Position numbers and translations under genes: made by a program
Notes under the pieces: generated by a model
The model's input: the letters and a program-made list of their open reading frames with translations, nothing else
The model's database searches: none
Told to the model about the DNA's origin: nothing
Shown here: positions 1-64,000 of the stretch, one piece after another
How the letters are laid out: each line of letters starts with the position of its first letter
How positions within the stretch are numbered: the first letter of the stretch is position 1
Source of the DNA: Croceivirga radicis
Lineage (GTDB): Bacteria; Bacteroidota; Bacteroidia; Flavobacteriales; Flavobacteriaceae
Direction: 5' to 3'
Assembly: GCF_002072105.2 (NCBI RefSeq)
Contig: NZ_MTBC01000013.1
Span: forward strand, 1-64,000
Length of the DNA stretch: 64,000 nucleotides

Positions 1-61
1 AGTTAAGCCCGTTAGCGCCGATGGTACTGCCACACCAGGTGGGAGAGTAGGTCGCCGCCTC
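1..61 (+). rRNA. rrf: 5S ribosomal RNA, 3' end (partial)
   Basis: The first bases carry the conserved 3' half of bacterial 5S rRNA, including GCCGATGGTACTGC and the closing GGGAGAGTAGGTCGCCGCC. The 5' part lies outside the window. A strong rho-independent terminator follows within a few bases, so this is the end of a ribosomal RNA operon read on the plus strand. The exact 3' end is uncertain by a few bases. Confidence 0.9.
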
Positions 62-65
62 CTTC

Positions 66-98
66 AAACCCCTTTACGATTCGTAAAGGGGTTTTTTT
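66..98 (+). terminator. rRNA operon terminator
   Basis: A perfect 14-bp stem (66-79 with 81-94, AAACCCCTTTACGA and its complement) runs into seven T residues. It sits directly after the 5S rRNA and is the expected strong rho-independent terminator of the rrn operon. Confidence 0.93.
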
Positions 99-128
99 AT
101 GCCTTGAATCGACTAATTAAGGCGAATA

Positions 129-156
129 AAAAGGCAGATGATAAAATCTGCCTTTT
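129..156. terminator. Second hairpin after rrn operon, bidirectional terminator candidate
   Basis: The perfect 11-bp stem AAAAGGCAGAT (129-139) pairs with 146-156 around a 6-base loop, with A and T tracts on both flanks. It lies between the rrn terminator and the gltD terminator. It could be a back-up terminator for rRNA transcription or stop leftward readthrough from gltD. From here to about 270 the sequence is AT-rich and no gene is visible. Confidence 0.65.
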
Positions 157-270
157 AACTACTGTATAGTATTTACAATTACCAATAAACTGCTAACCCC
201 TGTGTTTTTAATTATGTTTTGTAAGTGCTGTTTTCTCTATATATATTTAAGAATTGAATGAATCCAAAAT

Positions 271-303
271 AAAAAAGGCAGGTATTGATTACCTGCCTTT
301 TGC
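271..303 (-). terminator. gltD/gltBD operon terminator
   Basis: The perfect 12-bp stem AAAAGGCAGGTA (273-284) pairs with 290-301 around a 5-base loop. On the minus strand it is followed by a T tract and lies about 22 bp past the gltD stop. The stem starts with the same GGCAG block as the hairpin at 129-156. Confidence 0.85.
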
Positions 304-324
304 TAATCCAAATTGGGTTTTGGA

Positions 325-1791
325 TTAAACCCTTGGTAAATCGCCTTGGCCTTTTAATGGGAGTTGTGACGTTCCCATTAAATACTTGTCTACATGATGT
401 GCTGCTTGTCTACCTTCAGATATAGCCCATACTATTAACGACTGTCCTCTTCTTTGATCTCCCGCAGCAAAAACACCCGGTATATTTGTTTTATAATTAT
501 TTTCTGATGCTTCTATGTTAGTTCTAGCATCCATTTTTAGACCAAATTGGTCTGCTAACGTTGTTTCGGAACCTGTAAAACCTAGCGCTAATAAAGCTAA
601 ATCACATTTCCATTCTTTTTCCGTTCCTTCAACTTCTTTTAATATGGGTCTTTGCCCTGGATTAATTTCCCATTCAACTTCTGTAGTAATTAATCCGGTA
701 AGATTACCGTTGTCGTCCCCAATGAACTTTTTGGTAGAGATACTAAAGAATCGTTCAGCACCTTCTTTATGAGAGGTGCTAGTTCTCAATCTCATTGGCC
801 AAAATGGCCAGGGTTGGTTTACTGGTCTTTCTGTGGTAGCCATGGGCATAATCTCAAAATTAGAAACAGATTTAGCGCCATGTCTAATAGATGTACCTAT
901 ACAATCTGATCCAGTATCGCCACCACCAATTACAATAACTTCTTTATCTGTTGCTAATATTTCTTCTGCAAAATCGGTAATGCCATCTACCCTTCTGTTA
1001 TTTTGAGGTAAAAAATCCATTGCTTGTACAACACCTTTTAAATCTGAGCCGGGAATAGGTAAGTTTCTCCTAACAGTTGCACCTCCGCACAAGATAACGG
1101 CATCAAACTGCTCTTTTAATTCATCAGCTTTAATATCAATACCAACATGTACTCCGGTTTTAAATAGGATACCTTCTTGTTTCAATATTTCTAAACGCCT
1201 ATCTATTACGTTTTTTTCCATTTTAAAATCTGGAATTCCGTATCGTAAAAGACCTCCTGGTTTTTCGTCCCTTTCAAAAACGGTAACGGTATGCCCTGCA
1301 CGGTTTAGCTGTTGTGCAGCTGCTAAACCGGCTGGTCCGGAACCTATAACAGCAATAGTTTTACCTGTTCTTTTAAATGGAATAATTGGTTTAATCCATC
1401 CATTTTTAAATGCGTTTTCTACAATGTTTTTCTCAATGTTCTCTATGGATACAGGGTCTTCATTAATACCGAGTACACAAGCTTCTTCACATGGAGCAGG
1501 ACATAAACGTCCTGTAAATTCTGGAAAATTATTGGTAGCATGTAGGATCTGCGCTGCTTTTTCCCATTTGCCTCTATACACGGCATCGTTAAAATCCGGT
1601 ATTAGGTTTCCAAGTGGGCAACCGCTATGACAAAATGGTATACCACAATCCATACAACGAGCCCCTTGGTTTTTAATTTCATCCTCTTTAAGGGGTTGGG
1701 TAAACTCGTTATAATTTTTAATTCTTTCTTCAACAGGAATATAAGCTTCGTTTTGGCGCTTATATTCCATAAATCCTGTAGTTTTTCCCAT
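325..1791 (-). CDS. gltD: Glutamate synthase (NADPH) small subunit
   Basis: A 488-aa flavoprotein that passes electrons from NAD(P)H through FAD and iron-sulfur clusters to the large subunit for glutamate synthesis from glutamine and 2-oxoglutarate. Visible are the N-terminal cysteines C46, C49, C54, C58 and a second group C97, C101, C105, which bind the [4Fe-4S] clusters. The FAD Rossmann motif GSGPAG is near residues 150-155 and the NADPH motif GGGDTG near 289-294. The frame is open to 1896, but that extension overlaps gltB, so the ATG at 1791 is chosen; it gives the usual family length and leaves an 8-bp gap after gltB. It is co-transcribed with gltB and ends at the hairpin at 271-303. Confidence 0.95.
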   Translation of the reverse strand: MGKTTGFMEYKRQNEAYIPVEERIKNYNEFTQPLKEDEIKNQGARCMDCGIPFCHSGCPLGNLIPDFNDAVYRGKWEKAAQILHATNNFPEFTGRLCPAPCEEACVLGINEDPVSIENIEKNIVENAFKNGWIKPIIPFKRTGKTIAVIGSGPAGLAAAQQLNRAGHTVTVFERDEKPGGLLRYGIPDFKMEKNVIDRRLEILKQEGILFKTGVHVGIDIKADELKEQFDAVILCGGATVRRNLPIPGSDLKGVVQAMDFLPQNNRRVDGITDFAEEILATDKEVIVIGGGDTGSDCIGTSIRHGAKSVSNFEIMPMATTERPVNQPWPFWPMRLRTSTSHKEGAERFFSISTKKFIGDDNGNLTGLITTEVEWEINPGQRPILKEVEGTEKEWKCDLALLALGFTGSETTLADQFGLKMDARTNIEASENNYKTNIPGVFAAGDQRRGQSLIVWAISEGRQAAHHVDKYLMGTSQLPLKGQGDLPRV

Positions 1792-1799
1792 GTTGTAAA

Positions 1800-4700
1800 T
1801 TATATGGTTTCCAATTTTTCGTTCTCTAATCTTATTAATGCCTGTCTGTATTCTTCTGGGAATACTTTTACAAATTTTGATAGGTTCTTTTCCCAATGCT
1901 CAAGTATTCTTTGCGCTAAGGGACTTAATGTGGCATTATAATGATTTTCTATAAGCTGTTTAAGTTCGTTAATATCATTGTCCTCTTCAACGGCCAATAA
2001 ATTCAATGCTTCATTTTGGCATTTAGCTTTAAAGGTATTTTTTGGGTCATAAACGTATGCAATGCCCCCACTCATACCTGCTCCAAAATTTCTTCCAACA
2101 TCACCTAAAATAACCGCGATACCACCGGTCATGTATTCGCAACCGTGGTCTCCAATACCTTCTACAACCGCTTTAGCTCCTGAATTTCTTACGCAGAAGC
2201 GTTCTCCTGCCTTCCCGTTAATATATGCCTCACCACTAGTGGCTCCGTACAGGGTTACATTTCCTGTAATAACATTCTCTTCTGGAGTAATTGTTGCTGC
2301 ATCTGGAACTTTGATGACCAGTTTAGCGCCTGAAAGCCCTTTACCTAAGTAATCGTTTGTGTTGCCGTTTACGACCATAGTGAGGCCCTTGGTGGCAAAT
2401 GCTCCAAAACTTTGTCCTGCGGAGCCCGTAAAGTTTAATTTTAGGGTATTTTCTGGGAGCCCTTCTGCTCCGTAGATTTTAGAAATTTCATTACTGGTAA
2501 TTGCACCAACCGCTCTATCCGTATTACAAATAGGAAACTCCAAAACTGTTTTTTCTTTACGGAATAGTGCAGGGTGCGCTTTAGCAATAATTTCAAATTC
2601 TATACTATCCTTTATATCATGAACCTGTTTTTCTGTATTGTATAAAGGGGTGCCTTTTGCTACATCTACTTGGTAAAGGATTGGCGACAAATCTATACCT
2701 GCAGCCTTGTAATGGGCAATAACTTTTTTCCTATCGAGTTTCTGAACTTGCCCAACCATTTCATTAACGGTTCTGAAGCCTAATTTGGCCATTATTTCCC
2801 TTAGTTCCTGGGCAACAAAATACATGTAATTAACAACGTGTTCTGGCTTACCCTTGAATTTTTTCCTAAGTTCAGGATTTTGTGTAGCTATACCTACAGG
2901 GCAAGTGTTTAAATGACATACACGCATCATTATACAACCTGAGGCTACTAGAGGAGCAGTTGCAAAGCCAAACTCTTCTGCACCCAGCAGACAGGCAATT
3001 GCTACATCTCTACCTGTTTTAAGTTGTCCATCACATTCTAAAACTATCCTGTTTCTTAAATCATTGAGTACTAATGTTTGTTGCGCTTCTGCAATACCCA
3101 ATTCCCAAGGGAGACCTGCATGTTTTAAAGATGTTAGTGGTGATGCACCAGTGCCACCATCAAATCCTGAAATCAGCACAACATCTGCCTTTGCCTTAGC
3201 TACTCCCGCAGCTACGGTACCAACGCCAACTTCAGAAACTAGTTTTACATTAACCCTAGCCTCCCTGTTGGCAGATTTAAGGTCATAGATTAATTGGGAT
3301 AAATCTTCAATTGAATAAATATCGTGATGCGGCGGTGGTGAAATTAGACCAACGTAGGGTGTAGAATTCCTTGTTTTGGCTATAGAAGGGTTCACTTTAG
3401 GTCCTGGTAGTTGGCCACCTTCTCCAGGTTTAGCACCTTGAGCCATTTTAATTTGAATTTCGCTAGCATTGGTCAAGTAGTTTGAAGTAACACCAAACCT
3501 ACCAGATGCAACCTGTTTTATTGCACTATTGCGCCAATCACCAGACGGACTTTTATAAAAACGGTTCTCGTCTTCACCACCTTCACCAGAGTTACTCTTA
3601 CCTCCAATACGGTTCATTGCAATGGCTAAGTTTTCATGAGCCTCCTTACTTATACTACCGTAAGACATGGCCCCAGTTTTAAAACGCTTAACAATCTCTG
3701 TCCAGGGTTCTACTTCTTCTAATGGAATTGGATCGTAGTTAGAAAATTCAAATAACCCTCTTATGGTCATTAAATTTTTAGATTGCTCGTTTACCAGTGC
3801 AGAGTATTCTTTATATGTAGTTGGCTCATTATTGCGAACTGCTTTTTGTAGCTTGGCAATACTTTCCGGATTGAACATATGTTTTTCACCATTTCTTCTC
3901 CATCTGTATTCGCCTCCTATCTCTAAGTCTAAATTGGCTTCTACTTTGTCGTTGAAAAATGCGTTTCTGTGTCTTTTCGCTATTTCTTTTTCAATCTCAT
4001 ACAGACCAATGCCTTCTATTCTTGTTGGGGTATTAGGAAAATATTTATCTACCACCTTTGTATTAAGGCCTATACATTCGAAAAGCTGGGAACCACGATA
4101 GGAATTCAGAGTAGAGATTCCAATCTTGTTCATAACCTTTAATATGCCTTTACCAACTGCCTTGTTATAGTTTACAATAGCTTCTTCAAAGGAATAGTCT
4201 TTTATTTGGTTTTCTTCTATTTGTTGTCCTATTATTTCATTAACCAAATAAGGGTTTATTGCGCTAGCACCAAAACCGAATAACAGTGCAAAATGATGCA
4301 CCTCTCTTGGTTCGGCAGATTCTACTATAATACTTAACTTGGAACGTTTTCCCTTTTTGCGTAAGCCGCTATTTACATAGGAGCAGGATAATAAGGCAGG
4401 AATTGGAGCCATCTCCTTACTTACCATTCTGTCTGATAAAATTATAATATTGGCTCCAGAATCAACAGCATCAGAGGCTTGCTGTAAAATGCCGTTCAAC
4501 GCCATCTCTAAGCCATTATGCCCTTTTTCTATTTCATAAAGGGTGCTTATGGATACTACTTTGTAATTAGGACTCTTGTCATAGTTTTTAATTTTATCCA
4601 AATCTTCTTTGGATATTACGGGGTTTTGAATTTTTAGTTTTCTACAGTGTAATTCTGAAAATTCAAAAATATTATGGTCGCTACCCAGGGTAAGACTAAT

Positions 4701-6305
4701 ATCCGTAATCATTTCTTCCCTAATACCATCCAAGGGAGGGTTGGTTACCTGAGCAAATAACTGTTTAAAGTAATTGTATATTAGTTGTGGCCTTTCTGAT
4801 AGAACGGCAATAGGAGTATCTGACCCCATGGATCCAATAGGTTCTTTACCGTTTTGCGCCATAGGCATTATTATGGTATTGATATCTTCTTGGGTATATC
4901 CAAATGCAGATGTACGCGTATCTAATGGGAATTCTCCTAAAAATAAGGGACAGTCGTTATAAGGAATGTCTTTTAGGTGAACCAAATTTTTATCTAACCA
5001 TTGTTTGTATGGATGCTGTTTGGCAATTTTTTCCTTTATTTCTTCATCATTAACAATTCTGCCTTCTTCCATGTTCACCAAGAACATTTTTCCAGGCTCT
5101 AGTCTACCATGATATTCAATATTTTCTGGCTCTATATTTACCACGCCAGTTTCTGAACTCATGATTACGTACCCATTTTTAGTTACAGTATATCTTGATG
5201 GTCTAAGACCGTTACGGTCCAATACTGCGCCAATGTAATTACCATCTGTGAAAGGAATAGATGCCGGCCCATCCCATGGCTCCATTAAGCAGCTGTTATA
5301 TTCATAAAATGCCTTTTTTGTTTCAGACATTTCGTTATTTTTTTCCCATGCTTCCGGTACTAGCATCATCATTACTTCAGGTAGCGATCTACCCGTCATC
5401 AATAGCAACTCTACCACCATATCCATACTTGCAGAATCTGATTTACTAGGAAGAATAACTGGAAGAATTTTTTTGATGTCTTCCCCAAACCAATCACTTT
5501 GCATAAGTTCTTCTCTAGAACGCATTCTAGCAACGTTACCCCTTAGGGTATTAATTTCACCATTATGACACATGTATCTAAAGGGTTGTGCCAAATCCCA
5601 GGTTGGGAATGTGTTGGTAGAAAAACGTTGGTGTACCAAGGCAAGTCTAGTTACCACTCTTGGATCCATTAAGTCTTCATAATATTTACTTATGTCTTGC
5701 GGCATAAGTAAACCTTTAAAAATAATTATGGTTTGTGAAAGACTTGGTAGGTAAAAGAATTCTCTTTGGGAAAGTTTTGAAGCCTCTATTTCGTGTTCGG
5801 TAATTTTTCTAGCAACAAATAATTTTTGGTTGAATTGAAAATCGTCCTTAGCATTACCCTTCCCAATAAATATTTGTTTTACAAAAGGCTCTGTTTCAGC
5901 AGCTATGGAACCTGGTACAGATTTGTTTACAGGCACATTTCTCCAACCTAAAAGTTCTAAGCCTTGATCAGCAATATTCTTTTCAAATGTTGTTATACAG
6001 AATTCTTTTTGATTTTCTTTTTGAGGTAAAAAAACATTACCGGTTGCATACTCACCCGCTTCAGGTAGTGAAAACGAGCAAACATTTTTAAAGAATTCAT
6101 GAGGTATGTCTATTAGAATACCAGCACCATCACCTGTAACGCCATCTGCACTTACGGCGCCCCTATGTTCTAACTTTACTAATATCTCTAATGCCTTGTG
6201 TATAATGTCGTTAGACATTTTGCCCTGTAGGCTACATATAAAACCTGCCCCGCAATTATCATGTTCAAATTCTGGCAGATATAATCCTTGTCTTTTTGGC
6301 TTCAT
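1800..6305 (-). CDS. gltB: Glutamate synthase large subunit
   Basis: A 1501-aa ferredoxin- or NADPH-type GOGAT large subunit, normal family length. The first 17 residues look like the propeptide removed to expose Cys18 of the sequence DNCGAGF, the nucleophile of the class II glutamine amidotransferase domain (about residues 18-430). The central and FMN-binding synthase domains follow, with the [3Fe-4S] pattern C-x5-C-x4-C visible in [16 protein letters not shown]. The C-terminal GxGxG beta-helix domain includes repeated GAxSG-type turns. It makes glutamate from glutamine and 2-oxoglutarate with gltD, which follows 8 bp downstream. A possible short-leader promoter lies just upstream at 6323-6354. 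Confidence 0.96.
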
Positions 6306-6322
6306 TGCTTATGGTATTTACT

Positions 6323-6354
6323 CAAAAATATCATAAACAGTGAATTATATGCAA
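6323..6354 (-). promoter_or_regulatory. Candidate gltB promoter
   Basis: On the minus strand, TATTTTTG (plus-strand 6323-6330) matches the Bacteroidota -7 box TAnnTTTG, with a TTG (6352-6354) 21 bp upstream. The predicted start of transcription would leave a leader of only about 10 bases before the gltB ATG. The rest of 6306-6597 is AT-rich; I see only this and the acyl-CoA dehydrogenase terminator in it. Confidence 0.4.
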
Positions 6355-6527
6355 TAATGAATGTTAAACGCAACAAAAATTTTAACGTATGTAATTTTTT
6401 GCTGTGAAAACTTGAATTTAGGAATTAAATGATGTAATACTATTGAATTGGTAATGTGGTTACATCCAAATTTGCTTTACCTGTAAGAAATTAAGGTGAG
6501 TTAGTGTGTTAGGATTTTTACTAACAA

Positions 6528-6557
6528 ACAACACCCCATTTTTTTAAGGGGTGTTGT
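6528..6557 (-). terminator. Terminator of the acyl-CoA dehydrogenase gene
   Basis: The stem ACAACACCCC (6528-6537) pairs with 6548-6557 around a 10-base loop, about 40 bp past the stop codon. The minus-strand tail (TTGTTAG) is T-rich but not a pure T run, so strength is moderate. Confidence 0.65.
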
Positions 6558-6597
6558 CTAAATATTTGTAGATTGTAAATGGGTACCCCCTAATGGG

Positions 6598-7740
6598 CTA
6601 GCCTTTTATAATGCTTCTTGAAATAACAATTTTCTGTATTTCTGAAGTACCCTCATAGATTTGGGTTATTTTGGCGTCCCTCATTAAACGTTCTACATGG
6701 TATTCTTTAACAAAACCATTTCCTCCGTGTATTTGTACTGCTTCAGTTGCAACTTCCATGGCAGTTTCAGCGGCATATAGTTTTGCCATAGCGCCAGATA
6801 AATCATAGTTTTCTCCAGCGTCTTTATCACAAGCTGCTCTATAAACCAAATTCCTTGCGGCTTCAATCTTAGTGTGCATATCTGCCAACTTAAATGCTAT
6901 GGCTTGGTGATTGCAAATTTCTGTTCCAAAAGCTTTTCGTTGCTTAGCATATTCCAATGCCATTTCGTAAGCTCCTGCTGCAATACCTAAGGCTTGTGCT
7001 GCAATACCTATTCTACCGCCGGATAAGGTCTTCATGGCGAATTTGAACCCAAAACCATCCTCGCCAATTCGGTTTTCCTTTGGTACCTTAACATCGTTGA
7101 ACATTAACGAGTGGGTATCACTGCCTCTAATACCAAGTTTGTTTTCCTTTGGACCAATTTCAAAACCTTCCATGCCTTTTTCCACGATTAAGGCGTTGAT
7201 CCCTTTGTGTCCTTTTTCGGTGTCTGTTTGTGCAATAACTAAATATACCTCAGCGGTTCCACCATTGGTAATCCAATTTTTGGTTCCATTTAGTAGGTAA
7301 TGGTCACCTTTGTCTATTGCAGTAGTTTTTTGTGATGTAGCATCGCTTCCAGCTTCTGGTTCAGATAAACAAAAAGCTCCTATAATTTCGCCTGTTGCTA
7401 ATTTGTGCAGGTATTTTTCTTTTTGAGCCTCGGTTCCGTAAGTTTCTAGACCCCAGCAAACCAGAGAGTTGTTTACGGAAACAATTACAGAAGAAGACGC
7501 ATCTATTTTAGATAGTTCTTCCATTACTAGAACATAGGATAAAGTGTCAAGACCGCTACCGCTATATTTTTCGTCAACCATCATACCTAGAAAACCTAGC
7601 TCTCCCATTTTTTTAACCTGTTCTTTGGGAAATTTTTGCTGCTCGTCTCGTTCAATTACTCCAGGTAATAGTTCGTTTTGAGCGAAATCTTTCGCAGCTT
7701 GTTTAATCATTAATTGTTCTTCAGAAAGGGAAAAATTCAT
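6598..7740 (-). CDS. Acyl-CoA dehydrogenase, short/medium-chain type
   Basis: A 380-aa FAD enzyme that introduces the 2,3-double bond in acyl-CoA in beta-oxidation or branched-chain amino acid breakdown. Length is typical for the soluble tetrameric family. Seen are the FAD/substrate region CLSEPEAGSDA, a flavin-contacting WITNG segment, and the catalytic base Glu363 in YEGTSEIQ near the C-terminus, the position used by short- and medium-chain enzymes. It is a single-gene unit with its own -7 box upstream and a terminator downstream. Chain-length preference cannot be read from sequence alone; a butyryl- or isovaleryl-CoA-like role is possible. Confidence 0.92.
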   Translation of the reverse strand: MNFSLSEEQLMIKQAAKDFAQNELLPGVIERDEQQKFPKEQVKKMGELGFLGMMVDEKYSGSGLDTLSYVLVMEELSKIDASSSVIVSVNNSLVCWGLETYGTEAQKEKYLHKLATGEIIGAFCLSEPEAGSDATSQKTTAIDKGDHYLLNGTKNWITNGGTAEVYLVIAQTDTEKGHKGINALIVEKGMEGFEIGPKENKLGIRGSDTHSLMFNDVKVPKENRIGEDGFGFKFAMKTLSGGRIGIAAQALGIAAGAYEMALEYAKQRKAFGTEICNHQAIAFKLADMHTKIEAARNLVYRAACDKDAGENYDLSGAMAKLYAAETAMEVATEAVQIHGGNGFVKEYHVERLMRDAKITQIYEGTSEIQKIVISRSIIKG

Positions 7741-7770
7741 TTTTATTATGATATTATTAATCAGTCTTTA

Positions 7771-7778
7771 CAAATATA
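7771..7778 (-). promoter_or_regulatory. -7 box of the acyl-CoA dehydrogenase promoter
   Basis: The minus-strand sequence TATATTTG is a perfect TAnnTTTG box 30 bp upstream of the ATG. No clear TTG at the -33 position is seen. Confidence 0.45.
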
Positions 7779-7891
7779 AGTTTTGATTGGCATATTATTA
7801 ATTTTTTAATCGATTTTGTAATATTATGTTAAACCAAAAATTAACCTTTGGATTTGGGAGAATCTTTTGGCAATCCTTATATTTAGCCCAT

Positions 7892-7930
7892 AATATCGAC
7901 TGGTTCTGGTTAGCTGGTCGATATTTTTTT
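7892..7930 (+). terminator. Hairpin with T tract in the nhaD leader (attenuator candidate)
   Basis: The perfect 9-bp stem AATATCGAC (7892-7900) pairs with GTCGATATT (7917-7925) and runs into a T tract to 7930. It stands alone on the plus strand, 35 bp before nhaD, with no plus-strand gene upstream within the preceding 1.8 kb. A near-consensus -7 box, TATATTTA, lies at 7879-7886. The hairpin may terminate antisense-free leader transcription conditionally, or simply block upstream readthrough. Confidence 0.55.
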
Positions 7931-7964
7931 CAATAAATATAACAGCATTAAAACCAACTGATTA

Positions 7965-9293
7965 ATGGAGACGATTGTAATAATTGTGTTTTTAGCAGGT
8001 TATTTAGCTATCACTTTAGAGCATAACCTGAAAATTGATAAGCTAATTCCGGCTTTGGCCATGATGGCCATTTTATGGGCTATAATTGCCCTTACCCACA
8101 TGGATGTTTTTGAGGTAAACGCCCAGCTAAAAGAATTGGAGCCAACTCATTTAGAAGAGATTCTACTGCATCATCTGGGGAAAACTGCAGAAATTTTGGT
8201 CTTCCTTTTGGGTGCCATGACTATTGTAGAGATCATTGATTATTTTGATGGTTTTGCTACCATCAAAGGCTATATAAAAACTAAAAGCAAACGTAAGTTG
8301 TTGTGGATTTTTTCAATCCTAGCTTTTATCCTTTCAGCCATAATTGATAACCTTACCGCTACTATTGTGCTAATTACAATTTTACAAAAGGTAATTAAAG
8401 ATAGAGAAACCCGTTTATGGTTTGCCGGTTTGATTATTATTAATGCAAATGCTGGTGGTGCTTGGTCCCCAATTGGTGATGTAACTACAACAATGTTATG
8501 GATAGCAGATAAGGTACATGCAGGTTCTTTGGTTACCCATGTATTATTACCTTCCATTGTATGTATGTTTGTGCCAACTTTAATAGCAAGTAGGTTTAAA
8601 GCCTTTAGTGGTTCTATAGAAGTAGATGAAATACAAGAAGCGCCAAAATCAAAATTTGGTTCTACAATGTTGTACTTAGGGTTAGGGGCTATAGTGTTTG
8701 TGCCATTCTTTAAAACTATTACGCATTTACCTCCTTACGTAGGTATGATGTTGTCTTTGGCAATTGTGGCAACATTTGCAGAAATCTACAGTAACGCTAA
8801 ATTCTCTATAACATCTGCTACAGATGATCATCATCATGAAGGTGCCCACCACAGCCCTGTGCATTCTGCATTAACTAAGATAGAATTACCTAGTATCCTT
8901 TTCTTTTTAGGTATTTTATTGGCTGTTGCAGCTTTGGAATCTTTAGGTATACTTTTTAATTATGCAGAAAGTATGAACGAAGCCATACCACAAACGGATA
9001 TTGTGGTAATGCTATTGGGAATTGGTTCTGCGGTAATAGATAATGTTCCGTTGGTAGCGGCAAGTATGGGTATGTTCTCAGAGGGCCCCGATCATCCACT
9101 ATGGCATTTTATAGCGTATTCTGCGGGTACGGGTGGTAGTATGTTGATTATTGGTTCTGCAGCAGGCGTAGTTGCAATGGGTATGGAAAAAATAGATTTC
9201 TTTTGGTACCTAAAGAAAATCACATGGTTAGCATTCGTAGGATTTGCTGCTGGTGGTTTGGTTTTCATTGCTTTGCGTGAATTTGTTCTGTAG
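7965..9293 (+). CDS. nhaD: NhaD-type sodium:proton antiporter
   Basis: A 442-aa polytopic inner-membrane protein of the NhaD/arsenite-permease (IT) superfamily that exchanges cytoplasmic Na+ or Li+ for protons. About 11-13 hydrophobic segments are visible, with family signatures such as SAIIDNLTATIV, NANAGGAWSPIGDVTTT and, in the C-terminal half, AVIDNVPLVAA and AGTGGSMLIIGSAAG. A histidine-rich loop (DDHHHEGAHH) lies near residue 285-295, between the two halves. The N-terminus METIVII starts directly in a membrane helix. It is the first gene of a same-strand run leading into exbB, 55 bp downstream, and has a leader hairpin. Confidence 0.93.
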   Translation: METIVIIVFLAGYLAITLEHNLKIDKLIPALAMMAILWAIIALTHMDVFEVNAQLKELEPTHLEEILLHHLGKTAEILVFLLGAMTIVEIIDYFDGFATIKGYIKTKSKRKLLWIFSILAFILSAIIDNLTATIVLITILQKVIKDRETRLWFAGLIIINANAGGAWSPIGDVTTTMLWIADKVHAGSLVTHVLLPSIVCMFVPTLIASRFKAFSGSIEVDEIQEAPKSKFGSTMLYLGLGAIVFVPFFKTITHLPPYVGMMLSLAIVATFAEIYSNAKFSITSATDDHHHEGAHHSPVHSALTKIELPSILFFLGILLAVAALESLGILFNYAESMNEAIPQTDIVVMLLGIGSAVIDNVPLVAASMGMFSEGPDHPLWHFIAYSAGTGGSMLIIGSAAGVVAMGMEKIDFFWYLKKITWLAFVGFAAGGLVFIALREFVL

Positions 9294-9348
9294 CTATAAT
9301 TTATTTGTGAAATTCCCGTTATTATTGCAATAAAATTGGGATTCACTT

Positions 9349-10041
9349 ATGACATTATTTCAAGAGCAAGTAACTACAGAGGAAGTTGCTAGTACTGTAT
9401 CAGAAGAAAAAACACTTTCTGTAATAGATTTAATAATAAATGGCGGGGCGGCCAGTACAATTATCGTAATTGTACTGTTCGTCCTTCTTTTTGTTGCATT
9501 GTATATTTATTTTGAACGCACCTTTGCCATAAATGCAGCGTCTAAAATAGATAAGAACTTTATGAATCAAATAAAGGACCATGTAATGAGTGGCAAATTA
9601 GAGGCGGCTCGTTTATTATGTGCCCAGACAGATTCTCCGGTGGCAAGGTTAACAGAAAAAGGAGTTGCTAGAATTGGAAAACCGTTGGATGATATTAATA
9701 CGGCAATTGAAAATGCTGGCACGCTAGAAGTTTATAAATTAGAGAAAAACGTAAACATTTTAGCCACGGTTGCCGGTGCGGCACCAATGATTGGATTTTT
9801 AGGTACGGTTATTGGGATGATATTGGCGTTCCATGAAATGGCCAGTAGTGGTGGGCAGGCAGAAATGGGGTCTTTGGCTTCTGGTATCTATACCGCAATG
9901 ACTACCACAGTGGCTGGTTTAATTGTTGGGATTATAGCTTATATAGGTTATAATCATTTAGTAAACAGGACCGATAAAGTGGTGCATCAAATGGAGGCAC
10001 ATGCTGTAGAGTTTTTAGATTTATTGAACGAACCTGCGTAA
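9349..10041 (+). CDS. exbB: MotA/TolQ/ExbB proton channel family protein
   Basis: A 230-aa inner-membrane subunit of an ExbB-ExbD or TolQ-TolR proton channel that energises an outer-membrane process. Three membrane segments are seen, near residues 37-57, 130-155 and 175-200. The family core is GAAPMIGFLGTVIGMILAF followed by SGIYTAMTTTVAGL. It lies immediately upstream of exbD and a TonB/TolA-like gene, so the three probably form one complex. The match is to the family; TonB-type versus Tol-type service cannot be separated. Confidence 0.93.
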   Translation: MTLFQEQVTTEEVASTVSEEKTLSVIDLIINGGAASTIIVIVLFVLLFVALYIYFERTFAINAASKIDKNFMNQIKDHVMSGKLEAARLLCAQTDSPVARLTEKGVARIGKPLDDINTAIENAGTLEVYKLEKNVNILATVAGAAPMIGFLGTVIGMILAFHEMASSGGQAEMGSLASGIYTAMTTTVAGLIVGIIAYIGYNHLVNRTDKVVHQMEAHAVEFLDLLNEPA

Positions 10042-10055
10042 CCCAATAGTCTAAT

Positions 10056-10442
10056 ATGAAATTAAAGGGTAGAAATAAAGTAAGTCCGGAGTTTAGCATG
10101 TCTTCCATGACAGATATTGTTTTTCTGTTGCTGGTATTTTTTATGCTTACCTCAAATGCGCCCAATGCACTGGATTTATTGTTGCCAAAAGCAAAAGGGA
10201 AATCGACCAATACACAAAATGTTTCGGTTACTATAGATAAAAACCTTAACTATTATGTGAACAATCAGCAGATAAACGGAGAATACATTGAAATTGAATT
10301 AAAAAAAGCACTAGAGGGTCAAGAAAAGCCTACAATAATTCTTAGGGCAGAAGAAAGTGTAGCCATCAAAGAGGCAGTAAACGTAATGGATATTGCCAAT
10401 AAGAATAGTTATAAGGTGATTTTGGCCGTGCGACCTAATTAA
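10056..10442 (+). CDS. exbD: ExbD/TolR family biopolymer transport protein
   Basis: A 128-aa protein with one N-terminal membrane anchor (about residues 18-36) and a small periplasmic domain. The segment SMSSMTDIVFLLLVFFMLT holds the conserved membrane Asp that carries protons in the ExbD/TolR family. It follows exbB by 14 bp and overlaps the next gene by one base (TAATG), so translation of the three is coupled. Confidence 0.93.
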   Translation: MKLKGRNKVSPEFSMSSMTDIVFLLLVFFMLTSNAPNALDLLLPKAKGKSTNTQNVSVTIDKNLNYYVNNQQINGEYIEIELKKALEGQEKPTIILRAEESVAIKEAVNVMDIANKNSYKVILAVRPN

Positions 10443-11341
10443 TGGCCTTTTTAAATACGAGACACAAGAAAAAATCTTTTACCGTTACCACTGTGTTATT
10501 AAGCATTTTGGTCTTGGTATTATTTTATATTGGGTTAACCTATATGGACCCGCCAGAGGAAAATGGTATAGCCATAAATTTTGGAACCATGGAGTTTGGT
10601 AGTGGAACCAAACAACCCTTGGAGAAGATTAAATCTGAACCTTTAGATATTCCAAAACCTACTAATTTACCCGAAGCTACAGAAGAAGAGGAGGTTAAGG
10701 AAGTAGAAACTGTGCCAAAAAGTACAGAAGATGCCCCAGCAGAAAAGTTGGTTACACAAGACGATGAAGAAAGTATTGTGTTAAAACAAAAAAGAGCAGC
10801 AGAGAAAGCGGCTAAAGATGCTGCAGATCGGGCTAAGGCAGAAGCAGAACGCATTGCTAAAGAAAAGCGGGACGCAGAAGCCAGAAAAAAAGCAGAAGAA
10901 GCAGCTAAAAAGCAAAAATTAGACGCATTAATGGGGGGTATAGGCAAGTCTGATGGCGCAGCCTCGGGCAGCGAAGGTGACGATAACCTACCTGGAGATA
11001 AAGGGGATCCAGCAGGTAATCCGTATGCAAGTTCTTACTATGGAGCGCCAGGAAGTGGATCTGGAACCGGAGGTTATGGTTTAAACGGAAGGTCTTTGGT
11101 ATCTAAAGGTAAAGTACAACAAGAATGTAACGAAGAAGGCAGGGTGGTTGTTAGAATAACGGTAGACCGAAATGGTAGGGTTATAAAAGCTACACCGGGA
11201 GTTAAGGGTACAACAAATAATTCTCCTTGTTTATTGGAGCCAGCCAAGAAAACCGCTTTTATGCATAAATGGAATTTGGATTCTAATGCGCCAAACCAGC
11301 AAATAGGGTTTGTAGTAGTAAACTTTAAATTAGGGCAATAG
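10442..11341 (+). CDS. TonB/TolA-like energy transducer protein
   Basis: A 299-aa protein with a single N-terminal membrane helix (about residues 14-32), a long charged and Ala/Lys/Glu-rich helical stretch (about 100-160, a TolA-like coiled region), a Gly/Ser-rich linker, and a C-terminal domain of about 90 residues. That domain has the pattern GRVVVRITVDRNGRV found in TonB C-terminal domains. It would span the periplasm and transmit proton-motive force from ExbB/ExbD to outer-membrane partners. It starts on the stop codon of exbD and its stop abuts the ATG of folC. The pair of cysteines in the C-terminal domain is seen in related flavobacterial proteins. Confidence 0.85.
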   Translation: MAFLNTRHKKKSFTVTTVLLSILVLVLFYIGLTYMDPPEENGIAINFGTMEFGSGTKQPLEKIKSEPLDIPKPTNLPEATEEEEVKEVETVPKSTEDAPAEKLVTQDDEESIVLKQKRAAEKAAKDAADRAKAEAERIAKEKRDAEARKKAEEAAKKQKLDALMGGIGKSDGAASGSEGDDNLPGDKGDPAGNPYASSYYGAPGSGSGTGGYGLNGRSLVSKGKVQQECNEEGRVVVRITVDRNGRVIKATPGVKGTTNNSPCLLEPAKKTAFMHKWNLDSNAPNQQIGFVVVNFKLGQ

Positions 11342-12553
11342 ATGACCTATAAAGAAACGGTTGCTTGGATGTTTGAGCAACTGCCTATGTATCAAAAAAA
11401 GGGAGTTGATGCATACAAGGGAAAGTTAGATAATATAATTTCATTTGCTTCCCATTTAGATAATCCTCAGAATAAGTTTAAATCTATACATGTAGGAGGT
11501 ACTAACGGTAAAGGGTCTAGTTCTCACATGTTGGCATCAATCTTACAAGAAGCTGGCTACAAAGTAGGCTTGTATACTTCTCCACATTTAAAAGACTATA
11601 GGGAACGTATAAAGATTAATGGTAAAAAGGTAAGCAAGCAGTTTGTCAAAGATTTTATAGCCAACAATAAAAGCTATTTGGATTATAATGGTCTTTCTTT
11701 CTTTGAAATGACCGTGGGTATGGCTTTTACCCATTTTGCATGCGAAAAAGTAGACATTGCCATTATAGAGGTTGGACTAGGCGGTAGATTGGATAGTACT
11801 AATATAATTACTCCAGAGGTATCCTTAATTACCAATATTGGCTTTGATCATATGCAAATTCTAGGAGATACTCTAGAAAAAATAGCCATGGAAAAAGCAG
11901 GTATTATTAAAAGAACCGTTCCTGTTGTGGTTAGTGAAAAGCATGTCAAAACAGAAATGGTGTTTAAATTAATTGCTGGTCAGCTAAAATCTAAACTAAT
12001 TTTTGCAGAAGATGTATCGTTTCCCAAATACAAGTTAGGTTTAAAAGGAACATATCAAAGTAAAAATGTAAAAGGTGTTCTTGCTTGTCTAAAAGAATTA
12101 AAAGGCTTTAAAGTAAAAGAGAGACACATTGAAAATGGTTTGGTAAATGTGGTTGATAATACTGGGCTCTTGGGAAGATGGCAGCGCTTGGGCAAATCGC
12201 CTTTAATTATTTGCGATACGGCACATAATGAAGCGGGTTTAAAAATAGTAACACAACAGATTAAAGAACAGCAATACAAAGAGCTTTTTGTGGTTCTAGG
12301 TTTTGTAAACGATAAGGAGGTAATTAAATTATTGAGGCTCTTTCCAGAAAAAGCGAATTTTATTTTTGTAGAGCCAAAAATATCTCGAGCTTTAAAATTA
12401 GAAGATTTAGAATCAATAGTGTCCCAAGTTGGGTTAAATGCTACTTTCATTCGTTCGGTATCAGCAGGTTATGAGTTGGCCAAGTCTAAAGCCAAAAAGA
12501 ACGATATGATTTATATAGGGGGCAGTACATTTGTGGTGGCAGAAATTTTATAA
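11342..12553 (+). CDS. folC: Bifunctional folylpolyglutamate synthase/dihydrofolate synthase
   Basis: A 403-aa Mur-ligase-type enzyme that adds glutamate to dihydropteroate and to folates. The ATP-binding loop GGTNGKGS is at residues 52-59. The family segment around EVGLGGRLDSTN follows, then TNIGFDHMQILG, and the C-terminal ligase domain contains the DTAHNE motif. The start codon directly follows the stop of the TonB-like gene with no gap, which makes it the last member of the nhaD-exbBD run. This linkage to ExbBD probably reflects co-transcription rather than a joint function. Confidence 0.95.
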   Translation: MTYKETVAWMFEQLPMYQKKGVDAYKGKLDNIISFASHLDNPQNKFKSIHVGGTNGKGSSSHMLASILQEAGYKVGLYTSPHLKDYRERIKINGKKVSKQFVKDFIANNKSYLDYNGLSFFEMTVGMAFTHFACEKVDIAIIEVGLGGRLDSTNIITPEVSLITNIGFDHMQILGDTLEKIAMEKAGIIKRTVPVVVSEKHVKTEMVFKLIAGQLKSKLIFAEDVSFPKYKLGLKGTYQSKNVKGVLACLKELKGFKVKERHIENGLVNVVDNTGLLGRWQRLGKSPLIICDTAHNEAGLKIVTQQIKEQQYKELFVVLGFVNDKEVIKLLRLFPEKANFIFVEPKISRALKLEDLESIVSQVGLNATFIRSVSAGYELAKSKAKKNDMIYIGGSTFVVAEIL

Positions 12554-12570
12554 AAAAAATCTATTTTTTG

Positions 12571-12601
12571 TTTGGCGATTTAAAATTAGCTTCTATATTT
12601 G
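12571..12601 (+). promoter_or_regulatory. Promoter of tRNA-Val(TAC)
   Basis: TTTG (12571-12574), a 19-bp spacer and TATATTTG (12594-12601) match both boxes of the Bacteroidota housekeeping promoter exactly. It lies 17 bp before the tRNA. Confidence 0.8.
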
Positions 12602-12618
12602 CACTCCGAAAATGACAC

Positions 12619-12693
12619 GGGCGCGTAGCTCAGTTGGTTCAGAGCACCTGGTTTACACCCAGGGGGTCAGGGGTTCGAATCCCTTCGCGCCCA
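12619..12693 (+). tRNA. tRNA-Val (anticodon TAC)
   Basis: A complete 75-base cloverleaf. The acceptor GGGCGCG pairs with CGCGCCC, the D stem is GCTC/GAGC, the anticodon stem CCTGG/CCAGG holds the loop TTTACAC with anticodon TAC, and the T loop is TTCGAAT. The 3' CCA is not encoded (the discriminator A is followed by CAG). It has its own promoter and terminator. Confidence 0.96.
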
Positions 12694-12696
12694 CAG

Positions 12697-12726
12697 AAAA
12701 AGTCTCCTTAAATAGGAGACTTTTTT
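12697..12726 (+). terminator. Terminator of tRNA-Val(TAC)
   Basis: The stem at 12697-12708 (AAAAAGTCTCCT, core AGTCTCCT) pairs with 12714-12725 and ends in a T run. It lies directly after the tRNA. Confidence 0.85.
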
Positions 12727-12768
12727 ATTTTATAAGGTTTTTACCACTTGAATTAGGTATTGCTAAAC

Positions 12769-12800
12769 TTGGCTAGTTAAAAACAACTAAACTATCTTTG
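12769..12800 (+). promoter_or_regulatory. Promoter of the PTPS/QueD gene
   Basis: TTGG at 12769 and TATCTTTG at 12793-12800 match the -33 and -7 boxes with a spacer of about 20 bp, 20 bp before the ATG. Confidence 0.65.
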
Positions 12801-12820
12801 CTAACTTAAAAAAAGTACCC

Positions 12821-13231
12821 ATGATTGCCACCATTTGTAGAAAGGCTCATTTTAATGCAGCACACCGTTTGCATAACCCTAAGTGGAGTGATGAAAAGAA
12901 TATTGAGGTTTTTGGTAAATGCAACAGTCCGCATTATCATGGTCATAATTTTGATTTAGAGGTGCGAATTCGTGGAGAAGTTAATCCAGATACTGGATTT
13001 GTAATGGATTTGGCAGTTTTAGGAAGTTTAATTAAGAATGAAATAGAAGAACGCTTTGATCATAAAAACCTAAATGTAGATTGTCCTGAGTTTGCAGAAA
13101 TTCTACCTTCTACAGAGAATTTTGTAAAGGTAATTTATGATATTTTAAAACCAAAGTTGGCAGGTGATCCACTACTCCATATTACGTTGCATGAAACCAC
13201 TAAAAATTCGGCCGAGTACGGAGACTGGTAG
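12821..13231 (+). CDS. 6-pyruvoyl-tetrahydropterin synthase / QueD family protein
   Basis: A 136-aa T-fold enzyme acting on dihydroneopterin triphosphate. The zinc ligands are His15 (FNAAH), His40 and His42 (HYHGHN). The catalytic Cys34 lies in GKCNSPHYHGHN, and a DHKNLN segment supplies the second catalytic Asp/His pair. Cys34 to the HGH motif is spaced as in animal PTPS (C-x5-HxH) rather than the shorter C-x3-HGH of E. coli QueD. The product may therefore be a biopterin precursor or the queuosine precursor; the two cannot be separated here. The gene has its own promoter and lies between two tRNA-Val genes. The second tRNA starts 21 bp after the stop. Confidence 0.9.
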   Translation: MIATICRKAHFNAAHRLHNPKWSDEKNIEVFGKCNSPHYHGHNFDLEVRIRGEVNPDTGFVMDLAVLGSLIKNEIEERFDHKNLNVDCPEFAEILPSTENFVKVIYDILKPKLAGDPLLHITLHETTKNSAEYGDW

Positions 13232-13252
13232 TAGATAATAATTAGATTTAAT

Positions 13253-13330
13253 GGAGTATTAGCTCAGTTGGTTTAGAGCGCTGCCTTGACAGGGCAGAGG
13301 TCACTGGTTCGAATCCAGTATACTTCACCA
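13253..13330 (+). tRNA. tRNA-Val (anticodon GAC)
   Basis: A complete cloverleaf of 75 bases plus an encoded CCA (13328-13330). The acceptor GGAGTAT pairs with ATACTTC, the anticodon stem CTGCC/GGCAG holds the loop TTGACAG with anticodon GAC, and the T loop is TTCGAAT. With the TAC tRNA nearby, the two decode all four valine codons. Confidence 0.96.
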
Positions 13331-13530
13331 TCCTTTCCTTTTTAATAGCAGCTTGCTGAGTTTTTTAATTTTCAATGTTAATATACAATTAAGCTAATAT
13401 GAAATTTTCAAATTAGCGATATAATTATCTGTAAAACAAGTTTTTAATATTGCAAATAATCTTATAAAATTACAGGTGCAATTAAAATTTGTATTGTTTT
13501 TTAGACGTCATTTGCCGCCAAAATTTAACT

Positions 13531-14490
13531 ATGGAAATAAGCATTATGCTTATTGGCTTTCTACTTGCAGGTTATGCGGTTATTGCAAATGATGTTATAC
13601 AAACATTAGGCACTTTTATACTTTCTAATAAGAATTATCATTGGTCTTTACTCTGGGGTTTCGCCAGTATGATCCTTACCTTGACGTTAATTTACAGCTG
13701 GTATTTTAATGGTGGTGATGTTTCCTATCATAGGTTAGACAAAATTCCTGTACCAGAAAAATGGCATTGGTCTTTTTTATTGGCGCCTTTGGCGCTCTTG
13801 GTACTAACTAGAATTGGTGTGCCGGTAAGTACAACTTTTATAATTTTAAGTGTTTTTTCTGCTCAACAATTAATTGGTAAAATTGTTCTTAAATCAGTTT
13901 ATGGGTACGCTATTGCATTTGTAAGTGCCTTTATTTTGTATGTGATAATATCAAAGAAAATAGAAAGTAAGACTGCCGTACTGCAGATTCAGAATGGTAA
14001 AGGGCGTCATTTTTGGATAATTGGTCAGTGGGTGTCAACTGCTTTCTTATGGTCTCAATGGTTAATTCAAGATTTTGCCAATATTTTTGTGTTTCTACCA
14101 AGAAGACTTTCCATCTACGAACTCTTTCTATCTCTAACCTTTATATTGGTTGTAATGGCGTTTATTTTTAAGCAGCGCGGTGGAAAGATACAAGAAGTTG
14201 TAAGTAAGAAAACCAATACCCAAAATATAAGGTCTGCTACATTAATAGATTTAGTGTATGCATTATTGTTGTTCGTCTACGGAAATATAAATTCGGTGCC
14301 AATGAGTACAACATGGACTTTTATAGGTTTGTTGGCAGGTAGGGAGTTAGCTATAAGTTATCTGCTTAACCGTTCCAATATTAAAGGTGTAACTGTGATG
14401 GTACGAAACGACTTGTTTAAGGTGATAACAGGTTTAATTGTAAGCATTCTTATCGTTTTTTTGATACGCTACTTTGTATCCTACAACTAG
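13531..14490 (+). CDS. Divergent PiT-like phosphate/sulfate permease
   Basis: A 319-aa integral membrane protein with about 8-10 hydrophobic segments. Two features recall the inverted-repeat PiT family: an N-terminal AVIANDVIQTLGTF (compare GANDxANxxGT in PiT transporters), and two copies of a PxSTT motif, GVPVSTTFI in the first half and SVPMSTTW in the second. The second half lacks the usual second GANDxAN motif, and the protein is shorter than typical PiT transporters. The frame is open from 13489, but the ATG at 13531 begins directly in the first membrane helix and is preferred. The gene stands alone; 13331-13530 shows no clear promoter. Substrate is inferred only. Confidence 0.65.
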   Translation: MEISIMLIGFLLAGYAVIANDVIQTLGTFILSNKNYHWSLLWGFASMILTLTLIYSWYFNGGDVSYHRLDKIPVPEKWHWSFLLAPLALLVLTRIGVPVSTTFIILSVFSAQQLIGKIVLKSVYGYAIAFVSAFILYVIISKKIESKTAVLQIQNGKGRHFWIIGQWVSTAFLWSQWLIQDFANIFVFLPRRLSIYELFLSLTFILVVMAFIFKQRGGKIQEVVSKKTNTQNIRSATLIDLVYALLLFVYGNINSVPMSTTWTFIGLLAGRELAISYLLNRSNIKGVTVMVRNDLFKVITGLIVSILIVFLIRYFVSYN

Positions 14491-14610
14491 TAAAGTTTAG
14501 TCCTCAGTAATAGCTATTTATTTAACTGCAATTATTGGCAATAGCAAAAATGGGTAAAGAATAAATTTCTTTAGCGGTATTTTGGTTCTACATGTCTAAT
14601 TGATATGTAC

Positions 14611-15885
14611 TTAAAGGAAGTCTAAAATGCGTTCCATGGCCATACCTCTGGATCCTTTGATCAATAGGGTACCTTTGGGAATAGGATTTACTTCTAAGTA
14701 TGTTTTAAGCTCATTAAAATTTCTGAATTTGTAAGCTGTAGTTTTGACTTGATAGTAGTTTTCGCCCACTAAGTAAGCATGCTCAAGTCCAAGGGAGTCC
14801 AAATAATCCGCTATAGATTGATGTTCTTCTTTAGCGGTTGGTCCCACCTCGAACATATCACCCAAAAAGGCAATCTTTTTCATTCCTTTTAATGCAGCAA
14901 AACTGGATAGTGCCGCGCTTGTACTTGTAGGGTTGGCGTTGTAGGCATCTAGAATAATTTTGTATCCATTTTTCTCTAGAACTTGAGAACGATTGTTTTT
15001 AGGCTTATAGTTTTCCAACGCGGTTTTAATTTTTTCCTTAGGAACGTTAAAATACTTGCCTATAGTTATAGCAGCACAACAATTGGTAAAATTGTAGGTG
15101 CCTATTAGCTGTGTTTGTACCGTGACCTCTTCAAATTGTAATCTAACATTAGGGTTGGTGTCTAGTAATTTAATTTGGTAATAGTTTTGCTGATTTTGGC
15201 TAAAACCAATCTTCTTTACATATCCGGACAATTTTTCTAATTGTATTGGGTCGTCAGCATTCAAGAAAATATGTTTATCGTGTTCTTGTAAATAATTGTA
15301 AAGTTCACTTTTGCCCTTGATTACCCCCTCAACACCTCCAAAACCTTCTAGATGGGCTTTTCCAAAATTAGTGATGTAACCAAAATCAGGTTGTGCTAGA
15401 TTGGAAAGAAAGGCTATTTCACCTTGATGGTTGGCTCCCATTTCTATAATGCCTATTTCCGTTTCAGGAGTTAGTCTAAGCAAGGTTAATGGTACGCCAA
15501 TATGATTGTTTAGGTTGCCATGGGTGGCAATGGTACTGTAAGTAGTAGAAAGCACCGCATGTATTAATTCTTTTGTTGTGGTTTTGCCATTACTCCCCGT
15601 AAGGGATACAATTTTGGTTTTACAGTAGTTTCTATGATATATAGCTAGTTTTTGTAATGTTTCAAGAACATCGTCTACCAATATTGTTTTTTCAGAAGTT
15701 TTATAGGTCACTTCGTCTACAATGGCAAAACTAGCTCCTTGTGCCAACGCTTGTTCAGCAAAAGTGTTTCCGTTAAAATTTGGTCCTTTTAAAGCAAAAA
15801 ATAGGCAGTTGGGAGTAATTTTTCTCGTGTCTGTAGAAACACTATCGCAGCTTAAGAAGTGCTGGTGTATATGCGCTAATTCCAT
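14611..15885 (-). CDS. murF: UDP-N-acetylmuramoyl-tripeptide--D-alanyl-D-alanine ligase
   Basis: A 424-aa Mur ligase that adds D-Ala-D-Ala to the UDP-MurNAc-tripeptide, the last cytoplasmic step of peptidoglycan precursor assembly. The N-terminal UDP-binding domain shows STDTRKI and ALKGPNFNGN. The ATP loop GSNGKTT is at residues 97-103, followed by EMGANHQGEI (magnesium and carbamylated-lysine region), and the C-terminal ligase domain begins near DAYNANPTS. It lies downstream of gldJ on the same strand but is separated by a strong terminator. The 120 bp beyond its stop (14491-14610) hold only weak inverted repeats. Confidence 0.95.
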   Translation of the reverse strand: MELAHIHQHFLSCDSVSTDTRKITPNCLFFALKGPNFNGNTFAEQALAQGASFAIVDEVTYKTSEKTILVDDVLETLQKLAIYHRNYCKTKIVSLTGSNGKTTTKELIHAVLSTTYSTIATHGNLNNHIGVPLTLLRLTPETEIGIIEMGANHQGEIAFLSNLAQPDFGYITNFGKAHLEGFGGVEGVIKGKSELYNYLQEHDKHIFLNADDPIQLEKLSGYVKKIGFSQNQQNYYQIKLLDTNPNVRLQFEEVTVQTQLIGTYNFTNCCAAITIGKYFNVPKEKIKTALENYKPKNNRSQVLEKNGYKIILDAYNANPTSTSAALSSFAALKGMKKIAFLGDMFEVGPTAKEEHQSIADYLDSLGLEHAYLVGENYYQVKTTAYKFRNFNELKTYLEVNPIPKGTLLIKGSRGMAMERILDFL

Positions 15886-15898
15886 GGCTCGAATATAT

Positions 15899-15930
15899 AA
15901 AAAAAGCCCTTGGTGTTTACCAAGGGCTTT
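15899..15930 (-). terminator. gldJ terminator
   Basis: The perfect 11-bp stem AAAGCCCTTGG (15903-15913) pairs with 15920-15930 and is followed on the minus strand by a run of seven T. It separates gldJ from murF, whose ATG is only 14 bp beyond. Confidence 0.9.
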
Positions 15931-15952
15931 TCTATTTTGAAACTAAATAGTC

Positions 15953-17605
15953 TTATTTCGCTTTTTTGTGTCTAACGGTCTTGTTCTTAGACTTAGACTT
16001 AGAGCCAACTCTTGACATTGCACATCTAAAGCCAATATCATCAGTTGCCATATACTGTGGTAAATACCTTCTTTGAGCAGGATCTAACCAGAAAGCTCTG
16101 TCTCTCCAAGAACCACCTTTGTATATTCTTACTTCATCGTTTATTAAGGAAGTTCTATAATTAGAAGTATCATACTGTCTTATTAATTTCCCTGTAGAAT
16201 CTCTTTCTACCTTGTGCTTTGGAGAGTCGTACATTTTACGTTGGTCTTCTTCGTCGTCACTAAAACGGTCAAAGAACCTAGAAGAACCTGGGTCTCCATC
16301 TCTATAGCCTCTGTTGTCGCTAGATGAGAAATTGGTTCTTAAATAAGTTTCCTCCTCACCAACAGGAACTTCTTTAATTTCACCTGGTAAATTAAGCGCA
16401 ACAATTTTTCCGTTCGGTAATGTGTCGTATACTATAGAATCTCTAAGTACTTTTACTTTACCATCTTCTCCAATAGCTTTTTTCATGTAAATGTTACCAC
16501 GGTAGTAGTTAAAATCGCTTATTTCGTCATCAACAATTGGACGATACACATCTGCAACCCATTCACTAACGTTACCTGCCATATCATAAAGTCCAAAATC
16601 ATTAGGCTTGTATGATTTTACCTGGGCGGTAATGTCTGCTCCGTCGTCTGACCATCCGGCTATCCCGCCGTAATCACCTTTACCTTGTTTAAAGTTGGCC
16701 AATTGATCACCTCTACCTAAACGTTGTCCATTACGAGTGTAATCTCCCTCCCAAGGATATTTTTTTCTACCTCTGTAGTTGTTGTACTCACGAGTTCCAA
16801 TTAATGCTTGTGCAGCATATTCCCATTCTGTTTCTGTTGGTAAACGGTACTCTGGAGTTATAATTCCACTACTTCTCTTAGCAAAGGCGTTTATAGAATC
16901 TTTTTTCTTTTTACCTTGTAATGAATCTATTTGGCCTCCATATACAGATTCTGGATTGTTAAGATAGGCCTCTGTGCTAAATGTTCCGTCTACCTCACCT
17001 GTAAGTGCACCATACATTGCGTCTTCTGCCAAATAGCCCTCACGTACCAACATAATTTCATTTACACGATCTGTACGCCATTCTGCGTACTGCGTGGCTT
17101 GTACCCAATTTACCCCAACTACAGGGTATTCTGCATAAGCAGGGTGTCTTAAGTAACTATTGGTCATGGTTTCATTGAAACCTAAGCGGTTTCTCCAAAC
17201 CAAAGTATCTGGTAAGGCACCTTTATATATATTCTCGTACATTGGGTTTTCTGGTGGATAAACCTTTTTTAGGTAATCCAAATACTCCATGTACATTTTA
17301 TTGGTAACCTCGGTCTCATCCATATAGAAAGATTGCACGTGCTGCTGTGTTGGTCTGTTGTTCCAATCGTGCATCACATCATCTTGTACTTGACCCTTGG
17401 TAAAAGTTCCTCCTTCGATAAAAACGGTTCCTGGAGGTGTTTCTTGTTCCTTAAAGTCGGAATTGTGCTGAAAACCGCCTTCTTTTCCATTGATATTCCA
17501 GCCAGTGGCCCTGGATACATTTTTGGACCCAGAAGAATTTTTACAACTGGACAAACTTCCAATGACCAATGCAGAAGAAAGTGCAACTTTTAAGTATTTT
17601 TTCAT
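15953..17605 (-). CDS. gldJ: Gliding motility lipoprotein GldJ
   Basis: A 550-aa lipoprotein of the formylglycine-generating-enzyme/sulfatase-modifying-factor fold. The signal peptide ends in the lipobox SLSSC with Cys21 as the lipidation site. The FGE-like domain starts near GTVFIEGGTFTKGQ and includes DETEVTNKMYMEYL, RLPTETEWEYAA, NDFGLYDMAGNVSEWV and the closing VYKGGSWRDRA / IGFRCA motifs. GldJ is an essential component of Flavobacterium gliding and type IX secretion, in the periplasm with GldK/L/M/N, and lacks sulfatase-maturation activity. Length is close to the characterised protein (about 560 aa). The C-terminus is basic (KSKNKTVRHKKAK). It is transcribed away from porV. Confidence 0.93.
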   Translation of the reverse strand: MKKYLKVALSSALVIGSLSSCKNSSGSKNVSRATGWNINGKEGGFQHNSDFKEQETPPGTVFIEGGTFTKGQVQDDVMHDWNNRPTQQHVQSFYMDETEVTNKMYMEYLDYLKKVYPPENPMYENIYKGALPDTLVWRNRLGFNETMTNSYLRHPAYAEYPVVGVNWVQATQYAEWRTDRVNEIMLVREGYLAEDAMYGALTGEVDGTFSTEAYLNNPESVYGGQIDSLQGKKKKDSINAFAKRSSGIITPEYRLPTETEWEYAAQALIGTREYNNYRGRKKYPWEGDYTRNGQRLGRGDQLANFKQGKGDYGGIAGWSDDGADITAQVKSYKPNDFGLYDMAGNVSEWVADVYRPIVDDEISDFNYYRGNIYMKKAIGEDGKVKVLRDSIVYDTLPNGKIVALNLPGEIKEVPVGEEETYLRTNFSSSDNRGYRDGDPGSSRFFDRFSDDEEDQRKMYDSPKHKVERDSTGKLIRQYDTSNYRTSLINDEVRIYKGGSWRDRAFWLDPAQRRYLPQYMATDDIGFRCAMSRVGSKSKSKNKTVRHKKAK

Positions 17606-17933
17606 AATTAAGACTTGAGTTCAAATAGTTGGTTTACAGTAACCAACACTTTAGTTTCATTTGATTTTAAAATCGCTTTCGGCAAATAGAACGCAAAGAA
17701 TGAAACATTATTACATTTTAACAGATTTAAATTGTCAATCCATTCCTTGGTTCGCTAATCAATAAACGAAGCAAACAGGCTAAAATTATTCGTATTCCTT
17801 TTTTTTTTAATAAATGTTAATGGTTCATATAAGATTTGTACTAAAAACCCGTTTATACGTAATACGTCTAAAATTTTTTAGAAAAGATCAAATTTTTAAG
17901 ACTTTTCAAACACTATTAATAGTACACACTAAA
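17606..17933. other. Divergent gldJ/porV intergenic region without a gene
   Basis: This 328-bp AT-rich stretch separates gldJ and porV. It contains a 10-T tract near 17800 and a 7-bp perfect inverted repeat TCTAAAA/TTTTAGA (17867-17882) about 50 bp before porV, a possible operator. Open frames in it are short and show no protein-like pattern. No sequence of the sortase gene porU, often found at this place in relatives, is present. Confidence 0.6.
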
Positions 17934-19079
17934 ATGAAAAGAATCATATTATTCGCCTTAGTACTAGGCATTACCAAGGTTGTGGCTCAGGAACAAGACA
18001 GAACCATTACTACTGCTGTACCTTTTTTAACCATTGCGGCAGATGCTAGGGCATCTGGTATGGGCGATATTGGGGTTGCAACTTCTGTAGATGCTTTTTC
18101 ACAACAATGGAACCCCTCTAAATACGCCTTTGCCGAAAGAAAAATGGGAATAGGTGTAAGTTATACTCCCTATTTGGAAAGCATTGTAAACGATATTTCT
18201 TTGTTAAGCGCTAATTATTATAACAAGTTAAATGATAGAAGTGCGTTTGCCGTTGGATTAAGGTATTTTGGGTTAGGTGAAATAGAATTGAGACAGAATC
18301 AAAGCGATGAAGGAACTCTGGTAAAGCCAAATGAGTTCGCATTGGATGGTACCTATGCGCTAAAATTAAGCGAAACTTTTTCCATGGCCGTTGGTGGGCG
18401 TTTTATCAGTTCTAATTTACGTTTTCAACAGTCGGGGCAAGATTCTCAGGCTGCAAATGCATTTGCTGTAGACGTTTCGGGTTTTTACCGTTCTAGGGAA
18501 ATTGCCTACAACTCTTTTGATGGCCGTTGGAGAGCTGGTTTTAATATCTCTAACCTTGGAGGAAAATTGCAATACGATGAAGGTGGTCAGGAAAACTTTT
18601 TACCAACTAATTTAAAGTTTGGTGGCGGTTTTGATTTTATTTTTGACCAAGACAACGTATTGGGTTTATATACTGAATTTAACAAGTTATTGGTGCCAAC
18701 TCCTCGCGATTTTAATGGTGATGGAGTAATAGATCAATCGGACACTGATGAATATGAGCAAATAGGTTTTTTTAGTGGGGTATTTGAATCTTTTGGAGAC
18801 GCGCCAGACGGATTTAAAGAAGAATTACAGGAAACCACCATTGCCTTTGGGGCAGAATATCGTTACCAAGACGCTTTTATGCTAAGGACGGGATATTTTA
18901 ATGAGAACGAAAATAAGGGGGCAAGACGTTTTTTAACTTTAGGTGCAGGTTTTAAGTTTAAAGCGGCACAGGTGGATTTGTCGTATTTATTTTCCACCTC
19001 CCAAGTTAAGAGTCCTCTAGAGAATACCCTACGCTTTTCGTTGACATTCAATTTGGGTGAAGAATTCTATAACGATTAA
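17934..19079 (+). CDS. porV: Type IX secretion system outer membrane protein PorV (LptO)
   Basis: A 381-aa outer-membrane beta-barrel protein. The signal peptide MKRIILFALVLGITKVVAQ is followed by the conserved PorV/PorQ N-terminus TTAVPFLTIAADARASGMG. Alternating hydrophobic beta strands fill the remainder, and the protein ends in an aromatic strand (LRFSLTFNLG). PorV shuttles type IX cargo from the SprA translocon to the PorU sortase. The frame is open from 17814, but only the ATG at 17934 gives a signal peptide. A 12-residue insert of acidic DxDxDG type (DFNGDGVIDQSDTDEYEQ) near residue 258-275 resembles a dockerin or EF-hand calcium loop. Confidence 0.92.
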   Translation: MKRIILFALVLGITKVVAQEQDRTITTAVPFLTIAADARASGMGDIGVATSVDAFSQQWNPSKYAFAERKMGIGVSYTPYLESIVNDISLLSANYYNKLNDRSAFAVGLRYFGLGEIELRQNQSDEGTLVKPNEFALDGTYALKLSETFSMAVGGRFISSNLRFQQSGQDSQAANAFAVDVSGFYRSREIAYNSFDGRWRAGFNISNLGGKLQYDEGGQENFLPTNLKFGGGFDFIFDQDNVLGLYTEFNKLLVPTPRDFNGDGVIDQSDTDEYEQIGFFSGVFESFGDAPDGFKEELQETTIAFGAEYRYQDAFMLRTGYFNENENKGARRFLTLGAGFKFKAAQVDLSYLFSTSQVKSPLENTLRFSLTFNLGEEFYND

Positions 19080-19100
19080 TAAAAAAGATGTTAAAAAGAT

Positions 19101-19126
19101 ACCCCGGCATTGTCCGGGGTTTTTTA
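19101..19126 (+). terminator. porV terminator
   Basis: The GC-rich stem ACCCCGG (19101-19107) pairs with CCGGGGT (19114-19120) and is followed by a T run, 22 bp after the porV stop. Confidence 0.85.
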
Positions 19127-19155
19127 TTTTAGAGCTCTATTTAAGTGAAAATCGA

Positions 19156-19647
19156 ATGAAAAAAAGAACGGTAGTATGTGAATTGGAAGAGTATGATACT
19201 TCCTCAAAATTGCCGGCCAATGAGGCCGATTTGTTATCCAGTGCCATTACTGCTCGTAAGAATTCTTATGCCCCATATTCTAAATTTAATGTAGGGGCGG
19301 CCGTTCTATTGGAAGGTGGTGAAGTGGTGTTGGGTAATAATCAAGAAAACGCTTGTTATCCCTCTGGACTGTGCGCTGAGCGGGTTGCGCTTTATGCTGC
19401 TGCTGCCAATTATCCAGGAAAAAAAATATTGGGTATAGCTATAAGTGCCGGTTCTAAATTGCATAAAGTTGACCGTCCGGTTGGTCCTTGTGGTAATTGT
19501 AGGCAATCCATAATGGAGTACGAGGTAAAACAGCAAACCCCCATCTTTTTAATTATGCAAGGCGATGAGGGAGTTATTTTAAAAAGTAATTCACTACAGA
19601 ATATTATGCCCATATCATTTGATGATTCTTTTTTGGGCGATTATTAA
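19156..19647 (+). CDS. cdd: Cytidine deaminase
   Basis: A 163-aa tetrameric-type cytidine deaminase for pyrimidine salvage. Zinc ligands are Cys73 in GLCAERVALY, with catalytic Glu75, and Cys112 and Cys115 in PCGNC. The substrate region YAPYSKFNVGAAV is intact. A longer open frame begins at 19057 inside porV, but it would cross the porV terminator, so the ATG at 19156 is used; it gives about 30 residues more than the shortest homologues at the N-terminus, as is usual in this family group. It lies between porV and pdhA. Confidence 0.93.
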   Translation: MKKRTVVCELEEYDTSSKLPANEADLLSSAITARKNSYAPYSKFNVGAAVLLEGGEVVLGNNQENACYPSGLCAERVALYAAAANYPGKKILGIAISAGSKLHKVDRPVGPCGNCRQSIMEYEVKQQTPIFLIMQGDEGVILKSNSLQNIMPISFDDSFLGDY

Positions 19648-19678
19648 TCCAAATTTTTCCCAAAAACAGATATATATG

Positions 19679-19686
19679 TATTTTTG
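19679..19686 (+). promoter_or_regulatory. -7 box of pdhA promoter, followed by leader hairpin
   Basis: TATTTTTG matches TAnnTTTG 42 bp before pdhA; no TTG is clear at -33. A small GC hairpin CGCTC/GAGCG (19692-19706) lies directly after it and would be at the very 5' end of the transcript. Confidence 0.45.
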
Positions 19687-19728
19687 TTTCCCGCTCACGG
19701 AGAGCGCTGTATCAAACAATGCATATTG

Positions 19729-20727
19729 ATGGAAAAAATCACAAAAGAGGTATACCTAAAGTGGTACGAAGACATGCTTTTCTGGCGCAAGTTCGAGGAT
19801 AAACTTGCCGCAGTCTATATTCAACAAAAAGTTAGAGGTTTCTTGCACCTATATAATGGTCAAGAAGCGGTATTGGCCGGTTCATTACATGCCATGGATT
19901 TAACCAAGGATAAAATGATAACCGCATACCGTAACCACGTTCAGCCAATTGGTATGGGTGTTGATCCCAAAAAAGTAATGGCAGAGCTATATGGTAAGGT
20001 TACCGGTACCTCCAAAGGTAACGGTGGTTCCATGCACATTTTCTCTAAAGAACACCGCTTTTATGGAGGTCATGGTATTGTTGGTGGCCAAATTCCATTG
20101 GGAGCTGGTCTAGCATTTGCAGACAAATATTTCAAGAGAGATGCAGTAACCCTTTGTTACATGGGAGATGGGGCCGTAAGACAGGGCTCTTTGCACGAGG
20201 CTTTTAACTTGGCTATGTTGTGGCAATTGCCAGTGGTATTTATTTGTGAGAACAATGGATATGCCATGGGTACTTCTGTAGCTAGAACCTCTTATTCAAC
20301 AGATATTTGGAAACTTGGTTTAGGATATGAGATGCCTTGTGGGCCTGTAGATGGTATGGACCCGGCAACCGTAGCCAAAGAAGTTTCTAAAGCTGTAGAA
20401 AGAGCAAGGAGTGGTGGTGGACCAACTTTCTTGGAAATGAAGACCTATAGATATAGAGGACATTCAATGTCAGATGCACAGCACTACAGAACTAAAGAGG
20501 AAGTAGAAGAATACAAGAAGATTGATCCTATTACTCAGGTTAAGGATGTGATTTTAGAAAAGAAATATGCGTCTGAGGACGAAATCAAGGCCATAGACAA
20601 GCGCGTTAAAGCTTTGGTTAGCGAATGTGAAAAATTCGCGGACGAGTCAGATTTTCCTCCGTTGAGCCAATTATACGATACAGTTTACGAACAAGAAGAT
20701 TATCCATTCTTAAAACATAAATTATAA
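19729..20727 (+). CDS. pdhA: Pyruvate dehydrogenase E1 component, alpha subunit
   Basis: A 332-aa thiamine-diphosphate enzyme subunit that decarboxylates pyruvate within the pyruvate dehydrogenase complex. The TPP/Mg motif begins with GDG at residues 146-148 and ends with Asn175-Asn176. The substrate loop GSMHIF is near residue 100 and the active-site loop YRYRGHSMSD near 243-252. The upstream frame extension to 19684 reads the leader hairpin; the ATG at 19729 matches the family start. The E2 gene follows after 4 bp. The separate E1 beta subunit that this two-subunit type needs is not in the window. Confidence 0.94.
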   Translation: MEKITKEVYLKWYEDMLFWRKFEDKLAAVYIQQKVRGFLHLYNGQEAVLAGSLHAMDLTKDKMITAYRNHVQPIGMGVDPKKVMAELYGKVTGTSKGNGGSMHIFSKEHRFYGGHGIVGGQIPLGAGLAFADKYFKRDAVTLCYMGDGAVRQGSLHEAFNLAMLWQLPVVFICENNGYAMGTSVARTSYSTDIWKLGLGYEMPCGPVDGMDPATVAKEVSKAVERARSGGGPTFLEMKTYRYRGHSMSDAQHYRTKEEVEEYKKIDPITQVKDVILEKKYASEDEIKAIDKRVKALVSECEKFADESDFPPLSQLYDTVYEQEDYPFLKHKL

Positions 20728-20731
20728 GCAA

Positions 20732-22384
20732 ATGGCCGAAGTAATCAATATGCCTAGATTAAGCGATACCATGGAAGAAGGTACAGTCGCTAAATGGTTA
20801 AAACAAGTAGGAGATAAGGTTGAAGAAGGGGATATTTTGGCCGAAATTGAGACCGACAAAGCCACTATGGAGTTCGAATCTTTTTACGAGGGTACTTTGC
20901 TACATATTGGTATCCAAGAAGGTGATGGTGCTCCAGTAGATTCATTGTTGGCCATCATAGGTGAAGAAGGTGAGGACATTTCCGCGTTACTAAACGGTGG
21001 TACCACTACTACTTCATCATCTAATGAAAAGGAAGCAGCTGCTGCTGAAGAAGGTTCAGCGGATAATAATGATGAGGCAACCACACCTTCTGCTGAAGTT
21101 CCAGAAGGCGTAGAGATTATTACGATGCCAAGGTTGAGCGATACCATGGAAGAGGGGACGGTTGCATCTTGGTTAAAGAAAGTGGGAGATGCTGTTGAAG
21201 AAGGAGATATACTTGCTGAAATTGAGACCGATAAAGCAACAATGGAGTTTGAATCTTTCTACTCTGGAACGTTGTTACATATAGGTATCCAGGAAGGAGA
21301 AGGTGCTCCCGTAGACTCACTTTTGGCAATTATTGGTCCTGAAGGAACCAATGTAGATGCTATTCTAAATGCTAAACCTAAAACAGAAAGTTCCGCGTCT
21401 AAAAGTGAAACCCCTAAAAAGGAGGAGGCTGCAAAAGAAGAAAATGCAGCTTCAACTTCAGTAGCGGTAGAAAACACGTCTAATGGTGGTCGTATTTTTG
21501 CTTCTCCACTCGCTAAAAAAATTGCCAAAGATAAAGGTATAGATTTAGCACAAATCAAGGGGTCTGGAGACAATGGTCGTATCGTAAGAAAAGATGTGGA
21601 AAACTTTACACCCAGTTCGCAAGCAGCGTCTTCAAGTGATAAGGTAGAAACTGCAAGCGGCAGTGTGGCTACTCCAGCACCTATGAATTTGCCAGTAGGA
21701 GAAGAGCATAAAGAAGAGGTTAAAAACTCTACCATGCGCAAGGTTATTGCTAAACGTTTGGGAGAGTCTAAATTTACGGCGCCACATTATTACTTAACTA
21801 TTGAGGTAGATATGGACAATGCCAAGGCGTCTAGGGCACAAATAAATAGTCTGCCAGATACCAAGGTATCTTTTAATGATATGGTTCTTAAAGCTTGTTC
21901 CATGGCATTGAAGAAGCATCCACAGGTGAACACCTCTTGGAATGGAGATACAACAATCTACAACCATCATGTTCACATGGGTGTTGCTGTAGCTGTAGAT
22001 GAAGGTTTAGTTGTACCGGTCCTTAAATTTTCAGATCAGATGAGCCTTACACAAATAGGTGCATCGGTTAGGGATTTGGCTGGTAGAGCTAGGGATAAGA
22101 AAATAAAACCAAACGAAATGGAGGGTAGTACCTTTACCGTTTCAAACTTGGGTATGTTTGGAATACAGGAATTTACTTCTATAATTAATCAGCCAAATTC
22201 AGCAATATTGAGTGTGGGTGCAATTGTAGAAAAGCCGGTTGTAAAAAATGGTGCGGTAGTTCCTGGAAGCACTATGAAAGTTACTTTGGCCTGTGATCAC
22301 AGAACGGTTGATGGTGCTACAGGTGCACAGTTCTTACAAACATTAAGGGCATATCTTGAAAATCCAGTTACTATGTTGGCCTAG
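20732..22384 (+). CDS. Pyruvate dehydrogenase E2, dihydrolipoamide acetyltransferase
   Basis: A 550-aa core subunit of the pyruvate dehydrogenase complex. Two nearly identical lipoyl domains lie at about 1-80 and 128-205, with lipoyl-lysines Lys43 and Lys168 in ETDKATMEFES. Flexible Ala/Glu/Ser-rich linkers separate them from a peripheral-subunit-binding domain (about 254-292, FASPLAKKIAKDKGIDL). The C-terminal acyltransferase domain ends in CDHRTVDG, with His523 and Asp527 as the catalytic pair. It is co-transcribed with pdhA and ends at a strong hairpin. The likely symbol is aceF/pdhC. Confidence 0.95.
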   Translation: MAEVINMPRLSDTMEEGTVAKWLKQVGDKVEEGDILAEIETDKATMEFESFYEGTLLHIGIQEGDGAPVDSLLAIIGEEGEDISALLNGGTTTTSSSNEKEAAAAEEGSADNNDEATTPSAEVPEGVEIITMPRLSDTMEEGTVASWLKKVGDAVEEGDILAEIETDKATMEFESFYSGTLLHIGIQEGEGAPVDSLLAIIGPEGTNVDAILNAKPKTESSASKSETPKKEEAAKEENAASTSVAVENTSNGGRIFASPLAKKIAKDKGIDLAQIKGSGDNGRIVRKDVENFTPSSQAASSSDKVETASGSVATPAPMNLPVGEEHKEEVKNSTMRKVIAKRLGESKFTAPHYYLTIEVDMDNAKASRAQINSLPDTKVSFNDMVLKACSMALKKHPQVNTSWNGDTTIYNHHVHMGVAVAVDEGLVVPVLKFSDQMSLTQIGASVRDLAGRARDKKIKPNEMEGSTFTVSNLGMFGIQEFTSIINQPNSAILSVGAIVEKPVVKNGAVVPGSTMKVTLACDHRTVDGATGAQFLQTLRAYLENPVTMLA

Positions 22385-22410
22385 TTTTAGTTCAGCATAA
22401 ATTAATATAC

Positions 22411-22437
22411 AAAGCACCCTGTAGCGGGTGCTTTTTT
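22411..22437 (+). terminator. pdhA-E2 operon terminator
   Basis: AAAGCACCC (22411-22419) pairs with GGGTGCTTT (22426-22434) and runs into a T tract. Confidence 0.9.
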
Positions 22438-22463
22438 TATCTTTATACTTTAGCATAAATCAC

Positions 22464-23516
22464 ATGAAAAAAATAATTATAGTATTTGCATCATTGGGTG
22501 TTCTAGCTTGCGGAACCCCAAAACTAGTAGTTACCAATCCAGACAATAGCAACAATAATTCAAGCGATGCTGTTGTAAAGGATGGTCCAGAAGGATTAAA
22601 AGCAAATCCAGAATCAATGGCGTCCGGTCCATTGAAAACGTATACGGTTACGTCAGAAGCAGAAGTAAGCAAGATTATAGGTTTTTTAGCATCGGACGAA
22701 TTGGAAGGTAGGGATACCGGCTCTGAAGGAATAGAAAAGGCCGCGCTATATATAGAGAATCATTTTAAGGTTAATGGTGTTGCTCCCTATTATCAAAGCT
22801 ACCGTGATACACTGTCTAACTATAAAGATCCTGCTTTTAACGTGGTTGGTGTGGTGCCAGGTAATGATGCTGGCCTAAAAGATGAAGTAGTTATAATTGG
22901 AGCACATTATGATCATATTGGAAGGGCAAATGCAGTTAAGGGCGATGCAATTGCAAACGGGGCCAATGATAATGCTTCTGGTACTACGGCGGTTTTGGAA
23001 ATGGCAAAGTACTTTGGTAAGAATAAAACCAATAAACGTACACTAGTTTTTGCACTTTTCAGTGCAGAAGAGAAGGGGCTGCTAGGTTCTGAACATTTGG
23101 CCAAGAGAATGAAAAGGGAGAATATAAATTTATATGCCATGTTAAATTTTGAAATGATAGGAGTTGCACTTCAAGACAAACCTTATGATCTCTATATTAC
23201 GGGGTTTGAAAAAAGTAATTTGGCAGAGGTGAGTAATGCCTATGCAGGGGGAAATTTAATTGGTTATTTACCTACTGCAAAAAAGTATGGTCTTTTTGGA
23301 AGATCGGATAATTATCCCTTTTATACCGAATTTAAAGTGCCAAGCCACACTTACTGCACGTTCGATTTTACAAATTTTGATTTTTATCACAAGCCTGGCG
23401 ATGAAGTAGCTTTGATGGATATGTCCCATATGAGTAAAATGATAAATAGGCTAACACCGGTGGTAGAAGGTATTGCCAATGGAGCTAAAGAAGAATTAAA
23501 AATGACCAAAGATTAA
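22464..23516 (+). CDS. M28 family metallopeptidase lipoprotein
   Basis: A 350-aa exported aminopeptidase-like protein. The signal peptide ends in GVLAC with Cys16 as lipobox cysteine. The M28 zinc-site residues are visible: His148 in GAHYDHIG, Asp169 in GANDNASGT, and the Glu pair 202-203 in FSAEEKGLLGS. The C-terminal His of the family would lie in the CTFDFTNFDFYHKPGD segment. It probably releases N-terminal residues from peptides at the cell envelope. The frame is open from 22428, but that would include the preceding terminator; the ATG at 22464 starts the signal peptide. Its stop overlaps the ATG of the SDR gene (TAATG). Confidence 0.9.
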   Translation: MKKIIIVFASLGVLACGTPKLVVTNPDNSNNNSSDAVVKDGPEGLKANPESMASGPLKTYTVTSEAEVSKIIGFLASDELEGRDTGSEGIEKAALYIENHFKVNGVAPYYQSYRDTLSNYKDPAFNVVGVVPGNDAGLKDEVVIIGAHYDHIGRANAVKGDAIANGANDNASGTTAVLEMAKYFGKNKTNKRTLVFALFSAEEKGLLGSEHLAKRMKRENINLYAMLNFEMIGVALQDKPYDLYITGFEKSNLAEVSNAYAGGNLIGYLPTAKKYGLFGRSDNYPFYTEFKVPSHTYCTFDFTNFDFYHKPGDEVALMDMSHMSKMINRLTPVVEGIANGAKEELKMTKD

Positions 23517-24196
23517 TGTCTAAGAATATTGTAATAACAGGAACAAGTAGGGGCATAGGATTGGAATTGGCCAAGTTATATGCAGATAACGGTCACAAGG
23601 TGTTGGCGTTATCCCGTAACCCAAGGCCAATTTTGGATTTAGGGCATTCAAATATTGCTACTTTTCAATTTGATTTGAATGCTGCCGATGACTATAAAAA
23701 AGTTACCAATTTTATTAATGATTGGGAGCGAGTTGACGTTCTTATAAACAATGCAGGTTGTCTTATAAACAAGCCATTTGAGGAATTGAGCTGGCAAGAT
23801 TTTGAAAAGGTATATCGGGTAAATGTTTTTGGGGTTGCCGAAATGATAAAAATAGTTCTACCAAAAATGGACTCCAAGGGCCATGTTGTTACTATCAGTT
23901 CTATGGGAGGTATTCAGGGTAGTATGAAATTCCCTGGTTTAGCAGCTTATAGCAGTAGTAAAGGAGCAGTAATAACCCTTTCTGAATTATTGGCCGAAGA
24001 ATACAAGGATTCTGGTCCAGCGTTTAACGTGTTGGCTTTGGGTGCCGTACAAACCGAAATGCTAGAAGAGGCTTTTCCGGGTTATAAAGCACCTTTGTCT
24101 GCAATGGAAATGGCGGACTATGTATTGGAATTTTCCCTAAATGGCCATAAATATTACAACGGCAAAGTATTACAGGTAAGCAGTAGTACTCCTTAG
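23516..24196 (+). CDS. Short-chain dehydrogenase/reductase
   Basis: A 226-aa NAD(P)-dependent oxidoreductase of the classical SDR family. The cofactor motif TGTSRGIG is at residues 8-15, the NNAG motif at 78-81, a catalytic serine near 128-129 in ISSMGG, and the YxxxK pair Tyr145/Lys149 in AAYSSSKGA. The Arg in the cofactor motif favours NADPH. It is translationally coupled to the M28 peptidase by a one-base overlap. Its stop is one base from the stop of the convergent glycosidase gene. The substrate is unknown. Confidence 0.9.
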   Translation: MSKNIVITGTSRGIGLELAKLYADNGHKVLALSRNPRPILDLGHSNIATFQFDLNAADDYKKVTNFINDWERVDVLINNAGCLINKPFEELSWQDFEKVYRVNVFGVAEMIKIVLPKMDSKGHVVTISSMGGIQGSMKFPGLAAYSSSKGAVITLSELLAEEYKDSGPAFNVLALGAVQTEMLEEAFPGYKAPLSAMEMADYVLEFSLNGHKYYNGKVLQVSSSTP

Positions 24197-24197
24197 G

Positions 24198-26600
24198 TTA
24201 TAATTGTTTCTCAGTATAGGTAAGGCAAACTTCTTTTTCATTTGAGGTTAGTCTTTTTTTAGTTTTGTCCCATTTGGAGTGCTTGGACATTTTGTCAATT
24301 GTTTCCATTTTATTTGAGGGGAATAGTACAATTTCCCACTCCGGGTTTGTCTGGGTTACCCTAACCGTTACTTGATTATCTTTTTTTTCGTAGTAAACTG
24401 AAACCTCATTGGCGCCATCGCCCATTACTATCTGTTCCAATGATGCATTATTCCAAGCGCTTGGCATTTGAGGTTGTATTAGTACTTGTTTATTTTGCGC
24501 CTGCGGTTTTACACCAAAAAATTGATGCACAATTGGGTAGGCAAAACTGTAAATATTCCACGCTTGCACAATCATTCCATAATCAGGAGATACTTCGTAC
24601 ATGCTGCCCGGTAAAGCATAACTAAATGTTCTTGTCATTCTTTTTAGATAATCTAAAGCATTATCTGCCCTTCCATAATTGTTTTCGGCAATAGCTTGTA
24701 CACCGGTTGGCAATGTCATCACCGCTCCAGTATAGGAAAACAATTTTGGCGGCACAAAATTATTTTCGTTGGCACCGGCAGAATTGTCCCTATCTATACC
24801 CGTTACAAACATGCCAAAAGGATTTCTATATTTTTTAGCTGTTTCCAGTGCTTTTAAGGCCTTAGTGCTATCTGCTAGACCAACTTCCATAGGGGTGTTA
24901 ACCACCCAATTGTGGTGTAGAACAAAAGGTCTGGCCTTTTTAGAAGGATGGTCCTTTATGTATTCTGATAAACTTTGAAGTTCTTTTACAGACCAAGGTT
25001 TATTTAGCGTATCAGCTCTCACAATGGCATCTTCAATTAAATGCTGCGCTTGCATATCGGTGCCAATAAAATCTGCATAACTATTAAATTCATCGGACCA
25101 GAATTCGTTGTTTATTTTATCTTTTAAGGATTGGGCTTTTTGTTCGTACAGCACTGCCAATTCTGGTTTATTTAGTTCTTTTGCCATTTTTGCAGCTGCC
25201 GTAAAAGCTTGCTGGGTGTAAGCAGCAACATCTATCATTTCACTATCTAGCCCATGAATTTCCATCATGCCAAAGCCTTCCGGAAAGCCATTATTATTTA
25301 AATCATTTTCCTCTAATAACCACTGTAATCCTTTTTGTACCGTTGGAAAGTATTTGATTAAGAATTCCTTATCGCCGTTCCATTGATAAATTCGCCATAT
25401 TAATGTGGCAAACTGTGGAGTTTCGTTAATATTTCCAGGGTTAAAAACGGCTCCGTTGGTAGACATTTCATGTATTATTTTGCCGTTGTTGTTAGTCTCC
25501 CTAGAAACGCTGTCTAATAACTTTATGGTGTTATAAACAGCATCTTTTTGGCCAATGGCCATGTAGCCTTGTAAGGCATATTCGCTATCCACGCCAAACC
25601 ACCAAGGATAGTCTGGAATACCAGCGGTAATACCACTGCCAATTTCTGGAACGGTCCTTACCAGCCAATCACAATTATATTTTAACCATTCAAACGTTTT
25701 TTGCAGACTGGTATCTGGGATGCTTAATTTGGATTGGCTAGCTAACTTTTGATACCTATTTTGTTTGATTGTAAAGAACTTTTTCCAATTAGTTTCAAGG
25801 GAATCTAAAGTTGTTATTGCATTTTTTTTGTGTGTATAGGAGCCAGCAAGAAAAAAATGCACTTCCTTTTTTTCCAATGGTTCTAATGGAACTTGATAGG
25901 ATAAACTAAAATTAGCACCCTTACCGGAATAGGTGTTTTGCGTTATTGAATTGGTTGTTGATTTCAAATCACTATTAACGGTTAAGAACCAAGCATTTTT
26001 ATCGTCTTTAATTATAAAACCATCTATATCTTGGTTGTAAATTGCAACATCGTTACCGTCTTGCATATTGGTGCGTTCACCTAACCAGGTGGGCCGTAAA
26101 TCTGATTGGGTGTTAAAGTTCAATTCTATATTCTGCTTATCCAGGCTGGTGTTTTCAATTTCCAGGATTACTACTAAACCTTCAATATCATCGGGTACAA
26201 ATTGTTTTCTTTTAAACTTCAGGTTTTCCTTGGTCCACTTAAATAAATGCTCGTTGTAAAAAGGATAGTTAACAAAACGCTCTGCATTGTTTAGGTTTTG
26301 CTCATGGCCATTTACCTTGGCTATTATCTCAAAACCATCTGCCAATTTAATGGGATGGTTCCATAATCCTCCCATTTCTCCTTTAATGTGCCAACCTAAT
26401 TCTGGGAAACTGCCGTTTTGATGGCCAACCAAATACGTGCGATTGCCAGCGGTTACAAATGGTGAATTTAAATATTCCGGTTTTCCTTCTATTCCAATTT
26501 CATCAAAAGGTTGTTGTAAAACTGTTTCATTTTTATTGGTATTGGTACAGGAAAGAAAAAGGCAGAATAGTAGAAAAGATGCAGATAGGTTTTGCAACAT
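24198..26600 (-). CDS. Six-hairpin glycosidase-like lipoprotein
   Basis: An 800-aa exported protein. The signal peptide ends in LFLSC with Cys18 as the likely lipidation site. An N-terminal beta-sandwich region (about 20-270) is followed by an (alpha/alpha)6 barrel of the type seen in amylo-1,6-glucosidases and related trehalase- and GH15-like enzymes. Supporting segments are GIPDYPWWFGVDSEYALQGY, the LDSEMIDVAAYTQQAF region with acidic residues placed as in the active site, and a C-terminal MYEVSPDYGMIVQAWNIYSF. It probably hydrolyses an oligosaccharide at the cell surface or in the periplasm; the substrate cannot be told. Its neighbours are not sugar genes. Confidence 0.68.
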   Translation of the reverse strand: MLQNLSASFLLFCLFLSCTNTNKNETVLQQPFDEIGIEGKPEYLNSPFVTAGNRTYLVGHQNGSFPELGWHIKGEMGGLWNHPIKLADGFEIIAKVNGHEQNLNNAERFVNYPFYNEHLFKWTKENLKFKRKQFVPDDIEGLVVILEIENTSLDKQNIELNFNTQSDLRPTWLGERTNMQDGNDVAIYNQDIDGFIIKDDKNAWFLTVNSDLKSTTNSITQNTYSGKGANFSLSYQVPLEPLEKKEVHFFLAGSYTHKKNAITTLDSLETNWKKFFTIKQNRYQKLASQSKLSIPDTSLQKTFEWLKYNCDWLVRTVPEIGSGITAGIPDYPWWFGVDSEYALQGYMAIGQKDAVYNTIKLLDSVSRETNNNGKIIHEMSTNGAVFNPGNINETPQFATLIWRIYQWNGDKEFLIKYFPTVQKGLQWLLEENDLNNNGFPEGFGMMEIHGLDSEMIDVAAYTQQAFTAAAKMAKELNKPELAVLYEQKAQSLKDKINNEFWSDEFNSYADFIGTDMQAQHLIEDAIVRADTLNKPWSVKELQSLSEYIKDHPSKKARPFVLHHNWVVNTPMEVGLADSTKALKALETAKKYRNPFGMFVTGIDRDNSAGANENNFVPPKLFSYTGAVMTLPTGVQAIAENNYGRADNALDYLKRMTRTFSYALPGSMYEVSPDYGMIVQAWNIYSFAYPIVHQFFGVKPQAQNKQVLIQPQMPSAWNNASLEQIVMGDGANEVSVYYEKKDNQVTVRVTQTNPEWEIVLFPSNKMETIDKMSKHSKWDKTKKRLTSNEKEVCLTYTEKQL

Positions 26601-26642
26601 AAATTCAGTTTTATCTAAAGTTACCGATTTATGTAAATAGTT

Positions 26643-26676
26643 TTAATCAAAAACCAACGAAAAGGTTTTTGATTAA
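26643..26676 (-). terminator. Metallophosphoesterase terminator overlapping its stop codon
   Basis: The perfect 13-bp stem TTAATCAAAAACC (26643-26655) pairs with 26664-26676. The stop codon of the metallophosphoesterase (26673-26675) lies inside the first strand of the hairpin, so the gene ends within its own terminator. The T tract after it is short. Confidence 0.7.
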
Positions 26677-27521
26677 GACAGTGTAAAAATGGTAATTTCT
26701 GGTCTTACGTTAAAACGTATTTGGTATAAATGGCCCAGGGCCCTATTTATATATAAGGTTCTACCATCTTGTAAATCTTTGATTCCGGCATCATAGTTAG
26801 GATTTTGAACCGGTAGAATGGGTGGTTTTAAAAAGGGAGGTTTACATTGGCCACCATGGGTATGGCCAGATAAAATCCAACCTTTGTAATTGTTCCATAC
26901 ATTTAAGTCACAAACATCTGGGTTGTGGCACAAAACAACCGTAGGTTTATTCGGTTGGTAATTTTCCATAGCCCTATCAGGAGCAAAATTGGTGCCCCAA
27001 TAATCATCTAATCCTATAAAGGTTAAACCATTATTTTCTGCAATTTCATTTCTTAAAACCGTAATCTTATTGGCTGCTAAAATTTCTATGATTTTTGTAG
27101 CAATAGTATCATCTAGCCATTCTTCTCCATAATCATGATTGCCTAAAATGGCATACGTACCTAGTGTTCCCTTTGGAGCCAAATCCATTACCGCTTCCAA
27201 TTGATCAAAAGTGCTGTAGTTTTCAAAGTGAATAAAGTCTCCTGTATACACCACATAATCTGGGCGCTCTCTTTTGGCCAATTCCATGGCATTGAGTAGA
27301 AACTTTTGGTCAACCAAAGGTCCTACGTGTATATCGCTCAGTTGCATGAGCTTTTTTCCTTTAAGGTTGTTGGGTAGATTTTTTATAGGCATTTTCAAGT
27401 GTACAAACTCTAGCCAATGTGGTTCTATTTGCCAGCTATATAGCCCCATTAGCAAGCCAGAGCCACTTAACGCGGCAGCTCCTTTTATAAATCTACGTCT
27501 ATTCCAAATTGGGTTACCCAT
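26673..27521 (-). CDS. Calcineurin-like metallophosphoesterase with twin-arginine signal
   Basis: A 282-aa exported metal-dependent phosphoesterase resembling the YkuE group. The N-terminus has a twin-arginine-like motif NRRRFIKGAAAL (residues 7-18), so the folded, metal-loaded protein is probably exported by Tat. All metal-binding motifs are present: LSDIHVGP, YTGDFIH, LGNHDYGEEW, LCHNPD and LSGHTHGGQ. The open frame extends 8 codons upstream only through a TTG, so the ATG at 27521 is chosen. Substrate is uncertain; relatives act on lipid or nucleotide phosphodiesters at the membrane. Confidence 0.88.
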   Translation of the reverse strand: MGNPIWNRRRFIKGAAALSGSGLLMGLYSWQIEPHWLEFVHLKMPIKNLPNNLKGKKLMQLSDIHVGPLVDQKFLLNAMELAKRERPDYVVYTGDFIHFENYSTFDQLEAVMDLAPKGTLGTYAILGNHDYGEEWLDDTIATKIIEILAANKITVLRNEIAENNGLTFIGLDDYWGTNFAPDRAMENYQPNKPTVVLCHNPDVCDLNVWNNYKGWILSGHTHGGQCKPPFLKPPILPVQNPNYDAGIKDLQDGRTLYINRALGHLYQIRFNVRPEITIFTLS

Positions 27522-27617
27522 TTTTGTTTTTAAACTACAATCCAAACGAATGTAAAGTTCTGATTATTTTATGTATGCTAGATTATTTAATGCTTTTGGA
27601 TTGTCTATTTTTGAAAT

Positions 27618-28223
27618 ATGAATCAAGTATTGGCTAAGTACTTACCGGAAAGGGCTGTTGCTCCCTGTTTTGAGCTAATAAAGGAATATGCTGTTCACCT
27701 TAAAATAGTGAACAAACGGGTTACCAGACATGGAGATTACAGGCGTTTACCCACTGGTGAGCATTTAATAACTATGAACGCTACTAGTAATAAATACCAA
27801 TTCTTGATAACTTTAATACATGAAATTGCCCATTTGGTGGCTTTTCAAAAATATGGTAAGTACATAAAGCCGCATGGTCAAGAGTGGAAAAAAACATTCA
27901 AGATATTAATGGTTCCTTTTATACGACCAGAAATTTTTCCATCTAAATTGTTGCCTGTTATTGCTAATCATTTTAAGAATCCTAAGGCAAGTAGCAGTAC
28001 AGATACGCAACTGGCACTTGCTTTGAAAGCCTACGGAGGAACACAACATAAAGAAAATTCTTACGTTTTTGAATTGCCATATGGAAGTATATTTAGGATA
28101 TACAATGGCAAAATTTTTAAAAAGGGAAATAAACGAATCAAACGCTATGAATGCCTTGAAGTGGCAACAGGCAGGTTATATCTTTTTCAGCCCAATGCTG
28201 AAGTAGAATTGATAAACGATTAA
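27618..28223 (+). CDS. SprT-like zinc metalloprotein
   Basis: A 201-aa protein of the SprT/Spartan-like zincin family. The zinc motif HEIAH is at residues 68-72, with a third His probably His86 in KPHGQEWK, the typical spacing. A C-terminal zinc ribbon with four cysteines, common in SprT, is not seen; the end carries a beta-rich segment instead. Spartan relatives degrade DNA-protein crosslinks, but the function of bacterial SprT is not settled. It starts a same-strand cluster with manC (11 bp) and the DUF389 gene. Confidence 0.85.
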   Translation: MNQVLAKYLPERAVAPCFELIKEYAVHLKIVNKRVTRHGDYRRLPTGEHLITMNATSNKYQFLITLIHEIAHLVAFQKYGKYIKPHGQEWKKTFKILMVPFIRPEIFPSKLLPVIANHFKNPKASSSTDTQLALALKAYGGTQHKENSYVFELPYGSIFRIYNGKIFKKGNKRIKRYECLEVATGRLYLFQPNAEVELIND

Positions 28224-28234
28224 AAAAAACACAT

Positions 28235-29317
28235 ATGAGCAATAAAAACTATTACGCGGTACTAATGGCAGGGGGCGTAGGCTCTAGATTTTGGCCAGTT
28301 AGCACCACAAACAACCCAAAACAGTTTCATGATATGTTGGGTACGGGAGAAACCCTAATCCAGAAAACGTTTGCCCGTTTAAACAAATTTATTCCAACAG
28401 AGAATATTTTGATTCTTACTAATGAACGATACAATGATTTAGTGCTAGAACAATTACCGGCCGTAAAACAAGAGCAAGTTGTACTTGAGCCGGCCATGCG
28501 TAATACAGCCCCGTGTATACTTTATGCCTCTTTAAAAATTCAAAAAATGAATCCGGATGCGGTTATGATCGTAGCGCCAAGTGATCATTGGATAGAAGAC
28601 GAAGCGGCATTTGAAAAAGATGTAAAAGCTTGTTTTACTAAATGTGAAGAAGAGGCTGCGCTTTGTACCTTGGGTATACAGCCAACCTTTCCTAATACTG
28701 GTTTTGGATATATTGAGTTTGAAAAAGCAGCAACCACATCTTTAAAACCGGTTACCCAATTTAGGGAAAAACCAGATTTAGAAACGGCCAAATCATTTTT
28801 GGAACAAGGCAATTTTCTATGGAACGCGGGTATATTTATGTGGAGTGTTAGCACTATTGTAACTGCATTTAAAAAGCACCAATCAGAACAGTATGATTTG
28901 TTTGAAAAAGGAATGTCTTGTTATAATACCAATGAGGAACAGGCTTTTATAGCGGAAAATTACCCTAAAGCAGAAAATATTTCTATTGATTATGCTATTT
29001 TAGAAAGAGCGGAAACCATATACACTTTGCCAGCAACTTTTGATTGGAACGATTTAGGTACTTGGGGCGCACTTTATGATAAATTGGATAAAGATGCATC
29101 TGAAAATGCCGTAGTAAATGCAGGAACAGTTCTTGAGGATGCTAAAGGAAATATGATTAGCGCCAAAAAAGGTAAAATTGTTGTGGTAGATGGATTAGAG
29201 GATTACATTATTGTAGATAAAGACGATGTATTATTGATTTATCCAAAATCAAAACAACAAGACATAAAATCAGTTCGTAACCAGGTAAGTGATACCTTTG
29301 GTGATCAATTTGCATAA
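28235..29317 (+). CDS. manC: Mannose-1-phosphate guanylyltransferase
   Basis: A 360-aa nucleotidyltransferase that makes GDP-mannose from mannose-1-phosphate and GTP for surface polysaccharides. The N-terminal motif MAGGVGSRFWPVS (about residues 10-22) with the pyrophosphorylase KQF follows the family, and EPAMRNTAPC and the FVEKP-like FREKPD segments are present. It ends after the guanylyltransferase domain and a short left-handed helix region, so it lacks the phosphomannose isomerase domain fused in many ManC proteins. It lies between the SprT-like gene (11 bp) and the DUF389 gene (3 bp). Confidence 0.93.
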   Translation: MSNKNYYAVLMAGGVGSRFWPVSTTNNPKQFHDMLGTGETLIQKTFARLNKFIPTENILILTNERYNDLVLEQLPAVKQEQVVLEPAMRNTAPCILYASLKIQKMNPDAVMIVAPSDHWIEDEAAFEKDVKACFTKCEEEAALCTLGIQPTFPNTGFGYIEFEKAATTSLKPVTQFREKPDLETAKSFLEQGNFLWNAGIFMWSVSTIVTAFKKHQSEQYDLFEKGMSCYNTNEEQAFIAENYPKAENISIDYAILERAETIYTLPATFDWNDLGTWGALYDKLDKDASENAVVNAGTVLEDAKGNMISAKKGKIVVVDGLEDYIIVDKDDVLLIYPKSKQQDIKSVRNQVSDTFGDQFA

Positions 29318-29320
29318 TAT

Positions 29321-30769
29321 ATGAGTAAACATCTTTTTCAAGAAGAACAAGATCATACCGAAGCTAATTCGGAAGAAGTTAAAAAGGACTTTAAAGGTCT
29401 ATTGGGAAGCGTTAAAAAGTTTTTATCCGAGCTTTTAGAGATTAGAAGTAATACGGATGCGGTAGCTACCAAAGAATCTATTATTCAAGATATTCCATTT
29501 AAAGGACATACCTCTTGGATTTTAATTTGTTCCATATTTATTGCCTCTATTGGTCTTAATGCCAATTCAACGGCCGTTGTAATCGGTGCCATGTTAATTT
29601 CTCCTTTAATGGGTCCCATTTTAGGAATGGGCTTGTCTTTGGCAATCAATGATGTAGAAACACTGAGAAAATCACTCAAGAACTTCGTGGTCATGGTGGT
29701 TTTAAGTGTTATCACCGCTTTTTTATTCTTTTATGTTTTTCCAATACAAGATGAATCTTCTGAGTTATTGGCCAGGACCAAACCAGATATTCGTGATGTA
29801 TTGATTGCTTTTTTTGGTGGTTTGGCCTTAGTTATAGCTAGGGCAAAAAGAGGTACTATTGCCAGTGTTATTTTTGGTGTGGCCATTGCTACGGCACTTA
29901 TGCCACCTTTATGTACGGTTGGTTTTGGCTTGGCAATAGGTAAATGGGGTTATGCATTAGGCGCAATGTACCTATTTATTATCAATACAATTTTTATTGG
30001 TTTGGCAACCTTTTTGGTCATAAAATACCTGAGATTTCCTATGGTAAAATATGCTAATAGTCAGCGTAGGAGGTTTATTGCTAGGATTGCCTCAACGGTT
30101 GGCTTTTTAGTTATGTTGCCTGCTGGTTATACTTTTTACATGGCTTTTAACGAGTCTATGTTCAAAAAAGAGGCCCAAGAATTTTTATCAGATACTATAG
30201 AACAATATGAGTTTACCAAAAATGGTAGGTATGTAGATAACCTTACCAAATTGGAGTATGATAAGAATGGCGGACTTATAGAAATAGTTTGTATGGGAAC
30301 GGAAGAAATTCCAGAGAATATTATCAACTCCTGGAGAACCCAAAAGAACTCTTTTAACAAGTTAAAAGATGCCGAACTGAACATAATTCAGGGTGGAAGA
30401 GATGATTCTGAGGAAAAGTTTAATTATGTAACGGAGTTGTACGAATCTAAAAAAGCAGAACTATTAACTCGCGAAGAGCGCATACATTTTTTAGAGGCAG
30501 AAGTAGCTAGGTTAAGTCAGAATGTGGGTAAACAAATTCCTTTTAAAGAAGTGACCACAGAGGCTAAAATTAATTATGAGGATATAAATGCCATAAATTT
30601 TGCCTATCAAATAAAGACCGATTTTAAAAAGACGGATACCATACCGGTCTTTGAGGTAGAATGGAATAAAAAATTAAAAGACGATTATATTGCCAAAGAA
30701 GAGCAAAAATTAACCAAATGGTTAAAACAACGATTGTTGGATTCTACCATACAGGTTAAAAAGATGTAG
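29321..30769 (+). CDS. DUF389 family membrane protein
   Basis: A 482-aa protein with a soluble N-terminus, about six membrane segments between residues 65 and 275, and a long, charged C-terminal domain (about 280-482) with coiled-coil character. The membrane part has the DUF389 signature GAMLISPLMGPILGMGLSLA and ATALMPPLCTVGFGLA. The function of the family is not known. It starts 3 bp after manC and ends at a terminator that also closes the opposing mlaF-like gene. Confidence 0.85.
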   Translation: MSKHLFQEEQDHTEANSEEVKKDFKGLLGSVKKFLSELLEIRSNTDAVATKESIIQDIPFKGHTSWILICSIFIASIGLNANSTAVVIGAMLISPLMGPILGMGLSLAINDVETLRKSLKNFVVMVVLSVITAFLFFYVFPIQDESSELLARTKPDIRDVLIAFFGGLALVIARAKRGTIASVIFGVAIATALMPPLCTVGFGLAIGKWGYALGAMYLFIINTIFIGLATFLVIKYLRFPMVKYANSQRRRFIARIASTVGFLVMLPAGYTFYMAFNESMFKKEAQEFLSDTIEQYEFTKNGRYVDNLTKLEYDKNGGLIEIVCMGTEEIPENIINSWRTQKNSFNKLKDAELNIIQGGRDDSEEKFNYVTELYESKKAELLTREERIHFLEAEVARLSQNVGKQIPFKEVTTEAKINYEDINAINFAYQIKTDFKKTDTIPVFEVEWNKKLKDDYIAKEEQKLTKWLKQRLLDSTIQVKKM

Positions 30770-30780
30770 CTAATTAAATA

Positions 30781-30813
30781 AAGAAAGGAATTGATTTTTT
30801 CAATTCCTTTCTT
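30781..30813. terminator. Bidirectional terminator shared by DUF389 gene and mlaF-like gene
   Basis: The perfect 14-bp stem AAGAAAGGAATTGA (30781-30794) pairs with 30800-30813. One arm is the last codons and TGA stop of the convergent ABC ATPase gene (stop at 30800-30802). It therefore serves plus-strand transcripts from the DUF389 gene, and on the minus strand lies partly inside coding sequence. Confidence 0.75.
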
Positions 30814-31567
30814 CAATATACATCTGTCTTACTTTTTTAAATAATTCAGAAGAGTAAACAAAGTCGGTTACCGCTTTATTGTCCGTTTTAAAAATCTCTT
30901 TATTGGTGCCTTCCCATTCTAAATAACCATTTTTAAGGAAGATAATTTTCTTGCCTATCTCCATTACAGAATTCATGTCGTGCGTATTAATTACGGTAGT
31001 AATATCGTATTCTTCTGTAATCTCCTGTATAAGGTTATCTATTAAAATGGCGGTTTTTGGATCTAAGCCAGAGTTTGGCTCATCACAAAATAAGTAACTT
31101 GGTTTCATTACAATTGCCCTAGCAATCGCTACCCTTTTTTGCATTCCACCAGAAATTTCAGAAGGGTATTTTTTGTGTGCATCTATAAGGTTTACCCGTT
31201 TTAATACAAAGTCTACGCGGTCTTGCATTTCGCTCTTACTTTGTTTGGTAAACATATCCAACGGAAAGCTTACGTTTTTTTCTACTGTCATGGAATCGAA
31301 CAAGGCGCTACCTTGAAAAACCATACCCATATCTTGTCTTAAGTCCCTCTTTTCGGCATTGGTCAAATCAGCATAATTTTTACCACTATACCTAATATGT
31401 CCTTTTTCCGGAGAAAATAAGCCAAGTAAACACTTTAAGAAAACGGTTTTACCAGAACCACTTTGACCAATAATCAGATTGGTTTTTCCCTTATCAAAAG
31501 TGGTACTAATACCTTTTAATACGTGGTTATCTCCAAAGGTTTTATGTATGTTGTCTACCTCTATCAT
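30800..31567 (-). CDS. MlaF-like ABC transporter ATP-binding protein
   Basis: A 255-aa ATPase of the MlaF/Ttg2A family, driving lipid transport between membranes. The Walker A motif GQSGSGKT is at residues 34-41, the signature is SGGMQKR, the Walker B YLFCDEPNSGLDP, and the H-loop NTHD. Its start overlaps the stop of the permease gene by one base, so the two are translated together. No MCE-domain (MlaD) or MlaB/C gene is adjacent; in this phylum these are often elsewhere. Confidence 0.9.
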   Translation of the reverse strand: MIEVDNIHKTFGDNHVLKGISTTFDKGKTNLIIGQSGSGKTVFLKCLLGLFSPEKGHIRYSGKNYADLTNAEKRDLRQDMGMVFQGSALFDSMTVEKNVSFPLDMFTKQSKSEMQDRVDFVLKRVNLIDAHKKYPSEISGGMQKRVAIARAIVMKPSYLFCDEPNSGLDPKTAILIDNLIQEITEEYDITTVINTHDMNSVMEIGKKIIFLKNGYLEWEGTNKEIFKTDNKAVTDFVYSSELFKKVRQMYIEERN

Positions 31568-32304
31568 TAGCCAAGCATTAATTGGGTTAATACATAATTA
31601 ATAATAATGATTACCACACTTGTCCACACAAAGGCTGTGGTACTAGCTTTACCTACCTCTAGAGCGCCTCCTTTCATATAGTACCCAAAATAAGAAGGTA
31701 TGGTAGCAATTACAAATGCAAAAACTAAGGTTTTAATAAATGCATAGGTAACATGAAAAGGAATAAAATCAGTCTGTAGTCCCTGTATAAAGTCACCACT
31801 GGGCGCATAATTGCCAAAAACCGCTGCAATCCATCCACCAAGTACGCCCATGTACATGGCAATAGCAACCGCAAAGGGGTAAAACAACATGGCTATTATT
31901 TTAGGAAAAACCAAGTAATTTAATGAGTTAACCCCCATAACTTCTAGAGCATCTATTTGTTCTGTTACCCGCATGGTTCCAATACTGGACGTTATGTAAG
32001 ACCCCACCTTGCCAACCATAATAATAGAGGTGAAAGTAGGGGCAAATTCTAGAATAACAGACTGTCTGGTGGCAAAACCAATTAAACTTTTGGGTATTAA
32101 CGGATTGGTTAAATTAAGCGCCGTTTGTATAGTAACTACGCCCCCAATAAAAAAGGCAATAAAAATTATTATGCCCAATGAGTTATAAATTAACTCATCT
32201 ATTTCCTTAAAAATCAAAGATTTCATTATGCGCCATTTGGTAGGTTTCTTAAACACTTCCCAAACCATAATAAAATACTTGCCAATAGAAGCAATATAAT
32301 TCAT
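31567..32304 (-). CDS. MlaE-like ABC transporter permease
   Basis: A 245-aa inner-membrane permease of the MlaE family with five or so hydrophobic segments. The family patterns GFATRQSVILEFAPTFTSIIMVGKVGS (split here across residues of the central region) and EQIDALEVMGVNSLNYLVFP are clear. It should form the membrane channel for phospholipid trafficking with the ATPase that follows. It is the first gene of the pair; a promoter may lie in 32305-32400, where the divergent phosphatase gene also starts. Confidence 0.9.
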   Translation of the reverse strand: MNYIASIGKYFIMVWEVFKKPTKWRIMKSLIFKEIDELIYNSLGIIIFIAFFIGGVVTIQTALNLTNPLIPKSLIGFATRQSVILEFAPTFTSIIMVGKVGSYITSSIGTMRVTEQIDALEVMGVNSLNYLVFPKIIAMLFYPFAVAIAMYMGVLGGWIAAVFGNYAPSGDFIQGLQTDFIPFHVTYAFIKTLVFAFVIATIPSYFGYYMKGGALEVGKASTTAFVWTSVVIIIINYVLTQLMLG

Positions 32305-32391
32305 GCAGTAGATTGTCTATATGCTTTGGTAAAAATAAGCATATTGAATTGCTTTTAACCTTCAATTAAAACTTTAAAGGTCTTTATTCAA

Positions 32392-32399
32392 TAAATTTG
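32392..32399 (+). promoter_or_regulatory. -7 box of the alkaline phosphatase gene
   Basis: TAAATTTG fits TAnnTTTG, 20 bp before the ATG. A clear -33 TTG is not seen. No Pho-box-like repeat is recognisable. Confidence 0.4.
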
Positions 32400-32419
32400 T
32401 GATGCATAACTAGATACCA

Positions 32420-34096
32420 ATGATAAAAAATACGTGGCCACTGGCCGTACTGTTAGTGCTAATCTTTTCGCTAACCGCTTCTGCACAAAGAAGAAAAAAG
32501 GATAAAGTAAAAGAAGAAACGCAGGTTGAGGTTACAACAAAACCAAAGCTGGTTGTGGGTATAATTGTAGATCAAATGCGCTACGATTACATAACTCGCT
32601 TCTGGAACCATTATGGGGAAAGCGGTTTTAAGAAATTGGTAACCCAAGGCGCCAATTGTAAAAATAACCATTTTAATTATGCGCCAACCAGTACTGGGCC
32701 AGGCCATACATCGGTCTACACGGGTACCTATCCGGCGGTGCATGGTGTTATTGGTAATAATTGGTATGATAAGGAGTCTGATAAAACTGTGTATTGTGCG
32801 TCTGACGATAATTATGAGTCTGTAGGTACAACCGGTTACAAAGGAAAAATGTCTCCGCATAGAATGCTAACTACTACTATTACCGATCAAATGCGATTGC
32901 ATACACAAATGAGGGGTAAAACAATCGCCGTAAGTATAAAGGACAGAGGTGCGGTATTACCGGGAGGCCATACGGCCAACGCTGCCTATTGGTATGAAGG
33001 AGGCGAAACTGGTAATTTTATAACCAGCACTTTTTATATGCAAACCTTGCCAAAATGGGTACAGGATTTTAATGCTTCAGATGCGGTAGAGGCTTATAAA
33101 AAACCATGGGAAACCCTTAAACCTATAGCATCTTACAAAGAAAGCGTTGCCGATGCCAACAATTACGAGGGCGGTTTTAATGGTAAGGCAACAGCTACGT
33201 TTCCGTATGATTTGCCGGCCTTATGGGATAATAATGGTAAATACACTTTGTTGGCAGAAACGCCTTATGGAAATTCATTGACTACAGATTTTGCACTTGC
33301 AGCGTTGAAAAATGAGAATTTAGGTAAGGATAATGACACCGATTTTTTGGCTATTAGCTATTCTAGTACGGATAAGGTTGGACATAACTTTGGTGTTGAT
33401 TCCAAAGAAGTGCAAGACACTTATTTACGATTGGATTTGGAGTTAGAAAAATTGTTGACAGAGCTGGATAAAGAAGTAGGAGCAGGTAATTATACATTGT
33501 TCTTAACGGCAGACCATGCTGCCATTCCTGTACCCACCTATTTAAAAGACGTAAAAGTTGCAGCAGGATATTTAAATATGAAACAATTTGATGAAAAGTT
33601 GGAAGAATACTTGAAGTATCGGTTTGGAACTACCGATGTAGTCAAAAACATTAGCAATAATCAAATTTTTCTAGACCATAAGGTTGTTAGTAATTTAGAT
33701 ATGGATCTAGCGGCTGTTCAGGAAGAAATTGCCATGGAAGTTCTATCTTATGAAGGTATGGATAAGGTTTATACAGGTACGCAAATGTGGTCAGGAAATT
33801 ATACGCGTGGCCTTCCTTATATATTACAAAATGGTTGGAACCAAAAAAGGTCTGGAGATGTATTATTTGTACCAAAACCTGCACATATATCTTATAACCC
33901 TACAGGTTCTACCCACGGTTCCCCTTTTATTTATGATACCCACACGCCCTTACTCTTTTATGGTAATGGTATTAAACCAGGTGCTGTTACCGCACGTACC
34001 GAAATTACTGATATTGCGCCTACATTAGCGGTTTTACTAGGTATAGCATTTCCCAATGGCGCCACTGGAACGCCAATAAGCACGGTTTTGAAATAA
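32420..34096 (+). CDS. PafA-type alkaline phosphatase
   Basis: A 558-aa exported phosphomonoesterase of the alkaline phosphatase superfamily. The signal peptide ends near LTASAQ (residues 18-23). The nucleophile is Thr92 in PTSTGPGH, and the PafA active-site residues Asn113 (GNNWYD) and Lys174/Arg176 (IKDRG) are at the expected spacing. Metal-binding residues appear in VDQMRYD, YSSTDKVGHNFG and TADHAA. PafA enzymes of Bacteroidota hydrolyse organic phosphates without calcium and without needing phosphate starvation. It ends at a bidirectional terminator. Confidence 0.9.
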   Translation: MIKNTWPLAVLLVLIFSLTASAQRRKKDKVKEETQVEVTTKPKLVVGIIVDQMRYDYITRFWNHYGESGFKKLVTQGANCKNNHFNYAPTSTGPGHTSVYTGTYPAVHGVIGNNWYDKESDKTVYCASDDNYESVGTTGYKGKMSPHRMLTTTITDQMRLHTQMRGKTIAVSIKDRGAVLPGGHTANAAYWYEGGETGNFITSTFYMQTLPKWVQDFNASDAVEAYKKPWETLKPIASYKESVADANNYEGGFNGKATATFPYDLPALWDNNGKYTLLAETPYGNSLTTDFALAALKNENLGKDNDTDFLAISYSSTDKVGHNFGVDSKEVQDTYLRLDLELEKLLTELDKEVGAGNYTLFLTADHAAIPVPTYLKDVKVAAGYLNMKQFDEKLEEYLKYRFGTTDVVKNISNNQIFLDHKVVSNLDMDLAAVQEEIAMEVLSYEGMDKVYTGTQMWSGNYTRGLPYILQNGWNQKRSGDVLFVPKPAHISYNPTGSTHGSPFIYDTHTPLLFYGNGIKPGAVTARTEITDIAPTLAVLLGIAFPNGATGTPISTVLK

Positions 34097-34113
34097 GACT
34101 TATATGGTATATT

Positions 34114-34145
34114 AAAAAAAGCATCCTTAATTGGATGCTTTTTTT
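34114..34145. terminator. Bidirectional terminator between phosphatase and glycosyltransferase genes
   Basis: The stem GCATCC/GGATGC (34121-34126 with 34133-34138) is extended by an A tract on the left and a T tract on the right, making it a terminator in both directions. Its right T tract touches the stop codon of the convergent gene. Confidence 0.85.
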
Positions 34146-34995
34146 ATGGGTTCAATTTCTTAATAATTCCCTTCCATCTGTACGTTCTTATAAATTGGCC
34201 TTCTTTTTTGGTTACAAATGGTACAGTGCTAGTAAAATAACAACCTATGTAAGCTAACATTGCTTGTAGGTATAATCTTGGTGATTTGGCCTGCATTGCC
34301 ATTTTTAGAAGTGCAATTTTTGCTAATACGATATCATACCGCATTTTATAGAGTGCAATTCCTTTTTCTTTATAATTTTTTGAGGTGTATCCATGGCCAG
34401 TGGGTCTAAGGTGCTTTACTTTCAAATTTTTATCTGTACATACCTCAAAATCATGAAACTTACATAGTAGTACATCTACGGTATCCCAACCAACTGCGGG
34501 TTTAAGCCCATCCATTAACTCAAAAACCTGTCGGTAATAAAGTTTAACAGGGCCTCTAACATGATTTTTGTCTGCTATTGTCTCGTATTCCCATTTCCCA
34601 TTTACTTCTACATACAATAAGCCAGAGCACATACCCAATAACCAATTAGATTTAAAATGGTTACGCATGGTTTCAAAATAATTGGGAGGTAAAACCACGT
34701 CGGCATCAAACTTACCGATCAAATCAAAATGTAAATTACATTTAGCTAGCCCAAAATTAAAAGTGTCTATTACTTTTTTACCGGGTATATGGGCCGTATT
34801 GCTTTTACGTTGGTAAACGGTTATCCAATCATGTTTATCTGCATATTCTTTGGCAATTTGAAAGGTATTGTCCGTAGAATTATCATCAATTATAATAAGT
34901 TCATCTGGAGGATGTGTTTGGTTTACAAAAGAAGCCATGCACAATGGCAAATAATTTGCTTCGTTATGCGCTGGTATTACTATGCTTACAACCAT
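34144..34995 (-). CDS. Glycosyltransferase family 2
   Basis: A 283-aa GT-A fold enzyme. The nucleotide-sugar region VSIVIPAHNEANYLPLCMAS starts the protein, IIDDNSTD follows, and the DxD metal motif is FDADVV near residue 115. The C-terminal third has a hydrophobic segment near residues 245-265 that may bind the membrane. It is the last of three same-strand genes, 15 bp after the methyltransferase gene. Donor and acceptor are unknown; a role in a surface lipid or polysaccharide is likely. Confidence 0.87.
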   Translation of the reverse strand: MVVSIVIPAHNEANYLPLCMASFVNQTHPPDELIIIDDNSTDNTFQIAKEYADKHDWITVYQRKSNTAHIPGKKVIDTFNFGLAKCNLHFDLIGKFDADVVLPPNYFETMRNHFKSNWLLGMCSGLLYVEVNGKWEYETIADKNHVRGPVKLYYRQVFELMDGLKPAVGWDTVDVLLCKFHDFEVCTDKNLKVKHLRPTGHGYTSKNYKEKGIALYKMRYDIVLAKIALLKMAMQAKSPRLYLQAMLAYIGCYFTSTVPFVTKKEGQFIRTYRWKGIIKKLNP

Positions 34996-35010
34996 GGTAA
35001 AATAAAAAGA

Positions 35011-35553
35011 TTAATCTTTAATCCTTTCGGCATAGACTATGTAATATCTATTGGTAAACCTACGTAGTAAAGGGCGAATCCCAATTTTTTTTACAGGATT
35101 GGTCCATTTGTTACGGTCTTTTATTTCCCAACCGGCCTTTTCTAATAACCAATCAAATTGCCAGTCTTCAAACTCATGATAATGTCTATCCCATGGGTCT
35201 GTTTTACTTCTGTAGGCATTAGAAAACCATAGCTTTAAAGGAATACTTGCCACTAATTTATCTGCCTTAATTTCTTTTAGAATATTATACGGAGCCAATA
35301 AATGTTCAAATATTTCAAAAGCCGTTACCACATCTGCTTGACTATTTTTAACACCGGTAAAATCATCATCCAAATCTTCACCTTTGGTGTTGGTAATTTT
35401 ATAGCCGGCCTGCTCCATCACCTTTGTAAACGGGTTGGTTACGCCAAGGTCTAAGATGGTTTCATTGGTGTTAATATGCTTTTGTAAAAACGCTAGCGTG
35501 TGCTTGTATCGTTTATGCGGAAATTTACCTTCGTACATATGGTAAAGATTCAA
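35011..35553 (-). CDS. SAM-dependent methyltransferase, class I type
   Basis: A 180-aa protein with a reduced methyltransferase fold. The SAM motif is ETILDLGVTNPF (motif I, about residue 33-44), the motif with an acidic pair is EDLDDDF, and DVVTAFEIFEHL matches the post-II motif of class I methyltransferases. It is short for the family. It lies between the KAS III-like gene (42 bp) and the glycosyltransferase gene (15 bp) on the same strand. The substrate is unknown. Confidence 0.75.
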   Translation of the reverse strand: MNLYHMYEGKFPHKRYKHTLAFLQKHINTNETILDLGVTNPFTKVMEQAGYKITNTKGEDLDDDFTGVKNSQADVVTAFEIFEHLLAPYNILKEIKADKLVASIPLKLWFSNAYRSKTDPWDRHYHEFEDWQFDWLLEKAGWEIKDRNKWTNPVKKIGIRPLLRRFTNRYYIVYAERIKD

Positions 35554-35595
35554 AAAACCTTTTTAATCCACCAAATCTAACCAAGATTTCACAAA

Positions 35596-36654
35596 TTAAA
35601 ATCTATAGACCATGGCATTTATATTCATGCCAGCACCTACACTAGCAAAAAGTACAAGGTCTCCTTCTTTTACGTGGTGATTTTTTAGGTTGTCTTTTCT
35701 AACCATATCTAGTAAGGTTGGAATGGTGGCTACAGAACTATTCCCGTGAAAGTTTATGTTCATGGGCATAATGTTCTCAGGAACGGATTTGCCGTACAAT
35801 TTGTAAAATCGTTTTACAATGGCCTCATCCATTTTTTCATTGGCCTGGTGTATAAAAATTTTTTGAACCTCTTCTATTTGAACGTTGGTTTGGTCCAAAC
35901 AACTCTTCATGGCTTTTGGAACATGAATACAAGCAAATTCATACACTTTTCTTCCAAGCATTTTTATATAGCGTTGCTTGTCCGTTATGTTGGATTCATA
36001 ACTTCTGTCAAAATAAAGGTAATAGGCTTCATCTAAAGCATGTGTTTCTGAGGCATGGGCTAAAATGTTTCCGCCTTTTTCTGTTTGTTGAAGGATGGTG
36101 GCACCGGCTCCATCTGCAAAAATCATGCTATCCCTATCATGTTCATCTGTGATGCGTGAAAGTGTTTCCCCACCAATTACCAAACATGTTTTTGCCATGC
36201 CAGATTGTATAAAAGCTTTGGCTTGTATCAATGCTTCTACCCATCCTGGACAACCAAAAATCATATCGTAAGCTACACATTTTGGGTTTTTTATGCCCAA
36301 TAAGTTTTTAACGCGCGTTGCTAGACTAGGTAGCGTATCGCCTTGATTTTTATCAGCGGAAAGGTCTCCAAAATTATGGGCATAAATGATGTAATCTATT
36401 GTTTCTTTATCTATCTGCGCATCATCTATTGCTTTTTCGGCTGCAAAAAAACCTAGATCGGAAGCTTTATGGTCTGCTAAGGCATATCTTCTTTCAGAAA
36501 TACCGGTTATAGCTTCAAATTTTTGAATTATTTCTTCGTTGGTATTGGTAATGGCTAGGCCGTCTGCAGTTTTGAATTTGGCAGTTAAAAAATGGGAATT
36601 GGGAACAATCACTTCTGGAATGTAAGACCCAGTTCCGGTTATAGTTATATTCAT
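35596..36654 (-). CDS. 3-oxoacyl-ACP synthase III-like protein
   Basis: A 352-aa thiolase-fold enzyme of the FabH/KAS III type, with the full Cys-His-Asn triad: Cys135 in MIFGCPGWVE, His269 in IFIHQANEKM and Asn305 in NFHGNSSVA. The N-terminus TGTGSYIPEVIVPN is family-typical. The frame is open from 36726, but the ATG at 36654 gives the normal start. Housekeeping FabH usually sits with fab genes; this copy is with a methyltransferase and a glycosyltransferase, so a special lipid or polyketide-like starter reaction is possible. Confidence 0.85.
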   Translation of the reverse strand: MNITITGTGSYIPEVIVPNSHFLTAKFKTADGLAITNTNEEIIQKFEAITGISERRYALADHKASDLGFFAAEKAIDDAQIDKETIDYIIYAHNFGDLSADKNQGDTLPSLATRVKNLLGIKNPKCVAYDMIFGCPGWVEALIQAKAFIQSGMAKTCLVIGGETLSRITDEHDRDSMIFADGAGATILQQTEKGGNILAHASETHALDEAYYLYFDRSYESNITDKQRYIKMLGRKVYEFACIHVPKAMKSCLDQTNVQIEEVQKIFIHQANEKMDEAIVKRFYKLYGKSVPENIMPMNINFHGNSSVATIPTLLDMVRKDNLKNHHVKEGDLVLFASVGAGMNINAMVYRF

Positions 36655-36731
36655 TTTTAGTTTGCGTTTGTAGAAAGATAGGCGCAAGCTTCTATATTTA
36701 TTATGCATGCATAGTAAATAATCCAATGTCC

Positions 36732-36773
36732 AAAAAGAAAAACGCTGTTCAAAATAAAATTAGAACAGCGTTT
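36732..36773 (-). terminator. gcvP terminator
   Basis: The perfect 11-bp stem AAACGCTGTTC (36740-36750) pairs with 36763-36773; the minus-strand tail TTTTTCTTTTT is T-rich. Confidence 0.85.
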
Positions 36774-36818
36774 AGTAATTAATATATTTTGATAAAACAC
36801 TAATAAATAGTAGTCTTT

Positions 36819-39659
36819 CTAAGCTTCGGCATAGGCTTCAATAGGTGCGCAGGTGCAAATTAAATTACGATCCCCAAATGCTTCGTCCGTTCGTCTAACA
36901 GATGGCCAAAATTTATTTTCGAATACGAATTCCAAAGGATATGCCGCATCCTTTCTACTATATGGAAAATCCCATTGGTCTGCCGTAACCATAGCCATGG
37001 TATGTGGCGCGTTTTTTAGAACGTTATTAGGTTCAGCTGCATTGGCCTGGTCTATTTCTTCTCTTATGGAAAGCATGGCGTCACAGAATCTGTCTAATTC
37101 TTGTTTGCTTTCGCTTTCTGTAGGTTCTATCATCATAGTGCCCGCCACTGGAAAAGAAACGGTTGGTGCATGAAAACCGTAGTCGATAAGCCTTTTGGCA
37201 ATGTCCGTAACCTCAATGCCATTTTCTTTAAATGGTCTACAATCTATAATCATTTCATGAGCTGCACGACCTCTTTCTCCCGTATATAAAACCTCATAAC
37301 TGCCAGCTAACCTTTCTTTGATGTAATTGGCGTTAAGAATAGCGTATTTTGTGGCATTAGTAACTCCTTTGGCGCCTAGCATTCTTATATATCCATAAGA
37401 AATTAAGCATACTAAAGCACTACCCCATGGAGCAGCAGATATAGCGGTAATGGCATTATTGCCGCCAGTAGCCACAACAGGGTTAGATGGTAAAAAGGGT
37501 TTTAGCTGTTCCGCAACACAAATTGGCCCTACACCAGGCCCACCACCACCGTGAGGTATGGCAAAAGTCTTATGTAGGTTTAAATGGCAAACGTCTGCGC
37601 CAATGGTTGCTGGGTTGGTTAAACCAACTTGGGCGTTCATATTGGCACCGTCCATATAAACTTGGCCACCATGGTCATGGATTAATTGGGTAATTTGTTT
37701 AATGGAAGATTCAAATACGCCATGTGTAGAAGGATAGGTAACCATTAAAGAAGATAGGTTTTCTGAATGTAATTTTACCTTCTCTTCTAAATCTACTAGA
37801 TCTATGTTTCCATTTTCATCTGTTTTGGTTACTACAACTTTCATGCCCGCCATGACAGCAGAGGCCGGGTTGGTACCGTGAGCAGAAGCCGGAATAATAC
37901 AAATATTTCTATGTCCTTGGCCATTTGCTTCATGGTAGGCCCTAATTGTCATTAGGCCTGCAAATTCTCCTTGTGCTCCAGAATTAGGTTGTAAGGACGT
38001 GGCCGCAAAACCAGTAATCTCAGTTAAGTAATCTTCTAGTGATTTTAGCATTACCTGGTAACCCTCTGCTTGGTTTATGGGAACAAAGGGATGTAAGTTG
38101 CCCCAGTTGGCCCAGCTCAAAGGCAACATTTCAGATGCCGCATTCAACTTCATGGTACAACTTCCTAAAGAAATCATAGAATGGTTTAACGCCAAATCTT
38201 TACGTTCAAGTTTCTTGATGTAACGCATTAAATCCGTTTCTGAGTGGTAACTGTTAAAAACCTCATGGGTTAAAAATTCTGTGTCTCTTTTTAAACTATC
38301 TGGAATTTCTTCAAAAGAGGTTCCTGTATCTGATGTATTGCCCACCTCAGAAAATACGGCCAATATATCTTTTACATCCTCGAAGGAGGTTGCTTCGTTC
38401 AAGGAAATGGTAACCGTATTGCTATCTACGTAGTTTAGGTTAATTTCATTATTAAGGGCTACTTCTTTTAAGGCTTCGGCGTCTGCAACTTTTACCTGTA
38501 TGGTATCAAAAAACACCGTGTTGGTTTGTGCAAAACCTACCTCTGCCAACATGCCTGTTAATTGCTTGGTTTTCTCATGAATGCTATTTGCTATGTACTG
38601 TAAACCTTTTGGGCCATGGTACACGGCATACATACCGGCCATTACGGCCAACAAAACTTGAGCAGTACAAATGTTAGAGGTAGCTTTATCTCTTTTTATG
38701 TGTTGTTCCCTTGTTTGTAGGGCCATACGCAGGGCGGGGTTACCGTCTGTATCTTTGGTTAAACCAATAATTCTTCCCGGAATGTTTCTTTTGTAGGCTT
38801 CTTTTGTTGCAAAAAATGCAGCATGTGGCCCACCATAACCTAGCGGAATTCCAAAACGTTGTGTAGTGCCTACCACTACGTCTACACCCCATTCTCCAGG
38901 GGCTTTTAATAACACCAAGCTAAGTAAATCTGCGGCAACGGCCACTTTGATTTCATTAGCGGTTGCCTGTTGGGTAAATTCTTTAAAATCTTTTACTTGT
39001 CCGTGCTTTCCTGGATATTGCAAAAGGCTTCCAAAAAAATCTGTTGTATAGGTAAATTGTTCTGGATTACCTATTACCAATTCTATCTCTAATGGTGTTG
39101 CTCTGGTTTCTAATAGGCTTAAGGTTTGTGGTAGTACGTTTTCATCTACAAAAAATTTAAGAACACCATCTTTTTTTTGTTGTCTACTACGCAAGTCATA
39201 AAGCATGGTCATTGCCTCTGCGGCTGCTGTACTTTCATCTAAAAGTGATGCGTTGGCTATTTCCATACCGGTTAAGTCCGTAACCATGGTTTGAAAATTG
39301 AGCAACGCCTCTAAACGCCCTTGTGCAATTTCTGCTTGGTAGGGTGTATAGGCCGTATACCATCCAGGATTTTCTAGAATATTTCTTTTAATTACAGATG
39401 GTGTTAGGGTATTGTGATACCCAAGACCTATATAGGTCTTAAAAATTTTGTTCTTTTCTGATAATTTCTGAACATGCCCTAAGAACTCATGTTCGCTCAT
39501 GGCTTTAGGTAATTCTAGTTCTTTCTTTAACCGGATATCATCAGGAATGGTTTGGTACATTAACTCTTCCAAATCTTTTACTCCTACGGTTTCTAGCATT
39601 TTAGAAAGGTCTTCTTCCCTAACGCCTATGTGGCGCGATGCAAATAATTCTGTGTTCAT
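36819..39659 (-). CDS. gcvP: Glycine dehydrogenase (decarboxylating), P protein
   Basis: A 946-aa single-chain P protein of the glycine cleavage system, which decarboxylates glycine and passes the aminomethyl group to lipoylated H protein. The PLP-binding Lys697 lies in HLNLHKTFAIPHGGGG. The N-terminal half shows YTPYQAEIAQGRLEALLNFQ (start of the pattern) and other family blocks. The frame is open to 39713, but the ATG at 39659 gives the usual N-terminus. It is monocistronic with its own -7 box (TAATTTTG, 39680-39687) and terminator. gcvH and gcvT are not in the window. Confidence 0.95.
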   Translation of the reverse strand: MNTELFASRHIGVREEDLSKMLETVGVKDLEELMYQTIPDDIRLKKELELPKAMSEHEFLGHVQKLSEKNKIFKTYIGLGYHNTLTPSVIKRNILENPGWYTAYTPYQAEIAQGRLEALLNFQTMVTDLTGMEIANASLLDESTAAAEAMTMLYDLRSRQQKKDGVLKFFVDENVLPQTLSLLETRATPLEIELVIGNPEQFTYTTDFFGSLLQYPGKHGQVKDFKEFTQQATANEIKVAVAADLLSLVLLKAPGEWGVDVVVGTTQRFGIPLGYGGPHAAFFATKEAYKRNIPGRIIGLTKDTDGNPALRMALQTREQHIKRDKATSNICTAQVLLAVMAGMYAVYHGPKGLQYIANSIHEKTKQLTGMLAEVGFAQTNTVFFDTIQVKVADAEALKEVALNNEINLNYVDSNTVTISLNEATSFEDVKDILAVFSEVGNTSDTGTSFEEIPDSLKRDTEFLTHEVFNSYHSETDLMRYIKKLERKDLALNHSMISLGSCTMKLNAASEMLPLSWANWGNLHPFVPINQAEGYQVMLKSLEDYLTEITGFAATSLQPNSGAQGEFAGLMTIRAYHEANGQGHRNICIIPASAHGTNPASAVMAGMKVVVTKTDENGNIDLVDLEEKVKLHSENLSSLMVTYPSTHGVFESSIKQITQLIHDHGGQVYMDGANMNAQVGLTNPATIGADVCHLNLHKTFAIPHGGGGPGVGPICVAEQLKPFLPSNPVVATGGNNAITAISAAPWGSALVCLISYGYIRMLGAKGVTNATKYAILNANYIKERLAGSYEVLYTGERGRAAHEMIIDCRPFKENGIEVTDIAKRLIDYGFHAPTVSFPVAGTMMIEPTESESKQELDRFCDAMLSIREEIDQANAAEPNNVLKNAPHTMAMVTADQWDFPYSRKDAAYPLEFVFENKFWPSVRRTDEAFGDRNLICTCAPIEAYAEA

Positions 39660-39784
39660 AAAGGCAAAAAATAAAGTCGCAAAATTAGGCATTAATTCAC
39701 TTAAATACCGCATTTTAAAATCGTCAAGGGCTAAAGTTGTTAACCAAGAATTAACCTTTACTGCTTTATGTTTAATTTTGTTTA

Positions 39785-40603
39785 ATGCGTTGGGTACGAT
39801 CGCTTTTTAAATTTTATTTGGATGCTAGTGTTCACGTATCATTAGCGGTATTTTGCTTATACTATGCAACCTGCGTTAAGTTGAACATTATCTTTGACTT
39901 GGATTATGCTTTTTTTTTGTTTTTTGCGACTATTGTAGGCTACAATTTTGTAAAATACGGGGTAGAGGCAAAAAAATATTGGATAGTAGCCAAACAGCGA
40001 CACAAGGCAATTCAATTATTTAGCATTTTAGCAGGCTTGGGCGCTTTCTATAGTGGGGCTAAAATTGATTCTAGTTTGTACTTTCCACTTTTTGTTTTAA
40101 CCCTTATTTCTGCCTTATATGCAGTGCCTTTTTTACCCAATGCGAAGAATCTAAGGAGTTTAGGCGGATTAAAAGTGTTTTTGGTGGCTTTTGTTTGGAC
40201 CGGGGTAACCCTTTGGTTGCCTTTATATGCTACCGGAATAACCATTGGTGTGGACCATTTAATTTTAATGCTACAGCAGTTTGTACTAGTTTTATTGCTA
40301 ATGGTTCCTTTTGAAATTAGAGACCTTAAATATGATCAGCCCGAGCTAAGAACAATACCTCAGCAAATAGGAGTGCTCAATACGAAATACGTTGCATATT
40401 TTATGTTAATCGTATTTTTAGCGAGTGCCTTATTACTGCATAAAAATATGATGCAGGTTCTATTTTTAGATTTAATCTGGGTGTTGCTTATAGCTTACTA
40501 TATCCATAAGAGTAAAGTTGACCAGTCTAAATATTTTGCTTCTTTCTGGGTAGAAGCTGTTCCAATATTTATGGCCATTGCCTTATTTGTTTTTAAGGTC
40601 TAA
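39785..40603 (+). CDS. UbiA-like prenyltransferase family membrane protein
   Basis: A 272-aa protein with 7-8 membrane segments. The loop PFEIRDLKYDQPELRTIP resembles the second Asp-rich motif (DxxxD) of UbiA prenyltransferases. The first Asp-rich motif near NFVKYGVE is not conserved (Asn-Phe-Val-Lys in place of NDxxDxxxD), so catalytic activity is doubtful. A -7-like TAATTTTG lies only 4 bp before the ATG. Its stop overlaps that of the small zinc protein on the other strand. Function unknown. Confidence 0.6.
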   Translation: MRWVRSLFKFYLDASVHVSLAVFCLYYATCVKLNIIFDLDYAFFLFFATIVGYNFVKYGVEAKKYWIVAKQRHKAIQLFSILAGLGAFYSGAKIDSSLYFPLFVLTLISALYAVPFLPNAKNLRSLGGLKVFLVAFVWTGVTLWLPLYATGITIGVDHLILMLQQFVLVLLLMVPFEIRDLKYDQPELRTIPQQIGVLNTKYVAYFMLIVFLASALLLHKNMMQVLFLDLIWVLLIAYYIHKSKVDQSKYFASFWVEAVPIFMAIALFVFKV

Positions 40604-40833
40604 GAGTTGGCTTGTTCCTTTATACGTTGTTTTATTGCCTCTTTTTCTTTTGCACTTAACGTATGCAGATTTGCTTTCTCGCACAACGCGGTTAGATACG
40701 TATTTTTCTTGGTGTGGCTAGAACAATGTTTGCAGAACAAAATATGAAAACGTAGTTTCCAAATATCCCAGAAGCCTGCTTCTTTGTACTGACTTTTGTT
40801 GCAAATTTCTGAAGCTTTATCACAAGAAATCAT
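40600..40833 (-). CDS. Minimal HxxxCxxC zinc protein, candidate anti-sigma factor
   Basis: A 77-aa protein without a membrane segment. Residues His30, Cys34 and Cys37 form the H-x3-C-x2-C motif (FHILFCKHC) of zinc-containing anti-sigma domains. Two further cysteines, Cys4 and Cys11, are in the N-terminal part. The C-terminus is a charged helix (AKEKEAIKQRIKEQ). The frame extends upstream only through a TTG; the ATG at 40833 lies 5 bp after the sigma factor stop, which implies joint expression. Anti-sigma function is inferred from motif and context. Confidence 0.75.
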   Translation of the reverse strand: MISCDKASEICNKSQYKEAGFWDIWKLRFHILFCKHCSSHTKKNTYLTALCEKANLHTLSAKEKEAIKQRIKEQANS

Positions 40834-40838
40834 AAATT

Positions 40839-41390
40839 CTAAAACCAATTATCGTTTAAACAACCCATAAGCGCCGTTCTGGCCCTATGTATCATAACCC
40901 ACAGGTTAGACGGGTTTATTCCTAATTCATTACAAATATCCTCAGTATCCATTCCTTGAATGGTTTTCATTTTAAAAACTTGCGCCTGTTTGGTAGGTAA
41001 TTTTTCTATGCAACCGTATATGGCATCACCTAATTCTTCATTTTCTAGAAATGCCTCCCCATCTCTGTCCTGGTTGTCTGCAACTCTTTTTTCTAACCAA
41101 TCTCCTTCTTCACTGTCTGCGGCAAAGTCTATTTTTACCTCAGCCTTTCCTTTTTTAGAGTTTATTTTTCTGTAATGATCAATTACCTTTCTTTTAAGAA
41201 TAGCAATTAACCAGGTACGTTCTGCGGCATCGCCTTTGAAATTGGGTGCAGATTTTAAGCCGGCAAAAAAAGTTTCTTGTACTAAGTCTTTAGCCAATTC
41301 TGCATTATTAACCCGGCTTACGGCATAATTAAAGAGGTAGTCCGCATATTTATCTACCCAAGTATCCGGATGTAATACATTTGTTGGCAT
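40839..41390 (-). CDS. ECF-type RNA polymerase sigma factor
   Basis: A 183-aa sigma-70 family protein with region 2 (WVDKYADYLFNYAVSRVNN ... DLVQETFFAGLKS ... RTWLIAILKRKVIDHYR) and region 4 (EKLPTKQAQVFKMKTIQGMD ... ICNELGINPSNLWVMIHRAR). No regions 1 or 3 are present, typical of extracytoplasmic function sigmas. The ATG at 41390 is preferred over an upstream TTG at 41411. It precedes the small zinc protein. A -7 box lies 19 bp upstream of its start. Target genes are unknown. Confidence 0.93.
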   Translation of the reverse strand: MPTNVLHPDTWVDKYADYLFNYAVSRVNNAELAKDLVQETFFAGLKSAPNFKGDAAERTWLIAILKRKVIDHYRKINSKKGKAEVKIDFAADSEEGDWLEKRVADNQDRDGEAFLENEELGDAIYGCIEKLPTKQAQVFKMKTIQGMDTEDICNELGINPSNLWVMIHRARTALMGCLNDNWF

Positions 41391-41408
41391 TGTTCTTTTT
41401 AACGTTAT

Positions 41409-41416
41409 CAAAAGTA
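41409..41416 (-). promoter_or_regulatory. -7 box of the ECF sigma gene
   Basis: The minus-strand sequence TACTTTTG matches TAnnTTTG, with an expected leader of about 12 bases. No clear -33 TTG is seen at the usual spacing. Confidence 0.4.
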
Positions 41417-41593
41417 GTCAATTTTAATAGTTACACCATTTTCTCAAGTCAAAGGTGCAATACCAACATCACAAAAAAATCACGCTTTTATCACATGTGT
41501 TTTTTAACCAGTAATTTATAAGGGAATATTTCACGGTTTTCAGGTAGTTGTTAATTTTTAATTAGGCATAACTTGCGTTTAAAACCATAAATA

Positions 41594-42019
41594 ATGAAGC
41601 AGCTCTTGTTTGGATTACTCGTGTTTTTGAATCTTATATTAGTTTTTGGTCAAACCCAAACTAATCAGAATGTTCTAGGTAAGTATAGACTTAACTGGAT
41701 AGCTTCTGGTTTTTTTCCTGCGGATGATCTTTTAATTGAGAAAACAGCGGAAGATGGCCAATACGTTTTTGAATTTAAAGAGGATGGTTCTTTTGTGCAG
41801 CACTTAACAGCAGAGACTTTTGGGGAATGCCCTGTGGGTGTTTTTGTTTTAGAAAAAGGGTTTTGGAACTTAGAGAAGGGAAAATTATCTCTTAAGATGA
41901 AAGGCGAAAAATTAGCAGATTATACGTTTGAATATGAGATTGTATATCAGATTAAGAAAGAAAAAGGTAAATTAAGGCTTTTAGTAGATAAGATTTTAAC
42001 CAATAAGGAAGTTAAATAA
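41594..42019 (+). CDS. Secreted protein of unknown function, lipocalin-like pattern
   Basis: A 141-aa exported protein. A signal peptide covers about residues 1-20 and ends at LVFGQ. The remainder is a run of beta strands with GKYRLNW near the start and YVFEFKEDGSFVQHL, a pattern common in lipocalin-like domains. I do not recognise the family. It faces away from the sigma/anti-sigma pair; a 33-aa membrane peptide frame starts 2 bp after its stop. Confidence 0.7.
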   Translation: MKQLLFGLLVFLNLILVFGQTQTNQNVLGKYRLNWIASGFFPADDLLIEKTAEDGQYVFEFKEDGSFVQHLTAETFGECPVGVFVLEKGFWNLEKGKLSLKMKGEKLADYTFEYEIVYQIKKEKGKLRLLVDKILTNKEVK

Positions 42020-42021
42020 TT

Positions 42022-42123
42022 ATGGTTTTTAAGTATAGAAAGGTAATTATAGCTTTAATAGCAACTTTAGTTACCGTTTTTATTTTGTTTAGAATGTGGC
42101 TTGTAGCCTTTGACACTTTATAA
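42022..42123 (+). CDS. Short hydrophobic membrane peptide (33 aa), candidate
   Basis: A 33-codon frame starting 2 bp after the stop of the secreted-protein gene. It encodes a basic N-terminus (MVFKYRKV), one membrane segment of about 20 hydrophobic residues and a short acidic tail (AFDTL). Spacing suggests translational coupling. The sign of a real gene is its position and its classic single-span topology; there is no independent proof of expression. The remaining 98 bases before the next gene (42124-42221) hold nothing recognisable. Confidence 0.42.
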   Translation: MVFKYRKVIIALIATLVTVFILFRMWLVAFDTL

Positions 42124-42221
42124 ATATTAGCAACGCGAGCAGGTGTTTTTAAACTGGGTTTTTGCTATATGATAATCGGTGGCGTTATCTCAACTTTAAT
42201 ACAAAGCCACAAAGTTGCCAA

Positions 42222-42644
42222 CTACTCTATCGTATTGGATATATCTTTTAAAATTATTTTTAATTTTCCGGGCTCTACTGGTTTTACAATATAGTCTGAA
42301 ATTTCACTGATTTTTTTTGCCCTTTCTATATCCTTTGGGTCTACAGAAGAAGATACCATATAAATGATGATTTTCTTACCAACTTTTGGCTTTAGTTCTA
42401 CATAACGTTCCATAAATTGAAAGCCATCCATTATTGGCATGTCTATATCCAAAAAAATAACATCTGGAAGGTCCTGGTCATTATCAATGTTGGAGATAAA
42501 AAAATCCAAAGCCTGTTCACCATCTTTAAAGACCAATATGTCTTTGACTATTTTTTGTTTGTCTAATATAGACTTCATGGTAAATTGATAGATTGGATCA
42601 TCATCAATAATACATGCACTTAAGTTTCTACGTTCTTGGGACAT
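42222..42644 (-). CDS. Single-domain response regulator (system 1)
   Basis: A 140-aa CheY-like receiver with no output domain. The acidic pocket is Asp14-Asp16 (CIIDDDPIYQ), the phosphorylation site Asp66 in FLDIDMP, the switch Ser in VSSS, and the lysine in IVKPV. It resembles the Rcp1-like response regulators found beside bacterial PAS and phytochrome kinases. Its first 17 bases overlap the end of the histidine kinase gene, so both are made together. It may act by protein contact or pass phosphate onward. The paralogue is at 48949-49371. Confidence 0.92.
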   Translation of the reverse strand: MSQERRNLSACIIDDDPIYQFTMKSILDKQKIVKDILVFKDGEQALDFFISNIDNDQDLPDVIFLDIDMPIMDGFQFMERYVELKPKVGKKIIIYMVSSSVDPKDIERAKKISEISDYIVKPVEPGKLKIILKDISNTIE

Positions 42645-45258
42645 AATTTAAATCTATTTCAAATTTGGTTCCTTTATCAATTTCACTATCAATGGTAATG
42701 TAGCCACCCATTGCTTCTACTTGCGATTTGGTCAAAAATAAACCAACTCCTTTAGCCTCTGGGTGTCTGTGAAAAACTTTATTAAGCCCAAAAACTTTAT
42801 GCCCATGCATTTTTAAATCAATGCCTAAACCATTGTCTTCAAAACTTAGAAATGCCCTTCCTTGTTTAATTTTAGATGTAATCTTTAAAATAAGCGGCCT
42901 ATGTTTAGACCTATATTTAATAGCGTTACCAATTAAATTTAGGAAAATACTATCCAAATATATCTTGTTGTATTCTACACAGGGCAAATTACTAAAATCT
43001 ACTTTGATGGTCGCATTTGAATTAATAATCTCTGCAGCTAGTATTTCCTTAGTATTTTTAACGGTTTTTGCCAGTGTTATCTTTTCTACATTTTTATTGC
43101 CTTCACTTTTAGCTTTTATAGATTCTACAAGCGTATTAAGTGTTAAGGTAAGATGGTCTATTACCATCTCGAACTTTTCAAACAACTCAGCTTTGCCAAG
43201 TTCATCTGTTTCCTCTTTATGTAGCTCTAGCAGCATATTTAAGTTGCTAACGGGAGACCGTAAATTGTGAGAGGTTATATGGTTAAATTCTGCTAATTGG
43301 TTGTTTCTCTTTGCTAATTTATTAGAATATTCTTGTAAATCTTTGTTGGCCCTAAGCAATTGCTTTTCCGCTTTTTTTAATTCTGTAATATCCCTTAAAG
43401 CTATAATCACCAAAGGACCATCTTCTGTAAAAAGCGGGCTCAAACTTAATTGTGCAGGTACTTCGTTTCTGCCATTATGCATAACATAAAAGTCTTGCTT
43501 AAATCCTAATTTTTGATGTTTAAAGTCTTCAAAAAACGTTTTAGCATAGTTATACATGGCATTGTGTTGCCTTTGTGGGGTAAGTTGGGCAACAGAAAGC
43601 CCTACTAGATCTTTGGCCGCCATGCCAAAAAGTGTTTCTGATTGTTTGTTGGTAATCTGTATAATGCCCTTTTTATCTACAATAATCATGGTATCTGGAG
43701 CGGACTCTAGTAAATTTTTAAATTTTATTTCTTCCATGCGTTGCATGGTTACATCTTGTAATGTACCGCTAATTTCTATTACTTCTCCTTCTGGATTGGT
43801 GATGGCAACCGCTAGTAATTGAATGGTTTTGATACTACCATTTTTTAGTACGATACGGTGTAATATATCATGGTATTTCTTGCCTTGAAAAGCCAAGGTT
43901 ATTTGTTCAGAAACAAATTGTTGGTCTTCTGGATGTATGTAGTTAAAATAGGTGTCAAATACTATTTTTGTGCCAGGCTCGTGCTCAAATATAGTATACA
44001 TCATATCTGACCATTCTATGTTGTTGTTGCCAACATCCCATTGCCAATAGCCAATCTTGGAAAGGTTTTCTACAAAGGTTAGGTATTCGTTTTTTCTTAT
44101 GAGTTCTGTTTCTGTTTTTTTCTGAAGTGTGATGTCTTGTAACGTTCCGCTTATCTCTTTTACTGCACCATTTTTGTTACCAATGGCAACGGCTAGCAAT
44201 TGCAATGTTTTAATGGTGCCGTCATTAAGGAGAATCCTGTATGGAAACTCGTGATATTTTTTACCGTTAAAAGCTAGTTGTATGTTGTCAGAAATGAGTT
44301 GCCTATCTTCTGGATGTACAAGCGCAACAAAATCATCAAACATAATTTTGGTGCCGGGCTCTAAACCAAAAGTGTCATAAAGAATATCTGAAAAAAATAT
44401 TTCATTGGTAATCGTGTTCCATTGCCAATATCCTATTCTCGCTAGTTTTTCAGAAAAGCTTAAAAATTCATTTTTACGGGTTAAATCATTTTCAATTGCT
44501 TTTTGTTCGGTTATGTCTTGGGCAGCTCCGGCAACTTCTATTACTTCGTTAAAACTGTCTGTAATTACTTTTCCAGATAATTCAATTGTTCTTTCGGTTC
44601 CATCATCAAGGACAATACGATAGGAATATTTCTGAAATCTTTTATTTTTTAAAACATCTTCTGAAATTTGCACCACCTTGCTTCGATCGTCTGGATGTAT
44701 TCTTGCTAGTACCTTATCATAATCCATTACCTCTGCGGTAGGTATTTGAAAAATGTGGTACAGTTGTTTGGACCAAACTACTTGGTTCGTTAGGGTGTTC
44801 CAACTCCAATAGCCAGAATTGCTTACTTTTTCTGCTAGGTTTAATTGTTCAACGGTGGTAGTTAGTCTAAGTTCATTTTCTTTTCTAAGCGTTATGTCTT
44901 CAAATATTCCGTAGCTCCTTACACATACACCATTTTCAAAATCTGCTTGGCCTGTGGTTCTTACATGTTTAGTATTTCCTTTAGCCGTTAAAATCTCTAG
45001 ATCAATATCAAAAGGTTCCCCTTTTTCTTTTAAATTGGAATAAGCTTTTTCAAATAGAGCTCTATTTTTTCCTTCTTTATAGAAACTAAATCCATTGGAT
45101 TTGGAAGGAATAAAATCTGGTGGTAATTCAGCAATGTCATTGATAACGGAATTCCATAGCAATGAGTCCTCTTCGTAATCAAATTGCCATATACCAATTT
45201 TAGCGTGATGGTTTATTTTTTGTAGAATATCGTCTACTTGGATAAGGGGAGCTTTCAT
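42628..45258 (-). CDS. Soluble multi-PAS sensor histidine kinase (system 1)
   Basis: An 876-aa kinase without membrane segments. Four PAS_3-like modules with PAC ends start near residues 22, 148, 275 and 402, all with the pattern G-x-W-x-W (GYWSWN, GYWQWN, GYWQWD) and HPEDR loops, followed by a fifth PAS (about 512-625). The dimerisation H-box is HITSHNLRSP with phospho-His664, and the ATP domain has N-box NAIKY, G1 DNGLGID and G2 GVGLFLTKS. Its stop overlaps the response regulator by 17 nt. A -7 box, TAAATTTG on the minus strand (45311-45318), lies upstream. Sensed signals are unknown. Confidence 0.92.
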   Translation of the reverse strand: MKAPLIQVDDILQKINHHAKIGIWQFDYEEDSLLWNSVINDIAELPPDFIPSKSNGFSFYKEGKNRALFEKAYSNLKEKGEPFDIDLEILTAKGNTKHVRTTGQADFENGVCVRSYGIFEDITLRKENELRLTTTVEQLNLAEKVSNSGYWSWNTLTNQVVWSKQLYHIFQIPTAEVMDYDKVLARIHPDDRSKVVQISEDVLKNKRFQKYSYRIVLDDGTERTIELSGKVITDSFNEVIEVAGAAQDITEQKAIENDLTRKNEFLSFSEKLARIGYWQWNTITNEIFFSDILYDTFGLEPGTKIMFDDFVALVHPEDRQLISDNIQLAFNGKKYHEFPYRILLNDGTIKTLQLLAVAIGNKNGAVKEISGTLQDITLQKKTETELIRKNEYLTFVENLSKIGYWQWDVGNNNIEWSDMMYTIFEHEPGTKIVFDTYFNYIHPEDQQFVSEQITLAFQGKKYHDILHRIVLKNGSIKTIQLLAVAITNPEGEVIEISGTLQDVTMQRMEEIKFKNLLESAPDTMIIVDKKGIIQITNKQSETLFGMAAKDLVGLSVAQLTPQRQHNAMYNYAKTFFEDFKHQKLGFKQDFYVMHNGRNEVPAQLSLSPLFTEDGPLVIIALRDITELKKAEKQLLRANKDLQEYSNKLAKRNNQLAEFNHITSHNLRSPVSNLNMLLELHKEETDELGKAELFEKFEMVIDHLTLTLNTLVESIKAKSEGNKNVEKITLAKTVKNTKEILAAEIINSNATIKVDFSNLPCVEYNKIYLDSIFLNLIGNAIKYRSKHRPLILKITSKIKQGRAFLSFEDNGLGIDLKMHGHKVFGLNKVFHRHPEAKGVGLFLTKSQVEAMGGYITIDSEIDKGTKFEIDLNYVPRT

Positions 45259-45310
45259 CTATTAATTTTATAAATCTTACAAATCAACATCATATGTAAG
45301 AATTAGCTTT

Positions 45311-45318
45311 CAAATTTA
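45311..45318 (-). promoter_or_regulatory. -7 box of histidine kinase 1
   Basis: The minus-strand TAAATTTG matches the -7 consensus; the leader would be about 45 bases. A TTG lies 15 bp upstream, shorter than usual spacing. Confidence 0.38.
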
Positions 45319-45446
45319 AAAAAATAATCCAGTCAAATAATAAATGATGCTATATGTGGTTAGTTCTTAATAAATTATCACTTTTTACTATCTAAACGAA
45401 CTTATTTTTCACTGGATTCTGGGGGTAGCGTCTTGGATAGGGTAAA

Positions 45447-45454
45447 TATCTTTG
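45447..45454 (+). promoter_or_regulatory. -7 box of the MORN-like gene
   Basis: TATCTTTG matches TAnnTTTG, 26 bp before the ATG at 45481. The -33 region has no TTG at standard spacing. Confidence 0.42.
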
Positions 45455-45480
45455 TTGTGTGGTAATAAAAACATGAAATT

Positions 45481-48045
45481 ATGATACCAAATAAATTAAG
45501 ATACCTTCTTCTATTTTACACCTTTATTGTTTGTGTGGTACCAATAAACGCGCAAAAGGATACTATTTTTTACGATGCGCAGTGGAAGGTTATAAACAGC
45601 AAGGATAGCGCTAGCTTTTATAGACCACCTATTAAGAAAGTAGGTGATTTATTCCACATTCAGGATTACCATATTAGCGGTCAAGTGCAAATGGACGGCT
45701 ATTCTACATCAGATGTTAAAGATATTTGGACCGGCAAGGTAAGTTGGTATTATAAAGATGGTTCCCTACAGCAAGAAGCCAATTATAGTGATGGCTATTT
45801 AGAAGGGGAATTTATTTCCTTTTTGAACGGCGAAAAGCTAACGGCCCTATATAAAAAAAATAGATGGGTCTCTGGAAAAAGAAATATAGTTTATGCTTCT
45901 GGTAGAAAATACTACATGGAGAAAAAAGGAGATACCATAAAAGAAATTATTTATCAAGATAGCATTGATGGTATTAGGTTAGAGCGTGTTGGTACCGATG
46001 AAATCTACGAGATTTATGCCGTATATTATGGAAAAGGTGGTGCGTATATTGGTAAGAAAAACAAGCTGCAAAATGGTAAAATAGATGGGGTAGATGTTAT
46101 TTATAACTATGATCCAATGCGCGTGGTTAGTGTTTCCTATTATGATCAAGGAACGTATTTGGGTAAAACGGCATATTATCCAAATGGTAAACTACAAGCT
46201 CAATTTAAAAAGGAACCCGAGCTATCCACTATTTATTATAACCGTAATGGTGAACAAATAGGTGAAATTACCTATACTTTAGATCAATATGGTAGTAAAC
46301 CCTATAATGGAAAGGAATATTCTTTTGGTTATTATGGTGCAAAAGGAGCGGATGCCTACTGTATAAAATCTAGTAGAACATATGCTAACGGCAATATATC
46401 CGAAGACGAAACCTATTATGACGAATGTGGAGTCTTAAAAACCGTAAACAAATACAAAGACGGTAAAAAATACCTGCAAATAAGCTATTTAGAAAATGGC
46501 GATGAATTATCCCGTATGGAGTACGATAATTACAGACCCATGAACGGCACCCAAATAGTTAGGGATACTAAATCTACCTATAAAGATGGAAAATTAATTG
46601 TAGAGACCAATTATTTTCCAAACTCCAAAGTGGTAAAGTCCACAAAAACTCCGCTCAAGGAAGTTTATTTTGATTTTAATGGAGAGAAACTGGGAGAACT
46701 TTCTTTAAATGGAGATGAAACATATCCAAAACCAGTAGACGGATTGCGTTTTTCTTATCATTACAAGAAAAATACGGTGGAGCGCATAGAAGCGTATAAA
46801 GATGGTGTAATTGTAAAAGCCACCAACTGGAGAGAACAAACTATTGGTAACAATAAAATCGAAACATTTAAAGAGGTTAACGAATATGCCCCAAATGGAT
46901 ACGATAAAGTAAGAACCGTAAAATTTTATAGCAACGGTGAAAAACAAAGTGATATTACATACAAAGGTTATAAAGAACAAAACGGACTTTTTTACGACCA
47001 AGAGGGCAAGTTGATTGGAGAGTATGATTTTCTTACTAAAAATGGTAAGCGCTATGAATTTTTCTCTAATAGCGATGAAATAAAGGAGTTTGAAGAATCT
47101 AAAAACGGAAAACAACTTAAATTTAAACGTTACGATTATGGCCCGTATACTACTAGTGGAGCCATTAATCCTGTTTTAATGGAAGATATAGATGTAGCTT
47201 GTTGCGCTATGTTCTATAAAAGAGAAGGCGGATTAATTGCAAAAACCGAATTCAAAAATGGGATTCCTTGGGCTGGAGAATATTTTGATACCAAAACAAG
47301 AGAAAAATTTACCATAGAAAATGGAGTAAAATCTGGTTCATATCAAAAGCTAGATTATAACTTTCAAGTTCTAGAAGAAGGTAATTATGTGGCGGATAAA
47401 AAGGAAGGAACGTTCAAAAAATTTACCTATGCAGGTGCAATTATCTCTGAAGAAAACTACAAAGCAGGTGTTTTACATGGAGTTTCTACCTATTTTGATG
47501 AAAAAGGTGAGGTTGTTGGAAAGATGGAATATAAAGATGGGAATCCGTATGAAGGTACAAGAACATTAGATACGTCTTACAAAAAAGAAAAAAGAACACA
47601 AGTTTATAAGGCAGGGAGGCTAACCAAAGAAATCGCTGTATCTGATAATGGCCGTTTGGTAAAAACTTTTAAAGACGATGATACGGTACTTTGCGAATTG
47701 TTTTATTTAGATACAGCCAAAAAGAAACTAGTCTACAACCTATCTGGCGGTGTTATTAATGGTAAGGTAATCAGATATGACCAAGAAGGAAAAATACAGG
47801 CAACCGCAAATATTGAAAGAAGTACGTACAAATCTGGAGTACTATTTCTAAAACCACAATATTCAGACAATGGCGCTGCATACTACAAGGTTGGGAAAAA
47901 TGAAAAGGAAATTGAGATTACCATTTTTAATGAAAGGGATGAAAAGATTTTCTCGTCTATAGAACAGTTACAATTTAACAATGCTATTTTCTCACAAAAG
48001 TTAGAGGTCAATACCAATCAAGTGTATGAGTATAATTTATACTAG
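45481..48045 (+). CDS. Exported MORN-variant repeat protein
   Basis: An 854-aa protein with an N-terminal signal peptide (cleavage near PINAQ, about residue 25). The mature part is a long array of MORN-variant repeats of the YwqK type, with the pattern Y-x-(D/N)-G, for example YYKDGSLQQEANY, FLNGEKL, YYPNGKLQAQF, YANGNISEDETYYDE, FYSNGEKQSDITY and TYFDEKGEVVGKMEY. The repeats are about 22-30 residues and imperfect. MORN repeats bind partners or membranes in other organisms; YwqK-like proteins have been called antitoxins, without evidence here. Its last 20 bases overlap the lipoprotein gene. Paralogous two-component systems flank the pair. Confidence 0.8.
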   Translation: MIPNKLRYLLLFYTFIVCVVPINAQKDTIFYDAQWKVINSKDSASFYRPPIKKVGDLFHIQDYHISGQVQMDGYSTSDVKDIWTGKVSWYYKDGSLQQEANYSDGYLEGEFISFLNGEKLTALYKKNRWVSGKRNIVYASGRKYYMEKKGDTIKEIIYQDSIDGIRLERVGTDEIYEIYAVYYGKGGAYIGKKNKLQNGKIDGVDVIYNYDPMRVVSVSYYDQGTYLGKTAYYPNGKLQAQFKKEPELSTIYYNRNGEQIGEITYTLDQYGSKPYNGKEYSFGYYGAKGADAYCIKSSRTYANGNISEDETYYDECGVLKTVNKYKDGKKYLQISYLENGDELSRMEYDNYRPMNGTQIVRDTKSTYKDGKLIVETNYFPNSKVVKSTKTPLKEVYFDFNGEKLGELSLNGDETYPKPVDGLRFSYHYKKNTVERIEAYKDGVIVKATNWREQTIGNNKIETFKEVNEYAPNGYDKVRTVKFYSNGEKQSDITYKGYKEQNGLFYDQEGKLIGEYDFLTKNGKRYEFFSNSDEIKEFEESKNGKQLKFKRYDYGPYTTSGAINPVLMEDIDVACCAMFYKREGGLIAKTEFKNGIPWAGEYFDTKTREKFTIENGVKSGSYQKLDYNFQVLEEGNYVADKKEGTFKKFTYAGAIISEENYKAGVLHGVSTYFDEKGEVVGKMEYKDGNPYEGTRTLDTSYKKEKRTQVYKAGRLTKEIAVSDNGRLVKTFKDDDTVLCELFYLDTAKKKLVYNLSGGVINGKVIRYDQEGKIQATANIERSTYKSGVLFLKPQYSDNGAAYYKVGKNEKEIEITIFNERDEKIFSSIEQLQFNNAIFSQKLEVNTNQVYEYNLY

Positions 48046-48937
48046 GTCTCAGCAGGGAAAATTATTTTCTGGTTATTCGCTTTCTTTTTTGGTGGCAATC
48101 ACGTTTTTAATTGTAAACGGTTGTAAAGGAAGTAAGGAAGAACCACCTGTTGCTTATGAAAATGAAACTTCCATTGAAGAAAATGGTTTGCGGGTACGTA
48201 CTGTTTCTATTTTACCAAAAAGTCCGCAGCCAGGGCCAAATTCTTTTACCTACGGACAAACGGTGGTTACCAAATTTATGGCTGTACAGGGGTTTAGAGA
48301 AGATAAAGATGAGGTGCAACCTTCTTTAAGTATAACGGTAACTAATTTAGAAGGAGATACCTTGTTGTACGAACCTGAATTATTAAATGGGTTGTCCCAG
48401 CCAAAGGATACCGAACTGTCTGGAATTTTAACTTTGGCGCATCCTATGCGTTCTGGCCACAGGTATATGGCTACCTATGTATTGTCAGATTTAAAATCTA
48501 ATGCGAGCTTAATACATCAAATGCCATTTAAAATTGAACCAGATTCGCATTTTCAAGTAATGGAAAAGGGGCTTAAGGTAGGTGAGGTCTATTGTCTAAA
48601 CACAAAGAAGAATACAATTATCTCTGATGGTAAAATTCCTTTTGATGAACAAGTGTCTCTTAACCTACAATTTTTGGAAGGATATACAAAAAACAGTAAC
48701 GGTATTCGTTTAGGCATGTCCGTTATCGTTCAAGATGCCAAAGGAAAGCTAATTGTAAATGAAGAAGATGTTTTAAAAGGGCAAAGTTATTTCCAAATAC
48801 ATCCTCAAGAGATAATTTATAACTATTTACAAATTCCAAAAGGAAACATACATAATCCAGTAGATTGGAGAGTAAAGGTATGGGATAAAAATAGTGATGC
48901 CAGTTTAAAGGTGGTAGGTAACGTAAGTTTAAGATAA
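48026..48937 (+). CDS. Lipoprotein of unknown function
   Basis: A 303-aa protein with an unusually long N-region before the signal helix, ending in LIVNGC with Cys33 as the lipobox cysteine. The mature protein has immunoglobulin-like beta patterns (SITVTNLEGDTLL, LSLTFNLG-like strands) but no recognised domain. Its start lies 20 bases inside the MORN-like gene in another frame; no later ATG is available, so the overlap is real or the start is a non-ATG codon. The two products are probably localised together in the cell envelope. The stop is 11 bp from that of the convergent response regulator. Confidence 0.75.
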   Translation: MSIIYTRSQQGKLFSGYSLSFLVAITFLIVNGCKGSKEEPPVAYENETSIEENGLRVRTVSILPKSPQPGPNSFTYGQTVVTKFMAVQGFREDKDEVQPSLSITVTNLEGDTLLYEPELLNGLSQPKDTELSGILTLAHPMRSGHRYMATYVLSDLKSNASLIHQMPFKIEPDSHFQVMEKGLKVGEVYCLNTKKNTIISDGKIPFDEQVSLNLQFLEGYTKNSNGIRLGMSVIVQDAKGKLIVNEEDVLKGQSYFQIHPQEIIYNYLQIPKGNIHNPVDWRVKVWDKNSDASLKVVGNVSLR

Positions 48938-48948
48938 AATGCTAAGGG

Positions 48949-49371
48949 TTATTTAACGGTATTTTCTATTTGCCTTACCATTGCGGCTAATTTACTTTCC
49001 TCAATAGGTTTTATAAGGTACTCTTTTATGTTTTCAATTTTATTGGCCTTAACTATATCTTTTGGGTCTAAGGAGGAAGAACTCATATAAATTGTGGCCG
49101 TTTTTTTTAGTTGTGGTAAAAGTATTTCATATTGCTCCATAAACTGAAACCCATCCAATACCGGCATGTCTATATCTAGCAATACCAGGTCTGGTATCTT
49201 TTCTGGTTCTTGCGCATGGCTACTTAGATAGTCAATGGCTTCTTCTCCATCATTAAAAATATAAATCTCTTTAAAACAAGCCATTTTGGTTAAAATAGCT
49301 TTCATGGTGAACTGATAAATGGTGTCATCATCAATTATACATGCTATAAGACCTTTACGCATCAGTACCAT
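48949..49371 (-). CDS. Single-domain response regulator (system 2)
   Basis: A 140-aa receiver-only protein, paralogous along its full length to the regulator at 42222-42644: same length, same CIIDDD, phospho-Asp66 in LLDIDMP, SSSS switch and IKPI lysine. No DNA-binding domain. It overlaps the end of histidine kinase 2 by 17 nt, exactly as in system 1. Confidence 0.92.
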   Translation of the reverse strand: MVLMRKGLIACIIDDDTIYQFTMKAILTKMACFKEIYIFNDGEEAIDYLSSHAQEPEKIPDLVLLDIDMPVLDGFQFMEQYEILLPQLKKTATIYMSSSSLDPKDIVKANKIENIKEYLIKPIEESKLAAMVRQIENTVK

Positions 49372-52300
49372 TGTTTAAATTGATTATAAATGTGGTTCCT
49401 TTGTCCACTTCACTTACCACGTCTATTGTGCCTCCCATAGCCTCAATTTGGGCTTTAGTCATAAACAGTCCTATACCGCGAGCTTCTGGATTTCTATGAA
49501 ATACTTTGTGTAATCCAAAAACCTTGTGGCCATGTTTCTTTAAATCAATGCCTAGGCCATTATCCGTAAATTGTAAGTGCACTTTGTTTTCCTTGATATA
49601 ACTTTTTATGGTAACCTTGGGTTTTCTTGAAGGACAGCTGTATTTAATACTGTTGCTAATAAGATTTAAGAAAATACTTTCTAAGTAAATTTTATGATAA
49701 CAAACAACCTGCTTAGCCGAGAAATCCGATACTATTTCAACATCCTTTTCTTTGATTTGAGCGGCCAAGAGTTCAGTAGTTTTACGCAAAACAACATCTA
49801 ATTCCAGTTGCTCTTTCTCTGGATTTGTTTCGTTCTTAATCATTAAACTTTCTATAAGTGTGTTTAATGTTTCATTTAGATGATGGGAAACCGTTTCCAG
49901 TTTTTCAAAAATAAGGTCTTTGCTCTCCTGATCTGGCGTTTCCTTATAAAAATTAATTAACGTTTTTAAGTTGTTTACTGGAGACCGAAGGTTGTGAGAG
50001 GTAATATGGGTGAAATCTTCTAATTGCCTATTCTGGATTCGGAGTTTCTCAGAACTTTCTTTTAGTTCAGCATTTGCTAAAAGTAGTTCTTCCTCTTGTT
50101 GTTTTATTATGGTTATATCTTTAAGGGTTATAATGGCCAATGTTTGGTTATTTACCTTAAAGGGACCAAGAGTCACGGTGGCCGGAATGCGACGTCCATC
50201 TTTATGTACTAAATGCAAGTCGTCAAAATCGGTTAAGGTTAAGTTCTTTGGGTTTTTAAAGAACGCTTCATAATAGGCTACACTTTTTTTACGATATCCT
50301 TTTGCAACCAAGTTTACTACTATAAATTCTTTTAATTCTTGCGCTGTGTAACCAAAGAATTGTTCTGCCTGCTTGTTTACCAGTTGTATTTCACCATCTT
50401 CATTTGCAATAAGTATTGCGTCTGGGGTTGCGGCAAACAAATCTCTAAATCTAATTTCGGCTTCGTGTTCCGTACTAATATCTTTAACCGTTCCGAGAAC
50501 CTCGGTAATTTCGTTTTTGGCATCCAAGATTACTTCTCCTTTGGCTTCAATAATTTTAATTTGGCCTTCTGGAGTCTTGATCTTGTAGGTGTGTTTTGGG
50601 AACCTTTTACTTTTGAAAATTTCTTGGTAGGCATCCAAAAGAATTTTATGGTCTTCTGGCAGTACATATTCCATTACATCCTCAAACGTCATTTTTTTGC
50701 CAATGGGCGCTCCAAATATCCTATAATGGTTATCGGACCATTCACCTTCGTTATTTTCATTGGGTTTTAAACGCCAATGCCCTAGGTTATTTAGTTGTTC
50801 TGCAGTATTTAAAAGGTGGTTGTTTCTAATTAGTTGCTGGGTCTTCTCTTCTTGTTCGGTTACATCTTGTAGCGTTCCAATAACTTCTATAAGTTCATTC
50901 TTTTCATTGTATTGCCCAACAGCTACCAAATGTATGTTTTTTACGGAGCCATTTTGTAATTGTATCCTATGGAATACATCATGGTGTTTTTTGCCTGCAT
51001 AAGCTGCCTCAACTTGCTGCTGAACATAATCTCTATCCCCTTCGTGTATGTAGTTGTAGTAGGTTTCAAAAGTAATTGGAGCGCCTTTTTCATGTTCAAA
51101 AATTTCATAAAGGTTATCAGACCATATAATCTCATGGGTAACCGTATTCCATTGATAATAACCAATTTTAGCTAGTTTTTCTGCAATGTTTAGATGGTTG
51201 TTCTTTCTAATTAATTCCTGTTGTTGGCCTACTTGTTCAGTAATATCTTGGCAGGTGCCAAGCATTTCAATCACCTTACCCTCTTTGTTGTGTATTACCT
51301 TACCAACAGACTTTATGGTTTTAATTGCTCCGTTTCTTAACTGAATACGGTAAATCTGATTATCAAAAATGCCGGTTTCAAACGCTTTTCTTATTTTATC
51401 AGAAACATATTTCTTGTCATCTTGGTAAACATAACCAATGTAAGTATCGTAACTTATGGTGGCATCTTTTTCGTGTCCGTATATTTTGTATAAATTTTTG
51501 GACCATGTAACTGAATTAGTTTCTGGAAACCAACTCCAATGGCCCACTATGGCCATTTCTTCTGCCAAATTTAACTGATGGTTTTTTTGGATTAAGAGCT
51601 GCTCTTTTTTTTCTTGTTCGGTAATATCTTGGCAGGTGCCAATCATTTCAACCACCCGGTTATTTTCTATCACCTTTACTTCGCCAACCGTTTTTATGGT
51701 TTTGGTTTTGCCATTTGGTAATTGAATTTGATAGACTATATCGTTGAAAATCTTTGTTTTAATAGCTGTTTCAATATTCTTGGCTACTTTTTCTTTATCC
51801 GTATCAACAATGAAGCTTGTAAATTTATCTAAGGTTATTACGGTATTTTTTTCTACTTCATAGATGTCATAAAGATTGTCTGACCATAAAGCGATGTCTT
51901 CTTCCAAATTCCAGGTCCAGTGGCCTATACTTGCCATTTTTTCAGCTTTTCTAAGCTGATAGTTTTTTTGTTTAAGTTGTTTTTCCTTCTGTATTTGTTC
52001 CGTAATATCCTGGGCTGTTCCGATAATTTCAACAATGGTGTTGTTGGAATCTATAGTGGTTTGCCCTTGCAGTTCAATATGTTTGATTACACCAGTTTCT
52101 AGAACAATCCTATAACTGAATTTATCAAATACACCTGTATTTAAAATGTTGTTGGTACAATGCTCTACATGTGCTAAATCTTCTGGATGTACTTTGGCAA
52201 TGGCATCGTTGAACTTTAGGGGCGTGCCTGGGGCAACCTCAAAAATAGAATATAGGTTCTTAGACCAGGTAACTTCATCTGTAGGTAAAGTCCACTTCCA

Positions 52301-52750
52301 ATAACCAATAGCCACTGTTTTCTCTGCAAATCGTAACTGTTGATTTTGAATTTGCAGGTCTTTTTCTAACCCCTTTCTTTCCGTTATATCTTGGGCAATG
52401 CCATAAATTTTATTCGGATTTCTATCTTTATAATCTACTTCTGCAATACACCAAATATGTTTTGTATTGCCTTTTAGGGTTCGTATTTCAACGTCTACAT
52501 TAATCATTTCTCCCGAAGTTAGGGCTCCATTAAAGGCATTGCGTATAATTGCCTTGCTTCTAGCGTCTTGAAATAACGAAAATGTGTTTTCACGGTTGGG
52601 AATAAACCCTTGGTCTGCTTCTACTATCTCATGTACACCATTACTCCAAGAAAGTAGGTCTTTTGCAATATCATATTCAAATATGCCAATTTTGGCAATT
52701 TTGCCAGCCTTATTGAATTTATCGGTCTGAATTTGAGGTGAATTAAACAT
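49355..52750 (-). CDS. Soluble multi-PAS sensor histidine kinase (system 2)
   Basis: An 1131-aa kinase with no membrane segments. Six PAS_3-like modules in tandem carry signatures such as GYWKWT, GHWTWN, GHWSWF, GYYQWN and GHWRLK, then a seventh PAS (FRDLFAATPDAILIANEDG). The kinase core has phospho-His919 in HITSHNLRSP and an intact HATPase domain with NSIKY, DNGLGID and GIGLFMTKA. It is paralogous to kinase 1 but has two extra PAS units. The PAS units resemble one another more than most PAS domains do, suggesting duplication within the gene. It shares the 17-nt overlap with its response regulator. The 204 bp upstream of it hold only the dcp terminator. Confidence 0.92.
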   Translation of the reverse strand: MFNSPQIQTDKFNKAGKIAKIGIFEYDIAKDLLSWSNGVHEIVEADQGFIPNRENTFSLFQDARSKAIIRNAFNGALTSGEMINVDVEIRTLKGNTKHIWCIAEVDYKDRNPNKIYGIAQDITERKGLEKDLQIQNQQLRFAEKTVAIGYWKWTLPTDEVTWSKNLYSIFEVAPGTPLKFNDAIAKVHPEDLAHVEHCTNNILNTGVFDKFSYRIVLETGVIKHIELQGQTTIDSNNTIVEIIGTAQDITEQIQKEKQLKQKNYQLRKAEKMASIGHWTWNLEEDIALWSDNLYDIYEVEKNTVITLDKFTSFIVDTDKEKVAKNIETAIKTKIFNDIVYQIQLPNGKTKTIKTVGEVKVIENNRVVEMIGTCQDITEQEKKEQLLIQKNHQLNLAEEMAIVGHWSWFPETNSVTWSKNLYKIYGHEKDATISYDTYIGYVYQDDKKYVSDKIRKAFETGIFDNQIYRIQLRNGAIKTIKSVGKVIHNKEGKVIEMLGTCQDITEQVGQQQELIRKNNHLNIAEKLAKIGYYQWNTVTHEIIWSDNLYEIFEHEKGAPITFETYYNYIHEGDRDYVQQQVEAAYAGKKHHDVFHRIQLQNGSVKNIHLVAVGQYNEKNELIEVIGTLQDVTEQEEKTQQLIRNNHLLNTAEQLNNLGHWRLKPNENNEGEWSDNHYRIFGAPIGKKMTFEDVMEYVLPEDHKILLDAYQEIFKSKRFPKHTYKIKTPEGQIKIIEAKGEVILDAKNEITEVLGTVKDISTEHEAEIRFRDLFAATPDAILIANEDGEIQLVNKQAEQFFGYTAQELKEFIVVNLVAKGYRKKSVAYYEAFFKNPKNLTLTDFDDLHLVHKDGRRIPATVTLGPFKVNNQTLAIITLKDITIIKQQEEELLLANAELKESSEKLRIQNRQLEDFTHITSHNLRSPVNNLKTLINFYKETPDQESKDLIFEKLETVSHHLNETLNTLIESLMIKNETNPEKEQLELDVVLRKTTELLAAQIKEKDVEIVSDFSAKQVVCYHKIYLESIFLNLISNSIKYSCPSRKPKVTIKSYIKENKVHLQFTDNGLGIDLKKHGHKVFGLHKVFHRNPEARGIGLFMTKAQIEAMGGTIDVVSEVDKGTTFIINLNNGTDA

Positions 52751-52909
52751 GTAATAATAAACGGCTAATTGTGCTATAAATTATTTTTTTAGGTAGAAGG
52801 AGTCTTATATAAATGTAAGGTATTATCTATTAAATTACTACAAGTACCTCTGCTGAAATGCAAATACTATGGAAACTTACTAGTAGTTTTAGGCAGTGTT
52901 ATTTTGAAA

Positions 52910-52944
52910 ATAGACTCCCTAACCGTATTTGAAAGGGAGTCTAT
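52910..52944 (-). terminator. Terminator of the M3 peptidase gene
   Basis: The perfect 11-bp stem ATAGACTCCCT (52910-52920) pairs with 52934-52944 around a 13-base loop, 10 bp past the stop. The T run is short (TTTTC). Confidence 0.65.
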
Positions 52945-52954
52945 TAGATGTGTT

Positions 52955-54982
52955 TTATGCAGATTTTAGTAAACCGGCACGTTCTAAAAGTGCCTCAATC
53001 TTAGGTTCGGCACCTCTAAATTTCTTGTACAAATCCATAGGGTTTGCTGTACCTCCTTTAGATAGTACGTAATCTTTAAATTTTGTGGCTACCTCTTTGT
53101 TAAAAATGCCTTTTTCCTTGAAATAGGCAAAAGCATCCGCATCTAAGACTTCTGCCCATTTGTAGCTGTAATAACCAGAGGCATAACCTCCCTGAAATAT
53201 ATGGGAGAAAGAAGTACTCATACAGGTTTCAGGTGTTTCAGGATATAATTGGGTGCCTGCAAAAGCTTTGCTTTCAAAACTTTTTACATTGGTAATCTCT
53301 GTTGGGTCTTGGCCGTGCCAAGCCATGTCCAATAAACCAAAACTTAATTGGCGTACGGTTTGCATCCCTTCTTGAAAGGTGGCGGAATCTTTTATTTTTT
53401 GTACCAATTCCATAGGAATTAGTTCTCCTGTTTCATAATGATGGGCAAACAATTCTAGCGCTTCTTTCTCATAACACCAATTCTCGAGAACCTGACTTGG
53501 CAACTCTACAAAATCCCAATATACAGAAGTTCCAGAAAGGCTAGGGTAGGTGGTGTCTGCCAGCATACCGTGTAAACCATGACCAAATTCATGAAATAAG
53601 GTAGTAACCTCATTAAACGTTAATAAAGACGGTTTGCTAGCTGTAGAGGGAGTAAAATTACAAACATTACTTACATGTGGCCGCACATTTTTTCCATCTT
53701 TTCTAAATTGAGATTTAAAAGAGGTCATCCAAGCGCCACCACGTTTGCCTGGTCTAGGATGAAAATCGGCATAAAAAAGAGATAAGAAACCACCACTGGC
53801 ATCGTAAACTTCAAAAGTTTTTACATCTTCATGGTACTTATCTATGTTGGTTACTTCCTTAAACGAAAGTCCAAATAGTTTTTCGGCAACCTTAAAGACA
53901 CCATCAATAACATTTTCTAACTTAAAATAGGGTTTAAGCGTTTCATCATCCAAATCAAAAAGCTTCTGCTTTAGCTTTTCACTATAAAAAGCACTGTCCC
54001 ACTTTTGTAGCTGGTCTATACCATCTGTTTCTTTGGCAAAATCTTGTAATTGCTTAAACTCAGCTTCGGCAGCAGGCTTAGCTTTGCTCAATAGTTCTTG
54101 TAGAAAATTATTTACTTTTTCCGGGGTTTCTGCCATACGCTCTTCCAGCACATAGTGTGCGTGGGTAGCATAGCCTAACAATTGGGCACGCTCAAAACGT
54201 AGTTTGACTATCTTTAAAACATTTTTCTGGTTGTCTAGTTCATCCCCATGAAACCCTTTGCTGCCAAAGGCCAAGGATAGTTTTTTGCGCAATTCCCTGT
54301 TTTCTGCATATTTCATAAAAGGAATGTAACTTGGGTAATCTAGGGTAATTAACCAACCATCTAATTCTTTTGTTTTTGCCAATTGCGCGGCCGCCTCTTT
54401 GGCGCCTTCAGGCAAGCCAGCTAAATCAGACTCATCCGTTAGATGCATTTGAAATTTGTTGGTTTCTGCCAATACATTTTCACCAAAGGTGAGTTTTAAT
54501 TTTGCCAGTTCCGCATCAATTTCTCGCAACCGCTCTTTTTTGTCTTCCGGTAAGTTGGCGCCGTTTCTGCTAAATGCTTTGTAGCGCTTGTCTAGTAATT
54601 GTTGTTGCTCGCCATTAAGGTCTAAACTGTCTTTTTGTTCATAAACCGTTTTAACCCTTTTAAATAAGCCTTCGTTTAAGGTAATATCGTTCTGAAAAGC
54701 TGATAATAATGGAGAAACTTCTTGAGCTATTTTTTGAATGTGCTCATTGGTCTCTGCTGAATTTAGGTTAAAGAAAACGCTGGTAACCCGATCTAATTGA
54801 TAGCCCGCATAGTCCAACGCCGCGATGGTATTCTCAAAGGTTGGGGCTTCTTTATTGTTGGCAATTGCCTCAATTTCTGCTTTTGCCAAGGAGATACTTT
54901 CTTCTATTGCAGGTTTAAAATGCTCGTTTTTTATCTGGGAAAACGGAGCCATATCAAACGGTTCTAACAAAGGATTTTTCAT
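52955..54982 (-). CDS. M3 family oligopeptidase (Dcp/oligopeptidase A type)
   Basis: A 675-aa zinc peptidase. The zinc motif is HEFGH at residues 464-468 in TTLFHEFGHGLHGML, with the downstream Glu in the WDFVELPSQ region. The length and N-terminus (NPLLEPFDMAPFSQIK) match peptidyl-dipeptidase Dcp and oligopeptidase A. It has no signal peptide, so it acts in the cytoplasm. The reading frame extends upstream only via a TTG, hence the ATG at 54982. Just upstream is an 8-copy heptanucleotide repeat that separates it from purE. Confidence 0.92.
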   Translation of the reverse strand: MKNPLLEPFDMAPFSQIKNEHFKPAIEESISLAKAEIEAIANNKEAPTFENTIAALDYAGYQLDRVTSVFFNLNSAETNEHIQKIAQEVSPLLSAFQNDITLNEGLFKRVKTVYEQKDSLDLNGEQQQLLDKRYKAFSRNGANLPEDKKERLREIDAELAKLKLTFGENVLAETNKFQMHLTDESDLAGLPEGAKEAAAQLAKTKELDGWLITLDYPSYIPFMKYAENRELRKKLSLAFGSKGFHGDELDNQKNVLKIVKLRFERAQLLGYATHAHYVLEERMAETPEKVNNFLQELLSKAKPAAEAEFKQLQDFAKETDGIDQLQKWDSAFYSEKLKQKLFDLDDETLKPYFKLENVIDGVFKVAEKLFGLSFKEVTNIDKYHEDVKTFEVYDASGGFLSLFYADFHPRPGKRGGAWMTSFKSQFRKDGKNVRPHVSNVCNFTPSTASKPSLLTFNEVTTLFHEFGHGLHGMLADTTYPSLSGTSVYWDFVELPSQVLENWCYEKEALELFAHHYETGELIPMELVQKIKDSATFQEGMQTVRQLSFGLLDMAWHGQDPTEITNVKSFESKAFAGTQLYPETPETCMSTSFSHIFQGGYASGYYSYKWAEVLDADAFAYFKEKGIFNKEVATKFKDYVLSKGGTANPMDLYKKFRGAEPKIEALLERAGLLKSA

Positions 54983-55020
54983 TGTTTTCTTTTTCAAATT
55001 TTAATTTCTTCAGTTTCTTA

Positions 55021-55080
55021 CCATCAACCATCAACCATCAACCATCAACCATCAACCATCAACCATCAACCATCAACCAA
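55021..55080. repeat. Perfect heptanucleotide tandem repeat (CCATCAA)8
   Basis: Eight exact copies of CCATCAA (55021-55076) and a partial ninth (CCAA) fill the gap between the purE stop and the M3 peptidase start, ending 38 bp upstream of that ATG. On the minus strand it reads TTGATGG. Perfect identity of all copies suggests slippage-prone DNA. A length change would alter the distance between purE and the peptidase gene, not a reading frame. Confidence 0.95.
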
Positions 55081-55083
55081 TAA

Positions 55084-55575
55084 CTAATACTTATTTCTAA
55101 CTTCTTCTGCGCCTTTGATTACCTTTTCCTTTAGTCCTTCTTTATACACTAAAATTTTATCAAGCACACACTGGTCGCTTGCGCCAATTATCTGTGCCGC
55201 CAAAATACCGGCATTTTTTGCGCCATTTAGGGCAACCGTAGCTACAGGTACACCGCCCGGCATTTGTAATATAGATAAAACACTGTCCCAACCGTCTATG
55301 GAGTTAGAACTTTTTACCGGCACGCCAATAACGGGTAGGGGAGACATGGAGGCAACCATACCCGGTAAGTGTGCGGCACCGCCTGCACCAGCAATAATTA
55401 CCGCATATCCGTTTTTGTGTGCATTAGTACTAAAATCAAATAGTTTTTCTGGGGTTCTATGGGCAGATACAATGTCTACATCTACCTCAATATCAAAACC
55501 TTTTAAAATATCTATAGCATCTTGCATAACGGGTAAGTCACTTGTACTACCCATAACTATGGCTACTTTGCTCAT
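55084..55575 (-). CDS. purE: 5-(Carboxyamino)imidazole ribonucleotide mutase
   Basis: A 163-aa class I PurE that moves the carboxylate of N5-CAIR to give CAIR in purine synthesis. Motifs GSTSDLPVMQDA, SAHRTPEKL, IIAGAGGAAHLPGM are intact. The ATG overlaps the stop of purK by 4 nt (ATGA), so the two enzymes of this two-step route are coupled. Downstream is the heptanucleotide repeat. Confidence 0.96.
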   Translation of the reverse strand: MSKVAIVMGSTSDLPVMQDAIDILKGFDIEVDVDIVSAHRTPEKLFDFSTNAHKNGYAVIIAGAGGAAHLPGMVASMSPLPVIGVPVKSSNSIDGWDSVLSILQMPGGVPVATVALNGAKNAGILAAQIIGASDQCVLDKILVYKEGLKEKVIKGAEEVRNKY

Positions 55576-56726
55576 TTGCTTATTACTTTAATTTTTTCTT
55601 TTACTTCTTGTGCTACCTGTCTGGCCTTTGCCATATCGGCATCTACTATGGTTACATGTCCCATTTTCCTAAATGGGCGCGTCATTTTTTTACCGTAAAT
55701 GTGTGGGGTAACCCCGTCCATGGCCAAAACCTCTTCTATGTTTTCATAAACTACTTCTCCCGTATGGCCTTCTGCCCCCACAAGGTTTACCATAACACCA
55801 GCTACTTTACTTTCGGTTTTTCCCAAAGGTAAACCAAGAATGCATCGTATGTGTTGCTCAAACTGATTGGTAAAGCTGCCCTCTATGCTATAATGCCCAC
55901 TATTATGAGGTCTTGGAGCTACTTCATTCACTAAAATAGCATCGTCTTGTGTTTGAAAAAGTTCAACGGCCAACAAACCTACTTGTCCAAAACCTTCGCT
56001 CACTTTTTTAGCAACGGCTTGTGCTTTTTGGGCCACTTCTTCTGGAATACGTGCTGGGCAAATTACATATTCTACTTGGTTGGCCTCTGGGTGAAACTCC
56101 ATTTCTACCACAGGGTAAGTCTTGGTTTCGCCCTTACTATTACGGGCTACAATTACGGCCAATTCATTTTTAAAGTTTACCATCTCTTCTGCAATACACT
56201 CCACGTTTGGTAAACCTTCTAGATCAGACAATTCACGAACAATTTTAACCCCTTGTCCATCATAACCAAATTGCGCGCTTTTCCAAACAAAAGGCAATTC
56301 CAAACCGCCGTTTTGCACACTTTCTTTAATTTCAGAGGTATAGGCGTATCTAGTAAACTCAGATGTGGGTATGTTGTTGTCCCTATAAAACAATTTTTGT
56401 GTAGCCTTGTTCTGGATAGTGCGCAAAACTTTAGGTTGCGGATAAATGGTTTTACCCTGTTCCTCTAAGGCTTCTAGCGCATCTACATTAACATTTTCTA
56501 TTTCTATGGTGAGCACGTCTACATCCTTTCCAAAATCCATCACGGCATCATAATCCAAGAGTTTGCCAAGAACAAACTCGTTACAGGCAATAGCACATGG
56601 TGCCTCTTGTGATGCATCCATAACTTTGGTTGCAATGTCCCATTTACGGGTTTCATAAAGCATCATTTTACCCAATTGGCCACCGCCTAAAATACCCAGT
56701 TTAAAATCCGAAGAAAAGAAGTGCAT
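55572..56726 (-). CDS. purK: 5-(Carboxyamino)imidazole ribonucleotide synthase
   Basis: A 384-aa ATP-grasp enzyme that carboxylates AIR using bicarbonate and ATP. The N-terminus KLGILGGGQLGKMM, the ATP-grasp region LPFVWKSAQFGYDGQGVKI (central part) and NEVAPRPHNSGHY are family motifs. The frame is open from 56753; the ATG at 56726 is family-like. It has its own promoter and precedes purE. Confidence 0.95.
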   Translation of the reverse strand: MHFFSSDFKLGILGGGQLGKMMLYETRKWDIATKVMDASQEAPCAIACNEFVLGKLLDYDAVMDFGKDVDVLTIEIENVNVDALEALEEQGKTIYPQPKVLRTIQNKATQKLFYRDNNIPTSEFTRYAYTSEIKESVQNGGLELPFVWKSAQFGYDGQGVKIVRELSDLEGLPNVECIAEEMVNFKNELAVIVARNSKGETKTYPVVEMEFHPEANQVEYVICPARIPEEVAQKAQAVAKKVSEGFGQVGLLAVELFQTQDDAILVNEVAPRPHNSGHYSIEGSFTNQFEQHIRCILGLPLGKTESKVAGVMVNLVGAEGHTGEVVYENIEEVLAMDGVTPHIYGKKMTRPFRKMGHVTIVDADMAKARQVAQEVKEKIKVISK

Positions 56727-56750
56727 GGTTATATCTAATTTTAATGCTGG

Positions 56751-56778
56751 CAAAAATACGGGTATTCCTTTAAAGCAA
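56751..56778 (-). promoter_or_regulatory. purK promoter
   Basis: On the minus strand, TTG (56776-56778), a 17-bp spacer and TATTTTTG (56751-56758) fit both boxes. It points away from the HPRT-adk promoter. Confidence 0.55.
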
Positions 56779-56812
56779 GAAGTTTTAGGCGTTAAGGGCC
56801 GTTAAAAAATAG

Positions 56813-56820
56813 TATATTTG
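56813..56820 (+). promoter_or_regulatory. -7 box of the HPRT-adenylate kinase gene
   Basis: A perfect TATATTTG lies 25 bp before the GTG start at 56846. The -33 TTG is not clear (GTTAAG at 56791). Confidence 0.5.
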
Positions 56821-56845
56821 CCCACTGCAAAAACAGGGGACACAG

Positions 56846-57952
56846 GTGATACAATTGCACGATAAGTTTTTTAAGCCGTATTTGAGCGAGGCTCAGATAC
56901 TCAATGCCGTAGAGAAAATGGCACTTGCCATTGCGGAAGATTATAAAGATGAAGTGCCTTTGTTCGTTGGTGTGCTCAACGGTTCGTTCATGTTTGTCTC
57001 AGATTTTTTAAAGGCTTACCCTTATCCATGTGAGGTGTCTTTTGTAAAGCTGAGTTCCTACCAAGGCCTTACCTCTACAGGGATAGTAGAAACCCTTTTG
57101 GATGTTTCTGAAGATATAGCGGGTAAGAGCGTAATTATCTTGGAAGACATAATTGATACAGGCCGTACGTTACAGCAATTGGTGCATTTATTTTCTAATA
57201 CCAACGTAAAGGAATTTAAGATTGCCTCTTTGTTTTATAAGTCCGAAATCTATAATGGCGAATATGCGATAGATTATTTTGGAATGGATATACCCAACAA
57301 TTTTATTGTTGGTTATGGGTTGGATTATAACGAACTGGGCAGAAACCTAAGAGAAGTATACACATTAAACCAAACTGATATGATCAACTTAGTACTTTTT
57401 GGAAAACCTGGTGCAGGGAAGGGTACACAAGCAGGATTTTTAAAGGAAAAGTATAATCTAAAACACATTTCTACTGGAGATGTCTTTAGATACAACATTA
57501 AAAATGCTACGGAATTAGGCACACTTGCTAAGTCTTTTATAGATAAGGGCGAATTGGTACCAGACGAGGTTACCATTAATATGCTCAAGGATGAGGTAGA
57601 AAAAAATCCGGATGCAGCAGGATTTATCTTTGATGGTTTTCCAAGAACTACGGCACAAGCAGAAGCTTTGGACAACTTTTTGGAGTCTAAAGACATGAAA
57701 GTAGATGCTACCATAGCCTTAGAAGCAGAAGACGATATTTTGGTGCAACGTTTATTGGAGCGCGGTAAGGTTAGCGGCAGAACAGATGATCAAGATGAGT
57801 CCAAAATACGTAACCGATTTGACGAGTACAATGAAAAAACAGCGCCATTAAAGGCTTACTATGAGGCGCAGGGTAAATTCCATTCCGTGAACGGAATAGG
57901 AGAAATAGAAGCTATTACAGAGCGTATAAAAACGGTAATAGAATCGCTTTAA
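56846..57952 (+). CDS. Fused hypoxanthine phosphoribosyltransferase - adenylate kinase
   Basis: A 368-aa two-domain enzyme. Residues 1-178 are an HPRT that salvages hypoxanthine or guanine with PRPP; the PRPP loop VIILEDIIDTGRTL is at 96-109. Residues 179-368 are a full adenylate kinase (AMP + ATP to 2 ADP), with P-loop GKPGAGKGT (186-194), NMP-binding GELVPDEV, FDGFPRT and a short LID (GRTDDQDESKIRNRFD). Both active sites look intact. The start is GTG, reading V/M-IQLHDKFFKPYLS, the normal HPRT N-terminus; no in-frame ATG precedes it. Fusions of this type are common in Flavobacteriia. Obg follows after 25 bp. Confidence 0.93.
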   Translation: MIQLHDKFFKPYLSEAQILNAVEKMALAIAEDYKDEVPLFVGVLNGSFMFVSDFLKAYPYPCEVSFVKLSSYQGLTSTGIVETLLDVSEDIAGKSVIILEDIIDTGRTLQQLVHLFSNTNVKEFKIASLFYKSEIYNGEYAIDYFGMDIPNNFIVGYGLDYNELGRNLREVYTLNQTDMINLVLFGKPGAGKGTQAGFLKEKYNLKHISTGDVFRYNIKNATELGTLAKSFIDKGELVPDEVTINMLKDEVEKNPDAAGFIFDGFPRTTAQAEALDNFLESKDMKVDATIALEAEDDILVQRLLERGKVSGRTDDQDESKIRNRFDEYNEKTAPLKAYYEAQGKFHSVNGIGEIEAITERIKTVIESL

Positions 57953-57977
57953 AAATAGGGCAGTAGTTAGTTAAGTT

Positions 57978-58979
57978 ATGACCGAAGGGAATTTTGTTGA
58001 TTACGTAAAAGTACATGTTAACTCTGGCAAAGGTGGCCAGGGGTCAACGCATTTACGTAGAGAAAAGTTCGTGGCCAAGGGTGGCCCGGATGGCGGTGAT
58101 GGTGGTCGTGGAGGTCATGTTATAATCAAGGGGAACAAAAACCTCTGGACGCTGGTACACTACAAATTTAAAAAACACTTTAAAGCAGGGCACGGAGAAC
58201 ACGGTAGTAGACAACGTAGTACCGGTGCAGACGGTGCAGATGTCTATCTAGAAGTGCCTTTGGGTACCGTGGTTAGAGATACGGAGTCTAACGCCATTCT
58301 TTTTGAGATTACGGAAGATGGAGAAGAAAAAATCCTTGCAAAAGGAGGGTTAGGCGGGCGCGGTAACTGGCATTTTAAAAGTGCAACCAACCAAACCCCG
58401 CGTTACGCGCAGCCGGGTTTGCCGGGAGAAGAAAAGCAGTTGACCTTAGAATTAAAAGTGTTGGCAGATGTTGGTTTGGTAGGGTTTCCCAATGCAGGTA
58501 AATCTACCTTACTTTCCGTAATAACATCGGCGAAACCAAAAATAGCCGACTATGAATTTACTACGCTAAAACCCAATTTGGGTATTGTGGAGTATCGTGA
58601 CTTCCAAAGTTTTGTTATGGCAGATATTCCAGGAATCATAGAGGGTGCCGCGGAAGGTAAAGGTTTGGGACATTACTTTTTAAGACACATAGAACGCAAC
58701 GCAACCTTATTGTTTTTAATTCCTGCGGATAGTAAGGACGTATCCAAAGAATACCAAATACTTTTGGACGAGTTAAGAAGATACAATCCAGAGTTATTGG
58801 ACAAACAACGTTTGGTAGCTATTTCTAAGGCAGATATGTTAGATGATGAGCTAATCAATGAAATGGACAGCTTAATGAAAGAAGATTTTAAAGATGTGGA
58901 ATACATTTTTATTTCTTCCGTTGCTCAAAAAGGAATTCAAGAGCTCAAAGATAAGTTGTGGGTCATGCTTAACAATTAA
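57978..58979 (+). CDS. obg: GTPase Obg/CgtA
   Basis: A 333-aa GTPase for late 50S ribosome assembly and stress control. The glycine-rich Obg fold at 1-155 ([28 protein letters not shown]) is followed by the G domain, with G1 GFPNAGKST at 169-177, G3 DIPGIIEGA and G4 near SKAD. There is no C-terminal OCT domain, as in other short Obg. It starts 25 bp after the HPRT-adk gene. Confidence 0.95.
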
Positions 58980-59038
58980 TAACATTTCGTAGTATTTAAA
59001 CCGCTACTTTATTTGTAATTTGTCTTTAAAAGACGGTT

Positions 59039-59563
59039 ATGAAACGGTTACTTCTGCTTTTATTTTTGGTTGCTTTTGCTTCTTGTATGGGTACACGGGT
59101 AGTTTATGATTATGATAAAGCCGTGAACTTTAACAACTATGTAAAATATAGCTATTATCCGGAATTAAACTCTGGCCTTACCCAATTAGATGAAAAAAGA
59201 CTTTTACGGGTATTGGATTCTACCTTACTTACAAAAGGGTTTATCCTGGACGAAGAACCTGATTTTTACGTAAATATTACAAGTAATGCGTACAGGTCTC
59301 AACCACAAAACAATGTTGGTGTTGGTGTTGGGGGTACGGGTAGAAACGTAGGTGGCGGTATATCTATTGGGCTGCCCATAGGTAACTCAGGAATGCAACG
59401 TAGCATACAGTTCGATTTTGTAGACGTAGCCAAAGACCAGTTGTTTTGGCAGGCTATTGCAGAACAATCTTTTAGAGATAATGCATCACCTTCCGTTAGG
59501 GAACAACAACTAAAAGCGGTGGTAGACAAGGTCTTTAAAAAGTTTCCGCCTTACACCAAATAA
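59039..59563 (+). CDS. DUF4136-like lipoprotein
   Basis: A 174-aa exported protein. The signal peptide ends in AFASC with Cys16 as lipidation site. The start of the mature protein, VVYDYDKAVNFNNYVKY, is followed by a central Gly-rich segment (about 90-115) and a closing LKAVVDKVFKKFPP, which resembles DUF4136 proteins of the outer membrane periplasmic face. Function unknown. It is alone in its transcription unit. Confidence 0.8.
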   Translation: MKRLLLLLFLVAFASCMGTRVVYDYDKAVNFNNYVKYSYYPELNSGLTQLDEKRLLRVLDSTLLTKGFILDEEPDFYVNITSNAYRSQPQNNVGVGVGGTGRNVGGGISIGLPIGNSGMQRSIQFDFVDVAKDQLFWQAIAEQSFRDNASPSVREQQLKAVVDKVFKKFPPYTK

Positions 59564-59706
59564 TTTCCCGTTCACTAGTTTAAAATTACCGCTGCCCATA
59601 AATACATAGGGTAAATCTTAACTTTCTAGTACTTTTAATTTTAGATAGTAGGTAACAAATCAATTATTTTGCCTACTCATATTCACAATCAATTAAAAGG
59701 AAAACT

Positions 59707-62016
59707 ATGAACACAATCAAAAAGCAAGCAGTAATGGCACTGTTTTGTATGCTTGGCGCGTTTAGCGTAGCCGCACAAGACATTGCAGGTAGCTGGAAGG
59801 GAAATTTAAAGGTACAGGGTACGGAATTACCTTTAATTTTTAACATTACAAATGCTTCTGGTGAACTATCCAGTACCATGGATAGTCCTACACAAGGCGC
59901 AACGGGCATTCCAATGGACGTGACCACTTTAAATGAAAAAGAACTAACAATAGAATTTAAACAAGGAGGCATAAAGTATGTAGGGATATGGAGCGCAAGC
60001 AGCATTAACGGTACTTTTTACCAAGGCGGTATGGAACTTCCTTTAACACTTATGAAAACAGAAAAAACAATTCCTGGCAATCCGGATTTAGTAAGTTCGG
60101 AGGCCGATTTACAACAATTGCAAGCCTTGGATAAAGGTGATTATAAATACAGTGTAGAAGATTATTTTGCAAGACCCAAAGCTTCTACTTTTCGCTTTTC
60201 ACCAGACGGCAAGTATATGTCTTACATGGAAAAGGACGATAGGGGTAAACGCCATGTAATGGTTAAAAATGTAGCCACCGGCGATGTTAAGATGGCCGTT
60301 GAGGAAAAGGAAGAGCTAATTAGGGGTTATGCGTGGTTAAATAACAATCGTTTAGCCTATTTAATGGATAAAGGTGGGGACGAAAATTACCATGTGTATG
60401 CCGCCAATCTAGATGGCAGTAATACTATGGACCTAACTCCTTTTGAAGGGGTCAAGGCAGAGTTTTCTAATTTGTTGAAAGAAGACAAAAACCACATTAT
60501 TGTTTCTATGAACAAAAACAACCCACAAGTTTTTGAACCATTTAAGGTGAATATAGAAACTGGGGCTTTGGAGCAATTGTTTAAGAACGAAGACCCGCAA
60601 AACCCAATTATGGGGTACGATTTTGATAAGGATGGAAATCTTAAGGGCTATGCTAAAATGGTAAATGGGGTAGATATGCAGTATTATTATGCAGATGGTA
60701 ATGGCGGTTATGCCTTATTTAAAGAGCTAAACTGGAAAGATACTTTTTCTGTTTTGGCTTTTGACTATGCTACGGACAACCCAGATGATGCCTATGTACT
60801 TACCAACTTGGAGAGCGATAAGACCAAAATTATAAAGTTCGATTTTAAGACGGGTAAAACCTTGGAAGAGGTATACCAACATCCAGATTATGATGTTTCC
60901 AATTTGTCTATTTCTAAAAAACGCGGGTATGAGTTAGACTATGTTGCTTATGAGGGAGATAAGTACCAGCTAGTACCTATTAGTGCGTCTTTTAAAAAAC
61001 TACACAAACGCATTGCTCAAAAATTTCCGAATCAACAGTTCTACCTCACAGATGCTACAGAAGATGAAAATCAGGTGTTGTTATATATTACAAGTGATAA
61101 GTTGTATGGCGAATACTACGCTTATAATGTAGCTAAAGACGAGTTTACCTTTCTGTTCGATTTAATGCCGCAGCTTAAGGAAGAAGACATGGCAGAAATG
61201 CGGCCAATAACGTTTAAAAGTAGGGACGGTAAAACCATACATGGCTATATTACCTTGCCCAAAGCAGCTTTGGAAGGCCAAAAAGTTCCGGTAATAGTAA
61301 ACCCACATGGTGGCCCACAAGGTATTAGAGATAGTTGGGGCTTTAATCCAGAAGCTCAGTTATTTGCTAGTAGAGGTTACGCTACTTTACAAGTTAATTT
61401 TAGAATTTCTGGAGGTTACGGTAGAGAATTTTTAGAGTCTGGCTTTAAGCAAATTGGTAGAAAAGCTATGGACGATGTAGAAGATGGCTTACAGTATGTG
61501 GTAGACCAAGGCTGGGTAGATAAGGATAAGGCAGCCATTTATGGCGGTAGCCATGGTGGTTATGCGGTACTGCGTGGGTTAACCAAAACACCAGACTTGT
61601 ATGCCTGCGGTGTAGATTATGTGGGGGTGTCTAATCTGTTTACGTTCATGGATTCTTTTCCAGAATACTGGAAACCGTATTTGGAAATTGTACAAGAGAT
61701 TTGGTACGACCCTAATGTTCCAGAAGAAAAGAAAATTATGGAAGAGGTTTCTCCCGTAAATCATATAGATAAAATTAAAAAGCCCTTATTTGTAGTGCAA
61801 GGGGCCAATGACCCTAGGGTTAATATTAACGAATCTGACCAAATTGTAGAAGGGCTGCGGGCCAAGGGGCAAGCAGTACCTTATATGGTAAAGTATGATG
61901 AAGGTCACGGGTTTGGCAAAGAAGAAAACCGTATAGAATTGTACAAAGCTATGATGGGCTTTTTTGCAGAACATTTAAATACCCAACAACCCGTTAAAAA
62001 AGCGGTAAAAGGCTAG
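59707..62016 (+). CDS. S9 family prolyl oligopeptidase-type peptidase with extra N-terminal domain
   Basis: A 769-aa exported serine peptidase. A signal peptide (ends at VAAQ, about residue 24) is followed by a lipocalin-like beta domain (about 25-115; [30 protein letters not shown]), then a beta-propeller and an alpha/beta hydrolase domain. The catalytic triad is Ser615 (GGSHGG), Asp702 (QGANDPRVN) and His734 (DEGHGF). It should cleave short peptides in the periplasm; the extra domain may bind substrate or membrane. It ends at a UUCG-loop terminator. Confidence 0.92.
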
Positions 62017-62041
62017 TAAATACGGTCGTTTTAAAGAATTT

Positions 62042-62066
62042 AAGGGAGCTTCGGCTCCCTTTTTTG
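62042..62066 (+). terminator. Terminator of the S9 peptidase gene
   Basis: The stem AAGGGAGC (62042-62049), TTCG tetraloop and GCTCCCTT (62054-62061) run into a T tract. This is a classic stable terminator. Confidence 0.93.
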
Positions 62067-62201
62067 TTTCGTAAAGTGCTTGATTTTCAATTGGGTAATA
62101 TTTGTTTACCGTTCGGGCAAGGGAACTTACCATTCGTCATAATTTAGTTTCAAAACCATCATTAGGGTAGTAGTTTAGCTGTATAAATAAAAACGAACAG
62201 C

Positions 62202-62255
62202 ATGGTAACGGTTATCAAATTAATAGTAAGTCTTTTAGTAGGCCTATTTATGTAA
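62202..62255 (+). other. 17-codon hydrophobic frame, uncertain
   Basis: An ATG at 62202 opens 17 codons (MVTVIKLIVSLLVGLFM) ending at TAA before the 18-bp repeats. The peptide is almost wholly hydrophobic with one lysine. It could be a leader peptide or chance. The rest of 62067-62201 has no visible gene. Confidence 0.2.
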
Positions 62256-62270
62256 ATCATCAATCACAAT

Positions 62271-62325
62271 TCAATTATCAATCAAAAATCAATTATCAAT
62301 CAAAAATCAATTATCAATCATCAAA
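62271..62325 (+). repeat. Three-copy 18-bp direct repeat upstream of a small membrane protein gene
   Basis: The unit TCAATTATCAATCAAAAA occurs exactly at 62271-62288 and 62289-62306, and a third copy from 62307 has a TCA inserted near its end. It lies immediately in front of the ATG at 62337, mainly in the probable leader. Unlike the heptanucleotide repeat near dcp, it is AT-rich. Confidence 0.9.
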
Positions 62326-62336
62326 AAACAACAATC

Positions 62337-62525
62337 ATGAAAACAATGGACATCACAAAGAAAACAGTGTTAGGTGTAGGTAGTTTAGCTATCCTTTCAG
62401 GAACATTCGGAATTTTTGCCGGTGTGGCAACAATGACAATTGCGTTTGCAATTTACACCGGTTGTATACTAATTGGCAGTGTAGTATTGCACAAAGAAGG
62501 TACAACTAATTATACAAAAGCGTAG
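62337..62525 (+). CDS. Small membrane protein (62 aa), unknown function
   Basis: A 62-aa protein with two hydrophobic segments (about 10-28 and 29-48) divided by a Gly/Ala-rich turn, with a short charged C-terminus. I do not recognise the family. It starts 11 bp after the 18-bp repeats and its stop is 3 bp from the next gene, so it is co-transcribed with the 94-aa membrane protein and the histidine kinase. Confidence 0.75.
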   Translation: MKTMDITKKTVLGVGSLAILSGTFGIFAGVATMTIAFAIYTGCILIGSVVLHKEGTTNYTKA

Positions 62526-62528
62526 TTT

Positions 62529-62813
62529 ATGAAATTAACCATCAACCAATCCTTACTACTGGCAGCTGCCATTTTATTGGCAGCTGTTTTACTTTCTAAT
62601 GTAGCCAACAATGAACTTATTATTAGTTCTGTAATGCTTTTAGGTGGTATAGGTACACTGGTATATACTTTTTTTAAAGACAAAAGGGCGTTACATTGCC
62701 TATTCACAAAAGGGAATATCTTTCGTAAGATTTTAGTGATAATCGCTTTGGCAGCCTTGTGCTTTGGCGTTGGTACGGCAGTAGGTAAAGTTGCCTATCT
62801 TTGGATAGGATAA
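62529..62813 (+). CDS. Membrane protein of unknown function (94 aa)
   Basis: A 94-aa protein with three hydrophobic segments (about 8-25, 32-48, 68-90) separated by a basic loop with FFKDKRALHC and TKGNIFRK. No known domain is recognised. It follows the 62-aa gene by 3 bp and precedes the histidine kinase gene by 23 bp, an arrangement that suggests an input or modulator for this kinase. Confidence 0.75.
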   Translation: MKLTINQSLLLAAAILLAAVLLSNVANNELIISSVMLLGGIGTLVYTFFKDKRALHCLFTKGNIFRKILVIIALAALCFGVGTAVGKVAYLWIG

Positions 62814-62836
62814 TTAGAAAACGGTAACTCATATAC

Positions 62837-63910
62837 ATGGCAAAAAGCGTTTGGAATAGGTATAGAAACCTTTTGTTTTGGAGCATTCAAGTAATTTCTT
62901 GGGGTGCTATTTTAGGTTTTGCCTATGTGTTTACACCAGATGTAGACGGGTTTAAATCTTCTGGTTTTTTAAAATTTTCTTTAGCAACAAGCTTTGTAAT
63001 TGGCCTGTTTTGTACCGGATTGCTTAGAGCTTATTTAAAGCGAAAAATTGAACTCAACGATTTTAAAAAGCGCTACTGGCTCTGGATATTTATAAGCGTT
63101 ATAGTTTGTGCTGCCGCTTATGCGTTACTTTCTTACGCTGCGGGCTATTTATCGCATCAGTTTTTTGAATCTGATGTGACTAAAGTTCCGGATATCTACA
63201 AAAATGCCGGTTGGGGCGTAATTATTGCCAATTCTTTTATCACCATTTTAGGTTGGACCATGCTCTACTTTGCTATTAAGTTGATGCTCAAATCTAACCA
63301 AGACCATTTAGAACGTACAGAGCTCAACAGCAATTTAAAACAAGCGCAGTTAAATACCCTTAAAGGACAAATTAATCCGCATTTTATGTTCAATAGTTTA
63401 AATAACATAAGGGGATTAATGCTAGAAGATGTAGAACGTTCTAGGGATATGATTACCAAATTGTCCGAGATGCTCCGGTATTCTTTGACCCAAAATGCCA
63501 AAAACTCAATTGCGTTAGAAGAAGAACTAGAAATGGTGGCTAATTACATCGATTTGTCTAAAATACAGTTTGAAGAACGTTTGCAATTCGTGACTAACAT
63601 AGCACCAGAAACCAAGAGTTTGCAAATACCTCCAATGATTATTCAATTGCTGGTAGAGAATGCGGCAAAACACGGTATTTCTAATTTAAAAAACGGCGGT
63701 ACCATCGCCCTAAAAACGAAAAAAGAAGCTACTGATTTGCTTATAGAGGTGCGTAATTCTGGAAAGTTACAATTGGCAAAAGATGGCACCCATTTGGGAC
63801 TTAAAAATATTAGGCAGCGCTTACAATTGCTGTATGGCGCCAAAGCCAGTTTTTCGCTTACGGAAGAAGGAGATGAGGTAGTGGCTTTAATAAAAATTCC
63901 TTTGGTATGA
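62837..63910 (+). CDS. LytS/AlgZ-type sensor histidine kinase
   Basis: A 357-aa membrane kinase with four predicted membrane segments (about 12-32, 42-62, 78-100, 120-145) and a His_kinase domain (PF06580 type). The phosphoacceptor is His182 in INPHFMFNSLNNIRG. The ATPase part has NAAKHGI (N-box) and THLGLKNIRQRL (G2). Its stop overlaps the start of the response regulator by 4 nt (ATGA). Confidence 0.92.
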   Translation: MAKSVWNRYRNLLFWSIQVISWGAILGFAYVFTPDVDGFKSSGFLKFSLATSFVIGLFCTGLLRAYLKRKIELNDFKKRYWLWIFISVIVCAAAYALLSYAAGYLSHQFFESDVTKVPDIYKNAGWGVIIANSFITILGWTMLYFAIKLMLKSNQDHLERTELNSNLKQAQLNTLKGQINPHFMFNSLNNIRGLMLEDVERSRDMITKLSEMLRYSLTQNAKNSIALEEELEMVANYIDLSKIQFEERLQFVTNIAPETKSLQIPPMIIQLLVENAAKHGISNLKNGGTIALKTKKEATDLLIEVRNSGKLQLAKDGTHLGLKNIRQRLQLLYGAKASFSLTEEGDEVVALIKIPLV

Positions 63911-64000
63911 TGATAAAAGCGGTCATTGTAGAAGATTCTCGTTTGGCACGAAATGAGCTTAAAGAGTTGTTGAAAAAACACAAGGATATTGAGCTTTTGG
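63907..64000 (+). CDS. LytTR-type response regulator, N-terminal fragment (cut by window end)
   Basis: Starts with MMIKAVIVEDSRLARNEL, the receiver-domain N-terminus with the acidic pair Glu9-Asp10 (IVEDS). The remainder is outside the window. Following a LytS-type kinase with a 4-nt overlap, a LytTR DNA-binding domain is expected but not seen. About 31 residues are visible. Confidence 0.88.
   Translation, partial: MMIKAVIVEDSRLARNELKELLKKHKDIELL

Follow-up and report, generated by a model that had tools for sequence, protein, structure and literature searches.

Introduction

Single-domain response regulators of the Rcp type, such as RcpB (1k66) and the receiver protein 4xlt, consist of a receiver only and are about 140 aa long. 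EpsW of Myxococcus is described in PMC12802240 as a single-domain regulator that acts by protein contact, between EpsW and EpsZ. For Porphyromonas, PMC4800418 describes the PorY-PorX-SigP system, in which a two-component regulator binds an ECF sigma factor. Here we analysed a locus within a 64-kb window (the window being the whole stretch of DNA analysed) in which two histidine kinase-regulator (HK-RR) pairs lie on either side of the genes for a MORN-repeat protein and a lipoprotein. The locus is a duplicated case of an already known type of system. We assign a probability of about 0.7 to the reading that an operon for a soluble multi-PAS histidine kinase and a single-domain (Rcp/CheY-like) regulator was duplicated within a variable slot and partly insulated, that the MORN_2 gene is a separate resident of the slot with its own history and the lipoprotein gene an occasional companion, and that the bracketing amounts to a shared address. 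A preliminary description of the locus had proposed that one module was duplicated around a conserved payload.

Results

Gene content of the locus

All six open reading frames of the preliminary description were confirmed at their coordinates. They are given here together with the genes at the borders.

RR1, 42222-42644, minus strand: receiver-only regulator of 140 aa; Asp66 by motif; 17-nt overlap with HK1
HK1, 42628-45258, minus strand: multi-PAS histidine kinase of 876 aa; 4 units of 127 aa, a last PAS and DHp/CA; H-box His 664
MORN, 45481-48045, plus strand: MORN_2-repeat protein of 854 aa; signal-like N-terminus; all-beta repeat model
Lipoprotein (LPP), 48026-48937, plus strand: predicted, 303 aa; lipobox by eye; model with beta-sandwich regions
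RR2, 48949-49371, minus strand: receiver-only regulator of 140 aa; Asp66 by motif; start maybe the ATG at codon 4
HK2, 49355-52750, minus strand: multi-PAS histidine kinase of 1131 aa; 6 units of 127 aa, a last PAS and DHp/CA; H-box His 919
ECF sigma factor, 40839-41411, minus strand: borders the variable slot on one side; possible output partner of RR1 and RR2
Next protein after the ECF gene, 40600-40848, minus strand: 82 aa; putative anti-sigma by position and Cys/His content; no Pfam hit
Peptidase gene, 52955-54997, minus strand: opposite border of the variable slot

The peptidase is presumably of the M3 type, and we take the flanks to be hpt-adk, purK, purE and the peptidase gene on one side and the ECF gene, the short protein, a UbiA-like gene and gcvP on the other. 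RR2 and HK1 are 3.69 kb apart. As listed, the open reading frames overlap by 17 nt in RR1/HK1 and in RR2/HK2, and by 20 nt in MORN/lipoprotein. The 17-nt overlaps had been called exact, which holds for the listed frames but depends on the start codon chosen: an in-frame ATG at codon 4 of RR2 gives an 8-nt overlap with HK2. From their own ATG, RR2 of the related genome of Flavobacterium sp. ASW18X (G002) and the RR of G001 also overlap by 8 nt, and RR1 of ASW18X by 11 nt. The window RR1 was the sole regulator among those compared to have no alternative ATG, GTG or TTG upstream of the receiver domain. The exact 17-nt overlap is a matter of start codon and no common feature of the pairs.

A TATCTTTG box, at about 45447-45454 in the window, stands ~26 nt ahead of a MORN ATG in both the window and ASW18X, and we take it to resemble the Bacteroidota -7 box. 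No RNA element reached the gathering threshold in 36000-57000. The scans for sigma-70-type promoters (29 sites vs 44.6 in shuffles, that is, fewer) and for terminators (9 vs 7.6 in shuffles) were uninformative.

The kinase-regulator pairs are paralogous

Pfam domain matches were taken at E ≤ 0.001. Both regulators have the receiver PF00072 as their sole Pfam domain, without an output domain, in line with their earlier designation as receiver-only. HATPase_c (PF02518) was found in HK1 and HK2 at 52.5 and 61 bits against a cut-off of 26.4, and PAS is also present in both. The preliminary description had the kinases sharing H-box and HATPase motifs: the latter is borne out by Pfam and the former was read directly from the sequence as SHNLRSP, but HisKA (PF00512) gave no Pfam match at E ≤ 0.001 in HK1 or HK2. 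The H-box has the form H-[ND]-L-R-[SAG]-P in 18 of 18 aligned cores. Among the Pfam matches of the locus proteins there is no HPt domain or hybrid receiver, so that, in place of the phosphorelay proposed earlier, one-step phosphotransfer would be the simplest reading. A PDB search with HK2 returned no match at E ≤ 1e-25. The usual hydropathy threshold for strongly hydrophobic segments is about 1.6. Kinases and regulators have a maximal 19-residue hydropathy mean of at most 1.26 and carry no such segment; the kinases look cytoplasmic.

RR1 and RR2 are 52% identical over 136 aa, and HK1 and HK2 40% over 863 aa. When RR2 was searched against its own genome, 16 matches were obtained at E ≤ 1e-5; RR2 itself and RR1 came first, followed by two matches at 33% and 35% identity. 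A DNA repeat search of 41400-53100 revealed blocks of 196 nt (71%) and 60 nt (80%) in a register of 6727 nt, as well as PAS repeats at 381-nt spacing. HK1/RR1 and HK2/RR2 are paralogous pairs, far beyond chance. This upholds the earlier view of the two pairs as duplicated relatives, and the regulators, for which membership of unrelated families had been named as an outcome against the module idea, are close kin.

The kinases differ by whole PAS units

The PAS units of these kinases repeat every 127 aa. The two kinases had been said to have the same PAS architecture, which is true of its kind but not of the number of units, as HK1 has 4 and HK2 has 6 before the last PAS. We took 26 kinases of the type and subtracted 160, an offset chosen by eye, from the number of residues that separate the start from the H-box; the result is approximately a whole number of 127-aa units, ranging from 2 to 12. 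The unit counts of 24 of the 26 lie within 0.11 of an integer and those of 22 within 0.1, the off-integer kinases being those of G222 (4.76) and G163 (9.83). A period scan of the 26 kinases that uses no offset peaked at 126.5-127 with R 0.91, a value reached by 0 of 2000 uniform null sets, a null that is too easy because the kinase rows are related. These kinases thus differ by whole 127-aa PAS units, 2 to 12 in number. HK1 has 4 units in the window and 2 in ASW18X, and the two HK1 genes may not be one-to-one orthologues. Such whole-unit differences could be used to find out what number of sensor units a kinase requires and how a signal travels along a long stack.

The MORN protein and the lipoprotein

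The MORN protein matches MORN_2 (PF07661) at 38.2 bits against a cut-off of 29.6, which together with its signal-like start agrees with its earlier description as a MORN-like exported protein. The lipoprotein gave no Pfam or NCBIfam match at E ≤ 0.001. The N-terminal segments of the two are export-like, with maximal 19-residue hydropathy means of 1.78 (MORN) and 1.82 (lipoprotein), and by eye the MORN start is signal-like and the lipoprotein start lipobox-like. Both proteins look exported, and the kinases and regulators lack such segments, so direct contact between a regulator and the MORN protein or lipoprotein, as proposed in the preliminary description, is unlikely.

The model of the MORN protein (mean pLDDT 86, pTM 0.53, ten alignment rows) is a long run of beta hairpins, and the alignment profile matches the MORN chains of SET7/9 at E about 0.0006. 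A closed, Rhs-like shell was considered on the strength of low Foldseek E-values, but the TM-scores to the listed Rhs, teneurin and Tc entries were 0.04-0.11; since these are near 0.1, we claim no shell fold. On the LIC20035 adhesin model the MORN protein scored 21.6 bits, below the cut-off of 250. For the lipoprotein, a model built on a four-row alignment (mean pLDDT 78) is all beta. Its fold matches include RbmA and many Ig-like and arrestin-like folds, and because the query TM-scores were only 0.19-0.27 among the 50 matches listed, we limit the claim to beta-sandwich regions.

We also considered an anti-phage defence system and set it aside: PADLOC models at E ≤ 0.01 gave no match for MORN, LPP, HK1 or HK2. 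One of four block proteins from relatives (p474) had two PADLOC matches, and it matches PDC-M72A.

The neighbours of the MORN gene elsewhere are of several kinds. LRR-DUF1963, macro-domain, DUF4132-type and unknown genes recur near MORN, and sometimes near the lipoprotein gene, at nine loci (L058, L060, L076, L078, L059, L079, L134, L135 and L155). The lipoprotein gene lies 7-13 kb before MORN in G185, G224 and G229; LRR-DUF1963 genes are present there in each case, joined by macro-domain genes in G185 and G224 and by a DUF5724/DUF4132 gene in G229. In Winogradskyella flava (L146) the lipoprotein gene is directly ahead of MORN. A more distant MORN homologue occurs at L063 and L064. SMI1/KNR4-type genes, one clear and one below the cut-off, lie nearby at L063, and the neighbours at L064 are similar by eye; an SMI1/KNR4-type neighbourhood is a known setting of immunity proteins.

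The slot in relatives

The slot lies between the peptidase gene and the ECF sigma gene and has the same flanks in relatives. Its content varies among these relatives: some have nothing there, some have other genes, and some have a single HK-RR, two HK-RR in tandem (HK-RR-HK-RR), MORN by itself, or MORN with HK-RR. Our genus sample comprised 11 genomes, counting that of the window; all 11 carry the ECF gene, and 8 have no HK-RR in the slot. The two flanks adjoin, leaving the slot empty, in four genomes (G003, G004, G005 and G006); four or five other genes occupy it in G007, G008 and G009, and two genes without a match in G010. G001 has one HK-RR in the slot, with another gene ahead of it. Only the window and ASW18X have twin HK-RR around MORN, and the lipoprotein gene, not found in ASW18X, occurs in the window alone.

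Between 36819 and 57952 of the window, the proteins from the peptidase through hpt-adk are 97-99% identical to those of ASW18X. Identities to ASW18X are 43% for MORN, 42% for HK1, 59% for RR2, 69% for HK2, 77% for the ECF sigma factor and 84% for gcvP. The sharp identity step at the slot edge may reflect recent recombination or fast change.

Beyond these, a single HK-RR occupies the same slot in G181, G085, G021 and G193, as it does in G001. Tandem HK-RR-HK-RR stand there in G236 (L065) and in Pseudozobellia sp. WGM2 (L158), with MORN outside the pair in WGM2. Scanning named genomes with the MORN alignment yielded 77 loci, every one of which we compared with the proteins of the window; for 21 of them we also mapped the genes. 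MORN is in the slot without HK-RR in G185, G224, L132, L134, L156, L157, L164 and L210. It is directly divergent from a single HK-RR in the slot at four Maribacter loci (L148, L150, L151 and L152), and at three more Maribacter loci (L153, L155 and L165) it is followed by one HK-RR with a further gene between. None of the Maribacter loci compared yielded the lipoprotein. Flavobacteria fill this slot with a range of cassettes, and a symmetrical setting of a gene pair is not in itself a sign of function.

Association of MORN with HK-RR is suggestive

One alternative to a shared address is that HK-RR belong with MORN, and perhaps the lipoprotein, in a single functional module that was duplicated around its payload, with the kinases controlling surface genes. 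In its favour, the twin has MORN inside it in two species, MORN diverges from a single HK-RR in the four Maribacter loci, and the TATCTTTG box precedes MORN in the window and ASW18X. Counts also lend it some support. Among 68 slots, 10 had both, 8 MORN only, 6 HK-RR only and 44 neither (Fisher p 0.0005), so that HK-RR was found in 10 of 18 MORN-bearing slots compared to 6 of 50 others. The survey started from 70 slots, from which L101 (without the peptidase gene), L118 (not syntenic) and L155 and L158 (incomplete border) were dropped; L135 and L147 were left out as incomplete, L061 was removed as the same genome as L156, and L155, L158 and L153 were added by hand. The 68-slot sample is biased because the named slots (ten, and the three added) came from the MORN search.

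A less biased sample of 55 slots, which leaves out the ten named slots and L210, is made up of the genus slots plus those with the highest-ranking ECF matches in the family. Of its genomes, seven (G162, G236, G181, G085, G021, G185 and G224) were first fetched for MORN or RR and are also among the top 25 ECF matches. Here, 2 slots had both, 3 MORN only, 6 HK-RR only and 44 neither (p 0.15), with HK-RR in 2 of 5 MORN slots compared to 6 of 50 others. In a tree built from the peptidase protein, at least 7 changes in MORN and 8 in HK-RR are required. Its supported branches hold only 3 (or 2) independent pairs, which is too small a number of independent cases; of the 3 pairs, on average 0.2 changed in the same direction and 0.1 in opposite directions, with no difference in the other trait in 2.7.

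At the level of genomes, we searched 249 genomes of the family and found the RR type in 23 (E ≤ 1e-30), MORN in 9 (E ≤ 1e-40) and the lipoprotein in 10 (E ≤ 1e-10). With kinship ignored throughout, MORN and the lipoprotein share 4 genomes vs 0.36 expected (p 0.00015), MORN and the RR type 4 vs 0.83 (p 0.005), and the lipoprotein and the RR type 1 vs 0.92 (p 0.63). MORN and RR are adjacent in only one of the four genomes that have both, namely the window; in G011, G021 and G181 they are on separate contigs or some 0.57 Mb from each other. All three occur together in the window only. Within the genus, MORN is present in 2 of 11 genomes, the lipoprotein in 1 and RR2-like regulators (E ≤ 1e-20) in 3, which leaves little of the claim that the payload is conserved. 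That idea had been tied beforehand to the envelope pair accompanying HK-RR in relatives; HK-RR mostly stand there without the pair, so it fails.

Collectively, the association of MORN with HK-RR in the slot is suggestive, and HK-RR, MORN and lipoprotein do not occur together across relatives as a conserved module would. MORN lacks HK-RR in 8 of 18 slots and HK-RR lack MORN in 6, the p value is 0.15 once the slots picked for MORN and L210 are set aside, the lipoprotein is missing from the ASW18X and Maribacter results, and the regulators have no DNA-binding domain. We therefore regard a functional module as quite improbable.

History of the twin pairs

To the extent that the trees speak, the simplest story is one in-place duplication in the genus, after which HK2/RR2 diverged. 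A tree of concatenated HK core and RR (26 rows) placed the window and ASW18X copies and G001, five genus sequences, on one side of a branch with support of 82/82, which was not starred. HK2/RR2 of the window and of ASW18X pair at 100/100. The HK1/RR1 copies are unpaired in the best tree, with ASW18X HK1 joining the HK2 pair at 95/92. Constraining window HK1 with ASW18X HK1 was not rejected (AU p 0.097).

Alternatively, there was no duplication in this lineage, and the pairs were gained separately and are alike since this HK-RR type recurs in the slot. The position of ASW18X HK1 in the tree fits such gains. So does the window HK1 core, which is nearer to other genera than to its ASW18X counterpart (65% to G085 vs 56%), as well as the tandem copies of G236 and WGM2, which fall on different branches, apart from the window's pair. 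Separate gain is nevertheless unlikely in our judgement, as the five genus sequences share one side of a branch, a constraint uniting the four twin copies was not rejected (AU p 0.309) and the DNA repeats are in register. With duplication in the genus as the preferred account, HK1 was possibly replaced in one species, because the window HK1 core is closer to G085 than to ASW18X HK1 and the tree leaves the HK1 copies unpaired.

The single kinase of G001 has an HK2-like last PAS (63%). Its unit 6 is 54-57% identical to unit 6 of HK2 and its unit 5 is 59-61% identical to unit 4 of HK2, its core is closest to that of G021 (65%), and its RR is RR1-like. We considered that G001 carries a collapsed chimera, HK2-like at the PAS end and RR1-like in the regulator; an ancestral single copy explains this equally well, and we do not claim it.

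Residues that may insulate HK2/RR2

We compared alignments of 18 RRs and 18 cores for residues common to both HK2/RR2 copies and other than that kept by both HK1/RR1 copies, by G001 and by at least 70% of 13 others. Four RR positions (52, 71, 72 and 117 of RR2) and four core positions, namely a Ser to Asn change at H+7 and three more, were of this kind. Residues 71-72 of RR2 are the two after DMP and follow the phospho-Asp loop, and the positions just after the H-box set partner choice. The mirrored control for the HK1/RR1 copies gave 0 RR and 0 core positions, though this control is weak, as the HK1 copies resemble each other less. Some of the HK2/RR2-specific residues are also seen in single other rows, such as Val at 71 in 3 of 13. 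With a duplicated pair and a single-copy relative at the same address, residues that separate paralogous signalling lines can be tested.

Discussion

Read from its motifs, each kinase would use its stack of equally long PAS units to sense cues in the cytoplasm, would autophosphorylate on the H-box His and would pass the phosphate to Asp66 of its own regulator. Since the regulator has no output domain, it would act by binding another protein, probably a cytoplasmic one. MrrA is reportedly a further precedent for this mechanism. After the duplication, positions beside the phospho-transfer surfaces would have changed in HK2/RR2, with the common residues retained in HK1/RR1 and in the single-copy relative, and these changes would lower cross-talk. 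The MORN protein and lipoprotein would be reachable only through gene expression.

By position, the ECF sigma factor encoded next door, or its antagonist, may be the most plausible target, in the manner of PorX acting on SigP, and this suggestion is a weak one. In HK-RR slots where the contig reaches, the ECF gene is downstream of the RR on the same strand, which is partly by construction as the slots were defined by the ECF gene, and in G001 the gap between RR and ECF gene is 120 nt. The binding of an ECF sigma factor by a two-component regulator, as described for Porphyromonas (PMC4800418), makes such a route conceivable. However, conservation of the ECF gene does not depend on the presence of HK-RR (202 of the 249 genomes have it), another gene (rhodanese-like or other), often on the opposite strand, usually intervenes, and HK-RR copies of the same kind lie far from this ECF gene in G177, G163, G086, G222 and G221. 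PorX is also larger, with a profile of 513 positions, and RR1 at 140 aa falls below the cut-off of the PorX model NF052313, with 28.1 bits vs 300. We thus consider it doubtful that the regulators act on the adjacent sigma factor. A bolder reading makes the slot a hotspot at which an accordion cytoplasmic kinase, with its 2-12 PAS units and in-place duplication, has come together time and again with a variable MORN surface protein and governs its expression through the receiver-only regulator and the adjacent ECF sigma factor; this we hold to be very unlikely.

Among the titles and abstract openings listed in literature searches, we found no description of twin HK-RR around MORN and lipoprotein genes. 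The components themselves compare with known systems as follows. RR2 scores weakly on the EpsW model (31.9 bits vs a cut-off of 200), and the slot differs from the EpsW setting in that no phosphoglycosyl transferase was recognised in it. PorY-PorX-SigP is likewise a Bacteroidota two-component pair; its partner is an ECF sigma factor, which at this locus is a candidate only. Among MORN_2 repeat proteins (PF07661), the window protein is a large form of 854 aa with a signal-like start. Systems of the Rcp type, whose members RcpB (1k66) and 4xlt were among four solved-structure matches of RR1 at E ≤ 1e-9 (with RR1 as the only query), have the same receiver-only build of about 140 aa; they differ in their partner kinases, since those at this locus are PAS arrays and the Pfam matches of HK1 and HK2 include no phytochrome domain.
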